A stretch of 64,000 nucleotides of DNA. Source: Saccharothrix deserti (GTDB lineage Bacteria > Actinomycetota > Actinomycetes > Mycobacteriales > Pseudonocardiaceae). Location of the stretch: positions 62,001 to 126,000 of the forward strand of contig NZ_VKAB01000021.1 of NCBI RefSeq assembly GCF_009769385.1. The letters run 5' to 3'. Shown piece after piece: positions 1 through 64,000 of this stretch. The position numbers and the translations under genes were made by a program. Under the pieces are notes generated by a model. It saw only the letters and a list, made by a program, of their open reading frames with translations. It searched no databases and was not told where the DNA came from. Position 1 is the stretch's first letter. Each line of letters begins with the position of its first letter.

Positions 1-876
1 CGCAAGCAGTGGCAGATCATCCTGCGCCGGTTCGCCCGGCACCGGGCCGCGCTGTTCGGCCTGGTCCTGTTCGTGATCCTGGTGGTGTTCGCCTTCATGG
101 GCGGGCTGTTCTGGCAGTACTCGTACACGGACCTGGGCTTCAAGCGGTACCTGCCGCCGAGCGTCGACCACCCGTTCGGCACGGACCGGCTGGGCGGCGA
201 CATGGTCGCCCTGATCATCCGCGGCATGCAGTTCTCGCTCCAGATCGCGATGGTCGTCGCGTTCCTGTCCACGCTCATCGGCGTGGTGCTGGGCGCGTTG
301 GCCGGTTACCTGAAGGGCTGGGTCGACACCCTGATCAGCCGCTTCATCGACCTGATGCTGGTGATCCCCGGCTTCGTGATCGCGGCCGTGCTGGTGCGCA
401 ACAGCTTCGTGGTGTCGGTGGCGGGCGGCAGCGGCGGCAGCAACTGGCTGATCGTGGCGCTCTACCTGGGCCTGATCATGTGGCTCCAGATCGCCCGGGT
501 GATCCGCGGCATGGTGCTGTCGTTGCGCGAGAAGGAGTTCGTGGAGGCCGCCCGCGCGCTGGGCGCGTCCACGTTCCGGATCGTGTTCCGGCACATCCTG
601 CCCAACACCATCGACGTGATCATCGTCAACGCCACGCTGGCCATCGCGCAGGCGGTGCTGCTGGAGGCCGCGCTGTCGTTCATCGGTCTGGGCGTGCAGA
701 GCCCGGACACGTCGCTGGGCCTGATGATCAGCCTCAACAAGAACGAGCTGACGCAGCACCCGTGGCTGTTCTTCACCCCGTTCGTGTTCATCGTGCTGAT
801 CTCGCTCGCGGTGAACTTCATCGGTGACGGTCTCCGGGACGCCTTCGACCCGCGGCAGAAGAGGGTGAAGGCATGA
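1..876 (+). CDS. Peptide ABC transporter permease, DppC/OppC type (5' end outside window)
   Basis: This is the inner-membrane permease of an oligopeptide/dipeptide or nickel-type ABC importer. The frame is open from base 1, so the start lies upstream; 291 residues are visible. An N-terminal membrane segment (LFGLVLFVILVV) is followed by a periplasmic stretch with the family motif HPFGTDRLGGD near residue 55. Several more membrane helices follow, with the EAA coupling loop FVEAARALGAS near residue 180. The C-terminus (DGLRDAFDPR) is typical of OppC. It overlaps the ATPase gene downstream by 4 bp, so the three genes form one operon. Substrate cannot be told from sequence. Confidence 0.93.
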   Translation, partial: RKQWQIILRRFARHRAALFGLVLFVILVVFAFMGGLFWQYSYTDLGFKRYLPPSVDHPFGTDRLGGDMVALIIRGMQFSLQIAMVVAFLSTLIGVVLGALAGYLKGWVDTLISRFIDLMLVIPGFVIAAVLVRNSFVVSVAGGSGGSNWLIVALYLGLIMWLQIARVIRGMVLSLREKEFVEAARALGASTFRIVFRHILPNTIDVIIVNATLAIAQAVLLEAALSFIGLGVQSPDTSLGLMISLNKNELTQHPWLFFTPFVFIVLISLAVNFIGDGLRDAFDPRQKRVKA

Positions 877-2063
877 GTGAGTTGGACGTGATGGACGCAC
901 CAGAGCCCTCGCCCTGGGAGAAAACCGACGGCAGGGGCGGCGAGAAGCTGCTCAGGGTCGAGAACCTGTCGGTGGACTTCCCGACCGACGACGGCACGGT
1001 GCACGCCGTGCGGGACGTGTCGTTCACCCTCGGCGCCGGCGAGGTGCTGGGCATCGTGGGCGAGTCGGGCTCCGGCAAGTCGGTGTCGTCGATGGCGATC
1101 ATGGGCCTGCTGCCCAAGACCGCGAAGATCGGCGGCTCGATCAAGTTCAAGGACCGCGAGCTCGTCGGCCTGAGCTACAAGCAGATGCAGCCGATCCGCG
1201 GCAACGGCATCTCGATGATCTTCCAGGACCCGATGACGTCGCTGAACCCGGTGTACACGGTGGGCTGGCAGCTCGCCGAGGCGCACCAGGCGCACCACGA
1301 CGTGTCGAAGAAGGCGGCCTTCGCCAAGGCCGTCGAGGTGCTGGAACTCGTCGGCATCCCGCAGCCGGACCGCCGTGCGGCGCAGTACCCGCACGAGTTC
1401 TCCGGCGGTATGCGGCAGCGCGCGATGATCGCCATGGCGATCATCAACGACCCGGACGTGATCATCGCGGACGAGCCGACCACGGCGCTGGACGTGACGG
1501 TGCAGGCGCAGATCCTGGACACGCTGCTGCGCATCCGGGACGAGACGAGCGCCGGCATCATGATCATCACGCACGACCTGGGCGTGGTGGCGGGCATGGT
1601 GGACCGCGTGCAGGTGATGTACGGCGGCACCGTGGTCGAGCAGGGCACCGTGGACGAGGTCTTCGAGGCCCAGCGGATGCCCTACACGGTCGGCCTGCTG
1701 GGGTCGATCCCGAACCCGAACATGCTGGGCAAGCGGCTCACCCCGATCAAGGGCGCGCCGCCCTCGCTGATGAACCTGCCGCAGGGCTGCTCGTTCTCGC
1801 CGCGCTGCCCGCTGGCGATCGACGAGTGCCGCGAGACCGAGCCGTTGCTGCTGGAGACCGACCGGGCCGGCCACTTCGCGCGGTGCCACCGCTCCGCGCA
1901 CCTGGCCACGATCGAGAACCCGCAGCGGCTGTTCGCGCACGACGAGATCGGCGTGGTGGAGAACCCGGCGTCGCTGACCATGGCGAACCCGGACATCCCC
2001 ATCTCCGAGGACGTCGACGTGGTGGAAGCGCGGTTGCACGAAGAGGAGAAGCCGACCTCATGA
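873..2063 (+). CDS. dppD: Peptide ABC transporter ATP-binding protein, DppD/OppD type
   Basis: This is the first of two ATPases that power peptide import, 396 residues. Walker A is GESGSGKS near residue 65, the ABC signature is FSGGMRQR near 170, and Walker B with D-loop is [13 protein letters not shown] near 195. The C-terminal oligopeptide-transporter extension carries the cysteine pair CSFSPRCP near 310, which in this family can bind an iron-sulfur cluster. The ATG overlaps the permease stop as ATGA, and the next ATPase overlaps this gene's end by 4 bp. The last ~60 residues beyond the extension are acidic and look disordered. Substrate is unknown. Confidence 0.93.
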
Positions 2064-3130
2064 CCACCTCGACAGACGTGAACCCGCAGGCCGGGGGACT
2101 CGAATCCGGCGACCGTCCGGGCGAGACCCCGCTGCTGGAGGTCAAGGACCTGGTCAAGTCGTTCCCGGTCCGCGGCGGCGGCATCATCCCGCGCACCGTG
2201 GGACAGGTGCAGGCCGTGTCCGGCGTCAGCTTCAACCTGCACCAGGGCGAGACGCTCGGCCTGGTCGGCGAGTCCGGTTGCGGCAAGTCCACCACCGGGC
2301 GGGCCATCCTCCAGCTGCACAAGCCGACGTCCGGCTCGGTGAAGTTCGAGGGCCGCGAGCTGACCACGTTGCGCGGCAAGGGCCTGCGGTCGGTGCGCCG
2401 GGACATGCAGATCGTGTTCCAGGACCCGTACGCGTCGCTGAACCCGCGCTGGCAGATCAACGAGCTGATCTCCGAGCCGTTCAAGATCCACGGCGTGCCG
2501 AAGGACGACGGCGGCGACGTGCAGCACCGGGTCAACGAGCTGATGGAACTCGTCGGCCTCAACCCGGAGCACCGCAACCGGTACGCGCACGAGTTCTCCG
2601 GCGGCCAGCGCCAGCGCATCGGCATCGCCCGCGCGCTCGCGCTCAACCCGAAGCTCGTGGTGCTGGACGAGCCGGTGTCCGCGCTGGACGTGTCGGTGCA
2701 GGCGGGCGTGGTGAACCTGCTGGAGGAGTTGCAGGAACGCCTCGGGCTGGCGTACCTGTTCGTGGCGCACGACCTCTCGGTCGTCCGGCACATCTCCGAC
2801 CGGGTCGCGGTGATGTACCTCGGCAAGATCATCGAGATCGGCGACCGGGAGGACATCTACGCCCGGCCGATGCACCCGTACACGCAGGCGCTGCTGTCCG
2901 CCGTGCCGGTGCCGAACCCGAAGGTGGAGCGCCGGCGTCAGCGGATCGTGCTCACCGGTGACGTTCCGTCGCCGGTGAACCCGCCGTCGGGCTGCCGCTT
3001 CCGCACCCGCTGCTGGAAGGCGCAGGACATCTGCGCCGTCGAGGAGCCCAAGCTGGAACGGCGCGGCGACGGCGAGGGCACGCTCTCGGCGTGCCACTTC
3101 GCCGAAGTAGTGCCCGCTCTGGTCGGCTGA
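2060..3130 (+). CDS. dppF: Peptide ABC transporter ATP-binding protein, DppF/OppF type
   Basis: This is the second ATPase of the importer, 356 residues. The chosen ATG at 2060 overlaps the previous stop (ATGA). Walker A is GESGCGKST near residue 73, the signature [10 protein letters not shown] near 180, and Walker [14 protein letters not shown] near 202. The C-terminal extension again has a paired-cysteine motif (CRFRTRCW). A GC-rich inverted repeat follows the stop at 3137-3171, consistent with the end of this operon. It should form a heterodimer with the DppD-type ATPase. Confidence in family is high, in substrate low. Confidence 0.93.
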
Positions 3131-3136
3131 TCACCT

Positions 3137-3171
3137 GCCGTTGGGGTCGCTCGATCGGCGGCCCCAACGGC
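3137..3171 (+). terminator. Inverted repeat after the peptide importer operon
   Basis: GCCGTTGGGG (3137-3146) pairs perfectly with CCCCAACGGC (3162-3171) around a 15-base loop, 7 bases after the dppF stop. There is no T-run, as is common in actinobacterial terminators. Confidence 0.55.
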
Positions 3172-3221
3172 GCACAGCGCAATTCCACACCGTCGCGATT
3201 CCGGATCACAGGGTGTCCCTC

Positions 3222-3227
3222 TACGCT
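3222..3227 (+). promoter_or_regulatory. -10 hexamer of a leaderless mshB transcript
   Basis: TACGCT lies 6 bases before the GTG at 3234, and no Shine-Dalgarno is present. TTCCGG 17 bases upstream is a weak -35. The spacing fits a transcript starting at the start codon. Confidence 0.45.
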
Positions 3228-3233
3228 GATCCG

Positions 3234-4073
3234 GTGACGCTCACTGCTCCACCACGGTTGCTTCTGGTACACGCACACCCCGACGACGAAAGCCTGTGGA
3301 CGGGCGGCACCATCGCCCGCTACGCGGCGATGGGCGTGCACGTCACCGTGGTCACCTGCACCCTCGGCGAGGAGGGCGAGATCATCCCGCCCGCGCTCCG
3401 GGAGCTGGCCGCGGACGCCGCCGATCAACTCGGCGGGTACCGGGTCGCCGAACTGAGATCCGCGTGCGCCGCGCTGGGCGTGACCGACCACCGGTTCCTC
3501 GGCGGCATCGGCCGCTGGCGGGACTCCGGGATGGCGGGCGTCGAGGCGAACAACCACCCGCGCGCGTTCGCGAACGGCTCGTTCGACGAGCAGGTCGCCG
3601 CGCTGTCGGAGATCATCACGTCGGTCAAGCCGCAGGTCGTCGTCACCTACGACGCGTTCGGCGGCTACGGCCACCCCGACCACATCCGGGCGCACCAGAT
3701 CACCATGGCGGCGGCGGTGGACGTGGACCGCGTCTTCCACGCCGTGACGTCGCGTGCGGCGACCGAGGCGGGCGCCGCCGCGTTGGCGGAGATGGCCGAC
3801 CTGCCGTGGCGGCTGCCCGCCGAGGGCGAGCTGCCGGTCACCGACGACGCCGTCATCACCAGCACCATCGACATCTCCGAGCACCTGGTGGCGAAGCTGC
3901 GCGCGTTGCGGGCGCACTCCACGCAGGTCAGCGTGTGGCAGGACGGTTCGGGTGGCGCGAGCTACGCGCTGTCCAACGGCATCGCGCAGCCCGTCGTGCA
4001 GGCCGAGTACTACGTGCTGGCCAAGGGGCCCGCGGAGGGCGCGGAGACAGACCTGTTCGGGGGGCTCGATTGA
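3234..4073 (+). CDS. mshB: N-acetyl-1-D-myo-inositol-2-amino-2-deoxy-glucopyranoside deacetylase (mycothiol synthesis)
   Basis: MshB removes the acetyl group from GlcNAc-inositol in the second committed step of mycothiol synthesis; it is a cytosolic zinc enzyme. The zinc site motif AHPDDES starts near residue 13 and the second metal histidine motif GHPDHIRAHQ near 145. The length, 279 residues, is slightly below the M. tuberculosis enzyme. The GTG at 3234 is chosen because homology begins just after it and a -10 hexamer sits 6 bases upstream; a longer frame from 3141 would add unrelated residues through the terminator repeat. Its stop overlaps the start of the next gene. The same order (mshB, small membrane protein) occurs in mycobacteria. 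Confidence 0.93.
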   Translation: MTLTAPPRLLLVHAHPDDESLWTGGTIARYAAMGVHVTVVTCTLGEEGEIIPPALRELAADAADQLGGYRVAELRSACAALGVTDHRFLGGIGRWRDSGMAGVEANNHPRAFANGSFDEQVAALSEIITSVKPQVVVTYDAFGGYGHPDHIRAHQITMAAAVDVDRVFHAVTSRAATEAGAAALAEMADLPWRLPAEGELPVTDDAVITSTIDISEHLVAKLRALRAHSTQVSVWQDGSGGASYALSNGIAQPVVQAEYYVLAKGPAEGAETDLFGGLD

Positions 4074-4462
4074 CCGATCGCCTGGCGCTCGTCGGTATCG
4101 CGGTCGCGGCGTTCGTGCTCGCCGTGCTGGAGCTGTTCTACCTGCCGTTGCGGCTGGACGGCACCCTGCTGCCGCGGGTCGGTGACTGGCCGTTCCCGGT
4201 CACCGTCGTGCTCGCGATCGTGACCACGCCGATGCTGGTGCTGGCCGCGTCACGGCACGCGCACCGCACGTTGGCCGCGGTGTCGCCGCTGCTGGTGTGG
4301 ATCGGCACGTTGCTGCTGTTCGGGTTGTTCGGCCCGGGTGGTGACGTGGTACTCCTCAACGACTGGCGCACGCTGGTGCTGTTCGCCGGCGGTGTGCTGC
4401 CGAGCGCCATCGCGGTGGGCGCCCACATGGGGAGGCAGGTCGGTGCCCGAGACGATCACTGA
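4070..4462 (+). CDS. Small four-helix membrane protein downstream of mshB (DUF6113-like)
   Basis: A 130-residue protein of four predicted membrane helices with very short loops (LALVGIAVAAFVLAVLELFY; WPFPVTVVLAIVTTPMLV; LLVWIGTLLLFGLF; TLVLFAGGVLPSAIAVG). The TTG start at 4070 overlaps the mshB stop, indicating translational coupling. Small membrane proteins of the DUF6113 type follow mshB in many actinobacteria; assignment to that family is from memory of context and architecture. No catalytic motif is visible and the function is unknown. It may be co-expressed with mycothiol synthesis without taking part in it. Confidence 0.75.
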   Translation: MTDRLALVGIAVAAFVLAVLELFYLPLRLDGTLLPRVGDWPFPVTVVLAIVTTPMLVLAASRHAHRTLAAVSPLLVWIGTLLLFGLFGPGGDVVLLNDWRTLVLFAGGVLPSAIAVGAHMGRQVGARDDH

Positions 4463-5168
4463 CCGGGACGTGGTGCGGGCGCTGCGGCCGTTCGTCCGGG
4501 CGACCGGGCCGCTGCTCGACACCCTCCGCGACGCGAACCTGCTCGGCCTGCGCGACCGCGAGGTCGAGCAGGGCGCCGACCGCGGGCTCGTGGACAAGCT
4601 GTGGGACCAGCTGGCCGCGGTGAAGGTGCCCGGCACGGCCGCGTGGTCCCGCATGGACGTGCTGCAGCGCGACGAGTTCTGGCTCAACCGGGTCGGCCGG
4701 CTGGTGTCGTTGATCTCGGCACTGCCGGGTATCGGCGGCGTGCTGGCCGACCGGCTGCCGATCCAGTCCGCGCTGGGTGCGGCGGGGCAGGGGCTGCTGC
4801 TGTCGGCGATCGCGGGGGAGCACGGGTTCACGTCGACCGAGGACCGGGTCCGGCTGCTCGCGCACGTGCTGTTCCAGCGGGAGGTCGACGGGCTCGCGGT
4901 CGATCCCCGGGAGGACGAGCAGACCGCCGAGCTGACCGAGGAGCTGCGGGAGCGGTCCACGATCAAGGCGATCGGCGCGACGATCTGGAAGCTCGCCAAG
5001 GTCCTCTGGAAGCTGGAGGACGAGCTGGACAAGCGGCCGCGGGGCCGGTTCTACCACCAGGCGCTCGGGATGCTGCCCGTCGTCGGCGTGGTCGGCGACT
5101 ACTTCGGCGAGCGGTCGGCGTTGAAACGGGTCCGCACGGCCGCCTACGAGTGGTTCGAGACCCAGTAG
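4443..5168 (+). CDS. Hypothetical protein following the mshB operon
   Basis: A 241-residue protein I do not recognise. The GTG at 4443 lies 20 bp inside the previous gene, so it is probably translationally coupled. The N-terminal half is helical and charged ([19 protein letters not shown]). The middle has a glycine/alanine-rich apolar stretch ([30 protein letters not shown]) and the C-terminus a second ([15 protein letters not shown]). The pattern of amphipathic apolar patches without clear membrane spans resembles EcsC-type proteins, but this is only a resemblance. It converges with the GNAT gene on the other strand and overlaps its 3' end by 25 bp. Confidence 0.65.
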
Positions 5169-5881
5169 CGGTAGCGGTGGTGCTCGGCGCAGCCCAGCGA
5201 CTCGTAGAGCGTGATCGCGGGCTTGTTGTGCTCGGCCACCTGCAGCGCGCACGTCGTCGCGCCGCGGTCGAGGCCCCACGTCGCCAGGCCGCCCATCAGT
5301 CGGCGGGCCAGGCCGAGCCCGCGGGCCTCGGGGCGCACGGCGAGCCGTGCCACGTGGAGCAGGTCGTCGACGACGGCGCCGCGCACGGCGGCCAGCACCT
5401 GCCCGTTCACGGTGACCGTGCCGAAGCCGACCGTCTTCCCGGACGACAGGACGTGCCGTTGCGCCGCCGTGGGGTCCGGTTGCGCGGCCAGCTCCCACCA
5501 TTCGGGAAGCGGGGAGTCCGAGATGACCACATCGGCCGACTTCGGAGTGGCGAACCCATCCAACCGGCCCGTCATCACCAGCGATTCCGCGCCACCCGGG
5601 TGATCCACATCGACTCGCCAGCCCGCCGCCTCGACGCCGGCCTCGGCGGGCGCGCCGACGACCACGTGCGCGGTCGGCTTGATGCCGTGCGCGGTCGCGA
5701 ACCCGACCACCTCGGTCAACGCGTCGGAGACGGGCAGACCCGGATCACCCGTGGTCAGCGCGCTGTTCGCCCGTCCGGTGAACCCGCCGGCGGCCCGCAG
5801 CCGCCACTGCCCGAGCGGTCGGTCGACCAGCGCCGGCCACGCGTCCGCGCACCGTTGCTCCAACTCGGTGACGTGCTGCAC
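5144..5881 (-). CDS. GNAT-family N-acetyltransferase
   Basis: A 245-residue protein with a C-terminal GNAT domain. The acetyl-CoA-binding region is visible as [15 protein letters not shown] near residue 185, followed by [16 protein letters not shown], the usual alpha4/beta7 end. The N-terminal ~110 residues are a separate, unrecognised domain. The GTG at 5881 has no Shine-Dalgarno but lies 6 bases after CACGAT, a motif seen before several other starts here. It is divergent from fdxA. A two-part GNAT protein beside fdxA-dapC could be an N-acetylglutamate synthase of the Corynebacterium cg3035 type; that is a suggestion only. The substrate is not shown by the sequence. Confidence 0.82.
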
Positions 5882-6028
5882 CCCCGCATCGTGCCCCGTG
5901 CAGGTGAACGGTGGGTCTGTGAGCTGGCACACGGTGCCGATAAGGCAAGCCTGACCGTTGGACAATCGAATCCGCCGCGTACTCTCCGGCTTGCGCGGTG
6001 TGGACCAGAACAAGAGCAGGAGAGCGCA

Positions 6029-6355
6029 GTGACCTATGTGATCGCCCAGCCGTGCGTGGACGTGCTCGACAAGGCGTGCATCGAAGAGTGCCCCGTCGAC
6101 TGCATCTACGAAGGCGACCGGATGCTCTACATCCACCCGGATGAGTGCGTCGACTGTGGTGCTTGCGAGCCGGTGTGCCCCGTCGAGGCCATCTACTACG
6201 AGGACGACGTGCCGGACGAGTGGAAGGAGTACACGAAGGCGAACGTGGACTTCTTCGACGAGCTGGGCTCCCCCGGTGGCGCCTCCAAGGTCGGCAAGGT
6301 CAGCGCCGACCCCGGGTTCATCAAGGCTCTCCCCCCGCAGGCGTCGCACGAGTGA
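6029..6355 (+). CDS. fdxA: 7Fe ferredoxin (FdxA/FdxC)
   Basis: A 108-residue cytosolic electron carrier. The N-terminal half has the cysteines of a [3Fe-4S] cluster ([18 protein letters not shown]). A standard [4Fe-4S] motif, [12 protein letters not shown], follows near residue 37. The acidic C-terminal extension ([18 protein letters not shown]) is typical of actinobacterial seven-iron ferredoxins. The GTG at 6029 has a good ribosome binding site (AGGAG, 6017-6023 region). The stop overlaps the dapC start as GTGA, so the two are coupled, as in mycobacteria (fdxC-dapC). Redox partners are unknown. Confidence 0.95.
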
Positions 6356-7479
6356 CCTCGGACAACTCGATCTCGGGTACGTCGGGCGCGGCTCGCAGGA
6401 AGCTGCCGGACTTCCCCTGGGACTCGCTGGCCGACCACGCCGCCAAGGCGCGCACGCACCCCGGCGGTGTGGTCGACCTGTCCATCGGCACGCCGGTGGA
6501 CCCGGTTCCCGAGCTGATCCAGCACGCCCTGGGCACGGTCGCGGACTCGCCCGGCTACCCGACCACGCACGGCATCCCGGCGTTGCGGGAGGCCGTGGTC
6601 GGCGCGTTGACCCGGCGGCACGGCGTGCCGCCGTTCGACCCCGTCGCCGTGCTGCCGACCATCGGGTCCAAGGAGCTGGTGGCGTGGCTGCCGACGTTGC
6701 TGGGTCTCGGGCCCGGTGACGTGGTGGCGATCCCGGCGTTGTCGTACCCGACGTACGAGGTGGGTGCGCGGCTGGCCGGCGCGACCCCGGTGCGGCTGGC
6801 CGACGGTGAGCCGCCGCCGGCCGGGACGGGGCTGGTGTGGCTGAACTCGCCGTCCAACCCGACCGGTCGGGTGCAGGACGCCTCGCAGCTGGCACAGGCC
6901 GTGGCGGATGCGCGTGCGGTCGGGGCGGTCGTCGCGTCCGACGAGTGCTACCTGGCGTTGTCCTGGACGGCGGAGCCGGTGTCCGTGCTGCTGCCTTCGG
7001 TCAACGGCGGGAGCCTCGACGGGTTGCTGGCGGTGCACTCGCTGTCGAAGTCGTCCAACCTGGCCGGGTACCGGGCGGGGTTCGTGACGGGTGATCCGGC
7101 GTTGGTCGCGTCGTTGCTGGAGGTGCGCAAGCACGCGGGCATGATCATGCCCCGGCCGGTGCAGGCGGCGATGACGGCGGCGTTGAACGACGACGGGCAC
7201 GTGGCGGAGCAGCGCGAGCGGTACCGGGCACGGCGTGACCTGCTGCTGCCTGCGTTGACCAAGGCCGGGTTCACCGTGGACCACTCGGAGGCCGGGCTGT
7301 ACCTGTGGTCGACCCGGGACGGCGAGAACGCCTGGGACACCATCGCCTGGCTCGCCGAGCGCGGCGTCCTGGCCGCTCCGGGCACCTTCTACGGCCCGAC
7401 GGGCGACAAGCACGTCCGCATCGCCCTGACGGCGACGGACGACCGCATCGCCACCGCCGTAGACCGCCTGACTGTGTAA
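6352..7479 (+). CDS. dapC: Succinyldiaminopimelate transaminase
   Basis: DapC makes N-succinyl-LL-diaminopimelate from N-succinyl-2-amino-6-ketopimelate, a step to meso-DAP and lysine. The 375-residue protein is a class I/II PLP aminotransferase: SPSNPTG near residue 162, DECYLALSW near 193, and the PLP lysine in [13 protein letters not shown] near 227. The GTG at 6352 overlaps the ferredoxin stop by 4 bp; earlier in-frame sequence lies inside fdxA. Two other DAP genes, dapD and dapE, lie within 1.2 kb downstream, so most of the succinylase branch is grouped here. A family 1 repeat begins right after the stop. Confidence 0.94.
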
Positions 7480-7482
7480 ATG

Positions 7483-7612
7483 GCCGCTGCTCCGCAGACG
7501 GCGGGCTCGGTCGCCTGGAAGTCGGTCGTTCGCGCCTGATTTCCCGACGATCGAAAAGCGTGATCGCCGGGAAATGAGTCGCGAACGACCGACGCGACCT
7601 CGCGCGGTGGGT
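7483..7612 (+). repeat. Family 1 palindromic repeat, copy 1a
   Basis: An intergenic inverted repeat between dapC and dapD. The core stem TTTCCCGACGATC (7540-7552) pairs with GATCGCCGGGAAA (7562-7574) around GAAAAGCGT, with one mismatch. Outer arms 7521-7539 and 7575-7593 match at 17 of 19 positions. The left end carries GCCGCTGCTCCGCAGACGGC (from 7483). It sits at the 3' ends of converging dapC and dapD, so it could act as a bidirectional terminator, but copies also occur upstream of genes. Confidence 0.9.
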
Positions 7613-7629
7613 TCAGGACGGGTGGACGG

Positions 7630-8601
7630 TCAGTCGTTGGCGTGCAGGGCGGCGTTCAGCTCCACGCCGGTGCCCTTGCGGGGGAGGACCTTGACCACGC
7701 CGGTGGTCGAGTCGCGGATGAACAGCAGGCCCGACATGCCGGACAGCTGGCCCGCCTTGACGACGGTGCCGTCCGCGCCGGTCACCTTGGTGCCTGCGGT
7801 GATGTAGAGGCCCGCCTCCACGACGCAGTCGTCGCCCAGCGAGATGCCCAGGCCGCCGTTCGCGCCGATCAGGCAGCGCTCGCCGACGGAGATGACCTGC
7901 TTGCCGCCGCCGGACAGGGTGCCCATGATCGACGCGCCGCCGCCGACGTCGGAACCGTCACCGACGACCACACCGGCCGAGATCCGGCCTTCCACCATGG
8001 ACGCACCGAGCGTCCCGGCGTTGAAGTTCACGAAACCCTCGTGCATCACGGTCGTGCCGGACGCCAGGTGCGCGCCCAGCCGCACCCGGTCCGCGTCGGC
8101 GATCCGCACGCCGGACGGCACGACGTAGTCGACCATCCGCGGGAACTTGTCGATCCCGTACACGGTGACCGGCCCGCGGGTGCGCAGCCGGAGGCGGGTC
8201 TGCTCGAACCCCTCCACCGCGCACGGCCCGAAGTTCGTCCACACCACGTTGTTGAGCAGCCCGAACAGGCCGTCCAGGTTCGCGCCGTGCGGCTGGACGA
8301 GCCGCGACGACAGCAGGTGCAGCCGCAGCCAGACGTCGTAGGTCGTGGTGGGCGCGTCGGACAGCGAACCGATGCCGACCCGGACGCCCACGACCTCGAC
8401 GTCACGCTCGGCATCCGCGCCGAGCTGCTTGGCGGCGGCCTCACCGAGCGAAGCCGAGACCTCCGCGGACGACAGCAGCGCCACACCGGGCTCGGCGGAC
8501 CCGAGCGACGGCGACGGGAACCACGTGTCCAGCACAGCGCCTGAGGGAGTGACGGTGGCGAGTCCGACGCCGTACGCGCCGGTGGGGTTTGCGGTGCTCA
8601 C
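7630..8601 (-). CDS. dapD: 2,3,4,5-tetrahydropyridine-2,6-dicarboxylate N-succinyltransferase
   Basis: DapD transfers succinyl from succinyl-CoA to tetrahydrodipicolinate in lysine/meso-DAP synthesis. The protein, 323 residues, is of the actinobacterial DapD type (M. tuberculosis 317). The left-handed beta-helix hexapeptide region runs from about residue 170 ([20 protein letters not shown]) to about 280. The signature loops [13 protein letters not shown] and [14 protein letters not shown] are present. The GTG start at 8601 is preceded by TACCGT 8 bases upstream, suggesting a leaderless transcript, and is divergent from dapE across only 25 bp. Confidence 0.93.
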
Positions 8602-8626
8602 GGGTACCAACGGTAACGTGCGCCAA
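8602..8626. promoter_or_regulatory. 25-bp divergent promoter region of dapD and dapE
   Basis: TACCGT on the minus strand (8610-8615) lies 8 bases from the dapD GTG. TAACGT on the plus strand (8614-8619) lies 7 bases from the dapE GTG. The two hexamers overlap by two bases and neither gene has a Shine-Dalgarno, which suggests overlapping, possibly mutually exclusive, leaderless promoters. Confidence 0.45.
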
Positions 8627-9688
8627 GTGGCCGACACCTTGCACCTCGCCGCCGATCCCGTCGAACTGACCGCCGCCCTGGTGGACGTGCCCAGCGTCTC
8701 CGGCGACGAAGCCCGCATCGCCGACCTCGTGGAACGGTCGCTCAAAGAGCAGACCACCCTCGAAGTCGCGCGGTCGGGCAACGCCGTGCTGGCCCGCACG
8801 AACCTCGGCCGGCCGTCCCGGGTCGTGCTGGCGGGCCACCTGGACACCGTGCCGATCAACGCCAACCTGCCGTCCCGGCTGGAGAGCGACATCCTGCACG
8901 GCTGCGGCACGGTCGACATGAAGAGCGGTGACGCGGTGATGCTGAACCTCGCCGCCACCGTCCAGGACCCGCGCCACGACCTCACCTTCGTCTTCTACGA
9001 CTGCGAGGAGGTCGAAGCCGTCCGCAACGGCCTCGGCCGCATCGAGCGGGAGATGCCGGAGTGGCTGAAGGGCGACCTGGCGATCGTGTGCGAGCCGTCC
9101 AACGGCGTGATCGAGGCCGGTTGCCAGGGCACGATGCGCATCGAGATCCGCACCAAGGGCGCCCGTGCCCACACCGCCCGCGGCTGGATGGGCGTGAACG
9201 CGATCCACGCCATCGGTGACGCCCTGCGCCGCCTGGAGGCCCACGAGCCCCGCCAGGTCGACATCGACGGCTGCCTGTACCGCGAGGGCCTGCAAGCGGT
9301 GAAGATCAGCGGCGGGGTGGCGGGCAACGTCGTCCCGGACGAGGCCGTTCTCACGGTCAACCACCGGTTCGCCCCGGACCGCACCCCGGCGCAGGCCGAA
9401 CAGCACCTGCGCGAGCTGTTCGACGGCTACGAGGTCACGGTCACCGACGTGTCCGCGGGCGCCCTGCCCGGCCTCGGCGCGCCGACCACCAGGGAACTCG
9501 TCGAGGCCGCCGGCGGCACCCCCGTCGCCAAGCTCGGCTGGACGGACGTGGCGCGGTTCGCCGCCCTCGGCATGCCCGCGGTGAACTACGGGCCGGGCGA
9601 CCCGCTGCTGGCCCACACGCAGCAGGAGAACGTCCCGGTGAACCAGATCCGTCAGTGCGTCGAAGTCCTGACCCGCTTCCTCAGCTGA
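8627..9688 (+). CDS. dapE: Succinyl-diaminopimelate desuccinylase
   Basis: DapE hydrolyses N-succinyl-LL-DAP to LL-DAP; it is a cytosolic di-zinc M20 peptidase-fold enzyme. Metal and catalytic motifs are present: GHLDTVP near residue 68, [13 protein letters not shown] near 90, YDCEEVE near 124 and the final metal histidine in [12 protein letters not shown] near 330. The length, 353 residues, is normal. The GTG at 8627 is preferred to 8618 because TAACGT lies 7 bases upstream; either would add or remove only three residues. It is divergent from dapD and completes the succinylase-branch group with dapC. Confidence 0.93.
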
Positions 9689-9720
9689 CCGGCGGCCCGC
9701 GCTTCCTGAGCAGGCCAGCC

Positions 9721-9788
9721 ACCACGCGAGGTCGCCGACCTCCCGGGCGACCGAGCCCGCGACGCCGGAGGCGGCGCAATCCAACACA
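9721..9788 (+). repeat. Family 1 repeat flanks without the hairpin core (copy 1f)
   Basis: These 68 bp match the flanks of copy 1c (23131-23286) base for base, ending GGCGCAATCCAACACAGC, but lack exactly the 70 bp between the two GCCG words of 1c. It looks like an empty or excised site. It lies between dapE and the LOG gene, followed by a second CAATTCAACACAG-like word. Confidence 0.85.
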
Positions 9789-9820
9789 GCCCGCAATTCA
9801 ACACAGCTAGACTCCCGGCA

Positions 9821-10585
9821 ATGACGGACAGCGTGGACGAGCACCCCAGGGAGAAGCAGCGCGGACCGGTCGTCCTGCGTCGCGAGCGCCGCGATGAGCT
9901 GACCACCACGGACCAGCGGCTGCTGGACTCGCGCGGACCGAGCGACTGGGTGCACACCGACCCGTGGCGCGTCCTGCGCATCCAGGCGGAGTTCGTGGAG
10001 GGTTTCGGCGCGCTGGCCGAGGTGCCGAGCGCGGTGACCGTGTTCGGTTCCGCCCGCACCGGCCGCGACCACCCCGAGTACGAGACCGGCCGCAAGCTGG
10101 GCGGCGCGCTGGCCGAGGCCGGGTTCGCGGTGATCACCGGCGGCGGTCCGGGCGCGATGGAGGCGGTCAACCGGGGCTGTTCGGAGGCGGGCGGGTTCTC
10201 CATCGGCCTGGGCATCGAGCTGCCGTTCGAGCAGGGCCTGAACCCGTGGGTCGACCTCGGGGTGAACTTCCGCTACTTCTTCGTGCGCAAGACCATGTTC
10301 ATCAAGTACTCGCAGGCGTTCATCTGCCTGCCGGGCGGGTTCGGCACGCTGGACGAGCTGTTCGAGGCGCTGACCCTGGTGCAGACGAAGAAGGTCACCA
10401 AGTTCCCGGTGGTGCTGTTCGGCAAGGCTTACTGGCAGGGCCTGTACGACTGGGTGCGCGACTCGGTGCTGGCCAGCGGCAAGGTCAGCGAGAAGGACCT
10501 GGACCTGCTGTACCTGACCGACGACATCGACGACGCGGTGCGCGTGGTGAACGACGCGCACAAGGCGTGGGCGGACGCGCATTGA
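9821..10585 (+). CDS. LOG-family (TIGR00730) Rossmann-fold nucleotide hydrolase-like protein
   Basis: A 254-residue protein with the LOG (lysine decarboxylase-like/cytokinin-activating) fold. It carries GGGPGAMEAVNRG near residue 107 and PGGFGTLDELFE near 171, the PGGxGTxxE motif that defines the family. Family members cleave the N-glycosidic bond of nucleoside monophosphates; the true substrate here is unknown. The N-terminal ~60 residues are a charged extension with a conserved-looking DWVHTDPWRVLRIQ block, typical of the longer actinobacterial paralog. The stop overlaps the next gene, a second LOG protein. A LOG gene follows dapE in M. tuberculosis (Rv1205). Confidence 0.9.
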   Translation: MTDSVDEHPREKQRGPVVLRRERRDELTTTDQRLLDSRGPSDWVHTDPWRVLRIQAEFVEGFGALAEVPSAVTVFGSARTGRDHPEYETGRKLGGALAEAGFAVITGGGPGAMEAVNRGCSEAGGFSIGLGIELPFEQGLNPWVDLGVNFRYFFVRKTMFIKYSQAFICLPGGFGTLDELFEALTLVQTKKVTKFPVVLFGKAYWQGLYDWVRDSVLASGKVSEKDLDLLYLTDDIDDAVRVVNDAHKAWADAH

Positions 10586-11115
10586 TCACGGTCACGGTGT
10601 ACTGCGGGTCGTTGCGGACGGTCCCGGACAGCTACCTGGAGTTGGCGGCCGAGGTGGGCAAGCGCATCGCGGCCCGCGGCTGGGCGTTGGCGTGGGGCGG
10701 TGGCCGCACGTCGATGATGGGCGCGGTGGCGCGGGCGGCCCGTGAGGGCGGGGCCCGCACCACCGGGGTGATCCCGCGCGGCCTGGTGGACCGCGAGCTG
10801 GCCGACTCGGACGCCGACGACCTGCTGGTGGTCGACAACATGCGCGACCGCAAGGCGCTGATGGAGGCGCACGGCGACGCGTTCCTGGCGCTGCCCGGCG
10901 GCATCGGCACCTGCGAGGAGCTGTTCGAGGTGTGGACGTCACGGGTGCTGGCCATGCACGCCAAGCCGGTGGTGCTGCTCGACGTGGACGGCCACTACCG
11001 CGGCCTGCTGGAGTGGCTGACCGAGCTGAACGGGCGCGGGTTCGTGTCCCGGTTCGCGCTGGACTCGCTGGTGGTCACCGACGACGTGGACGCCGCACTC
11101 GACGCTTGTGTCTAA
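10582..11115 (+). CDS. LOG-family cytokinin riboside 5'-monophosphate phosphoribohydrolase-like protein
   Basis: A 177-residue short-form LOG protein. It shows WGGGRTSMMGAVARAA near residue 38 and PGGIGTCEELFE near 98, the catalytic PGGxGTxxE motif. This short form is closest to Rv1205-type enzymes that release cytokinin-like bases from N6-modified AMP. The probable start is TTG at 10582, overlapping the upstream stop (TTGA); a GTG at 10597 is an alternative. Two adjacent LOG paralogs, one long and one short, are coupled by overlap and may act together. A family 1 repeat begins at its stop. Confidence 0.88.
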   Translation: MITVTVYCGSLRTVPDSYLELAAEVGKRIAARGWALAWGGGRTSMMGAVARAAREGGARTTGVIPRGLVDRELADSDADDLLVVDNMRDRKALMEAHGDAFLALPGGIGTCEELFEVWTSRVLAMHAKPVVLLDVDGHYRGLLEWLTELNGRGFVSRFALDSLVVTDDVDAALDACV

Positions 11116-11245
11116 TTGCCGCTGCTCCGCAGACGGCGGGCGAGGTCGCCAGAGGTCGGCCGCTCGCGCCTGATTTTCCGACGATCGAAAAGCGTGATCG
11201 CCGGAAAATGAGTCGCGAACGACCGACGCGACCTCGCGGGTTGAC
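11115..11245 (+). repeat. Family 1 palindromic repeat, copy 1b
   Basis: The core stem TTTTCCGACGATC (11174-11186) pairs with GATCGCCGGAAAA (11196-11208) around GAAAAGCGT. Outer arms are 11155-11173 and 11209-11227. Relative to copy 1a, the T-to-C change in one arm is matched by A-to-G in the other, preserving pairing. It starts with GCCGCTGCTCCGCAGACGGC and lies between convergent genes. Confidence 0.9.
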
Positions 11246-11259
11246 CGTCAGCTGCCCCC

Positions 11260-12303
11260 TCAGCTGACCTGGGCCTCGTCGAGGCCGCGGGCGGTGGCGA
11301 GGCGGGTGGCCTCCTCGGCGAACATGTCGACGTCCAGCGGCACGAACGGCGAGATCTTGACGTCCAGCCGGGAGCCGTTCACCTTGGCCTGCCAGGTGCC
11401 CAGGATCTCCCCGTCCACGAGCAGCGCGCCGCGTCGGCCCAGGATGCGCCACACCTCCTTCTGGTGCGCCTTGTCGGGCACCAGCAGGTCGCGGTCGCGG
11501 GCGTTGAGATACGGGTCGAGCGGTGGCAGCAGCCGCACCACCTCGGGTTCCGGCGGGTTCTCGAACGCCTCGATCCGGTCGGCGGGCAGCCACGCGCGCT
11601 TGGAGATCGCGACCAGGTCGTCCGGCCACACGTCCTTCACCTCGCGCACCGGCGCGCCGGAGTAGTGCGCCACCTCGGACGGCCCGGCGGGGCCGTGCAG
11701 CCGCAGGTAGTCCGCGATCAGGGTGTCGAAGCCGTGGGAGGCGTCGGGCACGTCCTGCCGGTTCTCCAGCGGCACGAACGTCACGGTCTTCTCCGCCGGG
11801 TCGAACCGCAGGCCGGCGGGCAGCACGGCGAGCCGGAAGATCGGGTCGAACACGTGCGTGGCGTCGCAACCCCGGCACCAGCCGGTGACCTCGGGACGCA
11901 CCTTCGGCGTGAGCCGGGACGACGCCTCGCCCTTAGTCATCGGCTTCTCCACCACCGACCGCAGGGCCGACGCGACCTCGTGCAGCACCTCCAGCCCGTT
12001 GTCGACGGGCGGCCGGCTCATCCGGGCCACCGCGTCGGCGTCGCTCAACGGCCACAGCCGCGCCGCCAACGCCGGCACGTCGTCGGCCCGGTGCCAGTGC
12101 GGCGCGCCCCGCACGCTCCACGTGAGGGTGAAGGCGTCCAGATCGGGCACGCGGTCCAGCCGCGCCACCAGCGTGGGCACGGCCGACCGCTCCGAGTCCT
12201 GCAGCCCGAGGTCGAACACCCGCAGGTCGGACGCCTCGGTGGTGGTGCGGTCGAACTGGTGCGCGGCGACCCGGTAGGCGATCACCCGTTCCCGGTCAGC
12301 CAA
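11260..12303 (-). CDS. Winged-helix DNA-binding domain protein (HTH_42/AlkZ-like)
   Basis: A 347-residue protein of the HTH_42 (winged helix DNA-binding) family. That family includes the Streptomyces interstrand-crosslink glycosylase AlkZ/YcaQ and many uncharacterised actinobacterial members. Visible features are the N-terminal VAAHQF block near residue 13, the middle WCRGCDATHVF segment near 142, and a C-terminal LLPPLDPYLNARDRDLLVP block near 263. The conserved QxQ/QxD catalytic motif of AlkZ is not evident, so glycosylase activity should not be assumed. It overlaps the DUF3224 gene upstream by 8 bp and is probably co-transcribed with it. Confidence 0.8.
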   Translation of the reverse strand: MADRERVIAYRVAAHQFDRTTTEASDLRVFDLGLQDSERSAVPTLVARLDRVPDLDAFTLTWSVRGAPHWHRADDVPALAARLWPLSDADAVARMSRPPVDNGLEVLHEVASALRSVVEKPMTKGEASSRLTPKVRPEVTGWCRGCDATHVFDPIFRLAVLPAGLRFDPAEKTVTFVPLENRQDVPDASHGFDTLIADYLRLHGPAGPSEVAHYSGAPVREVKDVWPDDLVAISKRAWLPADRIEAFENPPEPEVVRLLPPLDPYLNARDRDLLVPDKAHQKEVWRILGRRGALLVDGEILGTWQAKVNGSRLDVKISPFVPLDVDMFAEEATRLATARGLDEAQVS

Positions 12304-12667
12304 GGTCGTGGTCCAGGGTGATCAGCTCGTGCTCCAGCCGGGCCGTGCCGGAGATCCCGGCCAGCTCGCCGGTGCCCGATCCGGGCACGACGTGGCCCCA
12401 GAACTGCGCGCCGTCCGCCGACATGACGGCGCCGTGCTGGAGCACGAACGTCCCCGACCGGCCGTCGACGGTGCCGACGAACCGCTCGGTGCCCACGTAG
12501 CCCGCCGAGCCCTCCGACGGTTGGCACGTCGTCAGCTCGGCGGTGCTCGTGCCCTCCATGACCCCGCTGTACGCCTTGTCCACGAGCACCCGGCCCAGCT
12601 GCGGCTCCGCCTCGTCGTAGACGGTCTGGTCCCATCTGGTGATCTTGAACGTCGACTTCGATTCCAT
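12296..12667 (-). CDS. DUF3224 domain protein
   Basis: A 123-residue beta-rich protein matching the DUF3224 pattern: an N-terminal WDQTVYDEAEPQLGRV block, then AYSGVMEGTSTAELTT, and a C-terminal GTGELAGISGTARLEHE. Proteins of this type resemble the allene-oxide-cyclase-like barrel; no biochemical role is established. I prefer ATG 12667 to ATG 12697 because homology begins there and CAGGAT lies 7 bases upstream. It overlaps the winged-helix gene, implying co-expression. A family 2 repeat begins about 50 bp upstream. Confidence 0.75.
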   Translation of the reverse strand: MESKSTFKITRWDQTVYDEAEPQLGRVLVDKAYSGVMEGTSTAELTTCQPSEGSAGYVGTERFVGTVDGRSGTFVLQHGAVMSADGAQFWGHVVPGSGTGELAGISGTARLEHELITLDHDLG

Positions 12668-12715
12668 GCCGGGAATCCTGGCAGGAAATCCTGTCAACCG
12701 CCGTCAGCTATCCAC

Positions 12716-12825
12716 AGCTCGCGCGGTTGTCCACAGGCCGGTTCCGACCGCCCGGCGTTGTCGGTCCGTTCTGGCAGGATCAAAAACAGGGATCCCCTGG
12801 GCGGGGACCTCTGCGGAGCCAGGCC
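12716..12825 (+). repeat. Family 2 repeat, copy A (DnaA-box-like word, damage-promoter-like word, hairpin)
   Basis: TTGTCCACAG occupies 12727-12736. TTGTCGGTC (12758-12766) is followed after 8 bases by CAGGAT (12775-12780). Then comes a hairpin, CAGGGATCCCC (12787-12797) with GGGGACCTCTG (12803-12813). The same three-part layout with identical 8-base spacing recurs in copies B, C and D, always on the plus strand. Confidence 0.85.
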
Positions 12826-12836
12826 GGGGCAACGTC

Positions 12837-12900
12837 GGAGCGGTGCCGGAGCGGTGCCGGAGCGGTGCAGGGGCGATGCCGGAGGCGACGTCGGGGCGCG
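12837..12900 (+). repeat. Short tandem repeats in the 3' flank of the hydrolase gene
   Basis: Roughly 12-bp units of the form GGTGCCGGAGC recur four times with drift between family 2 copy A and the end of the secreted hydrolase gene. No coding or regulatory function is evident. Confidence 0.6.
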
Positions 12901-12930
12901 TCGGTCGGCCCGCCCCGTGCCGGAAGCGGG

Positions 12931-14421
12931 TCAGCCGCGCGGCACCGCCAGCCACGAATCCGCGCCGAACACCACCGACGAGCCGGCCGTGCTGGAACCG
13001 CCGTACCGGGCGTCCACGGTGTCCACCACCAACACCAGCCGGTTGCCCGCCGACACGTTCCACACCACCGGCTCGAGGTCCAGGCCGACGGTTCGCGTGC
13101 CGGCGCCGGTGAGCGTCACCGGCTTGTGCGTGACCAGCGCCCCCAGCCCCAGCGGGTTCACCTCGTACAAGTATGCGTAGAGCGTGGTCTTGGCGGCGCT
13201 CGGCGTCACGGTGAGGTGCGCGCGTGCCGTGCCGCTGACCGTGGTGGCGCTCCACTGCACCGGCCCCCACCACACCGCCGCCGCACCCGGGTCGATCAAC
13301 GGCGTCGCGACGCCCACCGGGATCTTCAGGAAGCCCTGCAAAGCGCCCGACACCAGAACCGTGCCGCTCTCCGCGATGGTCGGCCGGCCGGCGTCGATCC
13401 GGTCCGCCGTCAACGGCACCGTGTCGGTCCGGGCGGTGGCCGCCGCCCACGACGGGAACGAGCGCCAGCCGCCGCCGTTGTTCGGCTTGACCTGCACCGG
13501 GTGCTCGCGGTCGATGCCGTTGTCGACGCCCTTGAGGTGGTGGTCGAACCAGCGGCCGACGGACGTCCAGATCTCGTTGGGCAGCCCGGCCGCGCCGAAC
13601 AGCTCGGCGGTGGCGTGGTCGCCGGGCGACAGCATGAGCCGCTTCGAGCCGCTCAGCGCGCCGAAGAAGTCCGTGATCTGGCTCGGCGCGAACAGCCCGT
13701 CGTTCCACGCGTTGCCGATCATCACAGCGGCCCTGATGGACGACACCTTCGACGCGGGGGAACGGGGCGGCGAGATCGGCAGGACGTCCTCGAACCGGCC
13801 CTCCCGGTAGGCGGACTCCGCCGCGCGCAGCTCCGGCCCCGGCCGGCCGGTCAGGTGCCCGGCGGCCAGCAGCAGTTCGACGGCCTGCGCGTTGACCGTC
13901 TCGTTCGGGTAGAGCGAACGGGCCAGGTCGGTCCACGTGCTGAGCGCGGTCACGGCCTTGATCCGCGGGTCGGCCGCGGCGGCGAGCAGGGACTGGCCCG
14001 CGCCGTAGGAGATGCCGCCGACGCCGATGCGCGCCGGGTCGCCACCGGCCCGCGCGATGCCCCAGTCGATCACCCGGCTGACGTCGGCCACGGTGTCCGG
14101 CCCGGCCACGTCGATCTCGCCCGCCGAGTCGTGGAAGCCGCGCGAGGTGTAGCTGATCACCGAGTAGCCGGACTCGTAGGCGAGCCTGGCCGCCGCGCCG
14201 ACGTACTCGATGTTGTTCACGCCCCAGCTCGACGGCAGCACGAGCAGCGGGAACGGTCCGCTGCCGCGTCCGGTCGGCGTGACGACGAAGGCCTTGAGCG
14301 GGGTGCCGCCCTGGCCGGGGATGGTCTCGTAGGCCACCGCGAAACCGGGCGCGGCCTGGGCGGGTGGCGCCAGGACGAGCGCCACGAGGGCGGCGAGCAG
14401 CAGGGAGAGTGATCGGCGCAC
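12931..14421 (-). CDS. Secreted CocE/NonD-family hydrolase with PepX-type C-terminal domain
   Basis: A 496-residue exported alpha/beta hydrolase. The N-terminus is a Sec signal peptide (RRSLSLLLAALVALVLAPP, cleavage after AQA). The nucleophile elbow is GGISYGAGQSLL near residue 150; GNAWNDGLF and PGDHAT near 235-270 fit the aspartate and histidine of the catalytic triad. The last ~170 residues form a jelly-roll like that of X-prolyl dipeptidyl peptidase/CocE. The GTG at 14421 is chosen for its AAGGAGG site 6 bases upstream; an ATG 30 bp further up lacks one. The substrate may be an ester or peptide. A 14-bp palindrome upstream (14482-14495) may be its operator. Confidence 0.85.
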   Translation of the reverse strand: MRRSLSLLLAALVALVLAPPAQAAPGFAVAYETIPGQGGTPLKAFVVTPTGRGSGPFPLLVLPSSWGVNNIEYVGAAARLAYESGYSVISYTSRGFHDSAGEIDVAGPDTVADVSRVIDWGIARAGGDPARIGVGGISYGAGQSLLAAAADPRIKAVTALSTWTDLARSLYPNETVNAQAVELLLAAGHLTGRPGPELRAAESAYREGRFEDVLPISPPRSPASKVSSIRAAVMIGNAWNDGLFAPSQITDFFGALSGSKRLMLSPGDHATAELFGAAGLPNEIWTSVGRWFDHHLKGVDNGIDREHPVQVKPNNGGGWRSFPSWAAATARTDTVPLTADRIDAGRPTIAESGTVLVSGALQGFLKIPVGVATPLIDPGAAAVWWGPVQWSATTVSGTARAHLTVTPSAAKTTLYAYLYEVNPLGLGALVTHKPVTLTGAGTRTVGLDLEPVVWNVSAGNRLVLVVDTVDARYGGSSTAGSSVVFGADSWLAVPRG

Positions 14422-14481
14422 GAGGTCCTCCTTGACCGTGACCGGGATCACGCAGGGTGTTACCGGTGAGTAAACACCGAG

Positions 14482-14495
14482 CTACTCGCGAGTAG
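14482..14495. promoter_or_regulatory. Perfect palindrome CTACTCGCGAGTAG, possible operator
   Basis: This 14-bp perfect palindrome lies between the divergent hydrolase and folP2-like genes. Size and style fit a TetR-type operator. The regulator is not identified, and no TetR gene is nearby. Confidence 0.4.
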
Positions 14496-14547
14496 TAACG
14501 GCCTGTGACGCAGCTCACCGCCACGTGTGACGTGGCACGATGCGGTC

Positions 14548-15411
14548 ATGCTGCGGTTCGGTTCACGGGAGGTCGCGCACGACCGCGCGTTGGTGATGGC
14601 GATCGTCAACCGCACGCGCGACTCGTTCTACGACCGCGGCGCGACGTTCGACGACGCCGCCGCCATGGCCGCCGTGGACCGGGCGGTCGCCGACGGCGCG
14701 GACATCGTCGACATCGGCGGGGTGAAGGCGGGTTCCAAGGGCGAGGTGGTGGACGCGGCCGAGGAGGCGCGGCGGGTCGTGCCGTTCGTCGCGGCGGTCC
14801 GCGAACGGCACCCGGACCTGGTGATCAGCGTCGACACGTGGCGGCACGAGGTCGGGCGCTCGGTGTGCGCGGTGGGCGCGGACCTGATCAACGACACGTG
14901 GGCGGGCGCGGACCCGGCGTTGGCCGAGGTGGCGGCGGAGTTCGGCGTGGGCATCGTCTGCTCGCACACCGGCGGTCTGGAGCCGCGCACCGACCCGCAC
15001 CGCGTCCGGTACACCGACGTGGTGGCGTCCGTGGCGGCGGAACTCGTCGAGCGGGCCGAGCGGATGGTGGCGCTGGGCGTGCCGGCCGAGGGTGTGCTGA
15101 TCGACCCGACCCACGACTTCGGCAAGAACACGTGGCACGGTTTGGAGTTGCTGCGGCGGCTGGACGAGCTGGTGGCCACCGGGTGGCCGGTGCTGATGGC
15201 GTTGTCCAACAAGGACTTCGTCGGCGAGACGCTGGGCACGGGGGTGGAGGACCGGGTGGACGGCACGCTGGCCGCGACGTCGGTGGCCGCGTGGGCGGGC
15301 GCGAAGGTGTTCCGGGCGCACCAGGTGCGGCAGACCCGCCGGGTGGTGGAGATGGTGGCGAGCATCGCGGGCACCCGTCCGCCGGCGCGGGTGTTGAGGG
15401 CGCTGGCCTGA
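14548..15411 (+). CDS. folP2: FolP2-like dihydropteroate synthase homolog
   Basis: A 287-residue TIM-barrel protein of the dihydropteroate synthase family: MAIVNRTRDSFYDRG near residue 17, DIGGVKAGSKGE near 52, and DPTHDFGKNTWH near 188. The M. tuberculosis ortholog in the same position (Rv1207) is reported to lack DHPS activity, and the canonical DxxxxS(T)xPG is altered here (DIGGVKAGS), so folate synthesis should not be assumed. The ATG at 14548 follows CACGAT by 6 bases, with no Shine-Dalgarno. Its stop overlaps the gpgS ATG (TGATG), suggesting a link to methylglucose lipopolysaccharide synthesis. Confidence 0.85.
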   Translation: MLRFGSREVAHDRALVMAIVNRTRDSFYDRGATFDDAAAMAAVDRAVADGADIVDIGGVKAGSKGEVVDAAEEARRVVPFVAAVRERHPDLVISVDTWRHEVGRSVCAVGADLINDTWAGADPALAEVAAEFGVGIVCSHTGGLEPRTDPHRVRYTDVVASVAAELVERAERMVALGVPAEGVLIDPTHDFGKNTWHGLELLRRLDELVATGWPVLMALSNKDFVGETLGTGVEDRVDGTLAATSVAAWAGAKVFRAHQVRQTRRVVEMVASIAGTRPPARVLRALA

Positions 15412-16310
15412 TGCCGGACTGGTTCACGTCCAACACCTGGCAGAGTCCTTCTTGGACGGTGTCGGAGTTGGTGGCTCGCAAGGGAAGTCGCACGGTCAGC
15501 GTGGTGCTGCCCGCGTTGGACGAAGAGGCGACGGTCGGCGCCGTGGTCGGCGTGGTGCGCCCGCTGCTGGGCGGTCTCGTGGACGAACTCGTGGTGGTGG
15601 ACTCGGGTTCCACCGACGACACGGTGGCGCGGGCGGTCGCGGCGGGCGCACGGGTGGTGCGGCGGACGGACGTGCTGCCGGAGTGGGAACCCCGGCCCGG
15701 CAAGGGTGAGGTGCTGTGGCGGTCGTTGGCGGCCACGTCGGGTGATGTGGTGGTGTTCCTGGACTCCGATCTGGTGGACCCGGACCCGGAGTTCGTGCCC
15801 GCGCTGCTCGGGCCCCTGCTGACGCGGGACGTGCACCTGGTGAAGGGCTTCTACCGGCGGCCGTTGCGGCTGGAGAGCACCGGTGGCGGTCGGGTCACCG
15901 AGCTGGCGGCCCGGCCGCTGCTCAACGCCCTGCGGCCGGAGTTGGCCGGGGTGGTGCAGCCGTTGGGCGGGGAGTACGCGGGGACGCGCGCGTTCCTGGA
16001 GTCGGTGCCGTTCGCGCCCGGTTACGGGGTGGAGATCGGGTTGCTGCTCGACGCGCACACCCGGTACGGGCTGGACGGGATCGCGCAGGTCAACCTGGGT
16101 GTGCGGAAGCACCGGAACCGGGATCTGCGGCAGCTCGGGGCGATGGCGGCTCAGATCACCGGCACCGTGCTGCGGCGGTGCGGTGTGCCGGTGGAGTCGT
16201 CCGAGTTGACGCAGTTCGTGCCGTTCGACGGCGAGTGGCTGCCGGCGACGGTGGACGTGTCGTGCGAGGACCGGCCCGCCATGCGCTCGGTGCTCCAGCG
16301 GTCGCGGTAG
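15411..16310 (+). CDS. gpgS: Glucosyl-3-phosphoglycerate synthase
   Basis: GpgS transfers glucose from NDP-glucose to 3-phosphoglycerate, the first step to 6-O-methylglucose lipopolysaccharide or glucosylglycerate. The 299-residue protein is a GT-A, GT81 enzyme: DEEATVGAVV near residue 35, the metal-binding DSD in VVFLDSDLVDPDPE near 115, and GGEYAGTRAFLESVPF near 185 with the catalytic aspartate/histidine region YGVEIGLLLDAH just after. It is one base-overlapped with the folP2-like gene, as in mycobacteria. Its last 160 bp are antisense to the 3' end of cydC. Confidence 0.93.
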   Translation: MPDWFTSNTWQSPSWTVSELVARKGSRTVSVVLPALDEEATVGAVVGVVRPLLGGLVDELVVVDSGSTDDTVARAVAAGARVVRRTDVLPEWEPRPGKGEVLWRSLAATSGDVVVFLDSDLVDPDPEFVPALLGPLLTRDVHLVKGFYRRPLRLESTGGGRVTELAARPLLNALRPELAGVVQPLGGEYAGTRAFLESVPFAPGYGVEIGLLLDAHTRYGLDGIAQVNLGVRKHRNRDLRQLGAMAAQITGTVLRRCGVPVESSELTQFVPFDGEWLPATVDVSCEDRPAMRSVLQRSR

Positions 16311-17698
16311 TAGCCGGGGGTCCCGATCAGGTCGGCGTGGGTGCCCTGTTGGGTGATGCGGCCGTCCTCGAACACCAGGATGCGGTCGAAGTCGACCAGG
16401 GGTGCGAGGCGGTGGGTGACGAGGACGACCGTTCGGGTGGCCTGGTCGAGCACGCGTTCCAGGACGGCGTCACCGTGGGCGATGGTCAGGCCTTCGACCG
16501 GTTCGTCCAGGAGCAGGACTTCGGGGTCGGCCAGCAGTGCTCGTGCGAGGAGCAGCCGTTGGCGTTGGCCGCCGGAGAGCGCGTCGCCGTTTTCGCCGAC
16601 GACCGTGTCCCACGGCACGTCCAGGTCCACCAGCGCGGCTACGCGGTCCAGGTCTTCCTGTGACGCCTCCGGGCGGGCGAAGCGGACGTTGGCCTCCACG
16701 GTGGCGTGGAAGACGTGGGCGTCGTCCAGCACGCCTTTGGCGATGCCGGGGTGGGCGGCGGCGAGCTCGCGCAGGAACGTGCTCTTCCCCGCGCCGCTCG
16801 CGCCCACGACCCCGACCCGGCCGACGGGCAGGTCTGCCTCCGGTGGCGCGGTTTCCTGCGCTGTTGCCAGCACTTCACGCACCCGGCGGACCGATCCGTG
16901 CACCTCGGCCCACCGTTGGGCGGCCGACGCCAGCGGCACCGTCACCTCCAGCACGGCGACCGATCCCAGCACGACGTGCGCGGGGGCGCCGGACCGAAGG
17001 AACGCCAACGCGACCCCGAACTGCACGACCACGGCCACGGCCGCCAGCACCGCCGTGCCGGACCCGCCCCGCCGTTCCCGTTCGGCCAGCGAGTCGACCA
17101 CGTGCCCGGTCGCGGCGAGCTCCCGTTCCAGCGCCCCGAACGCGGTCAGCTCGGCGGCGCCGTCCAGCAGCACGACGGTCCGCTCAGCCAACGCCGACCG
17201 CAACGGCGCAAGCGCCCGCAGGTGCCGCACCGCAAGCGCGTAAGCAGTCCACGGGATAACGCATACAGTAACCAATAACCCGACCAACAACGGCCACGCG
17301 AACCCGGTGGCCGCCAACGCGATCGCACCCACCACGAGCGCCACCACGCCCGGCAACAGGCAGCGCAACAACGCATCCTGCATACAGTCCACATCAGACA
17401 CAAGTCGGGTGAGCGCGTCACCGCCGTTCAACGGCCGGCGCAGCAACGAGTCGTAAACCCGTCCCCGAACCTCCGCGAGGTGCCGCAACACCGCCGAATG
17501 CCCGGCCAACCGCTCGGCATACCGCATACCGCCGCGTGCGACGGCCAACGCCCGCACCGCCACGATCGCCACCGTCAACGCGGACAACGGCGGCTGCTCG
17601 GCGGCCCGCATGATGAGCCACACGGCGGTGGTCATCAGCCCGATCCCGGCGAGTTCGGCGGCCACGCCGGCGGCCACCGCGAGCACGAGTCGTCTCAT
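16151..17698 (-). CDS. cydC: CydC: thiol-reductant ABC exporter subunit, shortened ATPase domain
   Basis: CydDC exports glutathione/cysteine-like thiols and is needed for cytochrome bd assembly. The 515-residue protein has an N-terminal six-helix membrane domain and a C-terminal ATPase: Walker A GASGAGKST, signature [15 protein letters not shown], Walker B VLLLDEP, H-loop VTHR. The ATPase is compact. The usual A-loop strand pair before Walker A is nearly absent (PPEADLPVGRVGVVGASG), and the Q-loop reads DDAHVF where the family has QDAHVF after a much longer insert. The last ~45 residues, after GYYRDRW, are a polar tail antisense to gpgS. The start overlaps cydD (ATGA). It may be partly degenerate. 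Confidence 0.85.
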   Translation of the reverse strand: MRRLVLAVAAGVAAELAGIGLMTTAVWLIMRAAEQPPLSALTVAIVAVRALAVARGGMRYAERLAGHSAVLRHLAEVRGRVYDSLLRRPLNGGDALTRLVSDVDCMQDALLRCLLPGVVALVVGAIALAATGFAWPLLVGLLVTVCVIPWTAYALAVRHLRALAPLRSALAERTVVLLDGAAELTAFGALERELAATGHVVDSLAERERRGGSGTAVLAAVAVVVQFGVALAFLRSGAPAHVVLGSVAVLEVTVPLASAAQRWAEVHGSVRRVREVLATAQETAPPEADLPVGRVGVVGASGAGKSTFLRELAAAHPGIAKGVLDDAHVFHATVEANVRFARPEASQEDLDRVAALVDLDVPWDTVVGENGDALSGGQRQRLLLARALLADPEVLLLDEPVEGLTIAHGDAVLERVLDQATRTVVLVTHRLAPLVDFDRILVFEDGRITQQGTHADLIGTPGYYRDRWSTERMAGRSSHDTSTVAGSHSPSNGTNCVNSDDSTGTPHRRSTVPVI

Positions 17699-19311
17699 GT
17701 GAACGTCACCACCCGGTCGACCTCGCCGAGCATCACCGGCCGGTGCGCGACGACCAGCGCCGTCCGCCCGGACGAGAGCTGCCGCGTGGCGCGCAACACC
17801 ACCTCCTCGGTCCCGCTGTCCAATCGCGACGTCGGCTCGTCCAACAGCAGCATCCGCGCGTCGTCCCGGACCAGCGCCCGCGCCAACGCCACCCGCTGCC
17901 GCTCACCCGACGACAACGCGTGCTCGGCGTCGACCAAATGCCCCAACCCCATCGCCGACGCCGCACCCCGCACGTCACCACCCGACCCCAGCGCGATGTT
18001 CTCCCCGACCGTGCCGGGGAACAGCGTCGGCCGCTGCGGCACCCACGCGAGCTGCCGCAGCCACGACCCCCGCTCCACCTCCCGCAGATCCACCCCACCG
18101 ACCAGCACCCGCCCGGACGCCGGCGTCACGAAACCCATCAGCACCGCGAGCAACGTGCTCTTCCCGACACCGCTCGGCCCCACCAACGCCACCCGCTCAC
18201 CAGGCGTGATCCGCAACGACATCCCACCCAACGCGTCCCGCCCCGGATACCGCACCACCACCCGGTCCACCACGATCTCGGCCCGCCGCAGGTCCGGTGC
18301 CCGCGTCCCGATCACCGATGCGACAGGCCGGTCGGCGAGTTGTCCACAGGCCGTGCTCGACGGCGTGGGTTTGTCGGTCCCGTCTGGCAGGATCAAATCA
18401 AGGGATCCCCTTGGCGAGGACCCCTGCGCAGCCGCGGCCTCCAGCACCGCCAGCCCCTCGGCCGACGCGTGGAACTGGGCACCGGCCGCCCGCAACGGCA
18501 GGTAAGCCTCCGGAGCCAGCAGCAGCACCAGCAAGGCCACGTGCAACGTCACCCCGCCGTGCAGCAGCCGCAACCCCACCGGCACCGCCACCAGCGCCAC
18601 GGACAACGTCGCCACCAGCTCCAGCACCAACGCCGACAGGAACGCCACCCGCAACGTCCGCATGGTCGACGCCGCGTGCGCACCCGCCATCGCCCGCACG
18701 GTCGCCGCCTGCGCCGCCGCCCGCCCGAACACCTTCAACGTCCCCAACCCGCGCACCACGTCCAGAAAGTGCCCGCCCACCACGGCCAACCCGGCCCACT
18801 GCGCCCGCGTCCGATCCCGCGTGTGCATCCCGACCAGCGCCGCGAACACCGGCACCAGCGGCAACGTCACCAGCACCACCACCGCCGACGTCAGGTCGGC
18901 GAACGACAGCCGCACCACCACCGCGACCGGCACCACCGCCGCCACCACGAGCTGCGGCAGGTACCCGGCGAAGTACGGCTCGACCGCGTCCAGCCCTTTC
19001 ACCACCAAAGTCGCCACCGACCCGGCCCGCGCCGAAGAGCCGGAAGCACCGGAAGCACCGGAAGCCCCACAAGACCCACGCAACACCTGCTTGCGCAAAG
19101 AAGCCTTCATCGACGAGGCGAAGCGCTGCGTCACTACCCGCCCACCCCACACCACGACCCCGCGCGCCAGGACCACCGCCACCAGCCACCACGCCGACCG
19201 GCCACCGGACAGCACCGAGGCCAACACCTCGGCCTGTCCCACCACGACCACCGCCGTGACGACCGCGAGCACGGCGAGAACGACGACGTACCGCCGATCA
19301 ACGTGCCGCAC
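17695..19311 (-). CDS. cydD: CydD: thiol-reductant ABC exporter subunit with repeat-encoded insertion
   Basis: Partner of CydC, 538 residues: six-helix membrane domain, then ATPase with Walker A GPSGVGKST near residue 370, Q-loop WVPQRPTLF, signature LSSGERQRVALARAL and Walker B MLLLDEPTS. Residues ~294-324 (from AQGSSPRG to CGQLADRP), in the linker between domains, are encoded by family 2 repeat copy B read on the opposite strand. The reading frame is intact across it. Near residue 80 there is a GASGASGAS run from 9-bp tandem repeats (about 19033-19070). It overlaps cydC by 4 bp and cydB by 14 bp. Confidence 0.88.
   Translation of the reverse strand: MRHVDRRYVVVLAVLAVVTAVVVVGQAEVLASVLSGGRSAWWLVAVVLARGVVVWGGRVVTQRFASSMKASLRKQVLRGSCGASGASGASGSSARAGSVATLVVKGLDAVEPYFAGYLPQLVVAAVVPVAVVVRLSFADLTSAVVVLVTLPLVPVFAALVGMHTRDRTRAQWAGLAVVGGHFLDVVRGLGTLKVFGRAAAQAATVRAMAGAHAASTMRTLRVAFLSALVLELVATLSVALVAVPVGLRLLHGGVTLHVALLVLLLAPEAYLPLRAAGAQFHASAEGLAVLEAAAAQGSSPRGSLDLILPDGTDKPTPSSTACGQLADRPVASVIGTRAPDLRRAEIVVDRVVVRYPGRDALGGMSLRITPGERVALVGPSGVGKSTLLAVLMGFVTPASGRVLVGGVDLREVERGSWLRQLAWVPQRPTLFPGTVGENIALGSGGDVRGAASAMGLGHLVDAEHALSSGERQRVALARALVRDDARMLLLDEPTSRLDSGTEEVVLRATRQLSSGRTALVVAHRPVMLGEVDRVVTFT
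18336..18430 (+). repeat. Family 2 repeat, copy B, inside cydD
   Basis: TTGTCCACAG lies at 18340-18349. TTGTCGGTC (18371-18379), 8 bases, and CAGGAT (18388-18393) follow, then a hairpin-forming AGGGATCCCC (18401-18410) and GAGGACCCCTG (18416-18426). It is antisense to cydD, in frame with it, and adds about 31 residues. Confidence 0.85.
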
Positions 19312-20143
19312 GGGACATCCACCAGGTCGCCCACTGGAACACCAACACCAACGGCACCACCGCGACCGCCGCCCACGTCAACACCCGCAACGTCGACGGG
19401 TCCGCCATCACCGACACCGTCACCACCGACCGCGCCCCGAACACCGCCACCACCGGCAACGCGCACAACAGAGCACTACAACCGAAAGCCACCCGGTACC
19501 GCTCGCAACGCAACGCCACCCACGCCCCGCCCGACAACCCGACGGCAACCACCGCCACCAACCCGAACGCGGGCACCGCCACCGGTCCGGCCGTGAACAC
19601 CGCCGCCACCACAAAAGCCGCACAAGGCAGCACAAGGGAAACCGCGATCCGCACCGCCCGCCGCCGCAACTCCCCGGACAGCCGCCAAGCCAGAAAAACC
19701 GCACCGTGCAACGAGAACAGCACCAACACCCCCGCGCCCCACAGCACCGAAGGCCCGCCGAGCACACGTCCCAGCAGCACGCCCCAACTCACCGCGACCA
19801 CCAGAGCCCCGCCCACCAACAGGAAATCCCAACCGGGCGACCGCAACTGCACCGCGACCGTGAAGCACACCAACCCGGTCAACAGCACCGCGAACACCGT
19901 GTGCTGCGACGACAACAGCTCGCCCTCCAACCGGGGGAACGCGCCGAACAGCACACCCACCGCCGCGACCAGCCACACCTCGTTGCCGAGGAAGAACGGC
20001 GTCACCGCCCGCAACACCACCCGCCGCGACCGCTCGTCCCTCGCGACCAGCCGCAACAGCACCCCCACCCCGTAGTCGAACCCGGCCAGCGCGAAGTAAC
20101 CGCAGGTCAGGAACGCCAGCAGGACAACCCAGACACCCTCCAC
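19298..20143 (-). CDS. cydB: Cytochrome bd ubiquinol/menaquinol oxidase subunit II
   Basis: CydB, 281 residues, is the second membrane subunit of cytochrome bd oxidase. The N-terminal VEGVWVVLLAFLTCGYFALAG is the usual first helix, followed by FDYGVG and, near residue 50, the conserved FFLGNEVWL. About eight to nine helices are predicted; it is shorter than E. coli CydB (379). GTG 20143 is preferred over GTG 20152 because GAGGGG lies 8 bases upstream and the family alignment begins with VEG. It directly follows cydA and overlaps cydD by 14 bp. Confidence 0.9.
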   Translation of the reverse strand: MEGVWVVLLAFLTCGYFALAGFDYGVGVLLRLVARDERSRRVVLRAVTPFFLGNEVWLVAAVGVLFGAFPRLEGELLSSQHTVFAVLLTGLVCFTVAVQLRSPGWDFLLVGGALVVAVSWGVLLGRVLGGPSVLWGAGVLVLFSLHGAVFLAWRLSGELRRRAVRIAVSLVLPCAAFVVAAVFTAGPVAVPAFGLVAVVAVGLSGGAWVALRCERYRVAFGCSALLCALPVVAVFGARSVVTVSVMADPSTLRVLTWAAVAVVPLVLVFQWATWWMSRAAR

Positions 20144-20155
20144 GACACACACCCC

Positions 20156-21322
20156 TCACAGAGCCGGAACGAGCGGCGACACGGGCTCCTCGTCGGACGA
20201 CACCGGTCCGCGCCGCGCCAACCGGGCGATCAGCACCCAGTCGGCGACCGCCAGCACCGCGAACACGGCCGTGAACGCGATGAACGACACGAGCATCTGG
20301 TCCCGGCCGACGTGCGAGACCGCGTCGGACGTGGTCAGCAGCCCCTGCACCAGCCACGGCTGCCGCCCGACCTCGCGGAACAGCCACCCGCCGATCGCCG
20401 CGACGAACGGCAGCGGGATGCCGACCACCATCAGGTAGAGCGGGAACCGCATCTTCACCACCCAGTCGCGGAACAGCAGCGGCACGGTCGCCCAGCTCAC
20501 CAGCAGCAGCACGAACCCGATCTGGATCATGAACCCGAGCCCGGTCCCGTCCAGCGCGCCGACCGTGTCGAGCTTCTCCGGCTGGAACTCCTGCAAGATC
20601 GGGAACTGCCCGAACCCGAACCCGACCAGGAACGGCGTGGCGACGGCGGTGAGCACCACGCCCAGCCGCAGCGACCGCCGGAAGAACTCGACCTCCGACG
20701 TCCGCCGGATGAAGTGGTAGGCGCTGACCCCGGTCACGAACACGCCGCCGACGGTCAGCGCCGCGAAGCACACGTGCAGGAACGCCGTCCCGAACGTCGG
20801 GTTGGCGAGCAGTGCGGAGAAGTCGACCATCCGCAGCACGCCGTCGCGCAGCTCGTGCCCGACGGGGTGCTGGAGGAACGCGTTCGCCATCATGATCCAG
20901 AACGCCGAGGCGTACGCGGTGAGCGCGACCAGCCAGATCAACGCCAGGTGCACCCACTTGCCCAGCCGGTCCCAGCCGAAGATCCACAGGCCGAGGAACG
21001 TCGACTCCAGGAAGAACGCCACCAGCGTCTCCAGCGCCAGCGGCGCGCCGAACACGTCGCCCGCGAACGTCGACAGGCCCGACCAGTTCAGCCCGAACTG
21101 GAACTCCATGACGATGCCGGTCGCGATGCCGAGCGCGTAGTTGACCACGTAGAGCCGTCCCCAGAAGCGCGTCATCCGCGCGTGCACGGGGTTGGCGGAC
21201 AGTGCGGCCCGGGTTTGCGTCACCGCGACCACGGTCACCAGCCCGAGCGTGAGCAGCACGAACAGGAAGTGGAACGACGTGGTGGTGGCGAACTGGAGCC
21301 GGGCCAGTCCGAGAGCATCCAT
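20156..21322 (-). CDS. cydA: Cytochrome bd oxidase subunit I
   Basis: CydA carries the hemes and quinol site of the bd terminal oxidase, which works at low oxygen and resists NO and H2S. The 388-residue protein has His18 in the first helix (TTSFHFLFV), matching the heme b595 ligand, a second histidine in TAFLHVCFAAL near 180, a methionine in FPLYLMVVG matching the b558 ligand, and the quinol motif GRQPW near 320. The Q-loop is short, giving a length well below E. coli (522). It is the first gene of cydABDC, divergent from a PadR regulator over 88 bp. Confidence 0.93.
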   Translation of the reverse strand: MDALGLARLQFATTTSFHFLFVLLTLGLVTVVAVTQTRAALSANPVHARMTRFWGRLYVVNYALGIATGIVMEFQFGLNWSGLSTFAGDVFGAPLALETLVAFFLESTFLGLWIFGWDRLGKWVHLALIWLVALTAYASAFWIMMANAFLQHPVGHELRDGVLRMVDFSALLANPTFGTAFLHVCFAALTVGGVFVTGVSAYHFIRRTSEVEFFRRSLRLGVVLTAVATPFLVGFGFGQFPILQEFQPEKLDTVGALDGTGLGFMIQIGFVLLLVSWATVPLLFRDWVVKMRFPLYLMVVGIPLPFVAAIGGWLFREVGRQPWLVQGLLTTSDAVSHVGRDQMLVSFIAFTAVFAVLAVADWVLIARLARRGPVSSDEEPVSPLVPAL

Positions 21323-21337
21323 GAGTAGGGACGTTAT

Positions 21338-21359
21338 ATGTAGGCAGGCAACCTAACAT
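21338..21359. promoter_or_regulatory. Imperfect inverted repeat ATGT-N14-ACAT between cydA and padR
   Basis: ATGTAGG (21338-21344) and CCTAACAT (21352-21359) form an imperfect dyad containing the ATGT/ACAT halves typical of PadR operators. On the minus strand TATAAC just downstream could be the cydA -10, so binding here would block cydA. The regulator link is inferred from position. Confidence 0.4.
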
Positions 21360-21410
21360 CAGGGATGTCCCGGATCCGGTCCCTTGTCCTGATCCGTAGA
21401 GTCCCTACCT

Positions 21411-21749
21411 ATGAAGTCCGACGCGTTGCGAGGTCACCTCGACGCGCTCCTGCTGGCCACGCTCGACGGCGGCCAGCTGCACGGCTACGCCATCATCGAG
21501 GCGTTGCAGAAGCGCAGCGGAGGCGCGCTCGACCTGCCCACCGGCACCGTCTACCCGGCCCTGCGCCGACTGGAGACGGCCGGACTGGTGGCCAGCGAGT
21601 GGAGCACCGTCGGCGGCAGGCAGCGCCGCACCTACCGGCTCACCAAGGCGGGCCACCGCGCCCTGGCCGCCGAGCGCACCGCGTGGCGCGAGTTCACCAC
21701 CGCGATCGAGGGCGTGCTGGGAGGTGGACCGTGGCCGGCGCAGGCGTGA
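21411..21749 (+). CDS. PadR-family transcriptional regulator
   Basis: A 112-residue winged-helix protein of the short PadR (PF03551) type. The N-terminal DALLLATLDGGQLHGYAIIE, the recognition helix region LPTGTVYPALRRLETAGLV near residue 42, and GGRQRRTYRLTKAGHRAL with the wing are all present. The C-terminal helix for dimerisation is short. It is divergent from cydABDC and overlaps the downstream membrane protein gene by 19 bp, the usual PadR plus HAAS-domain pairing. It probably controls its own operon, and perhaps the cyd genes through the dyad at 21338-21359. Confidence 0.9.
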   Translation: MKSDALRGHLDALLLATLDGGQLHGYAIIEALQKRSGGALDLPTGTVYPALRRLETAGLVASEWSTVGGRQRRTYRLTKAGHRALAAERTAWREFTTAIEGVLGGGPWPAQA

Positions 21750-22408
21750 TCGACGACTACGTGACCGCGCTGGACCGGAGGCTGCGCGGCCCCGGGCACG
21801 TGAAGGACGACCTGCTCGCCGAAGCGCGGGACAGCCTCCACGACGCCGCCGCCGCGCACCGGGACGGCGGCCTCACCGAGGAAGCCGCCCAACGCCGCGC
21901 CGTCGCCGAGTTCGGCCCGGTCAACGCCATCGCACGCGAGTACCAGGGCCTGCTCGGCCTGGCTCACGGCGCCCGCACGCTGCGCACGGTGATGCTGGTC
22001 CTCCCGCTCACCCACGTCATGTGGGAGCTGAACCGCAAGTTCTGGATCGGCGCCTGGAACGACTTCGACGCCCCGCCGCCCGACTGGTACCTCGTGATCG
22101 CCCGCCTCAACGACATCTCGGCCTGGGTCGTGGCGGGCGCGGCCGTCATCGCGCTGCTCATCGGACGGCGACTCGCCCGGACGGCGCTGAGCACCGTGAC
22201 GCTGGCCAGGCTCGCGGGCACGGTCGCCGTCGTCGCCGTGGGCCTCAACGTGACCGGCAACGTGGCGATCCTGGCCGGCACCGCCCACCTGGACGCGGCG
22301 AGGCTGCTCATGTCGCCACCGGTGGCCGCCGCGACCGTCGTCTCGTTCGTCATCGCGCTTCGGCTCGCCGTCCTGGCGCGCCGCTGTGTGGTGTTCTCGT
22401 CGGTCTGA
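21731..22408 (+). CDS. HAAS/permease-prefix domain membrane protein
   Basis: A 225-residue protein. Residues 5-70 form the amphipathic HAAS-type domain (YVTALDRRLRGPGHVKDDLL, then EEAAQRRAVAEFGP) commonly found next to PadR regulators. Four membrane helices follow (around 85-105, 128-148, 160-185, 190-215). The GTG at 21731 has a GGGAGG site 6 bases upstream, inside padR, so translation is coupled. No catalytic motif is visible. In other bacteria such pairs regulate membrane or transport functions; the target here is unknown. Confidence 0.78.
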   Translation: MAGAGVIDDYVTALDRRLRGPGHVKDDLLAEARDSLHDAAAAHRDGGLTEEAAQRRAVAEFGPVNAIAREYQGLLGLAHGARTLRTVMLVLPLTHVMWELNRKFWIGAWNDFDAPPPDWYLVIARLNDISAWVVAGAAVIALLIGRRLARTALSTVTLARLAGTVAVVAVGLNVTGNVAILAGTAHLDAARLLMSPPVAAATVVSFVIALRLAVLARRCVVFSSV

Positions 22409-22435
22409 TCGACGCGTGTGTGTCACGATCGTGTC

Positions 22436-22861
22436 GTGACCTCAGCGCTCATCTACATCGTCGTCATGGCGCTCGTGGCGGCCGTGGTGTTCCTGCTGGC
22501 CGCGCTGGTGTTCGGGCGTGGCGAGGAACTGGAACCGCTGCCGCCGGGCGCGTCGCCGACCCGCCTGCCGGCCGACGACGTGACCCCGGACGACGTGCGC
22601 GACCTGAAGTTCCAGCAGGTCCTGCGCGGCTACAAGATGACCGAGGTGGACTGGGCGCTCGACCGCCTGGCCACCGAGGTCGAGCAACTGCGCGCCCGGG
22701 TCGCCGAACTCGAAGCCGAACTGGACGCCGAGCGGCAGCGGGACCTCGGCCCGGAAATCGGCCCGGAAATCGGCCCGGAAATCGGCTCGGAAATCGGCCC
22801 GGACCTCGACGGGAAACCCGAACGGGAACTCGATTGGGAGCCGGAGCACGACCGGGCTTGA
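22436..22861 (+). CDS. DivIVA-domain-like membrane-anchored protein with EIGP repeats
   Basis: A 141-residue protein: one N-terminal membrane helix (SALIYIVVMALVAAVVFLLA), a linker, then a short DivIVA-type motif (VRDLKFQQVLRGYKMTEVDW, near residue 60) and a coiled coil (LATEVEQLRARVAELEAELD). It ends in a repeat tail GPEIGPEIGPEIGSEIGP from 12-bp tandem repeats. The GTG at 22436 follows CACGAT by 6 bases. In M. tuberculosis the gene between gpgS and tagA (Rv1209) is similar in position and probably orthologous. A role in polar growth or cell-wall assembly is plausible from the domain but unproven. Confidence 0.8.
   Translation: MTSALIYIVVMALVAAVVFLLAALVFGRGEELEPLPPGASPTRLPADDVTPDDVRDLKFQQVLRGYKMTEVDWALDRLATEVEQLRARVAELEAELDAERQRDLGPEIGPEIGPEIGSEIGPDLDGKPERELDWEPEHDRA
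22749..22808 (+). repeat. 12-bp in-frame tandem repeats (EIGP)
   Basis: Units of GGCCCGGAAATC occur about five times with one GGCTCGGAAATC variant and a degraded last copy, encoding (GPEI)n at the C-terminus of the DivIVA-like protein. Such repeats commonly vary in number between strains. Confidence 0.85.
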
Positions 22862-22992
22862 GCTGCGCGTCCACGTCGAGGCGCCGGCCGGGACCACCTG
22901 GGCGGCGCTCACCGACCGGGAGCGGCAGGGTGAGTGGACGCCCGGCACCACCGTCCGCGTGACCAGCGGCAACGGCGCGAGCCGCCGCGCAC
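22860..22992 (+). pseudogene. Remnant of an SRPBCC (START-like) family gene
   Basis: About 44 codons in frame read ELRVHVEAPAGTTWAALTDR then ERQGEWTPGTTVRVTSGNG. This matches the start of actinobacterial SRPBCC proteins (VDAPAxxVWxALTDWxRQGEW, then GTxVRVTSG). The match stops at family 2 repeat copy C. No ATG or GTG begins the fragment and no remainder is seen before tagA. In related genomes, from memory, an intact SRPBCC gene sits at this place, so this looks like a gene broken by repeat acquisition or deletion. Confidence 0.7.
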
Positions 22993-23085
22993 TTGTCCAC
23001 AACTGTGGCTGGACGACCCGAGACTGTCGGTCCCCGCCGGCAGGATTGACGACAGGGGATCCCCCAGGCGGGGACCCCCGCGTAG
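22991..23085 (+). repeat. Family 2 repeat, copy C
   Basis: TTGTCCACA lies at 22993-23001. CTGTCGGTC (23024-23032), 8 bases, and CAGGAT (23041-23046) follow, then a hairpin of GGGGATCCCC with GGGGACCCCC (23053-23080). It begins exactly where SRPBCC similarity ends. Confidence 0.85.
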
Positions 23086-23130
23086 CAACGCCGCCCCCCG
23101 CGCAGCGCCGCCCCCCCGCGCAGCGCCGAC

Positions 23131-23286
23131 CACCACGCGAGGTCGCCGTCGGTCGTTCGCGACTCATTTTCCGGCGATCACGCTTTTCGATCGTCGGAAA
23201 ATCAGGCGCGAGCGGCCGACCTCCCGGGCGACCGAGCCCGCGACGCCGGAGGCGGCGCAATCCAACACAGCAATCCAACACAGGAG
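23131..23286 (-). repeat. Family 1 palindromic repeat, copy 1c
   Basis: Inverted relative to copies 1a and 1b. Core arms are TTTTCCGGCGATC (23167-23179) and GATCGTCGGAAAA (23189-23201); outer arms are 23148-23166 and 23202-23220. GCCG words at 23145-23148 and 23215-23218 bound the 70 bp that are missing at 9721-9788. It ends with CAATCCAACACAG twice, just before tagA. Confidence 0.9.
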
Positions 23287-23292
23287 CACCGC

Positions 23293-23844
23293 ATGACCGA
23301 CCTCGTCCGCTGCCCGTGGGGCGACAGCACCCCCGACTACGTCGAGTACCACGACACCGAATGGGGCGTCGAGCTGCACGGCGAGGTGGCCATGTTCGAG
23401 CGCATGTCGCTCGAGTCGTTCCAGTCCGGCCTGTCCTGGATCACCATCCTGCGCAAACGGGCGAACTTCCGGACCGCGTTCGCGGGCTTCGAACCCAAGC
23501 TCGTGGCCGAGTTCGGGCCGGACGACTTCGACCGGCTGATGGCCGACGCGGGCATCGTGCGCAACCGGGCCAAGATCAACGCCACGATCAACAACGCCCG
23601 CGCGATCGCCGAGCTCGACGTGCCGCTGGACGACCTGCTGTGGTCGTTCGCGCCCGAGCACCACGAACGGCCCGCCACGATCGCCGACGTGCCCGCCGTC
23701 ACGCCCGAGTCGAAGGCGTTGGCCAAGGAGCTCAAGCGCCGCGGCTTCGTGTTCCTCGGCCCCACCACCTGCTACGCGCTGATGCAGGCCACCGGCATGG
23801 TCGACGACCACATCGCGACCTGCTTCCGCGCTACCGGCCGGTGA
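23293..23844 (+). CDS. tag: DNA-3-methyladenine glycosylase I
   Basis: Tag excises 3-methyladenine from alkylated DNA in base-excision repair. The 183-residue protein shows RCPWGDSTPDYVEYHDTEWG at the N-terminus (zinc-binding Cys and substrate-binding region), ERMSLESFQSGLSW near residue 38, IVRNRAKI near 88, and GFVFLGPTTCYALMQATGMV near 150 with the C-terminal zinc ligands. It follows the DivIVA-like gene as tagA (Rv1210) follows Rv1209 in M. tuberculosis. Its 3' end overlaps the convergent enoyl-CoA hydratase gene by 14 bp. Family 1 copy 1c ends a few bases upstream, so the native promoter may be altered. Confidence 0.94.
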   Translation: MTDLVRCPWGDSTPDYVEYHDTEWGVELHGEVAMFERMSLESFQSGLSWITILRKRANFRTAFAGFEPKLVAEFGPDDFDRLMADAGIVRNRAKINATINNARAIAELDVPLDDLLWSFAPEHHERPATIADVPAVTPESKALAKELKRRGFVFLGPTTCYALMQATGMVDDHIATCFRATGR

Positions 23845-24610
23845 ACGTCGGCTTGCGCTTGGCCACGAACGCGGCCACCGCCTCCCGGTGGTCCGCCGTC
23901 GCCCCCGCCTCCGCCTGCGTGCGCGCCTCCACCTCCAGCGCCGCCGCCAGCTCACCGGAGAACGCCATCGCCTCCTTGATCTTGGCGTAGGCGGTGGTCG
24001 GCCCGGCGGCCAGCTTGCGGGCCAGCGCCTGCGCCGTCGACAGCACCTCGCCGTCCGGCACCACCTGGCCCACCATGCCGATCCGCAACGCCTCCTCGGC
24101 GCCCACCGGCTGCGCGAGCAGCATCATCTCCATCGCCCGGCCGTGCCCGATGAGCCGCGGCAACGTCCACGACGCGCCCGAGTCCGCGGTCAGGCCCACG
24201 TTCGCGAACGCCATCAGGAACTTCGCACCCGCCCCGGCGATCCGCAGGTCGCTCGCGAACGCCAGCGACGCGCCCGCGCCCGCCGCCATGCCGTTCACCG
24301 CCGCGATGACCGGCTTCGGCATGCCCACGATCGCCTTCACCATCGGGTTGTAGTGCCGCTCCACCGTGTTCAGCGGCGCCGGGTCGCCCGCCTCCAGCAG
24401 CGAGACGTGCTCCTTCAGGTCCTGACCCGCGCAGAACGCCTTCCCCGCGCCGGTGATGACCACCGCGCGCACCTCGTCGTCCTCGGCCGCCTTGACCACG
24501 GCCTCCAGGAACCGCTCCTTCAACGCCAGCGTGAACGAGTTGAACGACTCGGGCCGGTTGAGCGTGAACGTGCGAACGCCGTCGGCGTCGTCGATGAGGA
24601 GTTCGGACAC
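23831..24610 (-). CDS. Enoyl-CoA hydratase/isomerase family protein, PaaG-like
   Basis: A 259-residue crotonase-fold enzyme. The CoA-binding and oxyanion segments are GAGKAFCAGQDLKEH near residue 55 and GMAAGAGASLAFASDLRI near 107. DSGASWTLPRLIG near 142 resembles PaaG and ScpB-type isomerases, where an aspartate replaces a hydratase glutamate. This suggests 2-(1,2-epoxyphenyl)acetyl-CoA isomerase or delta3-delta2-enoyl-CoA isomerase chemistry. A GGAGG site lies 7 bases before the GTG at 24610. The PaaX-family regulator immediately upstream supports a phenylacetate-type link, but no other paa genes are in the window. Confidence 0.87.
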   Translation of the reverse strand: MSELLIDDADGVRTFTLNRPESFNSFTLALKERFLEAVVKAAEDDEVRAVVITGAGKAFCAGQDLKEHVSLLEAGDPAPLNTVERHYNPMVKAIVGMPKPVIAAVNGMAAGAGASLAFASDLRIAGAGAKFLMAFANVGLTADSGASWTLPRLIGHGRAMEMMLLAQPVGAEEALRIGMVGQVVPDGEVLSTAQALARKLAAGPTTAYAKIKEAMAFSGELAAALEVEARTQAEAGATADHREAVAAFVAKRKPTFTGR

Positions 24611-24656
24611 GTGGGACCTCCGGTCGGTGATGTGGCCCGGTCAGTGATCGGCCCGG

Positions 24657-25451
24657 TCAGGTGTCGGCCCGGTCGGGATGGGCGAGGCAGTCGTCGACGA
24701 ACTTGGCCACCGCGGGCGCGAGGCGGTTGGTGTGCCGGTCGAAGAACTCGGCCGCGCTCGTGCCCGGCCAGTCGGCGGGCAGCAGCTCGCGCGGCAGGCC
24801 GGGATCGCGGAACAGGAACTTGCGCCAGGCGTGCAGGAACCGCTGCGAAGCCGCGAACGCCGCCGCGGGCGACGTACCGTCCACAGCGGACATCACCGGC
24901 TCCCACTCGGCCACGAACCGCGCGTAGTCCCGGCCCATCGTGGCCAGGTCCCAGGCGCGGGCGGCCAGCTCCGCCGGGTCGCCCTCGTGCTCGCCGTGGA
25001 ACGTGCTCGCCCGCACACCCTCGCCCGCCAGCACGTCCGACAGCTCCGGCGAGGGCCGCGGTGCGATCCACGTCACCGGCCCGAGCGCGCCGTAACCGAG
25101 CAGTTGCAGGGAGGAGGCCAGCCGGTCCCGAGCCTCGCGCGCGGGCAGCTCCTCCAGCACCACCACGTGCCACCGACCGTCCCAGGTGGACGGCCGGGTG
25201 CGGTAGATGCGGGCCGCCGCCTCGTCCAGCCGCCGTTCCGCGCGAGGTGTCATCGCGTAGCCCGGACCGTCCGGCAGGCGGACGGGTTCCAGCCAGCCCT
25301 GCCGCACCGTGCGCGACACCGCCGTGCGCACAGCGGGCGCGGCGAAGTCAAGCGGCTCCAGCAACCGGACGAGCGCGGCGATCGTCGCCGCACCACCCCG
25401 CTCGCGGAGGTGGCCGCCGTAGACGTCGAAGAGCGCGGAACGGGCTCGCAC
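24657..25451 (-). CDS. PaaX-family transcriptional regulator
   Basis: A 264-residue regulator of the PaaX family, which represses phenylacetate or related catabolic genes until the CoA-thioester binds. The N-terminal winged helix is ARSALFDVYGGHLRERGG, then AVRTAVSRTVRQGWLEP near residue 50. The central domain has STWDGRWHVVVLEE near 90, and the C-terminal PaaX_C domain has FLHAWRKFLFRDPGLP near 215. GTG 25451 starts at the position usual for the family; GTG 25490 upstream is possible. It is 46 bp from the enoyl-CoA hydratase gene on the same strand, so they are probably an operon. Confidence 0.85.
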   Translation of the reverse strand: MRARSALFDVYGGHLRERGGAATIAALVRLLEPLDFAAPAVRTAVSRTVRQGWLEPVRLPDGPGYAMTPRAERRLDEAAARIYRTRPSTWDGRWHVVVLEELPAREARDRLASSLQLLGYGALGPVTWIAPRPSPELSDVLAGEGVRASTFHGEHEGDPAELAARAWDLATMGRDYARFVAEWEPVMSAVDGTSPAAAFAASQRFLHAWRKFLFRDPGLPRELLPADWPGTSAAEFFDRHTNRLAPAVAKFVDDCLAHPDRADT

Positions 25452-25713
25452 GAGAACCGAGTCTGTCAGGGCGACCCCGCGACACGCCACAGAGCCGTGA
25501 CGGGTCACGACCAGGTGACGGCCGGCGGCGGGAGCCGAAGTCGTTGGGGCGTGGTCATCCTGACGTTGATCTGCGGCTCCGTGAAGATCGTCAACCGGTC
25601 GCCGGAGGGGCGGAAAGATCGGTTCGGTTTCGCTGCCGAGTCCGCATAGGGGAGAATGGCCGGAGTATCCGGCCCTGGTCGGACGGGGAAGATGTTGACG
25701 GAGGGAGCACGCG

Positions 25714-25881
25714 ATGGCGGCCATGAAGCCCCGGACCGGCGACGGTCCCCTCGAGGTGACCAAGGAGGGGCGTGGCATCGTGATGCGCGTTCCGCTCGAG
25801 GGTGGTGGGCGCCTCGTCGTCGAGATGTCGGCGGACGAGGCCAACGCCCTGGGCGACGCCCTCAAGGCAGCCGCCGGCTGA
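25714..25881 (+). CDS. DUF3117 protein (55 residues)
   Basis: A small, strongly conserved actinobacterial protein of unknown function: MAAMKPRTGDGPLEVTKEGR, then RVPLEGGGRLVVEMSADEAN to the end. A GGAGGG site lies 8 bases before the ATG at 25714. M. tuberculosis has the same small gene between tagA and glgA (Rv1211), which supports both reality and synteny. It has no membrane helix and looks like a small beta-rich fold. A strong hairpin follows the stop at 25907-25934. Confidence 0.9.
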   Translation: MAAMKPRTGDGPLEVTKEGRGIVMRVPLEGGGRLVVEMSADEANALGDALKAAAG

Positions 25882-25906
25882 CCAGCCGGAGCGAGAAAGC
25901 GTCGAG

Positions 25907-25934
25907 GCCCCGGTTTCCACTGTGGAACCGGGGC
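25907..25934 (+). terminator. Hairpin terminator after the DUF3117 gene
   Basis: GCCCCGGTTTCCAC pairs with GTGGAACCGGGGC with one bulged T, 26 bases after the stop. The stem is long and GC-rich with no T-run. Confidence 0.7.
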
Positions 25935-26010
25935 ATCGCTACGTCGTGACGGGCCTGTGACGTGCGACGTTGCGACCCTGATCGGGTGACCTGCCTCTCC
26001 TGCCACCTGT

Positions 26011-26050
26011 TGCCGTAGCCGATTGCCGAAGCCGAATGCCGTAGCCGACC
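26011..26050 (+). repeat. Three tandem units of TGCCGWAGCCGA upstream of pepA
   Basis: Imperfect 13-14 bp units (TGCCGTAGCCGAT, TGCCGAAGCCGAA, TGCCGTAGCCGAC) lie 27 bp before the pepA start. They may affect the leader; no known site matches. Confidence 0.6.
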
Positions 26051-26076
26051 TTCGTCGGCCTTATCGGGAGGTTCCC

Positions 26077-27537
26077 GTGCGAGCACCCCTGCCGACCCCG
26101 CTGGTCACCGTCGAGGTGGCCGACACCCTCCGGCGAGGTGTGCCAGCGGTGCTCGTCGCGTTCCCCGGCGATCCGGTGCGGTTCGGGCCGGGTGCGGAGC
26201 GGGTGGACGACCTGGACGTGGCTGAGGTGAGCGGCAAGGCCGGTGCGACGTCCAGGCCGGGGCGGACGTGGGTCGTCGGTGTGGGCGAAGGCTCGGCGGG
26301 CGACTGGCGCAAGGCGGGGGCGTCGCTGGTGCGGGCCCTGCACGGTGACGCGGAGAAGGCGGGCGGGACGACGTTCGACGTGCTGCTGCCGGGTGACGTG
26401 ACGGCGGACGCGGTGGCGGCGTTCACGCTGGGTGCGGCGGTGGGCGGGTACCGGTTCAAGGTGACCGGGGAGGAACCGCCGAAACGGGTGAAGTCGTTGC
26501 GCCTGGTCACCGATCCGGCGTTCGCGGAGGTCGTGCGGAAGGCGAACACGCTGGCCGCGGCGACGTCGTTGAGCCGGGATCTGGCCAACACACCGTCAAA
26601 CGTCAAAGATCCGTCGTGGTTGGCCGCGGCGGCGGCCAGGGCGGCGCGCGGTGTGCCGGGTCTCCAGGTCGACATCCGTGACGAGAAGTGGCTGGCCGAG
26701 CAGGGTTTCGGCGGTGTGCTGGCGGTGGGCGGGGGTTCGTCCCGTCCGCCGAGGTTCATCGAGCTGACGTGGCCCGGAACCGAGGCCGGTCAGCCCCACC
26801 TCGTCCTGGTGGGCAAGGGCATCACGTTCGACACCGGCGGTATCTCCATCAAGCCGGCCGACGGCATGCACCTGATGCGCACGGACATGTCCGGTGGCGC
26901 GGCGGTGGTCGCGGCGCTCATCGGCATCGCGAGGCAGAGCCTCCCCGTACGCGTGACGGGTCTCGTGCCCGCGGCGGAGAACCACGTGTCCGGCTCCGCG
27001 TACCGACCGGGTGATGTGATCACCCAATACGGTGGAATCACGACCGAGGTGACGAACACCGACGCCGAAGGCAGACTCGTCCTGGCCGACGCGCTGGCCT
27101 ACGCGGTCCACAACCTGAACCCGGACGTGGTGGTCGACGTGGCCACGCTCACCGGTGCCATGAAGGTGAGCCTCGGCGTCCGCACCGGAGGCTTCTTCGC
27201 AACCGACGACGCCCTGGCGTCCCGCGTGACCCGAGCCGGAACCGCTGCAGGCGAGTCGTGGTGGCGCATGCCGCTGCTGGAGGACCTGGCGGAGGACGTC
27301 CAGAGCGACATCGCCGACGTCCGCCAGTGCCCGCCAGGTCCGGGCGGCATCACGGCGGCCCTGTTCCTGCGCGAGTTCGTCGGCAAGATCCCGTGGGCAC
27401 ACCTGGACATCGCCGGCCCGGCGAGGTCGGACAAGGTGTACGACGAGGTGGTCGCGGGTGCGACCGGCTTCGCCGCCCGAACCCTGATCGAACTGGCCGA
27501 GACCTGCACCCAGCCCTCGGCCGACACGATCGGGTGA
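26077..27537 (+). CDS. pepA: Leucyl aminopeptidase, M17 family
   Basis: A cytosolic di-metal aminopeptidase that trims N-terminal residues; 486 residues. The C-terminal catalytic half has VGKGITFDTGGISIKP near residue 245 (metal-binding Lys and Asp), MRTDMSGGAAVVAAL near 268, and the M17 signature NTDAEGRLVLADAL near 327. The N-terminal domain is variable, as usual. The GTG at 26077 is chosen for its GGGAGG site 5 bases upstream; a longer frame starts in the tandem repeats. It lies between DUF3117 and LysR genes, a place without an M17 gene in mycobacteria as far as I recall. Confidence 0.93.
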   Translation: MRAPLPTPLVTVEVADTLRRGVPAVLVAFPGDPVRFGPGAERVDDLDVAEVSGKAGATSRPGRTWVVGVGEGSAGDWRKAGASLVRALHGDAEKAGGTTFDVLLPGDVTADAVAAFTLGAAVGGYRFKVTGEEPPKRVKSLRLVTDPAFAEVVRKANTLAAATSLSRDLANTPSNVKDPSWLAAAAARAARGVPGLQVDIRDEKWLAEQGFGGVLAVGGGSSRPPRFIELTWPGTEAGQPHLVLVGKGITFDTGGISIKPADGMHLMRTDMSGGAAVVAALIGIARQSLPVRVTGLVPAAENHVSGSAYRPGDVITQYGGITTEVTNTDAEGRLVLADALAYAVHNLNPDVVVDVATLTGAMKVSLGVRTGGFFATDDALASRVTRAGTAAGESWWRMPLLEDLAEDVQSDIADVRQCPPGPGGITAALFLREFVGKIPWAHLDIAGPARSDKVYDEVVAGATGFAARTLIELAETCTQPSADTIG

Positions 27538-27539
27538 TC

Positions 27540-28406
27540 TCAGCTGGTGAGCGCGTGGTCGCGGAAGGCGCGGACGGCGGGTGGCAGAGGGGGGTCGGCG
27601 GGCCAGACCAGGGCGATTTCCCGCGACGCCCGGGGCGTGAGGGGGATTTCCGGCAGGCCCGACGGCGAGTCGGCGTGCGGCAGCAGCGCCACGCCCAGGC
27701 CCGCCGCGACCAGCCCGCGCACGGTCTCGGTTTCCTGGCCCTCGAACGCCAGGGTCGGCACGAAACCGGCCGCCGCGCACAGGTCGTCGGTGATCTGCCG
27801 CAACCCGTAGCCCGGTTCCAGCCCGACGAACTCCTCGCCCGCCAGCTCCGCGACCCGCACCGACGCGCGGCCGGCCAGGCGGTGGCCCGGCGGGACCACC
27901 AGCACCAGCTCCTCCTCGCGGACGACGGCGTGCGCGAACGCCGGATCGGTCGGCGGCGGAGACACGAGTGCGAGGTCGACGACGCCGTTGACCAGGTGGT
28001 CCAGGATGTCCTGCCGCGAGTCCTGCACCAGCCGGAATCGCACGGACGGGTGAAATTCGCGGAAGCCGCTGACCAGGGCCGGCACGACTGACCGGCCCAG
28101 GAGGTGCAGGAAGCCCAGCGCCACCTGACCACGTTCGGGTGAAACTTCCTCCGCCGCCGCACGGTGGCCTGCCTCCAGTGCCGCCAACGCCCGGTCCGCC
28201 GCCTCGCACAGCAGCCGTCCCGCCCTCGTCAACCGCACCCGCCGGCCGGACCGCACGACCACCGGCGCGCCCACCGACGCACCCAGCGCCGCCAACCACC
28301 GGCTCACCGTCGGCTGCGGCACGCCCACCGACTCGGCCGCGTGCGTCACGTGCTCGTCCGCCGCCAACGCCCGCAGCACCGCCAACCTCGGCACCAATTC
28401 ATCCAT
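27540..28406 (-). CDS. LysR-family transcriptional regulator
   Basis: A 288-residue LysR regulator. The helix-turn-helix is LAADEHVTHAAESVGVPQPT then VSRWLAALGASVGAP near residues 12-48. The effector-binding domain follows (GFREFHPSVRFRLVQDSRQD; VDLALVSPP). The start at ATG 28406 is preferred to an ATG 39 bp upstream because it matches the family. It is divergent from an MFS exporter across 56 bp, the usual arrangement in which the LysR protein activates the transporter when its ligand is present. The ligand is unknown. Confidence 0.9.
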   Translation of the reverse strand: MDELVPRLAVLRALAADEHVTHAAESVGVPQPTVSRWLAALGASVGAPVVVRSGRRVRLTRAGRLLCEAADRALAALEAGHRAAAEEVSPERGQVALGFLHLLGRSVVPALVSGFREFHPSVRFRLVQDSRQDILDHLVNGVVDLALVSPPPTDPAFAHAVVREEELVLVVPPGHRLAGRASVRVAELAGEEFVGLEPGYGLRQITDDLCAAAGFVPTLAFEGQETETVRGLVAAGLGVALLPHADSPSGLPEIPLTPRASREIALVWPADPPLPPAVRAFRDHALTS

Positions 28407-28462
28407 CACAGCATCAATTCTCCCAAACCACCGCATTGGACGCATGGATTAGCGTCGAAGAC

Positions 28463-29689
28463 GTGCCAAGCCGCCTCACCACCTCCGTCGCCGCAACGGG
28501 CCTGGCCACGTTCGCGCTGCTCTACGCCCCGCAGTCGGTCCTGCCCGACATCGCGAACGAATTCCGCCTCACCCCGGCCGAAGCCTCCCTCACCATCAGC
28601 GCCGCCACCGGCGCCCTCGCCCTCGCCGTCATCCCGATGGCCGCCCTCGCCGACCGCATCGGCCGCCGCCGCGTGATCGTCTGGTCCGTCCTCACCGCCG
28701 CCGTCCTCGGCCTGCTCCTCCCGCTCACCCCGACTTACGAGACCCTCATCGCCGCCCGAGCCCTGCAAGGCCTCGCCACGGCGGGCGTCCCGGCGACCGC
28801 CATGGCGTTCCTCGCCCAGGAGGCGAACAAGACGCACGTCGGCGCGGCGATCGGCGCCCTGGTCGCGGGCAACAGCGCGGGCGGCATGCTCGGCCGCCTC
28901 ATCACCGGCCTCACCACCGACGGCACGTCGTGGCGCGCCGCCCTGGCCATCGCCGGCGCGTTCGGCACGGTCTGCGCGATCACCGCCGCCCTCCTGCTCC
29001 CGAAGGGCCACGACACCGAACGCCGCCCGAGCGCGCTCAAAGACGCCCTCACCGACCGCGTCCTGCTCTGCCAGTACGCGGTCGCCGTCCTCGCCGTGGC
29101 GGCGTTCATCTCGGTCTTCAACGTCATCGGCTTCCGCCTGACCGCCGACCTGGGCCTGCCCACCGGCATCGCCGCCCTGGTCTTCCTCGCCTACGCGGCA
29201 GGCGGCACGTCAGCCCCGGCGGGACGGCTGGCCGACCGCCACGGCCGCGCCCGCATCACCCTCGCCGGCCTGGCCCTGGCAGCAGCGGGCGCCGCGATCA
29301 CCCTCCCGGACAACCTGATCACGATCGCCCTCGGCCTCACCCTCTTCACCGGCGGCTTCTTCGCCGCCCACGCCGTGGCGAGCGGCTGGGTGGGCGCACG
29401 GGCGCCCGAGCACGCCAGGGGCCAGGCGTCGGGCGTCTACCTGTTCGCGTTCTACGTCGGCAGCAGCACCGGCGGCACGGCGGGCAGCGCCGCGTACCAG
29501 GCGCACGGCTGGCCGGGCCTGGTCGTCCTGATCACGGTGTGGCTGGCGCTGGCGGCCGTCGCGGTCGTCATCGCACACAAAGCGCAGAGAGCCCGGAAAG
29601 CGCAGAGAGCCCGGAAAGCACGGACGGCTCAGAAGTCGAGCGGCACCGCGACCCCGGGACCGCCGGTCACCGCGACCGTGCCCAACTGA
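28463..29689 (+). CDS. MFS transporter, YnfM/Bcr-like drug or metabolite exporter
   Basis: A 408-residue major facilitator with 12 predicted helices. The loop 2-3 motif is ALADRIGRRRVIVW near residue 67, with a second copy LADRHGRARITLAG near 255. ARALQGLATAGVPATAMAFL near 98 matches the YnfM-like family. The GTG at 28463 gives the family's short N-terminus. The C-terminus carries a basic repeat (KAQRARKAQRARKARTAQ) and the last 61 bp overlap the convergent lipoprotein gene. Pairing with the divergent LysR gene suggests inducible efflux; the substrate is unknown. Confidence 0.9.
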   Translation: MPSRLTTSVAATGLATFALLYAPQSVLPDIANEFRLTPAEASLTISAATGALALAVIPMAALADRIGRRRVIVWSVLTAAVLGLLLPLTPTYETLIAARALQGLATAGVPATAMAFLAQEANKTHVGAAIGALVAGNSAGGMLGRLITGLTTDGTSWRAALAIAGAFGTVCAITAALLLPKGHDTERRPSALKDALTDRVLLCQYAVAVLAVAAFISVFNVIGFRLTADLGLPTGIAALVFLAYAAGGTSAPAGRLADRHGRARITLAGLALAAAGAAITLPDNLITIALGLTLFTGGFFAAHAVASGWVGARAPEHARGQASGVYLFAFYVGSSTGGTAGSAAYQAHGWPGLVVLITVWLALAAVAVVIAHKAQRARKAQRARKARTAQKSSGTATPGPPVTATVPN

Positions 29690-30999
29690 GGCAACTGCAC
29701 CGTCCCCGACGCCACCGAGAACGTCACCGACCGCACGTCCTCCGGCACCTCGAACACGACGGCCACCGGGAACGTGTCCCCGCCGTGGCGCAGGCCGACC
29801 TGCCGCGCCGTGCCCCCGCCGGGCAGCGTCACGGTCATCAGACCGGCCGTCTGCCCCGCCCCGAGCACGCTCGGCAGCCCGTGCCCCTGCAACCGCAGCT
29901 CCAACAACGCCGTGCCGGGACCGGCCGTGGCCAACTCGTGCTGCCCGTTGGACGACACCGGCCGCTGCCGACCCAACCGCGCCCGCACGACCTCCAGCGA
30001 CCCGACCTTCTCCGCCGAACCCACCGCCGAACCCACCGACACGGGCGTCGACACCGACATCGACTCGGGCCCGGGTGCACGCCGCAGCACCACCGGCGCG
30101 TTGCCGAGCACCTGCCCCGACGGCACCTCGACCCGCTGTTCCAGCGACTTCGCCCCCACGGTGTTGAGCACCAGCACCTCCGACCCACCGGCGACCGGCA
30201 CCGTGTAGACGATCAGCGCCGACCCGTTGTCCGGCAGCCGGTCGGCGGGCAGCGGGTGCCGCCGCCCCGGCAAGTCCAGCGCGAACTCCGGCAGCTGCGG
30301 CAGCCAGCCGCGCCACGGCGTCTGCTTGAACGCCGAGTCGACCTCGCTGTGCCGCGTCACCCGGACCCGCAGCACCCGTAACGCCACCCCGTGCTCGGCC
30401 CGCAGGTCACCCTCCGCCGTCGGCCACACCGCCGGCGTCGCGTACCCCGTCACGTGCACTTCGAGCTGGTCGTCCCGAACCATCGCGGACGCCGCGTCGA
30501 GGATCTGGCCGTCGTCGGGCAGCACCGCCAGGAAATCGGGCCCGGCCGCGCCGACGCCCTGGTCCGCGCTGGTCTCACGCCCGTCGGTGCGCACCAGCTT
30601 CCCCACCGGTGTGCTCCGGGCGCCCAGCGCGGGCACCTGCGGCGGCTGGACCTCCAGCCGCACGCTGGAGTCGTCCCGCTCGACCTCCTTCAACGGCACC
30701 GGCACCCAGTCCGTGGTCGCGGCCGTGCCGGGCACCTGCACCGGGCCGCACCACAACCGGGTGTCGACCTCGAACGCATCACCCGTCCGGGCGAACCAGC
30801 AGCTCACCGCGTCCTGACCGGTCCGGGCCACGTAGCCGAACGACAACGTGTAGCTCAGCTCGGCCTCGGCGCGCGCCTGTAAGCCGGGGGCGTCCAACAC
30901 CGCCCTTCCCCCGATGGTCAACCTGACCTGCTCGGCGCTGAACGCGGGCGTCGCACACCCACCGGCCACCAACGCGAGCAGGAGCACAAGCCACCGCAT
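29629..30999 (-). CDS. Hypothetical lipoprotein
   Basis: A 456-residue secreted protein anchored by a lipobox: signal LVLLLALVAGGC with cysteine 15. The mature part is beta-rich with many short hydrophobic strands and no recognisable catalytic motif. A GGGGG ribosome site lies just before the ATG at 30999. Composition and strand pattern suggest an extracytoplasmic beta-sandwich or propeller-like protein. I do not recognise the family. Its 3' end overlaps the MFS gene by 61 bp. A 7-bp-arm hairpin, CCAGTAG...CTACTGG (31007-31026), lies directly upstream. Confidence 0.8.
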   Translation of the reverse strand: MRWLVLLLALVAGGCATPAFSAEQVRLTIGGRAVLDAPGLQARAEAELSYTLSFGYVARTGQDAVSCWFARTGDAFEVDTRLWCGPVQVPGTAATTDWVPVPLKEVERDDSSVRLEVQPPQVPALGARSTPVGKLVRTDGRETSADQGVGAAGPDFLAVLPDDGQILDAASAMVRDDQLEVHVTGYATPAVWPTAEGDLRAEHGVALRVLRVRVTRHSEVDSAFKQTPWRGWLPQLPEFALDLPGRRHPLPADRLPDNGSALIVYTVPVAGGSEVLVLNTVGAKSLEQRVEVPSGQVLGNAPVVLRRAPGPESMSVSTPVSVGSAVGSAEKVGSLEVVRARLGRQRPVSSNGQHELATAGPGTALLELRLQGHGLPSVLGAGQTAGLMTVTLPGGGTARQVGLRHGGDTFPVAVVFEVPEDVRSVTFSVASGTVQLPQLGTVAVTGGPGVAVPLDF

Positions 31000-31006
31000 G
31001 CAACCC

Positions 31007-31026
31007 CCAGTAGTTGCCCCTACTGG
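31007..31026. promoter_or_regulatory. Inverted repeat CCAGTAG-N6-CTACTGG upstream of the lipoprotein gene
   Basis: Perfect 7-bp arms lie 8 bases from the lipoprotein ATG. It could be an operator overlapping the promoter, or a 5' leader hairpin near the ribosome site. No regulator is assigned. Confidence 0.35.
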
Positions 31027-31152
31027 TTAAAGGCGATTGCCACCCCGTTCCGTTGCACTCGGACCAGGGTGGCGCCCGTCACACTACGGTGTCGCTCGAT
31101 CGCCCAACGCTGTCAGGCGATCACCGTGCGGTGCTGAAACCGCTGGTCAGAG

Positions 31153-32310
31153 CTACGAGCCCAGGGCCGCGCGGTACACGGCGACGGTCTGCTCGGCCAC
31201 GGTCGCCCACGAGAACTCCTCGATCGCGCGCTCCCGCCCGGCCGCGCCGAACGCCGCCGCCCGCTCCGGATCGCCCAGCACCTCGTTCACGGCATCGGCC
31301 AACGCCGTCCGGTACGTCTCCACGTCCTTCTCGTCGTAGTGCACGAGCAGCCCGGTGCGCCCGTGGTCCACGACCTCCGGGATGCCGCCGACGTCGGACG
31401 CCACCACGGCCGTCCCGCACGCCATCGCCTCCAGGTTCACGATGCCCAGCGGCTCGTACACCGACGGGCACACGAACACCGTCGAGTGGCTCAGGATCTG
31501 CCGCACCTCGGCCGGCTGGAGCATCTCCCTGATCCAGAACACCCCCGGCCGGGCCGCCGCCAGCTCCGCCACCGCCAGGCGCGTCTCCTCGGCGATCTCC
31601 GGGGTGTCCGGCGCGCCCGCGCACAGCACGATCTGCGCGTCCGGCGAGATCCGGTGCGCGGCGGCGACCAGGTGCCCGACACCCTTCTGCCGGGTGATCC
31701 GCCCCACGAACGTCACGATCGGCCGTTCCGGGTCGATCCCGTGCCGGACGAGCGCGTCGGTTTCGGAAACGGGGTGGTAAGCCGCCGTGTCGATCCCGTT
31801 GCGCACGACGTGCACCCGCGCCGGGTCCAGCGCCGGGTAGCAGTCCAGCACGTCGGCCCGCATGCCCTCGCTGACCGCGATCACCGCGTCCGCCGCCTCG
31901 TACGCGGTGCGCTCCACCCAGGACGAGATCCGGTAGCCGCCGCCGAGCTGCTCGGCCTTCCACGGCCGGCGCGGCTCCAGCGAGTGCGCGGTCACCACGT
32001 GCGGGATGCCGTGGAGGAGTTTGGCCAGGTGACCGGCCATGTTGGCGTACCAGGTGTGCGAGTGCGCGAGTTGCGCGTCGCCCAGCGCGGCGGCCATCTC
32101 CAGGTCCACCGACAGGGTCGCCAGCGCGGCGTTCGCCTGTTCCAGACCGTGCGCCGCGTTGTGCGCCCTGGCGTCCGCGCGCGGCCCGCCGAAGGCGTGC
32201 ACGTCCACGTCGACCAGTTCGCGCAACCTCGGCACCAGGAAACCGACGTGCACCCCCGCCCCGCCGTACACTTCAGGCGGGTACTCCCGTGTCAGCAGTC
32301 CAATTCGCAC
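31153..32310 (-). CDS. glgM: Glycogen synthase family GT4 enzyme, GlgM (maltose-1-phosphate synthase)
   Basis: A 385-residue GT-B fold, GT4 glycosyltransferase orthologous by sequence and position to M. tuberculosis Rv1212c. That enzyme joins ADP-glucose to glucose-1-phosphate to make maltose-1-phosphate for alpha-glucan. Motifs: VRIGLLTREYPPEVYGGAG at the N-terminus, VTAHSLEPRRPWK near residue 105, FVGRITRQKGV near 205, and VYEPLGIVNLEAMACG near 295, the EX7E motif. GTG 32310 is chosen because the mycobacterial protein starts there and TACGGT lies 7 bases upstream; GTG 32319 is an alternative. It is divergent from glgC, its ADP-glucose supplier. Confidence 0.92.
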   Translation of the reverse strand: MRIGLLTREYPPEVYGGAGVHVGFLVPRLRELVDVDVHAFGGPRADARAHNAAHGLEQANAALATLSVDLEMAAALGDAQLAHSHTWYANMAGHLAKLLHGIPHVVTAHSLEPRRPWKAEQLGGGYRISSWVERTAYEAADAVIAVSEGMRADVLDCYPALDPARVHVVRNGIDTAAYHPVSETDALVRHGIDPERPIVTFVGRITRQKGVGHLVAAAHRISPDAQIVLCAGAPDTPEIAEETRLAVAELAAARPGVFWIREMLQPAEVRQILSHSTVFVCPSVYEPLGIVNLEAMACGTAVVASDVGGIPEVVDHGRTGLLVHYDEKDVETYRTALADAVNEVLGDPERAAAFGAAGRERAIEEFSWATVAEQTVAVYRAALGS

Positions 32311-32317
32311 GCCGCTC

Positions 32318-32323
32318 ACCGTA
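32318..32323 (-). promoter_or_regulatory. -10 hexamer for leaderless glgM
   Basis: TACGGT on the minus strand lies 7 bases before the GTG at 32310, and no Shine-Dalgarno is present. This supports the inner start. Confidence 0.45.
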
Positions 32324-32401
32324 ACCCCGCCGCCGGGGGCAGCCGGGTGAACACGGTGAGTCTGCGTTACTTCGCCGTTGGTGGGCCGGTGCCGGCCCGG
32401 T

Positions 32402-32407
32402 TAGGGT
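32402..32407 (+). promoter_or_regulatory. -10 hexamer for leaderless glgC
   Basis: TAGGGT lies 7 bases before the GTG at 32415, with TTGGTG (32378-32383) 18 bases upstream as the -35. No ribosome binding site is present. Confidence 0.55.
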
Positions 32408-32414
32408 CGTTGCT

Positions 32415-33629
32415 GTGAAAGGGCAACCGCATGTTCTAGGAATTGTCCTCGCCGGTGGCGAAGGCAAACGGTTGTGGCCGTTGACCGCCGACCGGGCAAA
32501 GCCGGCGGTGCCCTTCGGCGGTAACTACCGGCTGGTGGACTTCGTCCTGTCCAACCTGGTGAACGCGGGTTTCGTCAAGCTCTGCGTGCTCACCCAGTAC
32601 AAATCCCATTCCCTGGACCGGCACATCTCCACGACGTGGCGACTGTCCAATGTGCTCGGCCAGTACGTCACCCCGGTGCCGGCGCAGCAGCGGCTGGGTC
32701 CGCGCTGGTACACGGGCAGCGCGGACGCGATCTTCCAGTCGCTGAACCTCGTCAACGACGAGAAGCCGGAGCACGTGATCATCTTCGGTGCCGACCACGT
32801 CTACCGGATGGACCCCGGTCAGATGGTGGAACAGCACGTCGCGACCGGTGCGGGCGTGACCGTCGCGGGCATCCGGGTGCCGCGGAACGAGGCCAAGGCG
32901 TTCGGCTGCATCGATTCCGACGAGTTCGGGCAGATCACCCGGTTCCTGGAGAAGCCTTCGGAGCCGCCGCACGTGCCGGACGACCCCGAGGTCACCTTCG
33001 CGTCGATGGGGAACTACGTGTTCACCACGGAGGCGCTGCTGGAGGCGTTGCGCGCGGACGCGGCCAACCCCGACTCCGACCACGACATGGGCGGCGACAT
33101 CATCCCGATGCTCGTCGACCAGGGGCAGGCCCACGTCTACGACTTCGCCGACAACCAGGTGCCGGGCGAGACCGACCGGGACCGCGGCTACTGGCGTGAC
33201 GTGGGGACCATCGACGCCTACTACGAGGCGCACATGGACCTGGTGTCGGTGCGGCCGGTGTTCAACCTCTACAACCAGGCGTGGCCGATCCGGACGGCGA
33301 CCCCGCCGTTGCCGCCCGCGAAGTTCATCGCGGGCGGCAGTGCCGAGGACTCCATGGTGGGGCCGGGGTCGATCATCTCCGGCACCGTCCACGGGTCCGT
33401 GGTCAGCTCGGACGTGGTCGTGGAGACCGGGTCGGTGGTGCAGGGGAGCGTGCTGCTGCCGGGCGTGCGGATCGGGCGCGGGGCGGTGGTGCGGCGGGCC
33501 ATCCTGGACAAGAACGTCGTGGTGCCCGACGGCGCGCTGATCGGCGTGGACCCGGCGATGGACCGGCAGCGCTACACCGTGTCGGCGGGTGGGGTGACGG
33601 TGCTCGGGAAGGGCGTCACGGCCGGCTGA
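32415..33629 (+). CDS. glgC: Glucose-1-phosphate adenylyltransferase
   Basis: GlgC makes ADP-glucose from glucose-1-phosphate and ATP, the activated sugar for glycogen and alpha-glucan. The 404-residue length is the same as in M. tuberculosis. It shows the nucleotide loop [19 protein letters not shown] at residues 10-28, [14 protein letters not shown] near 36, DHVYRMD near 132, FLEKPSEPP near 177, and a C-terminal left-handed beta-helix ([22 protein letters not shown]). It is divergent from glgM across about 100 bp and converges on an O-methyltransferase gene, separated by a hairpin at 33711-33757. Confidence 0.95.
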
Positions 33630-33710
33630 CTTCCGCGCGGCCGGTGAGCACGTGGCCGGTGGTCGCGGTGCCGGCGGTTGTGGTGCCGGTGAGCGGGTGG
33701 CCGGTGGTCG

Positions 33711-33757
33711 CGTCGACGTGGTCGGGGATCTCCTCATGGCGGTCCCCGACGGTCGAC
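33711..33757. terminator. Bidirectional hairpin between glgC and the O-methyltransferase gene
   Basis: GTCGGGGA (33721-33728) pairs perfectly with TCCCCGAC (33743-33750). The stem can extend through GTCGAC on both sides with a short bulge. It lies between the convergent stops. The surrounding 200 bp also hold imperfect GTGGCCGGTGGTCGCG repeats and no convincing gene. Confidence 0.55.
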
Positions 33758-33836
33758 CTGCCGCCGGCTCGACCACGCCCGGAGTCCGGGCTCAAGTCCG
33801 CGACAACCCCGAACGGCAGCCGGGCGTGTCGACCGC

Positions 33837-34463
33837 TCAAGCGGCCTTCGCCGCGACCAGCAACCCGTCACCCAGGGGCAGGATCACCGACACCAGTCGG
33901 TCGTCGTCGCGCACCGCCCGCGCCACCTCCCGCATCGCCGTCGTGTCCGGATCCCGCTGCGAAGCGTCGACCACGCGCCCGTGCCACAGCACGTTGTCGA
34001 ACGCGATCACCCCACCCGGCCGCAGCAGCCGCACGCCCTCTTCCAGGTACTTCGGGTACTCCGACTTGGCCGCGTCCACGAACACCAGGTCGTACGCGCC
34101 GTCGGTCAACCGGGGCAGCACCTCCAGCGCCCGGCCCATGATCAACCGCGTCCGCGACACCGCGATCCCCGCCTCCGCGAACGCCACCCGCGCGGCCCGC
34201 TGGTGCTCCGGCCTCACGTCGATCGACGTCAGCACCCCGGCCGCGGGCATGCCGCTGAGCAGGTACAACGCGCCTACACCGGCCCCGGTGCCGATCTCCA
34301 CCACGGCCTTGGCCTGCAGCGCCGCGGCGAGGAACCGCAACGCCGCCCCGCCGCCGGACCCGATCGGCACGCACCCCAACTCGGCGCCACGAGCCCTGGC
34401 TGCCGTGATCACGGCGTCCTCGGGCAGGTAGCGCTCCACGTACTCGCGCGTCGGCGCATCCAC
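33837..34463 (-). CDS. SAM-dependent O-methyltransferase, Rv1220c-like
   Basis: A 208-residue class I methyltransferase of the catechol/caffeoyl-CoA O-methyltransferase type. The SAM loop is VVEIGTGAGVGALYL near residue 54, followed by TSIDVRPEHQRAAR near 78, the metal/acidic site DLVFVDAAKSEYPKYLE near 124, and GGVIAFDNVLWHGRVVD near 150. Its position next to sigE matches Rv1220c. TAGCCT lies 7 bases before the GTG at 34463, pointing to a leaderless transcript divergent from sigE. The methyl acceptor is unknown. Confidence 0.9.
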   Translation of the reverse strand: MDAPTREYVERYLPEDAVITAARARGAELGCVPIGSGGGAALRFLAAALQAKAVVEIGTGAGVGALYLLSGMPAAGVLTSIDVRPEHQRAARVAFAEAGIAVSRTRLIMGRALEVLPRLTDGAYDLVFVDAAKSEYPKYLEEGVRLLRPGGVIAFDNVLWHGRVVDASQRDPDTTAMREVARAVRDDDRLVSVILPLGDGLLVAAKAA

Positions 34464-34470
34464 AGCACGA

Positions 34471-34476
34471 AGGCTA
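34471..34476 (-). promoter_or_regulatory. -10 hexamer for the leaderless O-methyltransferase gene
   Basis: TAGCCT on the minus strand lies 7 bases before the GTG at 34463. Confidence 0.5.
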
Positions 34477-34588
34477 ACGCCGCCGGCGGCGGTTCGGGTG
34501 AATCTTGGCGGCGACCCGGATTCTCAGCGTGCTCTCAGCCGACTCTCACGATGGTTATAAGAGGAGCCGTCACTCTAGGTGCCAACGC

Positions 34589-35257
34589 ATGACGAGCAGG
34601 ACCAACGGGAACACGCCAGGGAAGCCGAGCGTTGACCCGTGCAGCAGGGCAGCCAGCCCAGTGGAGGTGCTTAACCGCCCGATGCCTAAGCAGCCGACCG
34701 CGGCCATGACCGCGACCATCGACGACGCGGACTGGATCGCGCCCTCGTGGGACCAAGTTGTGCGTGAGCACGCCGACCGGGTGTACCGGCTGGCCTACCG
34801 CCTGACCGGCAACCAGCACGACGCCGAGGACCTCACCCAGGAGACCTTCATCCGGGTCTTCCGGTCCCTCGCGTCGTACAAGCCCGGCACGTTCGAGGGC
34901 TGGCTGCACCGCATCACCACGAACCTCTTCCTCGACATGGCCCGCCGCCGCTCGCGCGTGCGCATGGAGGCCCTGCCGGAGGAGACCGACCGCATCCCGG
35001 GCGACGACCCGACGCCCGAGGAGATCTACGACGACACCCACCTCGACCCGGAACTGCAGGCCGCGCTCGACGAGTTGCCGCCCGAGTTCCGCGCCGCAGT
35101 GGTGCTGTGTGACGTGGAAGGACTCTCCTACGAGGAGATCGGCGCCACCCTCGGCGTCAAACTGGGTACCGTGAGAAGCAGGATCCACCGGGGCCGGCAG
35201 GCCCTGCGGGTCGCACTGGAACGCCGTCGGGGTCTGGTTCAGGAGGACTCTGCATGA
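34589..35257 (+). CDS. sigE: ECF RNA polymerase sigma factor SigE
   Basis: An extracytoplasmic-function sigma factor of the SigE envelope-stress type, 222 residues from the ATG at 34589. Region 2 has [20 protein letters not shown] then [12 protein letters not shown] near residues 50-85. Region 4 has [20 protein letters not shown] then [20 protein letters not shown] near 155-200. It is nearly identical in these blocks to M. tuberculosis SigE. The start is uncertain: ATG 34682 would remove 31 poorly conserved residues, and SigE of mycobacteria also uses several starts. TATAAG just upstream (about 34555) may be a -10. It overlaps the anti-sigma gene by 4 bp. Confidence 0.93.
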
Positions 35258-35877
35258 CCGACCTGCGAGGTTGGCAACTGCCCGAGCAGCACCTGCTGCC
35301 CGACGCGGTCGTCGCCTTCGTCGACGGCGAGCTGTCCGCCTCGGCGCACAACAGGGCGTCCGCGCACTTGGCGCGCTGCCCGTTCTGCGCGGCGGAGGCG
35401 TACTCGCAGCAACAGGCGCGTTCCGCGGTGCGCGCCGCCGACGCACCCTGCGCGCCCGCCGGCCTGCTGGCCAGGCTCGGCGCGATCCCGCAGGAAGTCG
35501 AGCTGCCCAGCGCGCCGGACGGCCTCGCGGTCACCGAGGACGGCCAACTCGTCACGGTGCAGCGGCCCGACCGGGTCGCGTTCGGCAGCGGTCCCGTGTT
35601 GGGACAGAGCCGCCCTTTCGGGACAGGCGGCGGTAGCCGCTCCGGTGCCGGCCTCTTCGGGGGTCGCCGCGCGCGCCAGGGTGCGGGTGTGGTCGTCTCC
35701 GGTCTCATGCTCGGCGCCCTCGCCCTGGTCGCACCCGGCGGCGAGGACGCGGCGCCCACGCCCGCGCAGGGCAACACCCCGCCGCCCACGCCCGCCGTCG
35801 CGCCGTCGTTGACCGACGCCGGCCACGAGCAGATGGTCGGGCTGCGCCCCGTGGCGGACCCCGGCCTGGGCCGCTGA
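35254..35877 (+). CDS. rseA: Zinc-binding anti-sigma factor RseA
   Basis: A 207-residue anti-sigma factor that should hold SigE inactive. The ZAS motif, HX3CX2C, is [14 protein letters not shown] near residue 37, where zinc binding or thiol oxidation would control release. A proline/glycine-rich linker leads to one weak membrane-like segment ([19 protein letters not shown] near 145) and a short extracytoplasmic tail. The ATG overlaps the sigE stop (ATGA), giving coupled synthesis. The order sigE-rseA-htrA-tatB matches M. tuberculosis Rv1221-Rv1224. Confidence 0.9.
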
Positions 35878-35958
35878 CCAGCCCGCTGACGGCAACTTCA
35901 CCGGTCACCGGGCACGATTGGCCCCGCGACAACATGGTGTGACGACGTGCGGGGAGCG

Positions 35959-37479
35959 ATGAGCGAGCCAGAACAGGGCAACGGGACCCCCAGGTCGGGC
36001 GTGGACGACGGGGCGCACCGCAGGCTCGCACCCCGTCCCCTGAACCGCCCGCCGGTGGACCCGGGCCAGGAAGCCGTGTTCGGGAGGCCGCAGGGCGTTC
36101 CGGGCGCGTTCTCCGCCGACCGTCCGAGCCTCAACGGCTCGGTGCAGTTCGCGCCGCCGCCACCGGAGGCGCTGTCCACGGCGTTCGGCCGGCCGCGCGG
36201 TGACGACAGCACCCGCTTGCAGCGCCCGCCGCTGGACCTGAACGGCGAGCCCGAGGTGGAGCCCGTCTTCTGGGAGGGCAAGGCCGCGGGCGACTCGTGG
36301 CGCGACCCGGGCGCGTCGGCCGTCATCGGCCCGCCCGCCGTCACCGAGCAACCCGACACCGAACCCAAGCCCGAACCGAAGGCCGGTCCGCAGCTCAGCG
36401 TCCCCGAACTGCTGTTCGGCAGGCGCGTCAAGCCGATGGGCCTGATCCTGCTGTTCGTGGCCGCGCTGCTGGTCGGCACCGGCGGCGGCGCGGTCGGCTG
36501 GCTGCTCGGCCGCGTCGACAACCCCCTCACCGACGGCGGCGTCACGCTCGCCGAGGTCAAGCCGGGCAAGGAACGCCCGGTCGGATCGGTGGCCGACATC
36601 GCCAAGCGGGTCACGCCGAGCGTCGTGTCGATCGAGTTCAAGGGCGCGAACGTGGCGGGCGTCGGCTCCGGCGTGGTCATCGACGGCGCCGGCTACGTGC
36701 TGACCAACGACCACGTGGTCGCCCCGGCGGTGCAGGACACGTCGGCGAAGCTGACCGTGGTCTTCACCGACGGCAAGCGGGCCGTGGCGCAGATCGTCGG
36801 CCGTGACTCCAAGACCGACCTCGCGGTGATCAAGGTCGAGGTGGACAACCCGACCGTCCTGCAGTTCGGCGACTCGGACGAGCTCGCCGTCGGCGACACC
36901 GTGCTGGCCATCGGCTCGCCGCTGTCGCTGTCGAACACCGTGACCGAGGGCATCGTCAGCGCCCTGCACCGGCCGGTGACGGCGGCGGGCGAGAACGGCG
37001 GGCCGCAGGTCACCTACGACGCGATCCAGACCGACGCGGCCATCAACCCCGGCAACTCGGGCGGTGCGCTGGTCGACTCGTCCGGCGCGCTGGTGGGCAT
37101 CAACTCGTCGATCCGGACCGAGACCGGCGGCTCGGTGGGTCTGGGCTTCGCCATCTCCGGCAACTACGCGCGCAAGGTCTCGGAGGCGCTGATCCGGGAC
37201 GGCCAGGTCAAGCACGCGGACATGAACATCAACGTGCGGTCGGCGTCGGCGGAGACGGCCGAGGGCGCGCAGGTGCAGAACGTCCCCGAGGGCGGCGCGG
37301 CGGACGCGGCCGGCATCGAGGAGGGCGACGTGATCACGCGGGTCGGCGACCGGATGGTGCGCAACGCCGCGGAGTTGACCGTTGCCGTACGGGACCATGA
37401 AATCGGCGAGACGGTGCCGGTCGTGCTGGCCAGGCAGGGTCGTGAGCTGACCGTGCAGGTGACCCTCCGGTCGGACTGA
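35959..37479 (+). CDS. htrA: Membrane-anchored HtrA-family serine protease with PDZ domain
   Basis: A 506-residue envelope quality-control protease. A ~160-residue proline-rich cytoplasmic N-terminus precedes one membrane helix ([20 protein letters not shown] near residue 165). The trypsin-like domain has the triad His in LTNDHVVAP near 250, Asp in [10 protein letters not shown] near 288, and Ser in [13 protein letters not shown] near 365. A C-terminal PDZ domain follows ([16 protein letters not shown] near 460). ATG 35959 is preferred over GTG 35947. It lies in the sigE-rseA-htrA-tatB group and is probably under SigE control. Confidence 0.94.
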
Positions 37480-37526
37480 CGGCTACGCTGGCAGTCAGGC
37501 AGGGGCGCGGAAGGTGGGGCACGCGG

Positions 37527-37907
37527 GTGTTCGACAGCATCGGATGGGTTGAGATCCTCATCATCATCGTCGCGGGCCTGTTCATCCTGGGCCCGGAACG
37601 ACTGCCCTCGGCCGCGGCCTGGGTGGGCAAGACGATCCGCCAGGTGCGCGACTACGCGACCGGCGCGCGCGAGCAGCTGAAGCAGGAGATGGGGCCGGAG
37701 TTCGAGCAGCTCCGCAAGCCGCTCGAGGACCTGCGGGAGCTGCGCAACTTCGACCCGAAGCGCGCGATCACCAAGCACCTGTGGGACGAGACGCCGACCG
37801 ACAAGCCGAACGGCCACCCCGCCGTTCCCCCGGCACGCGACCAGGCGGCGCACGAGCGCCCCCTCCAGCAGGGCGAGCGCCCGCCGTACGACCCGGACGC
37901 GACCTGA
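37527..37907 (+). CDS. tatB: Sec-independent protein translocase subunit TatB
   Basis: TatB, 126 residues, is the receptor-side subunit of the twin-arginine translocase. The N-terminus [20 protein letters not shown] forms the single membrane helix, then [20 protein letters not shown] marks the TatA/B hinge and amphipathic helix. The rest is a charged cytoplasmic tail. A weak ribosome site (GGAAGGTGGGG) precedes the GTG at 37527. It follows htrA as in M. tuberculosis. TatA and TatC are not in the window. Confidence 0.94.
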
Positions 37908-38001
37908 CACGAGCGGGCTCGGTCGACCCGTCGGGGTGAACGTCGCGAGTACTGGTTCCGCCTGAGCCGCCACTCGGCCACGGTGGACGCGGAGGTAGTG
38001 C

Positions 38002-38679
38002 ATGGAGGGACCCTGGACCAGGGCCGGGGCGCTCGCGGGCCTGGGCGCCTTGCTCGTGGGTGTCCTGGCGCTGGTGGTCGCGTTCCTCGCCTGGACGCTC
38101 CCGCGGCAACCGGCGGCGTCACCGCAAACGACTGCGTCACCGCAAACGACTGCGTCACCGCGATCAGCCGGGTCACAGGCGGACGACAAGAGGCTCGACG
38201 AAAAGATCAGACCGTCGTCCTACGACGTCACAGCCTCCAAGTGGCAGCCCGACGGGCCTGCCTACGACTCCCGCGGCGAACTTCACTCGGAACACGGGTT
38301 GACCCACGCGCACGCTTACGGCAACCGCGTCGGTCGCTTCGTGTACGAGGTGACCCTCGACGAGTTCGACAGCGAACAGGTCGAACTGAGGGCGCGCCTG
38401 TCCGCCGACACCTGGATGTACCGCGGCGCCGAAGACCAGAAGACGGACGTCACGGTGATCGTGAACGGTGAACGGCTGCCATCCCAACGCGTGATGCAGG
38501 ACGACGGGCGCGGCACCCACTACACGTGGCGGTTCGACGCCGCAGCCCTTCGGCCTGGTGCGAACACGATCGAGTTCGTCGTCGAGGAGGACGCGGCGTT
38601 CGCCAACGGTCTGGCGATCTACGGTGCCGCCATCGCCCCGGGAGCAGTCGAGGAGTACATCACGCTCCGCGGCGACTGA
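38002..38679 (+). CDS. Hypothetical membrane-anchored extracytoplasmic protein
   Basis: A 225-residue protein: a membrane anchor at residues 8-32 (AGALAGLGALLVGVLALVVA), a Thr/Ser/Pro/Gln linker with repeats (ASPQTTASPQTTASP, from direct repeats at 38115-38160), then about 150 residues of beta-sandwich character (FVYEVTLDEFDSEQVELRAR; VTVIVNGERLPSQRVMQDD; RPGANTIEFVVEEDA). The folded part looks like a carbohydrate- or protein-binding jelly roll, but I do not recognise a family. It sits between tatB and mrp, where mycobacteria have unrelated genes. Confidence 0.75.
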   Translation: MEGPWTRAGALAGLGALLVGVLALVVAFLAWTLPRQPAASPQTTASPQTTASPRSAGSQADDKRLDEKIRPSSYDVTASKWQPDGPAYDSRGELHSEHGLTHAHAYGNRVGRFVYEVTLDEFDSEQVELRARLSADTWMYRGAEDQKTDVTVIVNGERLPSQRVMQDDGRGTHYTWRFDAAALRPGANTIEFVVEEDAAFANGLAIYGAAIAPGAVEEYITLRGD

Positions 38680-38716
38680 GCGGCGGCGACCACCCGCGGA
38701 CCGGCGCCCGCAGGCG

Positions 38717-39850
38717 TCAGCGCCCGGCGGGGGAGACGTTCAGCAGGCGTCCGGCCAGCCCGCGCGACCGGGTCGACAGCTTGCCCGCCACCGCCGTCAG
38801 CACCTGACCGGCGGCCGACTCGGGGTGTGACAGCACGATCGGCGTCCCGGAGTCACCCTGCTCACGCAGCCGCGGGTCGAGGGGGACCTGGCCCAGCAGC
38901 GGCACGTCGGCGCCGACGGCCTGGGTCAGCGAGTCCGCCACGGCCTGACCGCCACCGGAGCCGAACACGTCCATCCGCGTCCCGTCCGGCAGTTCCAGCC
39001 ACGACATGTTCTCGATGACACCGGCCACCCGCTGACGCGTCTGCAGCGCGATCGCCCCGGCCCGCTCGGCCACCTCGGCCGCCGCCTGCTGCGGCGTCGT
39101 CACGACCAGGATCTCGGCGTTCGGCACGAGCTGCGCCACCGAGATGGCGATGTCACCGGTGCCCGGCGGCAGGTCCAGCAGCAGCACGTCCAGGTCGCCC
39201 CAGAACACGTCGGCCAGGAACTGCTGCAACGCGCGGTGCAGCATCGGGCCGCGCCAGACCACCGGGGCGTTACCCGACGTGAACATGCCGATCGAGATGA
39301 GCTTCACGCCGTGCGCCTGCGGCGGCATGATCATCTTTTCCACCTGGGTCGGCTTGCCCTCCGTGCCCAGCATCCGCGGGATGGAGTGGCCGTAGATGTC
39401 GGCGTCCACCACGCCGACGGACAGCCCCCGCGCGGCCATCGCGACGGCCAGGTTCACCGTCACCGACGACTTGCCGACACCGCCCTTGCCCGACGCCACG
39501 CAGTACACCCGCGTCAACGACCCGGGCTGCGCGAACGGGATCACCGGCTCCTCGACACCACCGCGCAGCGACTTGCGCAGCTCGGTGCGCTGCGCGTCGC
39601 TCATCACGTCCAGCTCGACGCGGACACCGGTCACACCGTCGAGCGCGGACACGGCGGACGTCACGTCGGCGGTGATCTTGTCGCGCAACGGGCAGCCGGA
39701 GACGGTCAGGAACACCGCCACGTCCACGACCCCGTCGCCGCCGACCACGACGCCCTTGACCATGCCCAGGTCGGTGATGGGACGCCGGATCTCCGGGTCC
39801 TGCACACCGGCCAACGCCTTCTGCACGTCGTCAACGGAAGGAAGAGTCAC
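38717..39850 (-). CDS. mrp: Mrp/NBP35-family iron-sulfur cluster carrier ATPase
   Basis: Mrp (ApbC/Nbp35 type) carries Fe-S clusters to target proteins; 377 residues. A DUF59/MIP18 domain occupies residues 1-95 (VQDPEIRRPITDLGMVKGV). The P-loop ATPase follows with deviant Walker A SGKGGVGKSSVTVNLA near 118, switch DADIYGHSIPRMLG near 145, and LLDLPPGTGDIAI near 210. The usual CXXC is not obvious in the C-terminal part. GTG 39850, with GAAGG upstream, is chosen; in-frame sequence further up is poorly conserved. Rv1229c is the equivalent in M. tuberculosis. Confidence 0.92.
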   Translation of the reverse strand: MTLPSVDDVQKALAGVQDPEIRRPITDLGMVKGVVVGGDGVVDVAVFLTVSGCPLRDKITADVTSAVSALDGVTGVRVELDVMSDAQRTELRKSLRGGVEEPVIPFAQPGSLTRVYCVASGKGGVGKSSVTVNLAVAMAARGLSVGVVDADIYGHSIPRMLGTEGKPTQVEKMIMPPQAHGVKLISIGMFTSGNAPVVWRGPMLHRALQQFLADVFWGDLDVLLLDLPPGTGDIAISVAQLVPNAEILVVTTPQQAAAEVAERAGAIALQTRQRVAGVIENMSWLELPDGTRMDVFGSGGGQAVADSLTQAVGADVPLLGQVPLDPRLREQGDSGTPIVLSHPESAAGQVLTAVAGKLSTRSRGLAGRLLNVSPAGR

Positions 39851-39969
39851 TGGAAGCGCCTTCGAAAGATGTGGTGGGACCGCCATGCTACGGCGGACCG
39901 TGCACCTCCAAGCTACCGGTTGGTCACCTCCGATTCGGGGGCAGCGCGAAGCCGGTCGCGTGCTTTCCG

Positions 39970-39975
39970 TAACAT
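39970..39975 (+). promoter_or_regulatory. -10 hexamer for the leaderless marR gene
   Basis: TAACAT lies 8 bases before the GTG at 39984, with no ribosome binding site. Confidence 0.45.
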
Positions 39976-39983
39976 CGGTATCC

Positions 39984-40445
39984 GTGCCGGAAACCGGATC
40001 TGCCCGGTTGCCCACCCGTACCGAGCTGGGGGTGTGGCGATCCTTCCTCCGGGCGCACGCGAGGCTCACTCGGATCCTGGAAGCCGAACTGATCGCCGAG
40101 CAACGCCTGTCGCTCGCGGCCTACGACGTCCTGGTCCAGCTCGCCGAAGCGCCGCAGTACAGATTGCGGATGACCGAACTCGCGGATGCCGTGCTGCTGT
40201 CCCGCTCCGGCGTGACCAGACTGGTCGACCGCCTGGAACGCGCGGGCCTGGTGCTGCGCGAGCGGGCCGACGGCGACGGGCGCGGTGTGGTGGCCGTGCT
40301 CACGCCGCAGGGCCTGGACCGGCTGCGCGTCGCGTCCGGAACCCACCTCACGGGCGTCGTGCGGCACTTCGCCGAGGCGTTCGGCCACGCCGAGTTGGAG
40401 GCGTTCGGCCGCACGTGCGACCGGCTGGGCACCGAAGAGCCCTGA
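39984..40445 (+). CDS. MarR-family transcriptional regulator
   Basis: A 153-residue winged-helix regulator. LSLAAYDVLVQLAEAPQYRL then RMTELADAVLLSRSGVTRLV (residues ~50-90) are the DNA-binding helices, followed by the wing (RLERAGLVLRERADGDGRGV). Flanking helices form the dimer and ligand pocket. It is divergent from mrp over about 130 bp and convergent with the DUF1003 gene. Ligand and targets are unknown; genes with operators nearby would be candidates. Confidence 0.9.
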   Translation: MPETGSARLPTRTELGVWRSFLRAHARLTRILEAELIAEQRLSLAAYDVLVQLAEAPQYRLRMTELADAVLLSRSGVTRLVDRLERAGLVLRERADGDGRGVVAVLTPQGLDRLRVASGTHLTGVVRHFAEAFGHAELEAFGRTCDRLGTEEP

Positions 40446-40454
40446 CCCGCGGCC

Positions 40455-40994
40455 TCACGACGAGGGCACGTCGTCCTTCAAGCCGTCCTTGACGTCCTTG
40501 CCGTCCTTGGCGTCTTTGAGGTCCTTGCCGCCGCGCTTGCGTTCGCGGAACACGCGTTCCAGCTCGCTGCGCAGGTAGTCGCGGGTCGCCACCTCGCCGA
40601 CGGCGATCCGCAGCGCGGCCAGCTCACGGGCCAGGTACTCGGTGTCGGCCTTGGTCTGCGCGGCCCGCGCCCGGTCCTCCTCCAGCGACACCCGGTCCCG
40701 GTCGTCCTGCCGGTTCTGCGCGAGCAGGATCAGCGGCGCGGCGTACGCGGCCTGGGTGGAGAACGCCAGGTTGAGCAGGATGAACGGGTACGGGTCCCAG
40801 CGCAGCGTCACCGCGAACAGGTTCAGCGTGATCCACACGATCACCAGCAGGGTCTGCCAGAACAGGAACTTCCCGGTGCCCAGGAACCGGGCGAGCCGCT
40901 CGGAGAACCGCCCGAACGCCTCCGGGTCCAGCGACAACCGGAAGCCCGGCGAGCGCGGCTGGTCGAGCCGTCGACGCGGCAGCAGCTCAGGCAT
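40455..40994 (-). CDS. DUF1003 membrane protein
   Basis: A 179-residue protein with the DUF1003 pattern: two helices joined by a short loop (FLFWQTLLVIVWITLNLFAV; YPFILLNLAFSTQAAYAAPL), then ILLAQNRQDDRDRVSLEEDR and a coiled coil (EYLARELAALRIAVGEVATR). The tail is a Lys/Asp repeat (GGKDLKDAKDGKDVKDGLKD), probably from slipped 9-15 bp repeats at 40470-40530. It overlaps the MgtE-N/CBS gene upstream by 8 bp. The same pair occurs in M. tuberculosis (Rv1231c-Rv1232c). Function is unknown; the pairing suggests divalent-cation homeostasis. Confidence 0.88.
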   Translation of the reverse strand: MPELLPRRRLDQPRSPGFRLSLDPEAFGRFSERLARFLGTGKFLFWQTLLVIVWITLNLFAVTLRWDPYPFILLNLAFSTQAAYAAPLILLAQNRQDDRDRVSLEEDRARAAQTKADTEYLARELAALRIAVGEVATRDYLRSELERVFRERKRGGKDLKDAKDGKDVKDGLKDDVPSS

Positions 40995-42240
40995 GGGTCA
41001 GCCCCGTTTCGCGCCAGTTGGCCGGCAGCAGGTGGTCCAGCACGTCGTCCACGGTGACCGCGCCGAGCAGGTGGTCGCTCTCGTCCACCACCGGCCCGCA
41101 CACCATGTTGTACGCGGCGAAGTAGCGGGTCACGTCGCCCAGCGACGCGGTCGGCGACAACGTCGCCAGGTCCGTGTCCAGCACGCCCGCGACCAGGTCG
41201 GACGGTGGTTCGCGGAGCAGCCGCTGGATGTGCACGCACCCCAGGTAACGCCCGGTCGGCGTCGCGGTCGGCGCCCGGCACACGAACACCATGCTGGCCA
41301 ACGCGGGCGTGAGGTCCGGGTTGCGCACGTGCGCCAGCGCCTCCGCCACGGTCGCGTCCGGCGCGAGCACCACCGGTTCCGGCGTCATCAACCCGCCCGC
41401 GGTGTCGAAGCTGTACTCCAGCAGCCGCTTGACCGGCGCGGACTCCTCCGGCTCCATCAGCTCCAGCAGCCGGTTCTTCTCCCCCTCGGGCAGCTCGGCC
41501 AGCAGGTCGGCCGCGTCGTCGGGGTCCATCGCCTCCAGGATGTCCGCGGCGCGCTCGTCGTCGAGGTGCGCCAGCATGTCTTTCTGGTCCTCTTCGGGCA
41601 TCTCCTCGATCACGTCGGCGAGCCGTTCGTCGTCCAACGCCTCGGCCACCTCGTAGCGCCGCTTCACCGGCAGGCTGTGCAGGGCGAGCGCCACGTCGGC
41701 CGCGCGCATCGTGTCGAAGACCGCCACCAGGTGCTGAGCGCCCTGCGGCTCCGCGGCCAACGCGGTCGCCGACAGCCCGGACACCTCTTCCCAGTGCAGC
41801 ACCTGCACCGGTCCGCGCCGGGACAGCCTCCCGGTGCGCTCCCGGACCGCCACCCTGGTCATCCGCCAGTCGCGGGTGCGGGTGGGTTCCATGGCGGCGT
41901 CGACCAGCACCACGACGGTGCCGGAGTCGAGAGTCACGCGGGCGTCCAGCAGTTCGCCGACGACCAGCACCTCGTTGGTGCGCTGGTGGAACTGGCGCAG
42001 GTTGACCGAACCGGTGGCGAGCGTCACCGCGTTCGGCTCGATCGAGGTGACCCGCAGCATCGGCACGAAGATGCGCCGCCGGGTGGCCAGTTCCAGCACC
42101 AGGCCGAGGACGCGCGGCGGTTGGCGGTCCACCCGCAGGCCGACGACCAGGTCACGGACCTTGCCGATGGATTCCCCGTCCGGCCCGAACACGGGCAGGC
42201 CGGCGAGCTGAGCGGCGAAAACCCTGTTCACGGCGACCAC
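40987..42240 (-). CDS. Cytosolic MgtE-N/CBS-domain protein
   Basis: A 417-residue soluble relative of the Mg2+ channel MgtE. An N-terminal PRC-barrel-like domain (FGPDGESIGKVRDLVVG) is followed by the MgtE N-domain with acidic repeats (LDDERLADVIEEMPEEDQ; LDDERAADILEAMDPDDAAD near residues 205-245). Paired CBS domains (LMTPEPVVLAPDATVAEAL near 285; TVDDVLDHLLP near 395) complete it. There is no transmembrane channel domain, so it may sense rather than transport. TAACCT lies 6 bases before the GTG at 42240. The order matches Rv1232c. The stop overlaps the DUF1003 start. Confidence 0.88.
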   Translation of the reverse strand: MVAVNRVFAAQLAGLPVFGPDGESIGKVRDLVVGLRVDRQPPRVLGLVLELATRRRIFVPMLRVTSIEPNAVTLATGSVNLRQFHQRTNEVLVVGELLDARVTLDSGTVVVLVDAAMEPTRTRDWRMTRVAVRERTGRLSRRGPVQVLHWEEVSGLSATALAAEPQGAQHLVAVFDTMRAADVALALHSLPVKRRYEVAEALDDERLADVIEEMPEEDQKDMLAHLDDERAADILEAMDPDDAADLLAELPEGEKNRLLELMEPEESAPVKRLLEYSFDTAGGLMTPEPVVLAPDATVAEALAHVRNPDLTPALASMVFVCRAPTATPTGRYLGCVHIQRLLREPPSDLVAGVLDTDLATLSPTASLGDVTRYFAAYNMVCGPVVDESDHLLGAVTVDDVLDHLLPANWRETGLTHA

Positions 42241-42303
42241 GTGATCAGGTTAGTCCGCCGAACGGCCAACCGCTGCGTTCCACTGTGGACCTGTGACCAG
42301 GAG

Positions 42304-43161
42304 TTACGGCCGGAACGTGCGGGCGATGGCCTCGACGGACACCCTCATCTCGTCCAGTTCGCCGTCCACGCACCACAGCCAGGTGTCGACCGCGCGGCAG
42401 AACGTCCACGCACGTGCCCGCTCGGCGTCCAGCTCGCCCATGTCGCACAGCGCGGCGAACCGTTCGCGCAGTCCGCGTTCGCCGTCCATCTCGCCGAACC
42501 TGTTCCACAGCAACGGGATCACGCAGAACTCGGGGTCACCGGACAGCGGTTTCGGGTCGATCATCAGCCACGGCTCGCGGTCGCCGCGCAACACGTTCTC
42601 GTAGTGCAGGTCCTGGTTGACGAGGGTGTTCGCGGCGCTCTCGGCGAGCCCGCGGCCGAGTTCGTCGGCCTGCTGGACGAACGCGGCCGGCACCGGTTCG
42701 CCCAGCCCGGCGTTCTCCCGGGCCAGGTCCGGGGGCTCGTGGCGGCGGAATTCCGGCCCGGCCGGGACGCGCAGCCGGCGGAGCAGCCCACCGGTGACGG
42801 CCAGCGCCTCCTCGATCGGCGCGTCGTCCAACGACCGGTTGTGGTCCAGGCGTTCCAGGAGCAGCGCGCCGTGCTCGTCGTCGTGGTCCAGCAGCTCCAC
42901 CACGCCCTCGCCGCGCCACGCCGTGAGCGCCAGCGGCTCCTGCCGGGTCTCCTCGTCCAGCCAGGTGAGTTTGAGCACGGCCGGGTGGCCGTCGGCGCGG
43001 CGGACCGGGAGGACGACGGCGACGTTGCCGTTGAGCAGGTCGCCGTCCGGGGTGAGGCGCCAGCGGGCGCAGAACTTCGTGGCCAGGGCGGGCAGGGTGG
43101 CGCGCCACGGCAGCGCCTCCTCACCGAGGATGGCGCCGAAGTCGTCGGGGACGGTGATCAC
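42304..43161 (-). CDS. Aminoglycoside/hydroxyurea-kinase-like phosphotransferase (APH(6) family)
   Basis: A 285-residue protein kinase-like phosphotransferase of the APH(6)/Hur type. AVLKLTWLDEETRQEPLALT near residue 65 has the ATP lysine, HGALLLERLD near 100 the hinge, TLVNQDLHYENVLRGDREPW near 188 the catalytic loop (the family has H/N-x-D-x5-N), and LMIDPKPLSGDPEF near 210 the metal aspartate. Family members inactivate streptomycin or act on small metabolites, and a resistance role here is unproven. The GTG at 43161 overlaps the upstream stop as GTGA. Confidence 0.85.
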   Translation of the reverse strand: MITVPDDFGAILGEEALPWRATLPALATKFCARWRLTPDGDLLNGNVAVVLPVRRADGHPAVLKLTWLDEETRQEPLALTAWRGEGVVELLDHDDEHGALLLERLDHNRSLDDAPIEEALAVTGGLLRRLRVPAGPEFRRHEPPDLARENAGLGEPVPAAFVQQADELGRGLAESAANTLVNQDLHYENVLRGDREPWLMIDPKPLSGDPEFCVIPLLWNRFGEMDGERGLRERFAALCDMGELDAERARAWTFCRAVDTWLWCVDGELDEMRVSVEAIARTFRP

Positions 43162-43493
43162 GCGAACTCCAAGCGGTAGACGGATTCCCACTCCGGCCGG
43201 GCGTTCAGCCGGGCCGCCCGCAACGCCGCCGCGGCCTCGTCGTCCAGCTCTGTTCCGCGCGCGGTCGCGGTCGCGTCGACCAGGTGCGAGTGCGTGGTGG
43301 GGGAGCGGACGGTCACCGTGCACGTGACGCCGTCCGCGAGCCCCGGAACTGCCTGCTCGGTGCCGCCGACGGCCACCAGCACCGCGCCGTCCCGCCACAG
43401 CGCCCACACCAGCCGCGGCTCGTGGCCGTCCGGTCGGATCCACACCGCGGCGGCCTTGCGCAGCGCGTTGTCCAGCACCTGCTCGATCTCCAC
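43158..43493 (-). CDS. Hypothetical protein upstream of the phosphotransferase
   Basis: A 111-residue protein. The N-terminus VEIEQVLDNALRKAAAVWIR is helical, then DGHEPRLVWALWRDGAVLVA and DGVTCTVTVRSPTTHSHLVD suggest a beta-rich body related to pyridoxamine-oxidase-like or PAS-like small folds. I do not recognise a family with confidence. It overlaps the kinase gene by 4 bp and so is co-translated with it. It is divergent from the CoA-ester lyase gene over about 110 bp. Confidence 0.7.
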   Translation of the reverse strand: MEIEQVLDNALRKAAAVWIRPDGHEPRLVWALWRDGAVLVAVGGTEQAVPGLADGVTCTVTVRSPTTHSHLVDATATARGTELDDEAAAALRAARLNARPEWESVYRLEFA

Positions 43494-43579
43494 CGGTTCA
43501 GCCTGCCACGGGCCTGTGAATCGTGACTCACGAAATAGCGGCCGGTACGCGTGCGTGCCACCCTTCGCACAACAGGAGT

Positions 43580-43591
43580 TACCGGCCGGTA
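43580..43591. promoter_or_regulatory. Palindrome TACCGGCCGGTA upstream of the CoA-ester lyase gene
   Basis: A 12-bp perfect palindrome abuts the ribosome binding site of the lyase gene. A second CGGCCGGTACG word lies about 40 bp upstream, as in paired operator sites. The acyl-CoA dehydrogenase promoter has a related CCGGTAAC dyad. Confidence 0.4.
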
Positions 43592-43606
43592 CGAGGAGGT
43601 ACCCCA

Positions 43607-44566
43607 GTGGTCGACCAGCAGCGTCCCCGTCGCTCGTGTCTGGCCGTGCCCGGCTCGAGCCAGAAGATGATCGACAAGGCTCGCACGCTGCCCGCGGACC
43701 AGGTGTTCCTCGACTTGGAGGACGCGTGCGCGCCGCTGGCCAAGCCGGACGCGCGCAAGACCATCGTGGCCTCGTTGAACGAGGGCGGCTGGGGCTCGCG
43801 CGCCCGGGTCGTCCGGGTCAACGACTGGACCACCGAGTGGACCTACCGCGACGTCACCGAGGTCGTCGAGGGCGCGGGCGCGAACCTGGACTGCATCATG
43901 CTGCCCAAGGTGCAGACCGCGGAGCAGGTGCACGCGCTCGACCTGCTGCTCACCCAGATCGAGAAGACCATGGGCTACGAGGTCGGCCGCATCGGCATCG
44001 AGGCGCAGATCGAGAACGCCCTGGGCCTGATCAACGTCAACGCGATCGCCACCGCGTCGCCGCGGGTGGAGACGATCATCTTCGGCCCGGCGGACTTCAT
44101 GGCGTCGATCAACATGAAGTCGCTGGTCGTCGGCGAGCAGCCGCCCGGCTACGACGTCGGTGACGCCTACCACTACATCCTGATGCAGATCCTGATGGCG
44201 GCCCGTGCGCACGACAAGCAGGCCATCGACGGCCCGTACCTCCAGATCCGCGACGTCGACGGCTTCCGCCGCGTGGCCGGCCGTTCCGCCGCGCTGGGCT
44301 TCGACGGCAAGTGGGTGCTGCACCCGGGCCAGATCGACGCGGCGAACGAGGTGTACAGCCCCAAGCAGGAGGACTACGACCACGCCGAGAACATCCTCGA
44401 CGCGTACGACTACTTCACGTCCGAGGCGGGCGGCAAGCGCGGCGCGGTGATGCTCGGCGACGAGATGATCGACGAGGCGTCCCGCAAGATGGCGCTGGTG
44501 ATCTCGTCCAAGGGCCGAGCCGCCGGCATGTCCCGCTCGAACATCTGGTCGCCGCCGGAGGAGTGA
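43607..44566 (+). CDS. HpcH/HpaI aldolase/CitE-family CoA-ester lyase (malyl/methylmalyl-CoA lyase-like)
   Basis: A 319-residue TIM-barrel enzyme of the CitE/malyl-CoA lyase family. RRSCLAVPGSSQKMIDKA near residue 8 is the CoA-binding start, DQVFLDLEDACAPLAKPDAR near 33 holds metal ligands, and IGIEAQIENALGLIN near 128 holds the catalytic glutamate. PADFMASINM follows, and the C-terminal GFDGKWVLHPGQIDAANEVY near 225 is the lid. A GAGGAGG site lies 7 bases before the GTG at 43607. With the acyl-CoA dehydrogenase downstream and a MaoC hydratase at 58640 it could form part of the ethylmalonyl-CoA pathway; that is inference. Confidence 0.88.
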   Translation: MVDQQRPRRSCLAVPGSSQKMIDKARTLPADQVFLDLEDACAPLAKPDARKTIVASLNEGGWGSRARVVRVNDWTTEWTYRDVTEVVEGAGANLDCIMLPKVQTAEQVHALDLLLTQIEKTMGYEVGRIGIEAQIENALGLINVNAIATASPRVETIIFGPADFMASINMKSLVVGEQPPGYDVGDAYHYILMQILMAARAHDKQAIDGPYLQIRDVDGFRRVAGRSAALGFDGKWVLHPGQIDAANEVYSPKQEDYDHAENILDAYDYFTSEAGGKRGAVMLGDEMIDEASRKMALVISSKGRAAGMSRSNIWSPPEE

Positions 44567-44575
44567 CGTGGTGTG

Positions 44576-44607
44576 CCGGTGAGGTCACCGGCCGGTGACC
44601 TCACCGG
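44576..44607. terminator. Perfect 32-bp palindrome after the CoA-ester lyase gene
   Basis: CCGGTGAGGTCACCGG (44576-44591) is followed directly by its exact reverse complement (44592-44607), with no spacer. It lies 9 bases past the stop. In RNA it would form a 14-bp-plus stem with a tight loop and could terminate transcription; as DNA it could be a protein site. Confidence 0.6.
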
Positions 44608-44674
44608 TGAGCATTGCCACAGGTCACGCCCAGGATTGGCGATCATGGGGTGGCGCATGTGCATGGTGGTCGAC

Positions 44675-44839
44675 ATGTCACGACACCGCAACGACCGGAG
44701 ACGCCTGTTCCGCCGCCGCCCGTCCGACGACCTGTTGGAGCGCAGCTTCCGCACGTGTCCGGGCTGCTCGGCCGACGTCCACGTGTTCGCCGACGTGTGC
44801 CGGCACTGCGGCGGCGCGTTGGAGTTGCGCGCTTCCTGA
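44675..44839 (+). CDS. Small zinc-ribbon protein
   Basis: A 54-residue protein: a very basic N-terminus (MSRHRNDRRRLFRRRPSDD) and a treble-clef-like zinc ribbon CPGC-X10-CRHC. No clear ribosome site favours ATG 44675 over ATG 44663. Proteins of this form are common next to acyl-CoA genes but uncharacterised. It may bind nucleic acid or a partner protein. It lies between the lyase and a convergent DUF4190 gene. Confidence 0.6.
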   Translation: MSRHRNDRRRLFRRRPSDDLLERSFRTCPGCSADVHVFADVCRHCGGALELRAS

Positions 44840-44840
44840 G

Positions 44841-45128
44841 TCACCGCGCCGGGATGGTTCCGGCTTCCCGGTACAGCCACACGATCAGCACGACCCACAG
44901 CACGAACGCCAGCAGACCGAGCACGGTGAACACGGCGCCGATGATCAGACCCGCGGTGGCCATGCCCCAGCCCTCCTCGCCGCTCTGCCGGATCTGCTTG
45001 CGCGCCACGATGCCCAGCACGATGGCCGCCGGGGAGAACAGGAACGCGGTGATCAGCGCCGCGATCGCCAGGCCGTTGGTGCGCCTGGGCGGGTAGTGGC
45101 CCGGCTGCTGGTAGTACGGCTGCGACAT
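44841..45128 (-). CDS. DUF4190 membrane protein
   Basis: A 95-residue protein: a Tyr/Gln/Pro-rich cytoplasmic N-terminus (MSQPYYQQPGHYPPRRTNGL), helix 1 (AIAALITAFLFSPAAIVLGI), a conserved loop ARKQIRQSGEEGWGMATAG, and helix 2 (LIIGAVFTVLGLLAFVLWVV). This is the DUF4190 layout. The ATG at 45128 has GGGGGA upstream; an earlier in-frame start lacks one. Function is unknown. Confidence 0.85.
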   Translation of the reverse strand: MSQPYYQQPGHYPPRRTNGLAIAALITAFLFSPAAIVLGIVARKQIRQSGEEGWGMATAGLIIGAVFTVLGLLAFVLWVVLIVWLYREAGTIPAR

Positions 45129-45221
45129 GGCGGTCCCCCTGCGCGGTCGGTGCGGTGGCACAGGTTAACCGCTGTTTCGGTTCAGCGCGTGGCGATGAGC
45201 ACCTTCGTAGCGCGAACGTGC

Positions 45222-45248
45222 GTTAACCGGTCCATACTCGCCGGTAAC
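45222..45248. promoter_or_regulatory. Imperfect dyad GTTAACCGG-N10-CCGGTAAC upstream of the acyl-CoA dehydrogenase
   Basis: GTTAACCGG (45222-45230) and CCGGTAAC (45241-45248) are inverted halves with one extra A, 24 bp before the start. The words resemble the palindrome before the lyase gene, hinting at one shared TetR-type regulator. Confidence 0.4.
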
Positions 45249-45272
45249 CCGAGAGCTACGAAGGGAAACGCG

Positions 45273-46469
45273 ATGGCGCGCCTGGCCCGGACCGCAGGAC
45301 TGACCGACGTCCAGGAGGAGATCCTGTCGACGGTTCGCACCTTCGTGGACAAGGAGATCATCCCGCACGCCCAGGCGCTGGAGCACGGCGACACCTACCC
45401 GGCCGACATCGTCGAGGGCATGAAGGAGATGGGCCTGTTCGGGCTCACCATCCCCGAGGAGTTCGGCGGGCTCGGCGAGTCGCTGCTGACCTACGCCCTG
45501 GTGGTCGAGCAGATCGCCCGCGGCTGGATGTCGGTGTCCGGGGTCATCAACACCCACTTCATCGTGGCGCACATGCTCAAGCAGCACGGCACGCCCGAGC
45601 AGCAGCAGAAGTACCTGCCGCGGATGGCGACCGGCGACGTGCGCGGGTCGTTCTCGATGTCCGAGCCGGAGTTGGGTTCCGACGTCGCCGCGATCCGGAC
45701 GCGCGCGACGCGTGACGGCGACGACTTCGTCATCAACGGCCAGAAGATGTGGCTGACCAACGGCGGCACGTCCAACCTCACCGCCGTGCTGGTGAAGACC
45801 GACGAGGGCGCGGAGAAGGCGCACCAGAACCTGACCACGTTCCTGGTGGAGAAGCCCGAGGGCTACGGCGAGGTCGTGCCGGGGCTCACCATCCCCGGCA
45901 AGATCGACAAGATGGGCTACAAGGGCGTCGACACCACGGAGATGGTGTTCGACGGCTTCCGGATCGCGGGTTCGCAGGTGCTGGGCGGCGCCACGGGGCG
46001 CGGTTTCCGGCACATGATGGACGGCGTCGAGGTGGGCCGGGTGAACGTGGCGGCGCGGGCGTGCGGCATCGCGTTGCGGTCGTTCGAGTTGGCCATCGAG
46101 TACGCGCAGCAGCGCAAGACGTTCGGCAAGCCGATCGTCGAGCACCAGGCCATCGCGTTCAAGCTGGCCGAGATGGCGACCAAGGTCGAGGCCGCGCACC
46201 TGATGATGGTCAACGCGGCGAGGCTGAAGGACTCCGGCGCGCGCAACGACGTCGAGGCGGGCATGGCGAAGCTCATCGCGTCCGAGTACTGCGCCGAGGT
46301 GACGCAGGAGGCGTTCCGCATCCACGGCGGCTACGGCTACTCCAAGGAGTACGAGATCGAGCGCCTGATGCGCGAGGCCCCGTTCCTGCTCATCGGCGAG
46401 GGCACCAGCGAGATCCAGAAGACCATCATCAGCCGGGGCCTCCTGCGCGACTACCAGTCCCGAGGCTGA
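45273..46469 (+). CDS. Acyl-CoA dehydrogenase family protein
   Basis: A 398-residue FAD-dependent acyl-CoA dehydrogenase. FSMSEPELGSDVAAIRTRAT near residue 128 is the flavin-adenine and substrate region, KMWLTNGG near 156, QRKTFGKPIVEHQAIAFKLA near 287, IHGGYGYSKEYEIERLMREA near 351 and GEGTSEIQKTIISR near 378. The catalytic base position lies near EIERLMRE, as in isovaleryl/short-branched types. An AAGGGAA site precedes the ATG at 45273. It may be methylsuccinyl-CoA dehydrogenase, given the CoA-ester lyase upstream, but short- and branched-chain acyl-CoA are equally possible. Confidence 0.9.
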   Translation: MARLARTAGLTDVQEEILSTVRTFVDKEIIPHAQALEHGDTYPADIVEGMKEMGLFGLTIPEEFGGLGESLLTYALVVEQIARGWMSVSGVINTHFIVAHMLKQHGTPEQQQKYLPRMATGDVRGSFSMSEPELGSDVAAIRTRATRDGDDFVINGQKMWLTNGGTSNLTAVLVKTDEGAEKAHQNLTTFLVEKPEGYGEVVPGLTIPGKIDKMGYKGVDTTEMVFDGFRIAGSQVLGGATGRGFRHMMDGVEVGRVNVAARACGIALRSFELAIEYAQQRKTFGKPIVEHQAIAFKLAEMATKVEAAHLMMVNAARLKDSGARNDVEAGMAKLIASEYCAEVTQEAFRIHGGYGYSKEYEIERLMREAPFLLIGEGTSEIQKTIISRGLLRDYQSRG

Positions 46470-46484
46470 CCGCCCGCCGGTTGT

Positions 46485-46620
46485 CCCCCGCCGGTTGTCC
46501 ACAGGCCGACCGGTTGTCCACAGGCCGATCCGCGCCGCCCTGAATCGTCGGTCCCCTCCGGCAGAATCAAAGCAGGGGTCCCCTTGGCGGGGACCTCTGC
46601 GAAGCGCGAGCCCGGCGGCA
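46485..46620 (+). repeat. Family 2 repeat, copy D, with two TTGTCCACAG words
   Basis: TTGTCCACAG occurs at 46495-46504 and 46514-46523, preceded by a related TTGTCCCCCG. TCGTCGGTC (46545-46553), 8 bases and CAGAAT (46562-46567) follow. The hairpin is CAGGGGTCCCC (46573-46583) with GGGGACCTCTG (46589-46599). It lies in the 590-bp gap after the acyl-CoA dehydrogenase. Confidence 0.85.
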
Positions 46621-46666
46621 CAGCAGGGTCCTGGTCGGCTCCGCGCCGGGGGAACCGGGGGTCGGC

Positions 46667-46879
46667 TCAGCCTCGGACGACCTGGTGTAGCGCGGCGCCG
46701 GTCGGGGTGGCGAACACGGCCACCTCGGCGGTGACGGTGAGCGGTGCGCCGGGTAGGGCTTGGCCCAAGCGGTTGGCGGAGCGGTCGTAGACGTGGGCCC
46801 GGCCGCCCGGCGTCCAGCCGAGCAGCGCGCCGCCCGGCGTGATCAGGTGCCTCGCGACGTGCGTGGTCCGCCGCGACAC
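46667..46879 (-). CDS. Doubtful small ORF in the gap after family 2 copy D
   Basis: A 70-residue frame on the minus strand (RRTTHVARHLITPGGALLGW; LPGAPLTVTAEVAVFATPTG) with high-GC codon pattern. It stays open upstream without a clear start or ribosome site. It could be a real small protein or the rest of a broken gene. No homology is recognised. The remaining gap sequence to 47060 shows nothing else convincing. Confidence 0.3.
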   Translation of the reverse strand: MSRRTTHVARHLITPGGALLGWTPGGRAHVYDRSANRLGQALPGAPLTVTAEVAVFATPTGAALHQVVRG

Positions 46880-47060
46880 CCGCGGTCCCGGTTCGCCGGC
46901 GGTGTAGCTGAGCAGCCTGCGGCGACGGCCGGCGTTCCGCCGAACGGGGGTCCGACGGCGGGTTACATCACGTTCGCGTCAGTTTCCCGGCAACCCGTTT
47001 CGCGCTGTTCGCCCTGTGTTGGCAGGATGGGGTGATCAGCACCGCGAAGAGGTGGTCACC

Positions 47061-47588
47061 GTGACGAGTTCCTTCTCCGGCCAGAACCGACCCGGGGTGC
47101 CTCCCCGCCTGCCCACCCCTCCCACCGGCTGGCCCATCGGCTCGTACGGCACGTACGAGGAGGCGCAGCGCGCGGTCGACTTCCTGGCCGACGGCGACTT
47201 CCCCGTCCAGGAGGTCACGATCGTCGGCGTGGACCTCATGCTCGTCGAACGGGTCACCGGCCGGCTCACCTGGGGCCGGGTGCTCGGCACCGGCGCGGCG
47301 TCGGGCGCGTGGTTCGGCCTGTTCGTCGGCGTCCTGCTCAGCCTGTTCAACACGAGTCCCGGCGCGAGCCTCGGGCCGATCGTCGCGGGCCTGGTCGTCG
47401 GTGTCGCCTTCGGGCTGATCTTCGCCGCCGTCGGCTACGGCTCGGCCCGCGGCAAGCGGGACTTCCAGAGCGCCAGCCAGCTCGTCGCGGGCCGGTACGA
47501 CGTGCTGTGCCAGCCCCGTTCGGCCGAGCGCGGCCGTGACCTGCTCGCCCGGCTCGCCCTGCGCCCCGGCGACGTGAAGAAAGACTGA
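47061..47588 (+). CDS. General stress protein 17M-like domain membrane protein
   Basis: A 175-residue protein. The N-terminal part is a general stress protein 17M-like domain (WPIGSYGTYEEAQRAVDFLA; FPVQEVTIVGVDLMLVER near residues 25-65). Two to three membrane helices follow (GAASGAWFGLFVGVLLSLF; PIVAGLVVGVAFGLIFAAVG). The C-terminal ASQLVAGRYDVLCQP completes the domain. Its length and place directly before lpqY-sugABC match Rv1234 of M. tuberculosis. GTG 47061 is chosen; GTG 47052 is an alternative. Function is unknown. Confidence 0.86.
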   Translation: MTSSFSGQNRPGVPPRLPTPPTGWPIGSYGTYEEAQRAVDFLADGDFPVQEVTIVGVDLMLVERVTGRLTWGRVLGTGAASGAWFGLFVGVLLSLFNTSPGASLGPIVAGLVVGVAFGLIFAAVGYGSARGKRDFQSASQLVAGRYDVLCQPRSAERGRDLLARLALRPGDVKKD

Positions 47589-47669
47589 GGTTTGCGCTCC
47601 CACCCCATTGGGTAAGGCCGTTCCGGGCTTCGGTGGTTGCGGCACCTGATCATCGGGCCTAGGTTCGGG

Positions 47670-47697
47670 TCCACCGGTCGGCCACTGGCCGCCGGTG
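47670..47697 (+). promoter_or_regulatory. GC hairpin in the lpqY leader
   Basis: CCACCGG...CCGGTGG with internal GGCCACTGGCC forms a two-part stem between the stress gene and lpqY, 64 bp before the lpqY ATG. It may be a terminator of the upstream gene or a leader structure. Confidence 0.4.
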
Positions 47698-47761
47698 GGG
47701 CACGACGAGGTGCCGGGCGCTGCGGTCTGGCTCCTCCGTTGTCGGGAAGGAGGCAGGACCG

Positions 47762-49012
47762 ATGAGGGGCACTGGTCATCGGTTGGCCGCCGCAGGGGGC
47801 GCCGCGCTGATCGCGACGTCCGTGCTGGCGGGCTGTGGTTCGGGTGACGGCGGGATCACCATCAACGTCTACAAGTACCCGCAGGAGAGTTTCCAGAAGA
47901 TCGTCGACAACTGCAACGCGACGGCCGACGGCTACCAGATCGTCTACCACAAGCTGCCGCGTGAGGCGGACGGCCAACGCGAGCAGATGGTGCGCAGGCT
48001 GGCCGCCGAGGACACCGACATGGACGTGTTGGCGCTCGACGTGACGTGGACCGCCGAGCTGGCCAAGGCGGGCTGGATCAAGGAGTTCACCGGCCAGGCC
48101 AAGTCGGAGGTCGAGGACGGCACGCTGGAGACACCGCTGGACACGGCCCGTTACGAGGGCAAGCTGTACGGCGCTCCGGACAACACCAACGTCCAGCTGC
48201 TCTGGTACCGCGGCGATCTCGTGCCGACACCGCCGAAGACGTGGGACGAGATGATCGAGATGGGCTCGCAGCTGAAGGCGCAGGGCAAACCCGGCCTGGT
48301 CGAGGCGACCGGCAAGCAGTACGAGGGCCTGGTCGTGCTGTACAACACGCTGGTCAACTCCGCGGGCGGGCAGATCCTCGACGAGAACGGCACCAAGGCC
48401 GTGGTGGACGACGGCGCGGTGAAAGCGTTGGAGGTGCTGAAGAAGTTCGCCACCTCCGACGTGGTCGACCCGTCGTTCTCCAACTTCGCCGAGGACCAGG
48501 CGCGGCTGGCCATGGAGGGCGGCAACGCCGCGTTCATGCTGAACTGGCCGTACGTCTACGCCGCCGCGCAGAAGGTCCCCGACTTCGCGAAGAACCTGAA
48601 GTGGGCGCCCTACCCGTCGATCGACGCCGGTGACGAAGCCGAGGTCACCGTCGGCGGCATCAACTACGCGGTCAGCGCGTTCACCCAGCACTCCGAGGAG
48701 TCGTTCGACGCGGTGATGTGCCTGCGCAACGCGGAGAACCAGAAGTTCGCCGCCATCAACGACGGCGTGCCGCCGACCATCGAATCGGTCTACGACGACC
48801 CCGAGATGGCCGAGCCGTACCCGATGAGGGACGCGATCCTGGAGACGTTGAAGAGCGCGAGCGCGCGTCCGCGCACGCCCGCGTACCAGAACGTCTCCAC
48901 GGTGATCTCCACGATCCTGTCGCCGCCCGCGAGCATCGACCCGCAGGCGACGGCGGACCGGCTGCGCACCGAACTCCAGGACGCGCTCGACTCGAAGGGG
49001 GTGCTGCCGTGA
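47762..49012 (+). CDS. lpqY: Trehalose ABC transporter substrate-binding lipoprotein LpqY
   Basis: LpqY binds trehalose released during trehalose-mycolate or glycan turnover and feeds SugABC. The 416-residue precursor has a lipobox, TSVLAGCG, with cysteine 25. The mature protein is a family 1 solute-binding fold ([55 protein letters not shown]). A strong GGAAGGAGG site precedes the ATG at 47762. The GTG of sugA overlaps the stop. It is shorter than M. tuberculosis LpqY (468). Mycolates are absent from Pseudonocardiales, so the source of trehalose would differ. Confidence 0.92.
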
Positions 49013-49974
49013 GCCACGCCGTGAGCCCCGCCGGCGCCGATGCCGCCGTCGCGGAGGAACCGAAGCTGTCCCCGAAGGCAAAAGCCGCGCTGAGCGAGGG
49101 CAAGAAAGCCGAACGCCGGCTCGGCCTGCTGCTGTGCGCGCCCGCGATCCTCATCATGGCCGCGGTCGCGGGCTGGCCGATCATCTACTCGGTCTGGCTG
49201 TCCCTGCAGCGCTACGACCTGAAGTTCCCGGACCGCACCGAGTTCGTCGGCCTGGACAACTACATCACCGTGCTGTCCAACGGCTACTGGTGGAACGCCA
49301 TGTGGGTGACGGTCGTGATCACGGTGGTGTCCGTGGCGATCGAGCTGGTGCTGGGCATGGTGCTGGCGCTGATCATGCACCGCACCCTGGTCGGCCGCGG
49401 CATCGTGCGCACGTCCACGCTGATCCCGTACGGCATCGTCACGGTCGTCGCCGCGTTCTCGTGGCGCTACGCGTGGACGCCCGGCACGGGCTACCTGGCC
49501 GAGACGCTCGCGGGCGGCGACCCGGTGCTCACCGAGAAGGTGCCGGCGATCATGGTGGTGACGCTGGCCGAGATCTGGAAGACCACGCCGTTCATGGCGC
49601 TGCTGCTGATGGCGGGCCTGGCGCTGGTGCCGGACGACCTGCTCAAGGCCGCCGCGATGGACGGCGCGACCGCGTGGCAGCGGTTCATCAAGGTGATGGT
49701 GCCGGTGATGAAGCCGGCGATCCTGGTGGCGCTGCTGTTCCGCACCCTCGACGCGTTCCGCATCTTCGACAACCTGTTCGTCCTCACGGCCGGCTCGCAG
49801 GGCACCTCGTCGGTGTCGATGCTGACCTACAACAACCTGATCAAGGGCCTGAACCTGGGGATCGGCTCCACCATGTCGGTGCTGATCTTCATCGCGGTGG
49901 CGATCATCGCGTTCGTGTTCGTGAAGCTGTTCGGCACCGCTGCTCCCGGCAGCGACGGCGGGGGGAGGCGCTGA
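49009..49974 (+). CDS. sugA: Trehalose ABC transporter permease SugA
   Basis: Membrane permease of the trehalose importer, 321 residues with six helices after a ~40-residue cytoplasmic start. The coupling EAA-like loop is [20 protein letters not shown] near residue 215. The GTG at 49009 overlaps the lpqY stop. It pairs with SugB to form the channel. The ATG of sugB overlaps its stop (TGATG), so expression is coupled. Confidence 0.92.
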
Positions 49975-50819
49975 TGGCGGGCATCGGCGGAGCCGTGACC
50001 ACGGGCCGCAAGGCGCGCTGGACCGTCCTCAACGTCCTGGTGGTGGCGTACGCGCTGTTCCCGGTGCTGTGGATCGTGTCGCTGTCGTTCAAGACCAAGG
50101 AAACCCTGGCCGACGGCAACTTCATCCCGCGCGAGTGGACGTTCGACAACTACGAGACGATCTTCTCCACCACGGAGTTCGTCCGGGCCCTGGTGAACTC
50201 GATCGGCATCGCGCTGATCGCGACCGCCGTCGCGGTGGTGTTCGGCACGATGGCCGCCTACGCGATCGCCCGGCTCGACTTCCCCGGCAAGCGGCTGCTG
50301 GTCGGGGTGTCGCTGCTGATCGCGATGTTCCCGCAGATCTCGCTGGTCTCGCCGCTGTTCGAGATCGAGCGGGGGCTGGGCCTGTTCGACACCTGGCCCG
50401 GCCTGATCCTGCCCTACATCACGTTCGCGCTGCCGTTGGCGATCTACACGCTGTCGGCGTTCTTCCGCGAGATCCCGTGGGAGCTGGAGAAGGCGGCGAA
50501 GATGGACGGCGCCACGCCCGGTCAGGCGTTCCGCCGGGTCATCGCGCCGCTGGCCGCGCCGGGCGTGTTCACCACGGCCATCCTGGTGTTCATCTTCTGC
50601 TGGAACGACTTCCTGTTCGCGATCTCGCTGACCTCCACCGAGAGCTCCCGCACGGTGCCGGTCGCGCTGTCGTTCTTCACCGGCAGCTCGCAGTTCGAGG
50701 ACCCGACCGGGTCGATCGCCGCCGCCGCGGTGGTGATCACCATCCCGATCATCCTGTTCGTGTTGTTCTTCCAGCGTCGGATCGTCGCGGGGTTGACCTC
50801 CGGCGCCGTCAAGGGGTGA
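49974..50819 (+). CDS. sugB: Trehalose ABC transporter permease SugB
   Basis: Second permease, 281 residues, six membrane helices, with the coupling loop [20 protein letters not shown] near residue 172. A GGGGAGG site lies before the ATG at 49974, which shares its A with the sugA stop. It belongs to the MalG/CUT1 family. The sugC ATPase begins 7 bp after its stop. Confidence 0.93.
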
Positions 50820-50826
50820 CGAAACA

Positions 50827-52008
50827 ATGGCCGAGATCGTTCTGGACAGCGTGACCAAGCAGTACCCCGACGGCGCGGTGGCCGTGCGGGACGTGGACAT
50901 CGAGATCGCCGACGGCGAGTTCATCATCCTGGTCGGCCCGTCCGGCTGCGGGAAGTCCACGACCCTCAACATGATCGCGGGCCTGGAGGACATCACGTCC
51001 GGCGAGCTGCGCATCGGCGGCGAGCGGGTCAACGAGCGGGCGCCCAAGGACCGCGACATCGCGATGGTGTTCCAGTCCTACGCGCTGTACCCGCACATGA
51101 CGGTGAAGGAGAACATGGCCTTCCCGCTGCGGCTGGCCAAAGTGGACGACGCGACGGTGGAGAAGAAGGTCCGGGACGCCGCCGAGATCCTGGACCTGAC
51201 CCAGCACCTGGACCGCAAGCCGTCCAACCTGTCCGGTGGGCAGCGGCAGCGGGTGGCCATGGGGCGGGCGATCGTGCGCAGCCCCAAGGCGTTCCTGATG
51301 GACGAGCCGCTGTCCAACCTGGACGCCAAGCTGCGCGTGCAGATGCGCACGTCGGTGTCCCGGCTGCAGAAGCAGCTCGGCACGACCACCGTGTACGTCA
51401 CGCACGACCAGACCGAGGCGATGACCCTCGGTGACCGGGTGGTGGTGATGCGCGGTGGCGCGGTGCAGCAGATCGGTGCGCCGCAGTTCCTCTACGACAA
51501 CCCGGCCAACCTGTTCGTCGCCGGGTTCATCGGCTCGCCCGCGATGAACTTCGTGCCGGCCGCGTTGGAGAACGGCACGCTGCGCTCGGCGCTCGGCGAC
51601 GTCCCGCTCACCGACGGGGTGCGCGGGTTGCTGGAAGGCGCCGCAGCACCCCGTGAAGTGATCATGGGGTTGCGGCCCGAGCATTTCGAGGACGCACGCC
51701 TGGTGGAAGACCACGTCCGCTCGACCGGGGTCACTTTCACCAATCAAGTGGACGTGTTGGAGTCGATGGGTTCGGACAAGTTCGCCTATTTCAGTCTGGC
51801 GGGTGAACAAGCAACCTCGGCCGAGTTGGCGGAATTGGCGGCCGACGCGGGTTCGGCCGACGTTCCGGGAGGTGGCGTGTCCCTGGTCGCCCGGATCTCC
51901 GCCACGTCCACCGCGGTGGAAGGCGAACCGGCGGAGATCTGGTTCGACGCCGACAAGGTGCAGCTGTTCGACCCGAAGAACGGCCGCAACCTCACCTACC
52001 GCGGCTGA
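50827..52008 (+). CDS. sugC: Trehalose ABC transporter ATPase SugC
   Basis: CUT1 (MalK-like) ATPase of 393 residues, the same length as M. tuberculosis SugC. Walker A is GPSGCGKST near residue 37, Q-loop [11 protein letters not shown] near 80, signature [14 protein letters not shown] near 135, Walker [15 protein letters not shown] near 157 and H-loop VTHDQTEA near 190. A regulatory TOBE/OB domain follows ([14 protein letters not shown] near 280). It closes the lpqY-sugABC operon, followed by a hairpin terminator. Confidence 0.95.
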
Positions 52009-52033
52009 CGGTTCGCCGGCCGGAAGGGTTGCA

Positions 52034-52076
52034 GAAGGGCCGTCCCCGCTCGTCGGGGGCGGTCCTTCGTGCTTTT
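52034..52076 (+). terminator. Intrinsic terminator of lpqY-sugABC
   Basis: AAGGGCCGTCCCC pairs with GGGGGCGGTCCTT around CGCTCGTC, followed by GTGCTTTTAA, 26 bp after the sugC stop. This is one of the few hairpins here followed by a T-run. Confidence 0.85.
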
Positions 52077-52280
52077 AACGGAAGTGACGGCGAGTTGCCG
52101 ACCAGCCGGGATCATCGGCAGGGACGAACTCCATAGGCCATTCGGCGCAGCAAACACGCATCTCGCCGCATTTGTCCCGCCGCAACTGTCATCGATCCCC
52201 ACCCTGGTCGAAGGCGGTGACGACTCCGGCCGAAAGGCGTCGGGGCAGGGGAGTCCGCCGAGCACAGAGAAGAGCGCGAG

Positions 52281-53168
52281 ATGGGGATTCTTGACGGCAA
52301 AGCAGTGGTGATCACCGGAGCGGGACGTGGCCTCGGCGAGGCCTACGCGATGCACGCGGCGCAGGCCGGAGCGGCGGTCGTGGTCAACGACGTCGACGCT
52401 GACCTGGCCGAACAGGTCGCCGAGCACATCCGGGGGTACGGCGGACGCGCGGTGGCGAGCACGCACACCGTGGCGGACCCGAGCGAGGCCGAGAAGATCG
52501 TGGGAATGTGCGTGACGGAGTTCGGCCGGGTGGACGGCCTGGTCAACAACGCCGGGCTCAACTACGAGACCCTGCCGTGGGAGGACGAACCGGAATCGAT
52601 CCGGAGGATCGTCGAGGTCAACCTCCTGGGAGTCATATACACCGGAATGGCCGCGATGCGCGCGATGCGCGAGCAGGGCTCCGGCTCGATCGTGAACATT
52701 TCGTCCGGGGCGTTTCTCGGCCAGCGCAAACTCGCCACCTACTCGGCCACCAAGGGCGCGGTGGCGTCGCTCAGTTCGTCGTGGGCCCTGGACCTGGAAG
52801 GGGAGAACATCCGGGTCAACGCCGTCTGCCCGGTCGCGCACACCAGAATGGTGTGGAAGTCGGAGCGCTCGCTGCGGGCCATCCCCGCCGACCGCACCCC
52901 CGGCAAAGTCGCACCGCTCGTGCTGTTCCTGCTCAGCGACGCCGCGGACGGGATCACCGGCCAGATCGTCCGGTGCAACGGCCGGCAGCTGCACCTGGTC
53001 GGGCACCCGTACTTCAAGCAGCCGATCCTGGAGAGCGACACCTGGGACACCACGTCGGTGAAGCGCGCGTTCGACGGCGTCCTCCAAGCCCACCTGGAAC
53101 CGTTCGGCCTGGAAAAGCGCATGCCGCCGCGGCTGCGCGAACTGGTGGAGCCGAGCCAGACGGCTTGA
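52281..53168 (+). CDS. Short-chain dehydrogenase/reductase
   Basis: A 295-residue classical SDR, NAD(P)-dependent. The cofactor motif is TGAGRGLGEAYA near residue 12, NNAG near 90, and the catalytic serine and YSATKGAVASL near 158 with tyrosine and lysine in place. The C-terminal ~60 residues (GHPYFKQPILESDTWDTTSV; QAHLEPFGLEKRMPPRLREL) extend the core, as in SDRs of the hydroxyacyl/17-beta type. ND after the glycine motif (VVVNDVDADLAEQV) suggests NAD+ preference. The 200 bp upstream hold no other gene. The substrate is unknown. Confidence 0.9.
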   Translation: MGILDGKAVVITGAGRGLGEAYAMHAAQAGAAVVVNDVDADLAEQVAEHIRGYGGRAVASTHTVADPSEAEKIVGMCVTEFGRVDGLVNNAGLNYETLPWEDEPESIRRIVEVNLLGVIYTGMAAMRAMREQGSGSIVNISSGAFLGQRKLATYSATKGAVASLSSSWALDLEGENIRVNAVCPVAHTRMVWKSERSLRAIPADRTPGKVAPLVLFLLSDAADGITGQIVRCNGRQLHLVGHPYFKQPILESDTWDTTSVKRAFDGVLQAHLEPFGLEKRMPPRLRELVEPSQTA

Positions 53169-53290
53169 GTCGGTGGATCGAAGTGTCGCCAGGTCGAGCC
53201 GAGCTGGTGGCACTTTGTCCATGGATTCCCCACCGGTCACTCCTTCGGGTGATCGCTAAATCGTCGTACCCCCCTGACACGATGCTGGTC

Positions 53291-54262
53291 ATGAGCGCAC
53301 GCACTCCTCGTGTCACGGACTGGCGGCTGGTGGTGCAGTCGCGGCTGGACCGCGTCCGGGCCGATCTGGCGGCGCTCGGACCGCCGGATCCGCTCGACCT
53401 GGAGAGCCGGCAGTGGCGCGCGGTGGCGGAGCAGGAGGCCGCCGTCGTCGAGGACATGATCACGCGCACCGAATCGCGGTGGCGCACGGTGGCCTCGTGG
53501 TGGTCCGGCTGGCACATCGAACGGGCCTGGCGGTCCGTCCACGAAGCCGAGATCGCGGTGGTGGCCGCCGGCAACGGGTTCCTCGGGCGGTTACCCGGGT
53601 TGAAGGCACGCGTCGCCGAGAACCTCGACGAGCACGACCCGAGGCGCGTAGCGCTGGAGGAGATGCGGCCCGGCGAGCACCCGCTGTCGGTGGAACGGGA
53701 ACTCGTGGTCGACGCGTTGCGGGCGGCGTTCGACGCGTCCGACTTCGCCCACGCCGGGTCGCGGGCGCTGCGGAACAAGCTGATCGCCACGTCGGTGGTG
53801 CTGTTCGTGGTCAACACCGTGCTGGGCGTCGTGGGGCTGGTCAAACCCGGCCTGATCCCGATGTGCGTGAGCTCGGAGAAGCTGCCCACGGTGTGCCCGT
53901 CGGGCAAGACCGCGGCCGGGGCGGACGTCTGGCTGATCCAGGTGCTGGGTGCGTTCGGTGCGGTGCTGTCGGCGGTCGTGCTGCTCCTGCGGCGGCGTCC
54001 CAGCCTCTCGCCGTACGTGATGGTCGGCTACCAGGCCCTGATCAAGGTGCTGCTGGGCGCCGCGTTGGCGGTGGTCGGCATCCTGGCCCTCGGCGCCGGC
54101 GTGACGACCGGCCTCATCGGCGTGGCGTCCCAGGCGGCCCTGCTGCTCTGGGCCGTGATCCTGGGTTACGGCCAGCAGATCGCGACCCGCCTGCTGGACA
54201 GCTACACGGACCGCGTGATGGACCAGGCGCGCCCACTGCCCAGGCTGGAGAGCCAGCGGTAG
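53291..54262 (+). CDS. Hypothetical membrane protein
   Basis: A 323-residue protein. The first ~175 residues are soluble and helical with many charged residues (RLDRVRADLAALGPPDPLDL; SWWSGWHIERAWRSVHEAEI; LKARVAENLDEHDPRRVALE). Four membrane helices follow (LIATSVVLFVVNTVLGVVGL; IQVLGAFGAVLSAVVLLL; LLGAALAVVGILALGAG; SQAALLLWAVILGYG). The ATG at 53291 follows CACGAT by 7 bases, like several leaderless genes here; ATG 53282 is an alternative. I do not recognise the family. Two cysteines between helices 1 and 2 (PMCVSSEKLPTVCPSG) could form an outside disulfide. Confidence 0.72.
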   Translation: MSARTPRVTDWRLVVQSRLDRVRADLAALGPPDPLDLESRQWRAVAEQEAAVVEDMITRTESRWRTVASWWSGWHIERAWRSVHEAEIAVVAAGNGFLGRLPGLKARVAENLDEHDPRRVALEEMRPGEHPLSVERELVVDALRAAFDASDFAHAGSRALRNKLIATSVVLFVVNTVLGVVGLVKPGLIPMCVSSEKLPTVCPSGKTAAGADVWLIQVLGAFGAVLSAVVLLLRRRPSLSPYVMVGYQALIKVLLGAALAVVGILALGAGVTTGLIGVASQAALLLWAVILGYGQQIATRLLDSYTDRVMDQARPLPRLESQR

Positions 54263-54263
54263 C

Positions 54264-55103
54264 TCACCGCCGCGAGCGGAGCGTGGAGATGACGTCCTGG
54301 TCCCACCGGTGCGTGCGGATCAGGCGGTACCGCTCGGCCGCGACCCACATGTACGCCTCGGTCTCCGTGCGGTCGCCCACCAGCTCGGCCTGCCGGAGCA
54401 TCTCCACCACCGGCTCGTACTCCTCGGCGTACCACCGCTTGGCGATCGTCGCCCGGTCCAGGAACGCGCCCTCGTCCTGCATCAACCGGAAACCCCAAGC
54501 CTCCACGTGCTCGCCCAACTCGGCGTAGTCCCACGGGTCCGACAGCAGCACCGCCGCCCGCGCCTGCCCGCTCAACGGCACCCGCTCCAGGAACAGCCGC
54601 CGGTAGTCCTTCACGATCAGGTCCCCGCGGTGCCGGATCCCGTGCGCCGCGATCCGCGTCACGACCTCCGTCACGTACGCGTCGATCACCTCCAGCCCCA
54701 ACGCGTGCGCGACCGACACCCGGTGGTGCCCGTCCTGCACGAAGTGCAGGTCACCCACCCGGTACACCTCGATGGGCGGCACCGCCTCGCCCCGCCGCTG
54801 CGCCAGCGCCAACCGCTGCCACCGCTCCCGCACCCGCGCCGACGTCGGCCGGAACCGGCGGTCGAAGTCGCGGGTCCGGTCCACGCTGCCGACGATCGAG
54901 TCGAGCCTGATCGTCTGCAGCCCCAACCGCCGCTCGCTGAGCATCCCCAGCGACTCCACCACCTCGTGGAACGGCAGCATGATGTTCACGTCGTCCGGCT
55001 CACGGCGCAGCCACGCCGCCAACCGCGACATCACCTGGCGACGGCGGGCGCGCAGGAAGTCGTTCTCCGCGTCGGCCTGCGGAAAACCGGTGTCACGGCG
55101 CAC
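54264..55103 (-). CDS. ParB-nuclease-domain-like protein
   Basis: A 279-residue protein. RDFDRRFRPTSARVRERWQR near residue 78 is followed by PIEVYRVGDLHFVQDGHHRV and SVAHALGLEVIDAYVTEV near 110-145. The last two form the ParB/Srx fold core, where V/IxDGHHR is the family motif. There is no ParB-type helix-turn-helix, so it is unlikely to be a chromosome segregation protein; members of this fold act as nucleases, sulfiredoxins or CTP-dependent switches. It overlaps the upstream phosphoesterase gene by 11 bp. Function is unknown. Confidence 0.8.
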   Translation of the reverse strand: MRRDTGFPQADAENDFLRARRRQVMSRLAAWLRREPDDVNIMLPFHEVVESLGMLSERRLGLQTIRLDSIVGSVDRTRDFDRRFRPTSARVRERWQRLALAQRRGEAVPPIEVYRVGDLHFVQDGHHRVSVAHALGLEVIDAYVTEVVTRIAAHGIRHRGDLIVKDYRRLFLERVPLSGQARAAVLLSDPWDYAELGEHVEAWGFRLMQDEGAFLDRATIAKRWYAEEYEPVVEMLRQAELVGDRTETEAYMWVAAERYRLIRTHRWDQDVISTLRSRR

Positions 55104-55818
55104 GGCGCTCCTCCTGTCCGAACCCGAGCCCGGAGCCGAACCCCGAGCCGGAGCCGGCCGCGGACCCGACCGGGATGTCCAACACCTTGTAACCCACCAC
55201 GTTCACCACGCGGGTCGAGTCGAGCGTGCGGTCCTCCTTCAGGACACCGTGCGGGTGGATGTGCCCGTGCAGCATGAGCGGGGGCCGCAACCGCCGCACG
55301 GCGTCGTGCAGGCACGCGAACCCCCGGTGCGGCGGATCGGGCTCGTCACCGCAGTCCAGCGGCGGCGAGTGGGTCAGCAGCACGTCCACCCCGCGCCCGT
55401 CGCGTAACCGCCGCCACTGCGCGGTCCGCAGCACCCGCCGCAGCCGCCGCGCCTGCTGCCGCTCGGTCCACTGGTTCGGCCCACCGCTGTACCGGATCGA
55501 TCCACCGAGACCCGCGATCCGCAGCCCGGCGACGTCCACCACCCGCTCGTCCGCGTTCACCCCGCCCGCCGGACCGGGCCAGCGCGCCGGGATGCCGGCC
55601 TTGGTCCACAGCCCTCGGACGTTCGAGTACCCGGTCAGGTCCGCGTCGTGGTTGCCCGGCACGAACACGCAAGGCCGGTCCAGCGCGTTCGCCAGGAACT
55701 CCAGGTAGTCGAACGGCAAGTCCCCGGCCGCGACGATCAGGTCCACGTCGTGCCGGCGCACCTGTTCGGTCCACAACCGCTCGACCACCTCGTCCGCCAC
55801 CGCGAGCACCTTGGGCAT
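55093..55818 (-). CDS. Metallophosphoesterase family protein
   Basis: A 241-residue calcineurin-like phosphoesterase. The metal motifs are AAGDLPFDYLEFL near residue 30, FVPGNHDADL near 53, LTHSPPLDCGDEPD near 148 and MLHGHIHPHG near 180. The first motif (DxH near the N-terminus, usually ISDxHG) is altered: the protein opens MPKVLAVADEVVERLW with AD-E in its place, so the first metal site may be reshaped. The C-terminal tail is Gly/Ser-rich (GSAAGSGSGFGSGLGFG). It is co-transcribed with the ParB-like gene downstream. The substrate is unknown. Confidence 0.85.
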   Translation of the reverse strand: MPKVLAVADEVVERLWTEQVRRHDVDLIVAAGDLPFDYLEFLANALDRPCVFVPGNHDADLTGYSNVRGLWTKAGIPARWPGPAGGVNADERVVDVAGLRIAGLGGSIRYSGGPNQWTERQQARRLRRVLRTAQWRRLRDGRGVDVLLTHSPPLDCGDEPDPPHRGFACLHDAVRRLRPPLMLHGHIHPHGVLKEDRTLDSTRVVNVVGYKVLDIPVGSAAGSGSGFGSGLGFGQEERRAP

Positions 55819-55912
55819 CCACCGAGCCTAGGCGCTGCCGCCGTCGGCGACACCTCGCCGGTGAAAGGGTGAAAACCGGCCTCCTCCTACTGCCGCACAA
55901 GGGAAATCGGGC

Positions 55913-55918
55913 TAGCGT
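55913..55918 (+). promoter_or_regulatory. -10 hexamer for the leaderless DUF2332 gene
   Basis: TAGCGT lies 7 bases before the GTG at 55926 and sets the start; no ribosome binding site is present. Confidence 0.5.
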
Positions 55919-55925
55919 CACGGGT

Positions 55926-57011
55926 GTGCTCGCCGAGTTGTTCCTCGATGCGTCCCGCGCCTGCCAGACCCACAGCCCGCTCACCCACACCCTCCTGGTG
56001 TCGGCGGCGGACGACTTGGCGCGCGGCGGCATCACCGCGCGGGTGATGGCGGGCGCCGAGTGCGACCGCAAGGGCACCGTGCCCGGCCTCCGGTTCGCGG
56101 GCGCCCTGCACCGGCTGGTCCTGGAAGGCCGCGTGCCGACCCTCGCCAAGCACTACCCGACGGCGGGCGGCAAACCCGACCTCGACACCCTGTGGGACGA
56201 CGCGCTGACCGTGCTGCACGAGCACACCGACGAACTCCACAACCTGATCGCGACCACGGTCGTGCAGACGAACGAGCCGGGCCGCAGCGCGCCCCTGTTC
56301 GGCGGCCTCCAGACCGCCACCCACCTGGCCGCGACCGAGGCCGGCCGCCGCGCCACGTTCCCGATCCGCCTGCTGGAGGTCGGCGCGTCCGGCGGCCTGA
56401 ACCTCCGGCCGCACCGCATCGCCTACGACGTCGACGGCGAGAAATTCGGTGACGTGGGCAGCCCGTTCACCCTCGACCCGCAGTGGACCGGCAGGCCGTC
56501 CGTCGACATCAGCCACAACCTGCGCCTGGTCCGGCGGGCAGGCTGCGACCTCAACCCGGTGGACGTGACGAGGGAGAGCGGGCGGCTGCACCTGGCGTCG
56601 TTCGTGTGGGGCGACCAGCCGGCCCGCTTCGCCCGGCTCCAGGAAGCCCTGGAGCTGGCCCAACTCGACCCGGTCCCGGTGCAGCGGGCGACCGGCCCGG
56701 AGTGGCTGGCCGACCAGCTGGCACGCCCGGAACGCGACGTGCTGACCGTCGTCTGGCACTCGGTGGTGTGGCAGTACGTGTCACCGGCCGACCGCGCCAT
56801 GGGCCGCGCGATCCTCGCCGACGCCGCCGCGCGCGCCACCCGGATGGCGCCGTTGGCGCTGCTGGTCTTCGAGCCCCGGCGCACGCACACGGCCGGCAAG
56901 TACGAGTTCCAGCTCCTGCTCAAGCTGTGGCCGGCGGGCATCTCGCTCCGCCTGGGCACCGGCGTGGGCCACGGCATCCCGTTCACCTGGGACACCCAAC
57001 CCTGGAATTGA
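55926..57011 (+). CDS. DUF2332 family protein (first paralog)
   Basis: A 361-residue protein of the DUF2332 family, unknown function. The glycine motif LLEVGASGGLNLRPHRIAYD near residue 140 resembles a methyltransferase SAM loop, followed by RLVRRAGCDLNPVDVT, LASFVWGDQPARFARLQEAL near 220 and VLTVVWHSVVWQYV near 270. The GTG at 55926 is set by TAGCGT 7 bases upstream; GTG 55869 would add an unconserved stretch. A second DUF2332 gene of the same length lies at 59145. A family 1 derivative lies just after the stop. Confidence 0.85.
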   Translation: MLAELFLDASRACQTHSPLTHTLLVSAADDLARGGITARVMAGAECDRKGTVPGLRFAGALHRLVLEGRVPTLAKHYPTAGGKPDLDTLWDDALTVLHEHTDELHNLIATTVVQTNEPGRSAPLFGGLQTATHLAATEAGRRATFPIRLLEVGASGGLNLRPHRIAYDVDGEKFGDVGSPFTLDPQWTGRPSVDISHNLRLVRRAGCDLNPVDVTRESGRLHLASFVWGDQPARFARLQEALELAQLDPVPVQRATGPEWLADQLARPERDVLTVVWHSVVWQYVSPADRAMGRAILADAAARATRMAPLALLVFEPRRTHTAGKYEFQLLLKLWPAGISLRLGTGVGHGIPFTWDTQPWN

Positions 57012-57031
57012 GTTGGATTGCCGCTGTATTT

Positions 57032-57130
57032 GATGGCCGCTGCTCCGCAGACGGCGGCTCGGTCGCCCGGGAGGTCGACCGCTCGCGGCGGTGGTCCCGT
57101 GACCGGCGGAGCAGCGGCCATCCAACACAG
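57032..57130. repeat. Family 1 derivative 1e, outer arms only
   Basis: GATGGCCGCTGCTCCGC (57032-57048) and GCGGAGCAGCGGCCATC (57106-57122) are perfect 17-bp inverted arms. Between them lie GCTCGGTCGCCCGGGAGGTC-like family 1 flank sequence, but the TTTTCC...GGAAAA core is absent. It ends with CATCCAACACAG, as do copies 1c and 1f. Confidence 0.8.
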
Positions 57131-57132
57131 GC

Positions 57133-57228
57133 CTAGTGACCATTGGCGATCAGCAGGGTCACCGTGGCGAGCCAGCCGATCAGGAAGGTGAGGATCCAGA
57201 ACCGCAGGTTGGTGAACATTCTGGTCAT
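57133..57228 (-). CDS. 31-residue single-helix membrane peptide downstream of corA
   Basis: An ATG at 57228 opens MTRMFTNLRFWILTFLIGWL, ending ATVTLLIANGH: a basic N-terminus and one hydrophobic helix. It lies 36 bp after the corA stop on the same strand, with GGGA upstream as a weak ribosome site. Codon use is high-GC in the third position. Small membrane peptides often associate with transporters; a role with CorA is conjecture. Confidence 0.5.
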   Translation of the reverse strand: MTRMFTNLRFWILTFLIGWLATVTLLIANGH

Positions 57229-57264
57229 GTCGGAACATCCCGTCGCAGGAAGGGGAAGGGGGAC

Positions 57265-58338
57265 TCAGAGCCACTGGTTGCGACGGAATATTCGGTACAG
57301 GGTGAGGCAGACCACGAGGATCACGGCGATCACCATGGGGTAGCCGTAACGCCATTGCAGCTCCGGCATGTGCTCGAAGTTCATGCCGTACACGCCGACC
57401 ACCATGGTCGGCACGGAGATGATCGCCACCCACGCGGCGAGCTTGCGCATGTCCGAGTTCTGCTGGAGCGTGATCTTCGCCAGCACGGCGTTGACCAGCG
57501 TGGTCAGCAACTCGTCGAAGTTGATCACGCGCTCGGACACCTCGGTGAGGTGGTCGTCGACGTCGCGGAAGTACGAGCGCACCTGCTCGGGGATCAGCGG
57601 CGTGTAGCCCTCCGCCAACCGCCGCAGCGGCACGGCCAGCGGCATCACCGCCCGGCGCAGCTCCAGCACCTCGCGCTTCATCAGGTAGATCTGGTCGGCG
57701 CTGATCCGGCTGCGCGGCTGGAAGACCAGCGCCTCCATCTGGTCGATGTCCTCCTCGATGTGATCGGTCACGTCGAGGTAGTTGTCGACCACGTGGTCGG
57801 CGATCGAGTACAGCACCGCCGCCGGCCCGGTCAGCCGCTCCGGCTCCTCCTCCAGCTCACGGCGCACCGCCGCCAGCCCCGAGTGGTTGCCGTGCCGCAC
57901 CGTCACCACGAAGTCCCGCCCCAGGAACACCATGATCTCGCCGCTCTCGACGATCTCGTTGGCCGTGTCCGGCGAGGAGTTCTGGATGTACCGCACGGTC
58001 TTGAGCACCATGAACAACGTGTGGTCGTAGCGCTCCAGCTTCGGCCGCTGGTGCGCGTGCACGGCGTCCTCGACGGCCAGCTCGTGCAACCCGAACGTGT
58101 CCGCGACGCCCTGGATCTGCTCCTCGTCCGGCTCGTGCAGCCCGATCCAGACGAAACCCTCGCCGCGCTTGCGCACCTCTTCGACCGCGTCGGTGTGCGA
58201 CCACCGTCCGGGCAGGCGCTTGCCGTCGACGTAGACGCCGCAGTCGACCACGTACGCGGACAGCGGCACGGGGACGGGCACGGAGGGGCGGTCCTGCGCG
58301 CGGCCTCTCAGGCCGCCGAGCGAGGGCAAGCTGGGCAC
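57265..58338 (-). CDS. corA: CorA-family magnesium/cobalt transporter
   Basis: A 357-residue CorA channel. A large N-terminal cytoplasmic domain (WIGLHEPDEEQIQGVADTF; VEDAVHAHQRPKLERYDHTL) leads to two C-terminal helices. The selectivity motif GMN is in VVGVYGMNFEHMPELQWRYG near residue 300, and the final helix ends with a basic tail (LYRIFRRNQWL). GTG 58338 is chosen for AGGAGG 6 bases upstream; an ATG 48 bp earlier lacks it. It corresponds in position to Rv1239c, next to sugABC in mycobacteria. A 22-codon ORF precedes it and may control it. Confidence 0.94.
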   Translation of the reverse strand: MPSLPSLGGLRGRAQDRPSVPVPVPLSAYVVDCGVYVDGKRLPGRWSHTDAVEEVRKRGEGFVWIGLHEPDEEQIQGVADTFGLHELAVEDAVHAHQRPKLERYDHTLFMVLKTVRYIQNSSPDTANEIVESGEIMVFLGRDFVVTVRHGNHSGLAAVRRELEEEPERLTGPAAVLYSIADHVVDNYLDVTDHIEEDIDQMEALVFQPRSRISADQIYLMKREVLELRRAVMPLAVPLRRLAEGYTPLIPEQVRSYFRDVDDHLTEVSERVINFDELLTTLVNAVLAKITLQQNSDMRKLAAWVAIISVPTMVVGVYGMNFEHMPELQWRYGYPMVIAVILVVCLTLYRIFRRNQWL

Positions 58339-58409
58339 GAGGGTCCTCCTGGTGGGGGCGTCGACATCGACGAACGACGACGGCACGTCCCCGACCGGTA
58401 CCGCTGGGC

Positions 58410-58478
58410 CTAGCTGTGGAAAGCCGGCTCCCCGATGAGGACGCGCGAGGTACTCGCAGGATGGGGGTCGTTACTCAT
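58410..58478 (-). CDS. 22-codon upstream ORF (possible leader peptide) of corA
   Basis: An ATG at 58478 encodes MSNDPHPASTSRVLIGEPAF, then HS and stop, 71 bp before corA. GGAGGTGAGGA lies 9-19 bases upstream. Three prolines in 22 residues recall mgtL/corL-type leader peptides that sense translation or Mg2+ in enterobacteria, but that mechanism is not shown here. The rest of the 300-bp gap to the MaoC gene holds the divergent promoters and no other gene. Confidence 0.4.
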   Translation of the reverse strand: MSNDPHPASTSRVLIGEPAFHS

Positions 58479-58639
58479 CGGTAGTCCTCACCTCCTCGGG
58501 TCGGCTGTCCGCGGCGGTGTAGTCGCTCACAGACCAGTTGCCGAGGGTACTCCCCCGATGTTCACACTGTCGTCCCGGTCGGAGTGGTCTTCGATCACAC
58601 CCGGTCCGATCACACAGGGACAGCCAACGGAGGCGTGCG

Positions 58640-59143
58640 GTGCAGTTCGGGCGTTACTACGAGGAGTTCGAGGTCGGCGCGGTCTACAAGCACTGGCCCG
58701 GGAAGACGGTCACCGAGTACGACGACCACCTGTTCTGCCTGCTCACGATGAACCACCACCCGCTGCACATGGACGCGCACTACGCGGCGGAGACCACCGA
58801 CTTCGGCAAGAACGTGGTCGTCGGCAACTACGTCTACTCCCTGCTGCTGGGCATGTCCGTGCCCGACGTGTCGGGCAAGGCGATCGCGAACCTCGAGGTC
58901 GAGTCGCTCAAGCACATCAAGCCCACCTTCCACGGCGACACCATCTACGGTGAGACCGAGGTGCTGGACAAGACACCGTCGAAGTCCAAGGAGGACCGCG
59001 GCGTGGTCTACGTCGAGACGCGCGGGTACAAACAGGATGGAACGGTCGTCTGCGTGTTCCGCCGGAAGGTCATGGTGCCCAAGCGCTCCTACGGCGAAGC
59101 TCGCGGCGGTGAGCAGCCGGGTAGGCCCGAACCCAAGGAGTGA
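58640..59143 (+). CDS. MaoC-family hydratase, mesaconyl-CoA hydratase-like
   Basis: A 167-residue single hot-dog protein of the MaoC type. YYEEFEVGAVYKHWPGKTVT is the family N-terminus. The hydratase motif D-x-N-x-x-x-H appears modified as LLTMNHHPLHMDAHYAAETT near residue 42. GNYVYSLLLGMSVPDVSGKA near 75, then LEVESLKHIKPTFHGDTIYG follow. This form resembles mesaconyl-CoA hydratase and related enzymes next to CitE-type lyases. GGAGG lies 7 bases before the GTG at 58640. The candidate partner genes are at 43607 and 45273, so a split ethylmalonyl-CoA pathway is possible but unproven. Confidence 0.85.
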   Translation: MQFGRYYEEFEVGAVYKHWPGKTVTEYDDHLFCLLTMNHHPLHMDAHYAAETTDFGKNVVVGNYVYSLLLGMSVPDVSGKAIANLEVESLKHIKPTFHGDTIYGETEVLDKTPSKSKEDRGVVYVETRGYKQDGTVVCVFRRKVMVPKRSYGEARGGEQPGRPEPKE

Positions 59144-59144
59144 A

Positions 59145-60230
59145 GTGACCTCGCTGGATCTGGTGCGGCAAACACTGGCCGGGTTCGCCCAGCGGGAGGC
59201 GCACGGCGTCTCCCCGCTCTACGAGCACCTGGCCGCCCACGCCGCCGAAGATCCGGAGGTCGCCGGTCTGCTGACCGCCGCCCCGGAGCGGTTCGCGCAC
59301 GCGACCCTGCTCCTGGCGGCGGCGCACCGGCTGCTGCAGGCCGAGCCGTTCCACGAGCTGTCCAACTACTACCCGTCCCTCGGCGGCACGTACGGCGCGG
59401 ACGAGAACACGTGGCCGCTGTTCCGGAGTTTCGTGCTGGAGCGGGCGGACAAGATGCGGGCGCTGATCTCCAGTCGCAGCACGCAAACCAACGAGGTGCG
59501 CCGCGCCGCGCTGCTGTACCCGGCGCTGGCACAGGTCAAGGGACCGGTCGGGCTGCTGGAGGTCGGCTGCTCGGCCGGTCTGCTGCTGGGGCTGGACCAG
59601 TACGGCTACCGCTACCAGACCCAGCAGGCCGGGCAGCTGGTCGCCGGACCGGCGAAGGCGGCGCTCGGGCTGCACTGCTCGTTGGAGCTGGCGCCCGGCG
59701 CGGAGCTGCCGAAGATCCCCAAAACGGTGAAAGTCGCGGCCAAGGTCGGGTTGGACCGGGCGCCCGCCGACCTGACCGACGAGGACACGTACGCGTGGCT
59801 CGAGGCGTGCGTGTGGGCGGACCAGCCGGAGCGGCTGCGGCTGTTCGGCGTGGCCGCGACCGTGCAGCGGAAGTCGCCACCGGAGTTCGTCGTCGGTGAC
59901 GCGGTGGCGGACCTCGGCACGGCCGCCTCACGCGTGCCGGAGGACCTGCCGCTGGTGGTCCTGACCAGCAACGTCCTGCCGTACGTGTCGGGGGAGGAGT
60001 TCGTGCGCGCGTTGCGCGGGCTGAGCCGTCCGGTGTGGTGGTTGAGCCACGAGGCGTACGCGGCGGGCCTGGTCCACGTGCTGCCCGCGCGGGACGACCT
60101 GAGGCCCGGCCCGGACGAGGCCGCGTTCGGTGTGGTGGGGCTGGCCCGGTTCGAGGACGGCGAGCTGCGGTCGGCGCGGGCGCTGGCCAAGACCGCGATG
60201 CACGGCCAGCGGCTCGTCTGGCTCCCCTGA
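59145..60230 (+). CDS. DUF2332 family protein (second paralog)
   Basis: A 361-residue DUF2332 protein, the same length as the paralog at 55926. LLEVGCSAGLLLGLDQYGYR near residue 138 is the glycine motif, YAWLEACVWADQPERLRLFG near 215 matches the VWGDQPARF block of the paralog, and LVVLTSNVLPYVSGEEFVRA near 268 the VVWHSVVWQYVS block. The fold resembles a degenerate SAM methyltransferase. AAGGAG lies 5 bases before the GTG at 59145, just after the MaoC stop, so it is in an operon with MaoC. Function is unknown. Confidence 0.85.
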   Translation: MTSLDLVRQTLAGFAQREAHGVSPLYEHLAAHAAEDPEVAGLLTAAPERFAHATLLLAAAHRLLQAEPFHELSNYYPSLGGTYGADENTWPLFRSFVLERADKMRALISSRSTQTNEVRRAALLYPALAQVKGPVGLLEVGCSAGLLLGLDQYGYRYQTQQAGQLVAGPAKAALGLHCSLELAPGAELPKIPKTVKVAAKVGLDRAPADLTDEDTYAWLEACVWADQPERLRLFGVAATVQRKSPPEFVVGDAVADLGTAASRVPEDLPLVVLTSNVLPYVSGEEFVRALRGLSRPVWWLSHEAYAAGLVHVLPARDDLRPGPDEAAFGVVGLARFEDGELRSARALAKTAMHGQRLVWLP

Positions 60231-60244
60231 TCGGGCGAAGTCGA

Positions 60245-60658
60245 TCACGTCCGGGGGAGCTGGTCCCACTCCCCGAGGGTGTCGAGCAGCATCTCGGCCA
60301 GTGGGAGTGTGGCCAAGATCGCAGCGTCGGCCCAGCACGCATCCGATGCGTCGTCCCCCGCTCGGAGCACACCGGATCGCACCTGGCAGGCGTAGTCGTG
60401 GATCTCGTAGACGCCCCGTGGAGCCGTACGGGTGACGGTCCCGACCAACACCCCTACGGTCACGGAGAGTCCCGTTTCCTCCTCCAGTTCCCGCATGATT
60501 GCGGTCTCGTCTGTCTCACCAGGCTCGACTCGGCCACCCGGTAGAGACCACAGTCCCTCACCTGGGGGATTGCTGCGTCTTACGAGTAGTAGGCGCCCGT
60601 TCGAGTCATGGACGATGCCGCCGACACAGCGGATCCGGGGCTCACGTTCGGCCGTCAC
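60245..60658 (-). CDS. NUDIX hydrolase
   Basis: A 137-residue NUDIX protein that should hydrolyse a nucleoside diphosphate linked to another moiety. The Nudix box GX5EX7REUXEEXGU is fully present as GGRVEPGETDETAIMRELEE then ETGL near residues 41-64. GTG 60658 is preferred to TTG 60667 because TACGCT lies 8 bases upstream; both start leaderless. A MutT-like house-cleaning role is typical, but substrate cannot be told. Its C-terminus has SDACWADAAILATLPLAEML, as in Nudix proteins of actinobacteria. Confidence 0.92.
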   Translation of the reverse strand: MTAEREPRIRCVGGIVHDSNGRLLLVRRSNPPGEGLWSLPGGRVEPGETDETAIMRELEEETGLSVTVGVLVGTVTRTAPRGVYEIHDYACQVRSGVLRAGDDASDACWADAAILATLPLAEMLLDTLGEWDQLPRT

Positions 60659-60666
60659 GGTTACCA

Positions 60667-60672
60667 AGCGTA
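60667..60672 (-). promoter_or_regulatory. -10 hexamer for the leaderless NUDIX gene
   Basis: TACGCT on the minus strand lies 8 bases before the GTG at 60658. Confidence 0.4.
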
Positions 60673-60800
60673 GTCACCCCGGGTTGGCGGTGCAGCTCGC
60701 TGACCCAAGTGCGGTACAAATCTCCCGACGTGTCGCGGAGTGCGGTACAACGGTTTTCACTGGCGCCAAACGGGTGCGGTAGCGAACGGGGTTGATCACC

Positions 60801-60959
60801 GTGAATCTGAAGAAGATTCTCACTTTCGCCGGGGTCGGCTTGGTCCTGTTCTTCCTCATCGCGGAGCCTCAGCAGGCGGCTCAGCTGGTGCAGAACATCC
60901 TGGGCACGCTGCGGGAAGCAGCTGAGGCGCTCATCACCTTCGTGAAACAATTGTTCTGA
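60801..60959 (+). CDS. 52-residue small protein upstream of the PH-domain gene
   Basis: A GTG at 60801 opens VNLKKILTFAGVGLVLFFLI, a single membrane helix, followed by an amphipathic segment (QQAAQLVQNILGTLREAAEA) and ITFVKQLF. GGGG lies 8 bases upstream. It is 38 bp before the PH-domain gene on the same strand, so co-transcription is likely. Small proteins of this form precede PH-domain proteins in several actinobacteria, from memory. Function is unknown. Confidence 0.65.
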   Translation: MNLKKILTFAGVGLVLFFLIAEPQQAAQLVQNILGTLREAAEALITFVKQLF

Positions 60960-60997
60960 GTCGCCCGGCTCCTCCCCCACGGCGAGAGGTCGAAGGC

Positions 60998-61558
60998 ATG
61001 TTCGCACCACGGGACCCCGACGAGTACCTGCTCCCCACGGAGCGTCGGGTCATCCGGGTACGCAGGCACTGGAGCAGTCTGCTCTGGGATCTCATCGAGG
61101 CCGGCGCACTGCTGGCCGGCGCGATGATGATCTCGTACCTGCTGCCCGACAACGCCGGCATCATCCAGAACATCCTCTGGTACGCCTCGCTGTTCGTGCT
61201 GCTCAGGCTGGCCTACTTCGTCATGGAGTGGTGGGTGGAGCGGATCGTGGTCACCGACAAGAGATTCATGATCTCCTCGGGGGTCTTCGAGACCAAGGTC
61301 GCCATGATGCCGATCAGCAAGGTCACCGACCTCACCTACGAGCGTTCGGTCCTCGGCCGCATGTTCGGCTTCGGCACCCTGGTCGTGGAGTCGGCGGGTC
61401 AGATCCAGGCCCTCAACCGGATCGAGTACCTGCCGAACCCCGAGGAGGTCTACGACGCCATCTCGGAGTTGACCTTCGGTGACAAGAAGGCTCAGGCGGA
61501 GCGTTTCTCGATGATCAAGGCGCAGCGGGCGGCGCGCGGCAAGAAGATGGTGCCGTAG
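60998..61558 (+). CDS. PH domain-containing membrane protein (bPH2/DUF304)
   Basis: A 186-residue protein. Two membrane helices (LWDLIEAGALLAGAMMISYL; IIQNILWYASLFVLLRLAYF) are followed by a bacterial PH domain: ERIVVTDKRFMISSGVFETK near residue 80, KVTDLTYERSVLGRMFGFGT near 105 and LVVESAGQIQALNRIEYLPN near 128. The tail is basic (MIKAQRAARGKKMV). Family members are envelope proteins of unknown role. It lies between the 52-residue protein and a PHP-domain gene. Confidence 0.88.
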   Translation: MFAPRDPDEYLLPTERRVIRVRRHWSSLLWDLIEAGALLAGAMMISYLLPDNAGIIQNILWYASLFVLLRLAYFVMEWWVERIVVTDKRFMISSGVFETKVAMMPISKVTDLTYERSVLGRMFGFGTLVVESAGQIQALNRIEYLPNPEEVYDAISELTFGDKKAQAERFSMIKAQRAARGKKMVP

Positions 61559-61572
61559 TTCAGACTGGGCGG

Positions 61573-62430
61573 GTGCGCATCGACCTGCACACCCACTCGA
61601 CCGAGTCCGACGGCACCGACACGCCCGCGGAGCTGGTGGCGGCTGCGGCCGCCGCCGGCTTGACCGCGGTCGCGCTCACCGACCACGACACCGCCGCCGG
61701 CTGGGCGGAGGCAGCCGACGCGCTGCCACCCGGCCTGAAGCTGGTGCGTGGCGCGGAGTTGTCCTGTGCCTCCGACGACGGCCGGGGCCGGGTCATCACC
61801 GTCCACCTGCTCGCCTACCTCTACGACCAGACGTCGCCGGCGCTGGTCGAGGAGCAGCTCCGGCTGCGCCTCGAACGACGGCTGCGGCTGCGCCGGATGG
61901 CCGAGAGGATGGTCGTCGACGGCTTCCCCATCGACCCCGACGAGCTGATGGCGGCCATGCCGACCGACGCGCCGGCCGGACGTCCCCACCTCGCCATGGC
62001 GTTGATCCGGGCCGGGGTGGTGACCAGCGTCGACGAGGCGTTCGCCCGCTACCTGACCGGCGGGCGCTACTACGTGCCGCGCACCGACACGCCCGTGGCG
62101 CGGGCCATCGAGATGATCACCGAGGCCGGTGGGGTGACCGTGCTCGCACACCCTTTTGCCACGTCGCGGGGCCCGATCGTCACCGACGAGGTGGTGGCGG
62201 ACCTCGCCGCCCAGGGACTGGCCGGCGTCGAGGTCGACCACCCCGACCACGACCTCGAGACGCGCGCGCGGCTGCGCGGGCTGGCGGGGGAGCTGGGCCT
62301 GCTGACCACCGGCTCCAGCGACTACCACGGCACGAACAAGACCGTGCGGCTCGGCGCGGAGACCACCTCGCCGGACGTCCTGGACGCACTGGCCGACAGA
62401 GCAACCGGCTGCAAGGTCCTGGTCGGCTAA
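61573..62430 (+). CDS. PHP-domain phosphoesterase (RNase AM-like)
   Basis: A 285-residue PHP-family metal hydrolase. The four PHP motifs are IDLHTHSTESDGT at the N-terminus, ALTDHDTAAGWAEA near residue 36, GAELSCASDDGRG with VHLL near 60, and VTVLAHPFA near 190 with GSSDYHGTNK near 252. This arrangement matches the YciV/RNase AM type, which acts on 3'-5' bisphosphates or RNA ends. The GTG at 61573 begins VRIDLHTHS. A family 1 repeat follows 55 bp after the stop. Confidence 0.9.
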   Translation: MRIDLHTHSTESDGTDTPAELVAAAAAAGLTAVALTDHDTAAGWAEAADALPPGLKLVRGAELSCASDDGRGRVITVHLLAYLYDQTSPALVEEQLRLRLERRLRLRRMAERMVVDGFPIDPDELMAAMPTDAPAGRPHLAMALIRAGVVTSVDEAFARYLTGGRYYVPRTDTPVARAIEMITEAGGVTVLAHPFATSRGPIVTDEVVADLAAQGLAGVEVDHPDHDLETRARLRGLAGELGLLTTGSSDYHGTNKTVRLGAETTSPDVLDALADRATGCKVLVG

Positions 62431-62483
62431 CCCCACCTGCGCCCGCCGGCCACGGGACCACCACGCGTGTCCTGGTCGCCGAC

Positions 62484-62625
62484 CCGTCCCCGCGAGGTCG
62501 CCGTCGATCGTTTGCGACTCATTTCCCGGCGATCACGCTCTTCGATCGTCGGGAAATCAGGCGCGAGCGGTCGACCTCCCGGGCGACCGAGCCGCCGTCT
62601 GCGGAGCAGCGGCAATCCGACACTG
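62484..62625 (-). repeat. Family 1 palindromic repeat, copy 1d
   Basis: Core arms are TTTCCCGGCGATC (62522-62534) and GATCGTCGGGAAA (62544-62556) with loop ACGCTCTTC; outer arms are 62503-62521 and 62557-62575. The orientation is that of copy 1c. It shares the CCC/GGG paired change with copy 1a. It ends with GCCGTCTGCGGAGCAGCGGC then CAATCCGACAC, 25 bp before the RecB-like gene. Confidence 0.9.
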
Positions 62626-62639
62626 TCGGACCCTCTCGG

Positions 62640-62645
62640 TAGCGT
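62640..62645 (+). promoter_or_regulatory. -10 hexamer for the leaderless RecB-like gene
   Basis: TAGCGT lies 6 bases before the GTG at 62652. The family 1 copy 1d ends just upstream, so its DNA supplies the -35 region. Confidence 0.45.
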
Positions 62646-62651
62646 GGGGGT

Positions 62652-63491
62652 GTGCAGGAGCAGCTTGGGTTCGACTTCGGCGCGATGCCGAAGAAGCTGG
62701 TGCGGGTGACGCCGGCGAAACTGGCCACGTGGGCGGACTGCCCGCGTCGGTTTCGCATGGCCTACCTCGACCGGCCGACACCACCGCGCGGCGGTGCGTG
62801 GGCGCACAACACCCTCGGCGCGGTCGTGCACAACGCGTTGAAGGCGCTGTTCGACCTGCCGGCCCAGCGGCGCAGCCCGGAGCAAGCGGTGGCGCTGCTG
62901 CACCGGCAGTGGAAGAACGAGGGCTTCCGGGACGCCGAGCAGGCGGCCGTCTACCGGGACCGCGCGGTCGGGTGGGTGCGCGACTACGTCGCCGAGCTGG
63001 ACACGTCGATCGAGCCGGTCGGGATCGAGCGGTGGGTGTCCACGCCCACGTCGAAGATCGTCGCCGAGGGCCGGGTCGACCGCATCGACCTGCGCGACGG
63101 CGAGCTGGTGATCGTGGACTACAAGACCGGGCGGCACGTGCTCACCGTGGACGACGCGCGTGGCTCGCAGGCGTTGGCGCTGTACGCGCTGGCGGCGCGG
63201 CGGACGTTGCGCAAGCCGTGCCACCGGGTGGAGCTGCACCACCTGCCGTCGGGCACGGTCGCGGCATGGGAGCACACCGAGGAGAGCCTGGCGCGGCACG
63301 TGTCGCGGGCCGAGGAGGCGGCGGACGAGTTGGCGCTGGCCACGGACACCCTCGCCGCGGGCGGTGACCCGGAGATCCTGTTCCCGCCGCGCACCGGCAA
63401 GCAGTGCACGTGGTGTGACTTCCGCCGCTCCTGCCCGGAAGGCCGGCAGGCGGCGCCGACGATCGACCCGTGGGCGTTGCTCGCGCCGTAG
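62652..63491 (+). CDS. RecB-family PD-(D/E)XK exonuclease with Fe-S cysteines
   Basis: A 279-residue nuclease. TPAKLATWADCPRRFRMAYL near residue 20 includes the first cluster cysteine. LGAVVHNALKALFDL near 54 holds the RecB histidine. VEGRVD-like AEGRVDRIDLRDGELVIVDY near 132, then KTGRH, gives the D-(E/D)XK core. CTWCDFRRSCPEG near 255 supplies three cysteines for a [4Fe-4S] cluster, as in AddB and Cas4. No cas genes or repeats are near, so it is a stand-alone housekeeping RecB protein. Its stop codon lies inside the -10 of the next gene. Confidence 0.9.
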   Translation: MQEQLGFDFGAMPKKLVRVTPAKLATWADCPRRFRMAYLDRPTPPRGGAWAHNTLGAVVHNALKALFDLPAQRRSPEQAVALLHRQWKNEGFRDAEQAAVYRDRAVGWVRDYVAELDTSIEPVGIERWVSTPTSKIVAEGRVDRIDLRDGELVIVDYKTGRHVLTVDDARGSQALALYALAARRTLRKPCHRVELHHLPSGTVAAWEHTEESLARHVSRAEEAADELALATDTLAAGGDPEILFPPRTGKQCTWCDFRRSCPEGRQAAPTIDPWALLAP

Positions 63492-63494
63492 AGT
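63489..63494 (+). promoter_or_regulatory. -10 hexamer for the last plus-strand gene
   Basis: TAGAGT overlaps the RecB-like stop codon and lies 7 bases before the GTG at 63502. Confidence 0.45.
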
Positions 63495-63501
63495 TGGCCG
63501 A

Positions 63502-63804
63502 GTGACGATGGTGGACAGCAGACGCGAACCACTCCTGGCCAGGGTGTGGCGCGGCGTCAGTGGTGCCTTTGCCGTCGGCTTGGTGCTGTTGGCGTTGGCC
63601 ATGATCGGCGTGCAGGTCTACGCGCGCACCCACGAGTTGCCAGGTCCGGGGCTGGACGTGGTGGCGGGGCACATCGGAACGGCAGTGGCCGCGGTGGTGG
63701 CCCAGATCGTCGCGGACCGCCGCAAGGGCTGGGTCGTGGCCGTGTGCGGCCTGGTGGTCGTGCTGCTGGTGGCGTTGACCCTGTGGATCTACTGGTGGGC
63801 GTGA
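63502..63804 (+). CDS. Small two-helix membrane protein
   Basis: A 100-residue protein: a basic start (MVDSRREPLLARVWRG), helix 1 (GAFAVGLVLLALAMIGVQVY), a periplasmic loop, then GTAVAAVVAQIVADRRKGWV and a last helix (VAVCGLVVVLLVALTLWIYW). The GTG at 63502 is set by TAGAGT 7 bases upstream; ATG 63508 is an alternative. I do not recognise the family. It converges with the hydrolase gene 9 bp away. Confidence 0.75.
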   Translation: MTMVDSRREPLLARVWRGVSGAFAVGLVLLALAMIGVQVYARTHELPGPGLDVVAGHIGTAVAAVVAQIVADRRKGWVVAVCGLVVVLLVALTLWIYWWA

Positions 63805-63813
63805 GTCTTCGAC

Positions 63814-64000
63814 TCAGCTGAGCCAGGCGCGCCAGGTCGGCAGGAGCGTGGCCAGCAGGGCGTCCGGGGCTTCGGTGTTCGGTGAGTGCATGACGCCGGT
63901 CAGCACGGCGAAGTCGGCGTCGAGGCGTTCGGCCATGTCCCGCTGGCTCGCCGCGGACCAGGCGTCGTCCAGTTCGCCGCACACCACCAGGCAGGAGATG
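63814..64000 (-). CDS. Alpha/beta hydrolase, C-terminal part (5' end outside window)
   Basis: The last 62 codons of a minus-strand gene run off the window. The visible C-terminus reads ISCLVVCGELDDAWSAASQR, the strand with the triad aspartate region (GELDDAW), then MAERLDADFAVLTGVMHSPN with the catalytic histidine, and ends LPTWRAWLS. It is a typical actinobacterial alpha/beta fold hydrolase; the substrate is unknown. Confidence 0.8.
   Translation of the reverse strand, partial: ISCLVVCGELDDAWSAASQRDMAERLDADFAVLTGVMHSPNTEAPDALLATLLPTWRAWLS

Follow-up and report, generated by a model that had tools for sequence, protein, structure and literature searches.

The promoters most similar to the repeat described here are those that depend on PafBC. 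In parts of PMC5656591 their consensus is given as tTGTCRgtg-8 nt-TannnT, and parts of PMC11804915 describe PafBC as activated by single-stranded DNA and as engaging the -26 motif. The repeats share the TGTCRG word, the 8-nt gap and the position of the -10 with PafBC-dependent promoters (RecA-NDp, recA P1), and the recA promoter of the same genome also shares TGTCGGACC. They differ in that the -10 is mostly CAnnnT, about 81 copies exist with hairpins where transcription would be expected to start, a same-strand gene is usually not next downstream, and 46 of 81 copies carry an extra upstream box.

This box has the nine letters of the high-GC DnaA box, TTGTCCACA, whereas in the repeats, as in comEA-type promoters, it stands at a fixed distance of about 38 nt before the -10. 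Like the CIN-box and K-box, which are competence promoter boxes of other phyla, it is a short word common to promoters of DNA-uptake-type genes, although it differs from both in sequence and phylum. The repeats also resemble REP/BIME repeats, being short, palindromic and intergenic and lying near convergent 3' ends, but differ from these in carrying promoter words at fixed spacing. The comEA/EC promoter of Micrococcus is discussed in parts of PMC8467076 and PMC12849477 without naming any box; titles and the opening lines of abstracts in the open-licence literature name no such box, and among the matches listed for the ten-letter form no title concerned such promoters. From comparison of sequences, the repeat is best explained, with a probability of roughly 0.55, as a dispersed cassette of promoter and hairpin that has been amplified in Saccharothrix, with a PafBC-type core, in one sub-type a site for a box-bound activator and a terminator in the reverse direction.

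The repeat in the window and in the genome

The window, the 64,000-nt stretch analysed as a whole, is part of contig C15 in a draft genome of 10.83 Mb. Copies were scored with a covariance model, R2, which was built from 42 copies (alignment A2) with the hairpin structure supplied by hand; it was used in place of model R1, which was dropped because its structure departed from the hairpin. The features of the four window copies are as follows.

12722..12827, plus strand: repeat copy 1 (R2, 110 bits)
12727..12736, plus strand: TTGTCCACAG box of copy 1
12758..12766, plus strand: TTGTCGGTC, PafBC-type -26 word of copy 1
12775..12780, plus strand: CAGGAT, -10-like hexamer of copy 1
12787..12813, plus strand: inverted repeat CAGGGATCCCC/GGGGACCTCTG of copy 1, with an A.C mismatch in the stem (z -1.5 as DNA, -1.8 as RNA)
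12813..12819, plus strand: GCGGAGC, GCGNAGC-type end of copy 1
12775..12818, minus strand: copy 1 in the reverse reading, a hairpin with TTTTT after it, resembling a terminator of the minus-strand gene that ends at 12931
18335..18440, plus strand: repeat copy 2 (R2, 102.8 bits), antisense within the ABC transporter ORF 17695-19272 (minus strand)
18340..18349, plus strand: TTGTCCACAG box of copy 2
18371..18379, plus strand: TTGTCGGTC of copy 2
18388..18393, plus strand: CAGGAT of copy 2
22988..23094, plus strand: repeat copy 3 (R2, 88.9 bits), with a methyladenine DNA glycosylase gene 198 nt downstream on the same strand
22993..23001, plus strand: TTGTCCACA box of copy 3
23024..23032, plus strand: CTGTCGGTC of copy 3
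23041..23046, plus strand: CAGGAT of copy 3
46509..46613, plus strand: repeat copy 4 (R2, 100.8 bits)
46495..46504, plus strand: extra TTGTCCACAG box of copy 4, 19 nt ahead of the aligned box
46514..46523, plus strand: TTGTCCACAG box of copy 4 at the standard distance
46547..46554, plus strand: GTCGGTCC of copy 4
46562..46567, plus strand: CAGAAT of copy 4
46572..46600, plus strand: 12-bp hairpin GCAGGGGTCCCC/GGGGACCTCTGC of copy 4 (z -4.8 as DNA, -4.9 as RNA)

The initial annotation had described a box, a damage-promoter-like word and a -10-like hexamer in these copies, and every letter that it claimed is present. In particular, gTTGTCGGTC, TTTGTCGGTC, CTGTCGGTC and TCGTCGGTC each stand exactly 8 nt ahead of CAGGAT or CAGAAT. 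The box is found at all four positions that it gave (12727, 18340, 22993 and 46495), but a fifth box lies at 46514, and this is the one that aligns with the others, so that 46495 marks the extra box of copy 4.

Copy 2 is in frame within the ABC transporter ORF and, read antisense, forms the linker between its membrane and ATPase domains; in another genome (G014, L242), a copy lies between the corresponding genes. Copy 3 and a palindromic repeat precede the glycosylase gene (22988-23844), and the DivIVA-domain gene upstream has 12-bp tandem repeats, GGAAATCGGCCC, at 22729-22812. Repeats of a second family, about 80-90 nt in length and containing a long inverted repeat, are present in both orientations (7518-7609, 11152-11243, 23145-23236 and 62500-62591).

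R2 matched 83 places in the genome at 40 bits or more, which correspond to about 81 distinct copies after removal of two on contig C22, as C22 repeats C21. Contigs C21 and C22 have identical copies at identical spacing and are probably a duplicated assembly stretch. Comparison with controls revealed that the family is not a product of chance: the window holds five TTRTCCACA words against 0.25 expected, a number reached in 0 of 100 shuffles, and the genome holds GTCGGTCCNNNCNGGCAGRATNNA (at most one mismatch) at 37 places against 0 for the reversed control and TTRTCCACA-N10..40-GTCGG at 48 against 2. No copy of at least 40 bits was found on contigs C2 (562,689 bases) and C3 (555,798 bases), C3 having one place of 16.5 bits. 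The idea that the promoter derives from DUF222/HNH elements was rejected, as the one DUF222 match of the genome is on C2.

Exact matches to the repeat core in a named genome collection comprised 38 stretches, all from Saccharothrix. At E 0.001, R2 matched 25 of 60 genomes (own included): 22 of 25 in the genus, with 1 to at least 65 matches each, 2 of 11 in the family outside the genus (G031 with 14, G025 with 3) and 1 of 24 in the order outside the family (G039 with 9). Since three genomes outside the genus are matched, the repeat family is mainly, not strictly, genus-bound. Neither the pattern nor copy 4 matched phages or plasmids, and in the six loci scanned known RNA families matched elsewhere than at the copies. 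In one relative (G022:C1:138012-189015), eight copies in the same orientation are about 5 or 10 kb apart, a spacing that suggests a tandemly repeated gene block. Two tandem copies 158 nt apart (L126 3501-3763) both align to the single copy of G014 (L234).

Recent spread, one of two options given by the initial annotation, finds no support for the family, as mean column identity is 71% (42 copies) and several copies lie between the same genes in other species. With regard to MITE features, no inverted ends were seen by eye in A2, and four presence/absence comparisons revealed no clean duplication in gaps that are too diverged. Insertion boundaries were sought by gap comparison, an approach rejected because the intergenic regions are too diverged.

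Promoter-like core and upstream box

The family core is GTCGG(T/A)CC-N5-GG-NAnnnT, and the recA promoter of the same genome reads aTGTCGGACCCCACCCGTAACGT, with a -10 of TAACGT and a motif beginning 72 nt before the start codon. TGTCRG was found in 63 of the 81 copies (74 with CGTCRG allowed), and 78 have a correctly placed NAnnnT, as TAnnnT in 13 and as CAnnnT in 63. The copies fall into two sub-types: those with the box carry GTCGGTCC (25 of 46) or GTCGGTGC (6), and box-less copies carry GTC(G/A)GACC (29 of 35), a whole word present in 3 of the 46 box copies. The sixth base of GTCGGNCC is T in 35 of 46 box copies and A in 31 of 35 box-less copies (Fisher P 6e-13, T vs A), and all 13 TA -10s are in box-less copies. 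The pattern TTGTC[AG]G[TA][GC]-N8-[TC]AnnnT gave 39 distinct matches in 113 regions of this genome, 38 of them within family copies; as these regions were mostly selected for holding copies, the count is not a genome-wide rate.

Box-less copies thus have the recA form of the word and box copies a different core plus an upstream site, which suggests that the box compensates for the core. Activator-dependent promoters usually show compensation of this kind. As evident from the core word, the 8-nt gap, the position of the -10 and the likeness to recA, the sequence supports the PafBC-type promoter of the initial annotation, although the -10 is mostly CAnnnT, and PafBC-type initiation at the repeats is probable. 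The copies do not as a rule seem placed to drive a damage-response gene: a same-strand gene is next downstream in 16 of 73 intergenic copies, and one window copy (copy 3) precedes the methyladenine glycosylase gene.

The last exact TTRTCCACA lies at -33 or -34 from GTCGG in 47 of 83 copies, that is, in all copies having one within 80 nt; in these 80 nt, 36 of 83 have no exact word, nine have two and one has three. With the C22 copies dropped, the exact box is at -33/-34 in 46 of 81 copies and missing in 35, and in the box sub-type this places TTGTCCACA 38-39 nt from the -10. In the whole genome, TTGTCCACA is found 130 times against 45 for the reversed word; the analysis drew on 100 listed places of the 130, of which at least two non-family places (C8:381966, C5:82713) lie outside it.

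Outside the family, the box precedes genes matching HHH_3 plus SLBB (ComEA-like, L275), UPF0102 (YraN, L271), SAF (L265, CpaB-like by look), SSB (L287) and DUF4192 (L273). The products at L261, L262 and L263 matched no Pfam family, that of L263 resembling a Flp-locus protein by eye only. An A...T hexamer follows the box by exactly 38 nt in 9 of 12 non-family promoters hand-picked from 52 rows, the comEA-like one included, and no other distance is found more than twice; the boxes of L264, L279 and L300 do not follow this rule. Of the 52 rows, 19 were intragenic; from the 33 intergenic ones, 5 first members of doublets and 16 others were dropped (four at L266, two each at L267 and L268, and one each at L282, L288, L290, L291, L293, L295, L298 and L144), and at L270 a second box, TTATCCACAG, was used in place of the listed one. 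Since the start codon comes 6-7 nt after the hexamer at several 38-nt sites, the promoters at these sites may be leaderless. At L266 (2003-2226), four TTGTCCACA boxes lie ahead of a gene that resembles dnaB helicase by eye, and from the box closest to this gene the distance to TAGCGT is 30 nt instead of 38.

In 29 relatives in the order, taken from the best-scoring 30 loci (own included) of 133 matching genomes among 150, the region upstream of comEA contained the box in 24 cases (at most one mismatch, within 700 nt) and none in 5. With a hexamer pattern that was written after viewing the sequences, 19 show a -10 that lies 37-40 nt from the box, for which chance would give about 2% (37 nt in 1, 38 in 4, 39 in 11, 40 in 3), and 5 of the 24 lack the expected -10. 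Many of these regions have a second box 18-19 nt upstream. The strands of the comEA loci were those of the listing, with which a simple open-frame check disagreed for L324 and L328.

The initial annotation had likened the box to a DnaA box, and its letters do match, but the constant distance to the -10 in both the repeats and the gene promoters favours a promoter site. An upstream promoter site is thus the better reading of TTGTCCACA, ahead of a replication box. This distance makes it quite likely that the box is bound by an activator, and DnaA itself may be that activator.

Placement, conservation and alternative explanations

In gene calls from a home-made gene finder, 10 of 83 copies were inside ORFs, and of 71 intergenic copies 38 lay between convergent, 27 between tandem and 6 between divergent genes. 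Copy-free gaps of at least 60 nt in the same loci were 13% convergent, 46% tandem and 41% divergent by length (convergent excess, P 1e-15). On the reverse strand, the repeat reads as a hairpin followed by a T-run, the 8 nt ahead of the hairpin containing 4.7 A on average and at least 5 in 42 of 75 copies. A gene faces the T-run side in 57 of 73 intergenic copies; of the 27 copies in tandem gaps, 17 have a T-run that would serve the facing gene and 10 do not. The reverse strand thus has the sequence of an intrinsic terminator, with a GC hairpin, a T-run and a facing gene, and the convergent excess together with the T-run makes a terminator role also reasonably likely. The placement would reflect a reverse-strand terminator, promoter avoidance or both, and it argues against the driving of a neighbouring gene.

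The repeat also resembles a REP element, being palindromic, intergenic and present in many copies. A less likely alternative is a REP-like terminator or 3'-end element between convergent genes, in which the promoter words would be unused remnants of a spread sequence. It would account for the convergent excess, for the reverse-strand hairpin with its T-run and the service of this run to facing genes in tandem gaps, and for the variation in copy presence between species: element-bearing gene pairs had a copy on both sides in 26 of 37 cases and differed in 11 by a simple detector, these being one detector miss (L095/L247), three with a partial own copy (L156), three at the dnaA locus and four at other loci. 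Such an element needs neither TTGTCCACA nor GTCGG, yet these are 92-96% kept in orthologs compared with 57% for the spacer, and the words match the recA and comEA promoters with correct spacing.

In 24 orthologous pairs, which came from loci chosen for holding a copy, identity was 96% for the box, 92% and 88% for the core words, 85% for the hairpin (22 pairs measured), 66% for the N5 gap and 31-33% for the flanks; the core words served to align the pairs, and boxes were counted at up to two mismatches, both of which favour the identity of box and core. The box was present in both members of 18 pairs, in one member of 2 and in none of 4. These were 24 of 35 pairs, five re-pairings of used copies and six pairings with no clear counterpart (C19:18425 three, C28:26004 two, C25:107873 one) having been dropped. 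We conclude that the promoter words are genuine and have been maintained by selection. The sequence after the hairpin is not conserved in the 24 pairs (31%), so that no product is visible.

It is improbable that the copies are sites where DnaA binds, either to be titrated or to mark the half of the chromosome near the origin. TTGTCCACA, which we take to be the high-GC DnaA word, has two exact copies in the gap between dnaA and dnaN, and in four complete congeners the median distances from copies to dnaA are 1.0, 1.0, 1.4 and 1.1 Mb compared with 2.2-2.7 Mb if uniform; conserved genes, however, also lie origin-near in such genomes. Further points against such sites are that 35 of 81 copies have no exact box, that the box keeps its distance from the -10 in gene promoters, and that there is no orientation relative to the fork. 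All copies had been proposed to point the same way on the chromosome, which is true only of the four in the window: the 83 places divide into 41 plus and 42 minus, intermixed within contigs, with minus-strand copies on the window's own contig (C15:24662, 134712, 139287 and 195183). A strand bias relative to replication was not found in the four congeners, where copies of at least 40 bits were co-oriented with the fork in 61 of 105 cases (17/35, 21/34, 15/24 and 8/12; pooled P 0.12; no single congener significant, P 0.23 to 1.0), those of G022 at 130-200 kb being left out. In the own genome, one copy lies 76 nt after dnaA (L142 3501-3608), and none was seen there in G003, G014, G021 and G022.

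In 77 of the 78 copies that were measured, 3-8 nt separate the -10 from the beginning of the GC-rich inverted repeat. As the initial annotation stated, it follows the -10 in all four window copies, but the data support its pairing weakly. The stem is paired in 87% of cells compared with at most 67% for any slid version; two-sided changes were found in 3 of 11 pairs compared with 1.2 in shuffles, a level reached by 30 of 500 shuffles; and among the window copies, folding far better than that of shuffles is limited to copy 4. A tandem repressor operator at the transcription start, formed by two arms each near GGGGWCCCC in place of an RNA hairpin, is very improbable: each arm is nearly palindromic alone, the central pair is unpaired in 25 of 42 copies and the fold predicted for copy 2 has a small hairpin in each of the two arms, but the perfect 12-bp GCAGGGGTCCCC/GGGGACCCCTGC stem is the commonest form (13 of 78) and the pairing exceeds that of the slid versions. 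GCGNAGC follows the hairpin in 60 of 75 copies (AA 40, GA 12, TA 5, CA 3); as DNA, this heptamer forms a mini-hairpin of unusual stability, a hint that it may act in single-stranded form. No consistent ORF starting at the hairpin was seen downstream by eye.

Proposed mechanism and its meaning

According to the promoter-plus-hairpin reading, RNA polymerase with PafBC, activated by single-stranded DNA, would start transcription at the foot of the hairpin. In box copies, with their GTCGGTCC core and C as the first base of the -10, an activator on TTGTCCACA would assist. As the same box precedes comEA and some other genes, these copies may fire upon uptake or exposure of single-stranded DNA. The RNA would have the hairpin at its start and would either extend in antisense across the 3' end of the facing gene or end early, and the same hairpin would halt transcripts that arrive from the facing gene on the opposite strand. 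That any specific RNA product arises from the repeats is doubtful.

We tentatively propose that TTGTCCACAG, followed 38-40 nt on by a TANNGT-like -10, may define a competence-gene promoter class of the order, and that in about 46 box copies of Saccharothrix it may have been fused to a PafBC core that senses single-stranded DNA and to a hairpin at the start site, mostly where gene ends converge. If this is true, dozens of gene ends would be transcribed simultaneously upon DNA uptake or damage, and the products would be antisense or hairpin RNAs, or hairpin DNA exposed so that the element can spread. The activation of competence genes in Actinobacteria is described as little known in PMC12849477. 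With a defined box at a fixed distance from the -10 before comEA in many genera, the regulator could be found directly. Finally, the joining of the comEA box to a promoter of DNA-damage type, spread across the genome, suggests a link between DNA uptake, the sensing of single strands and the spread of repeats.
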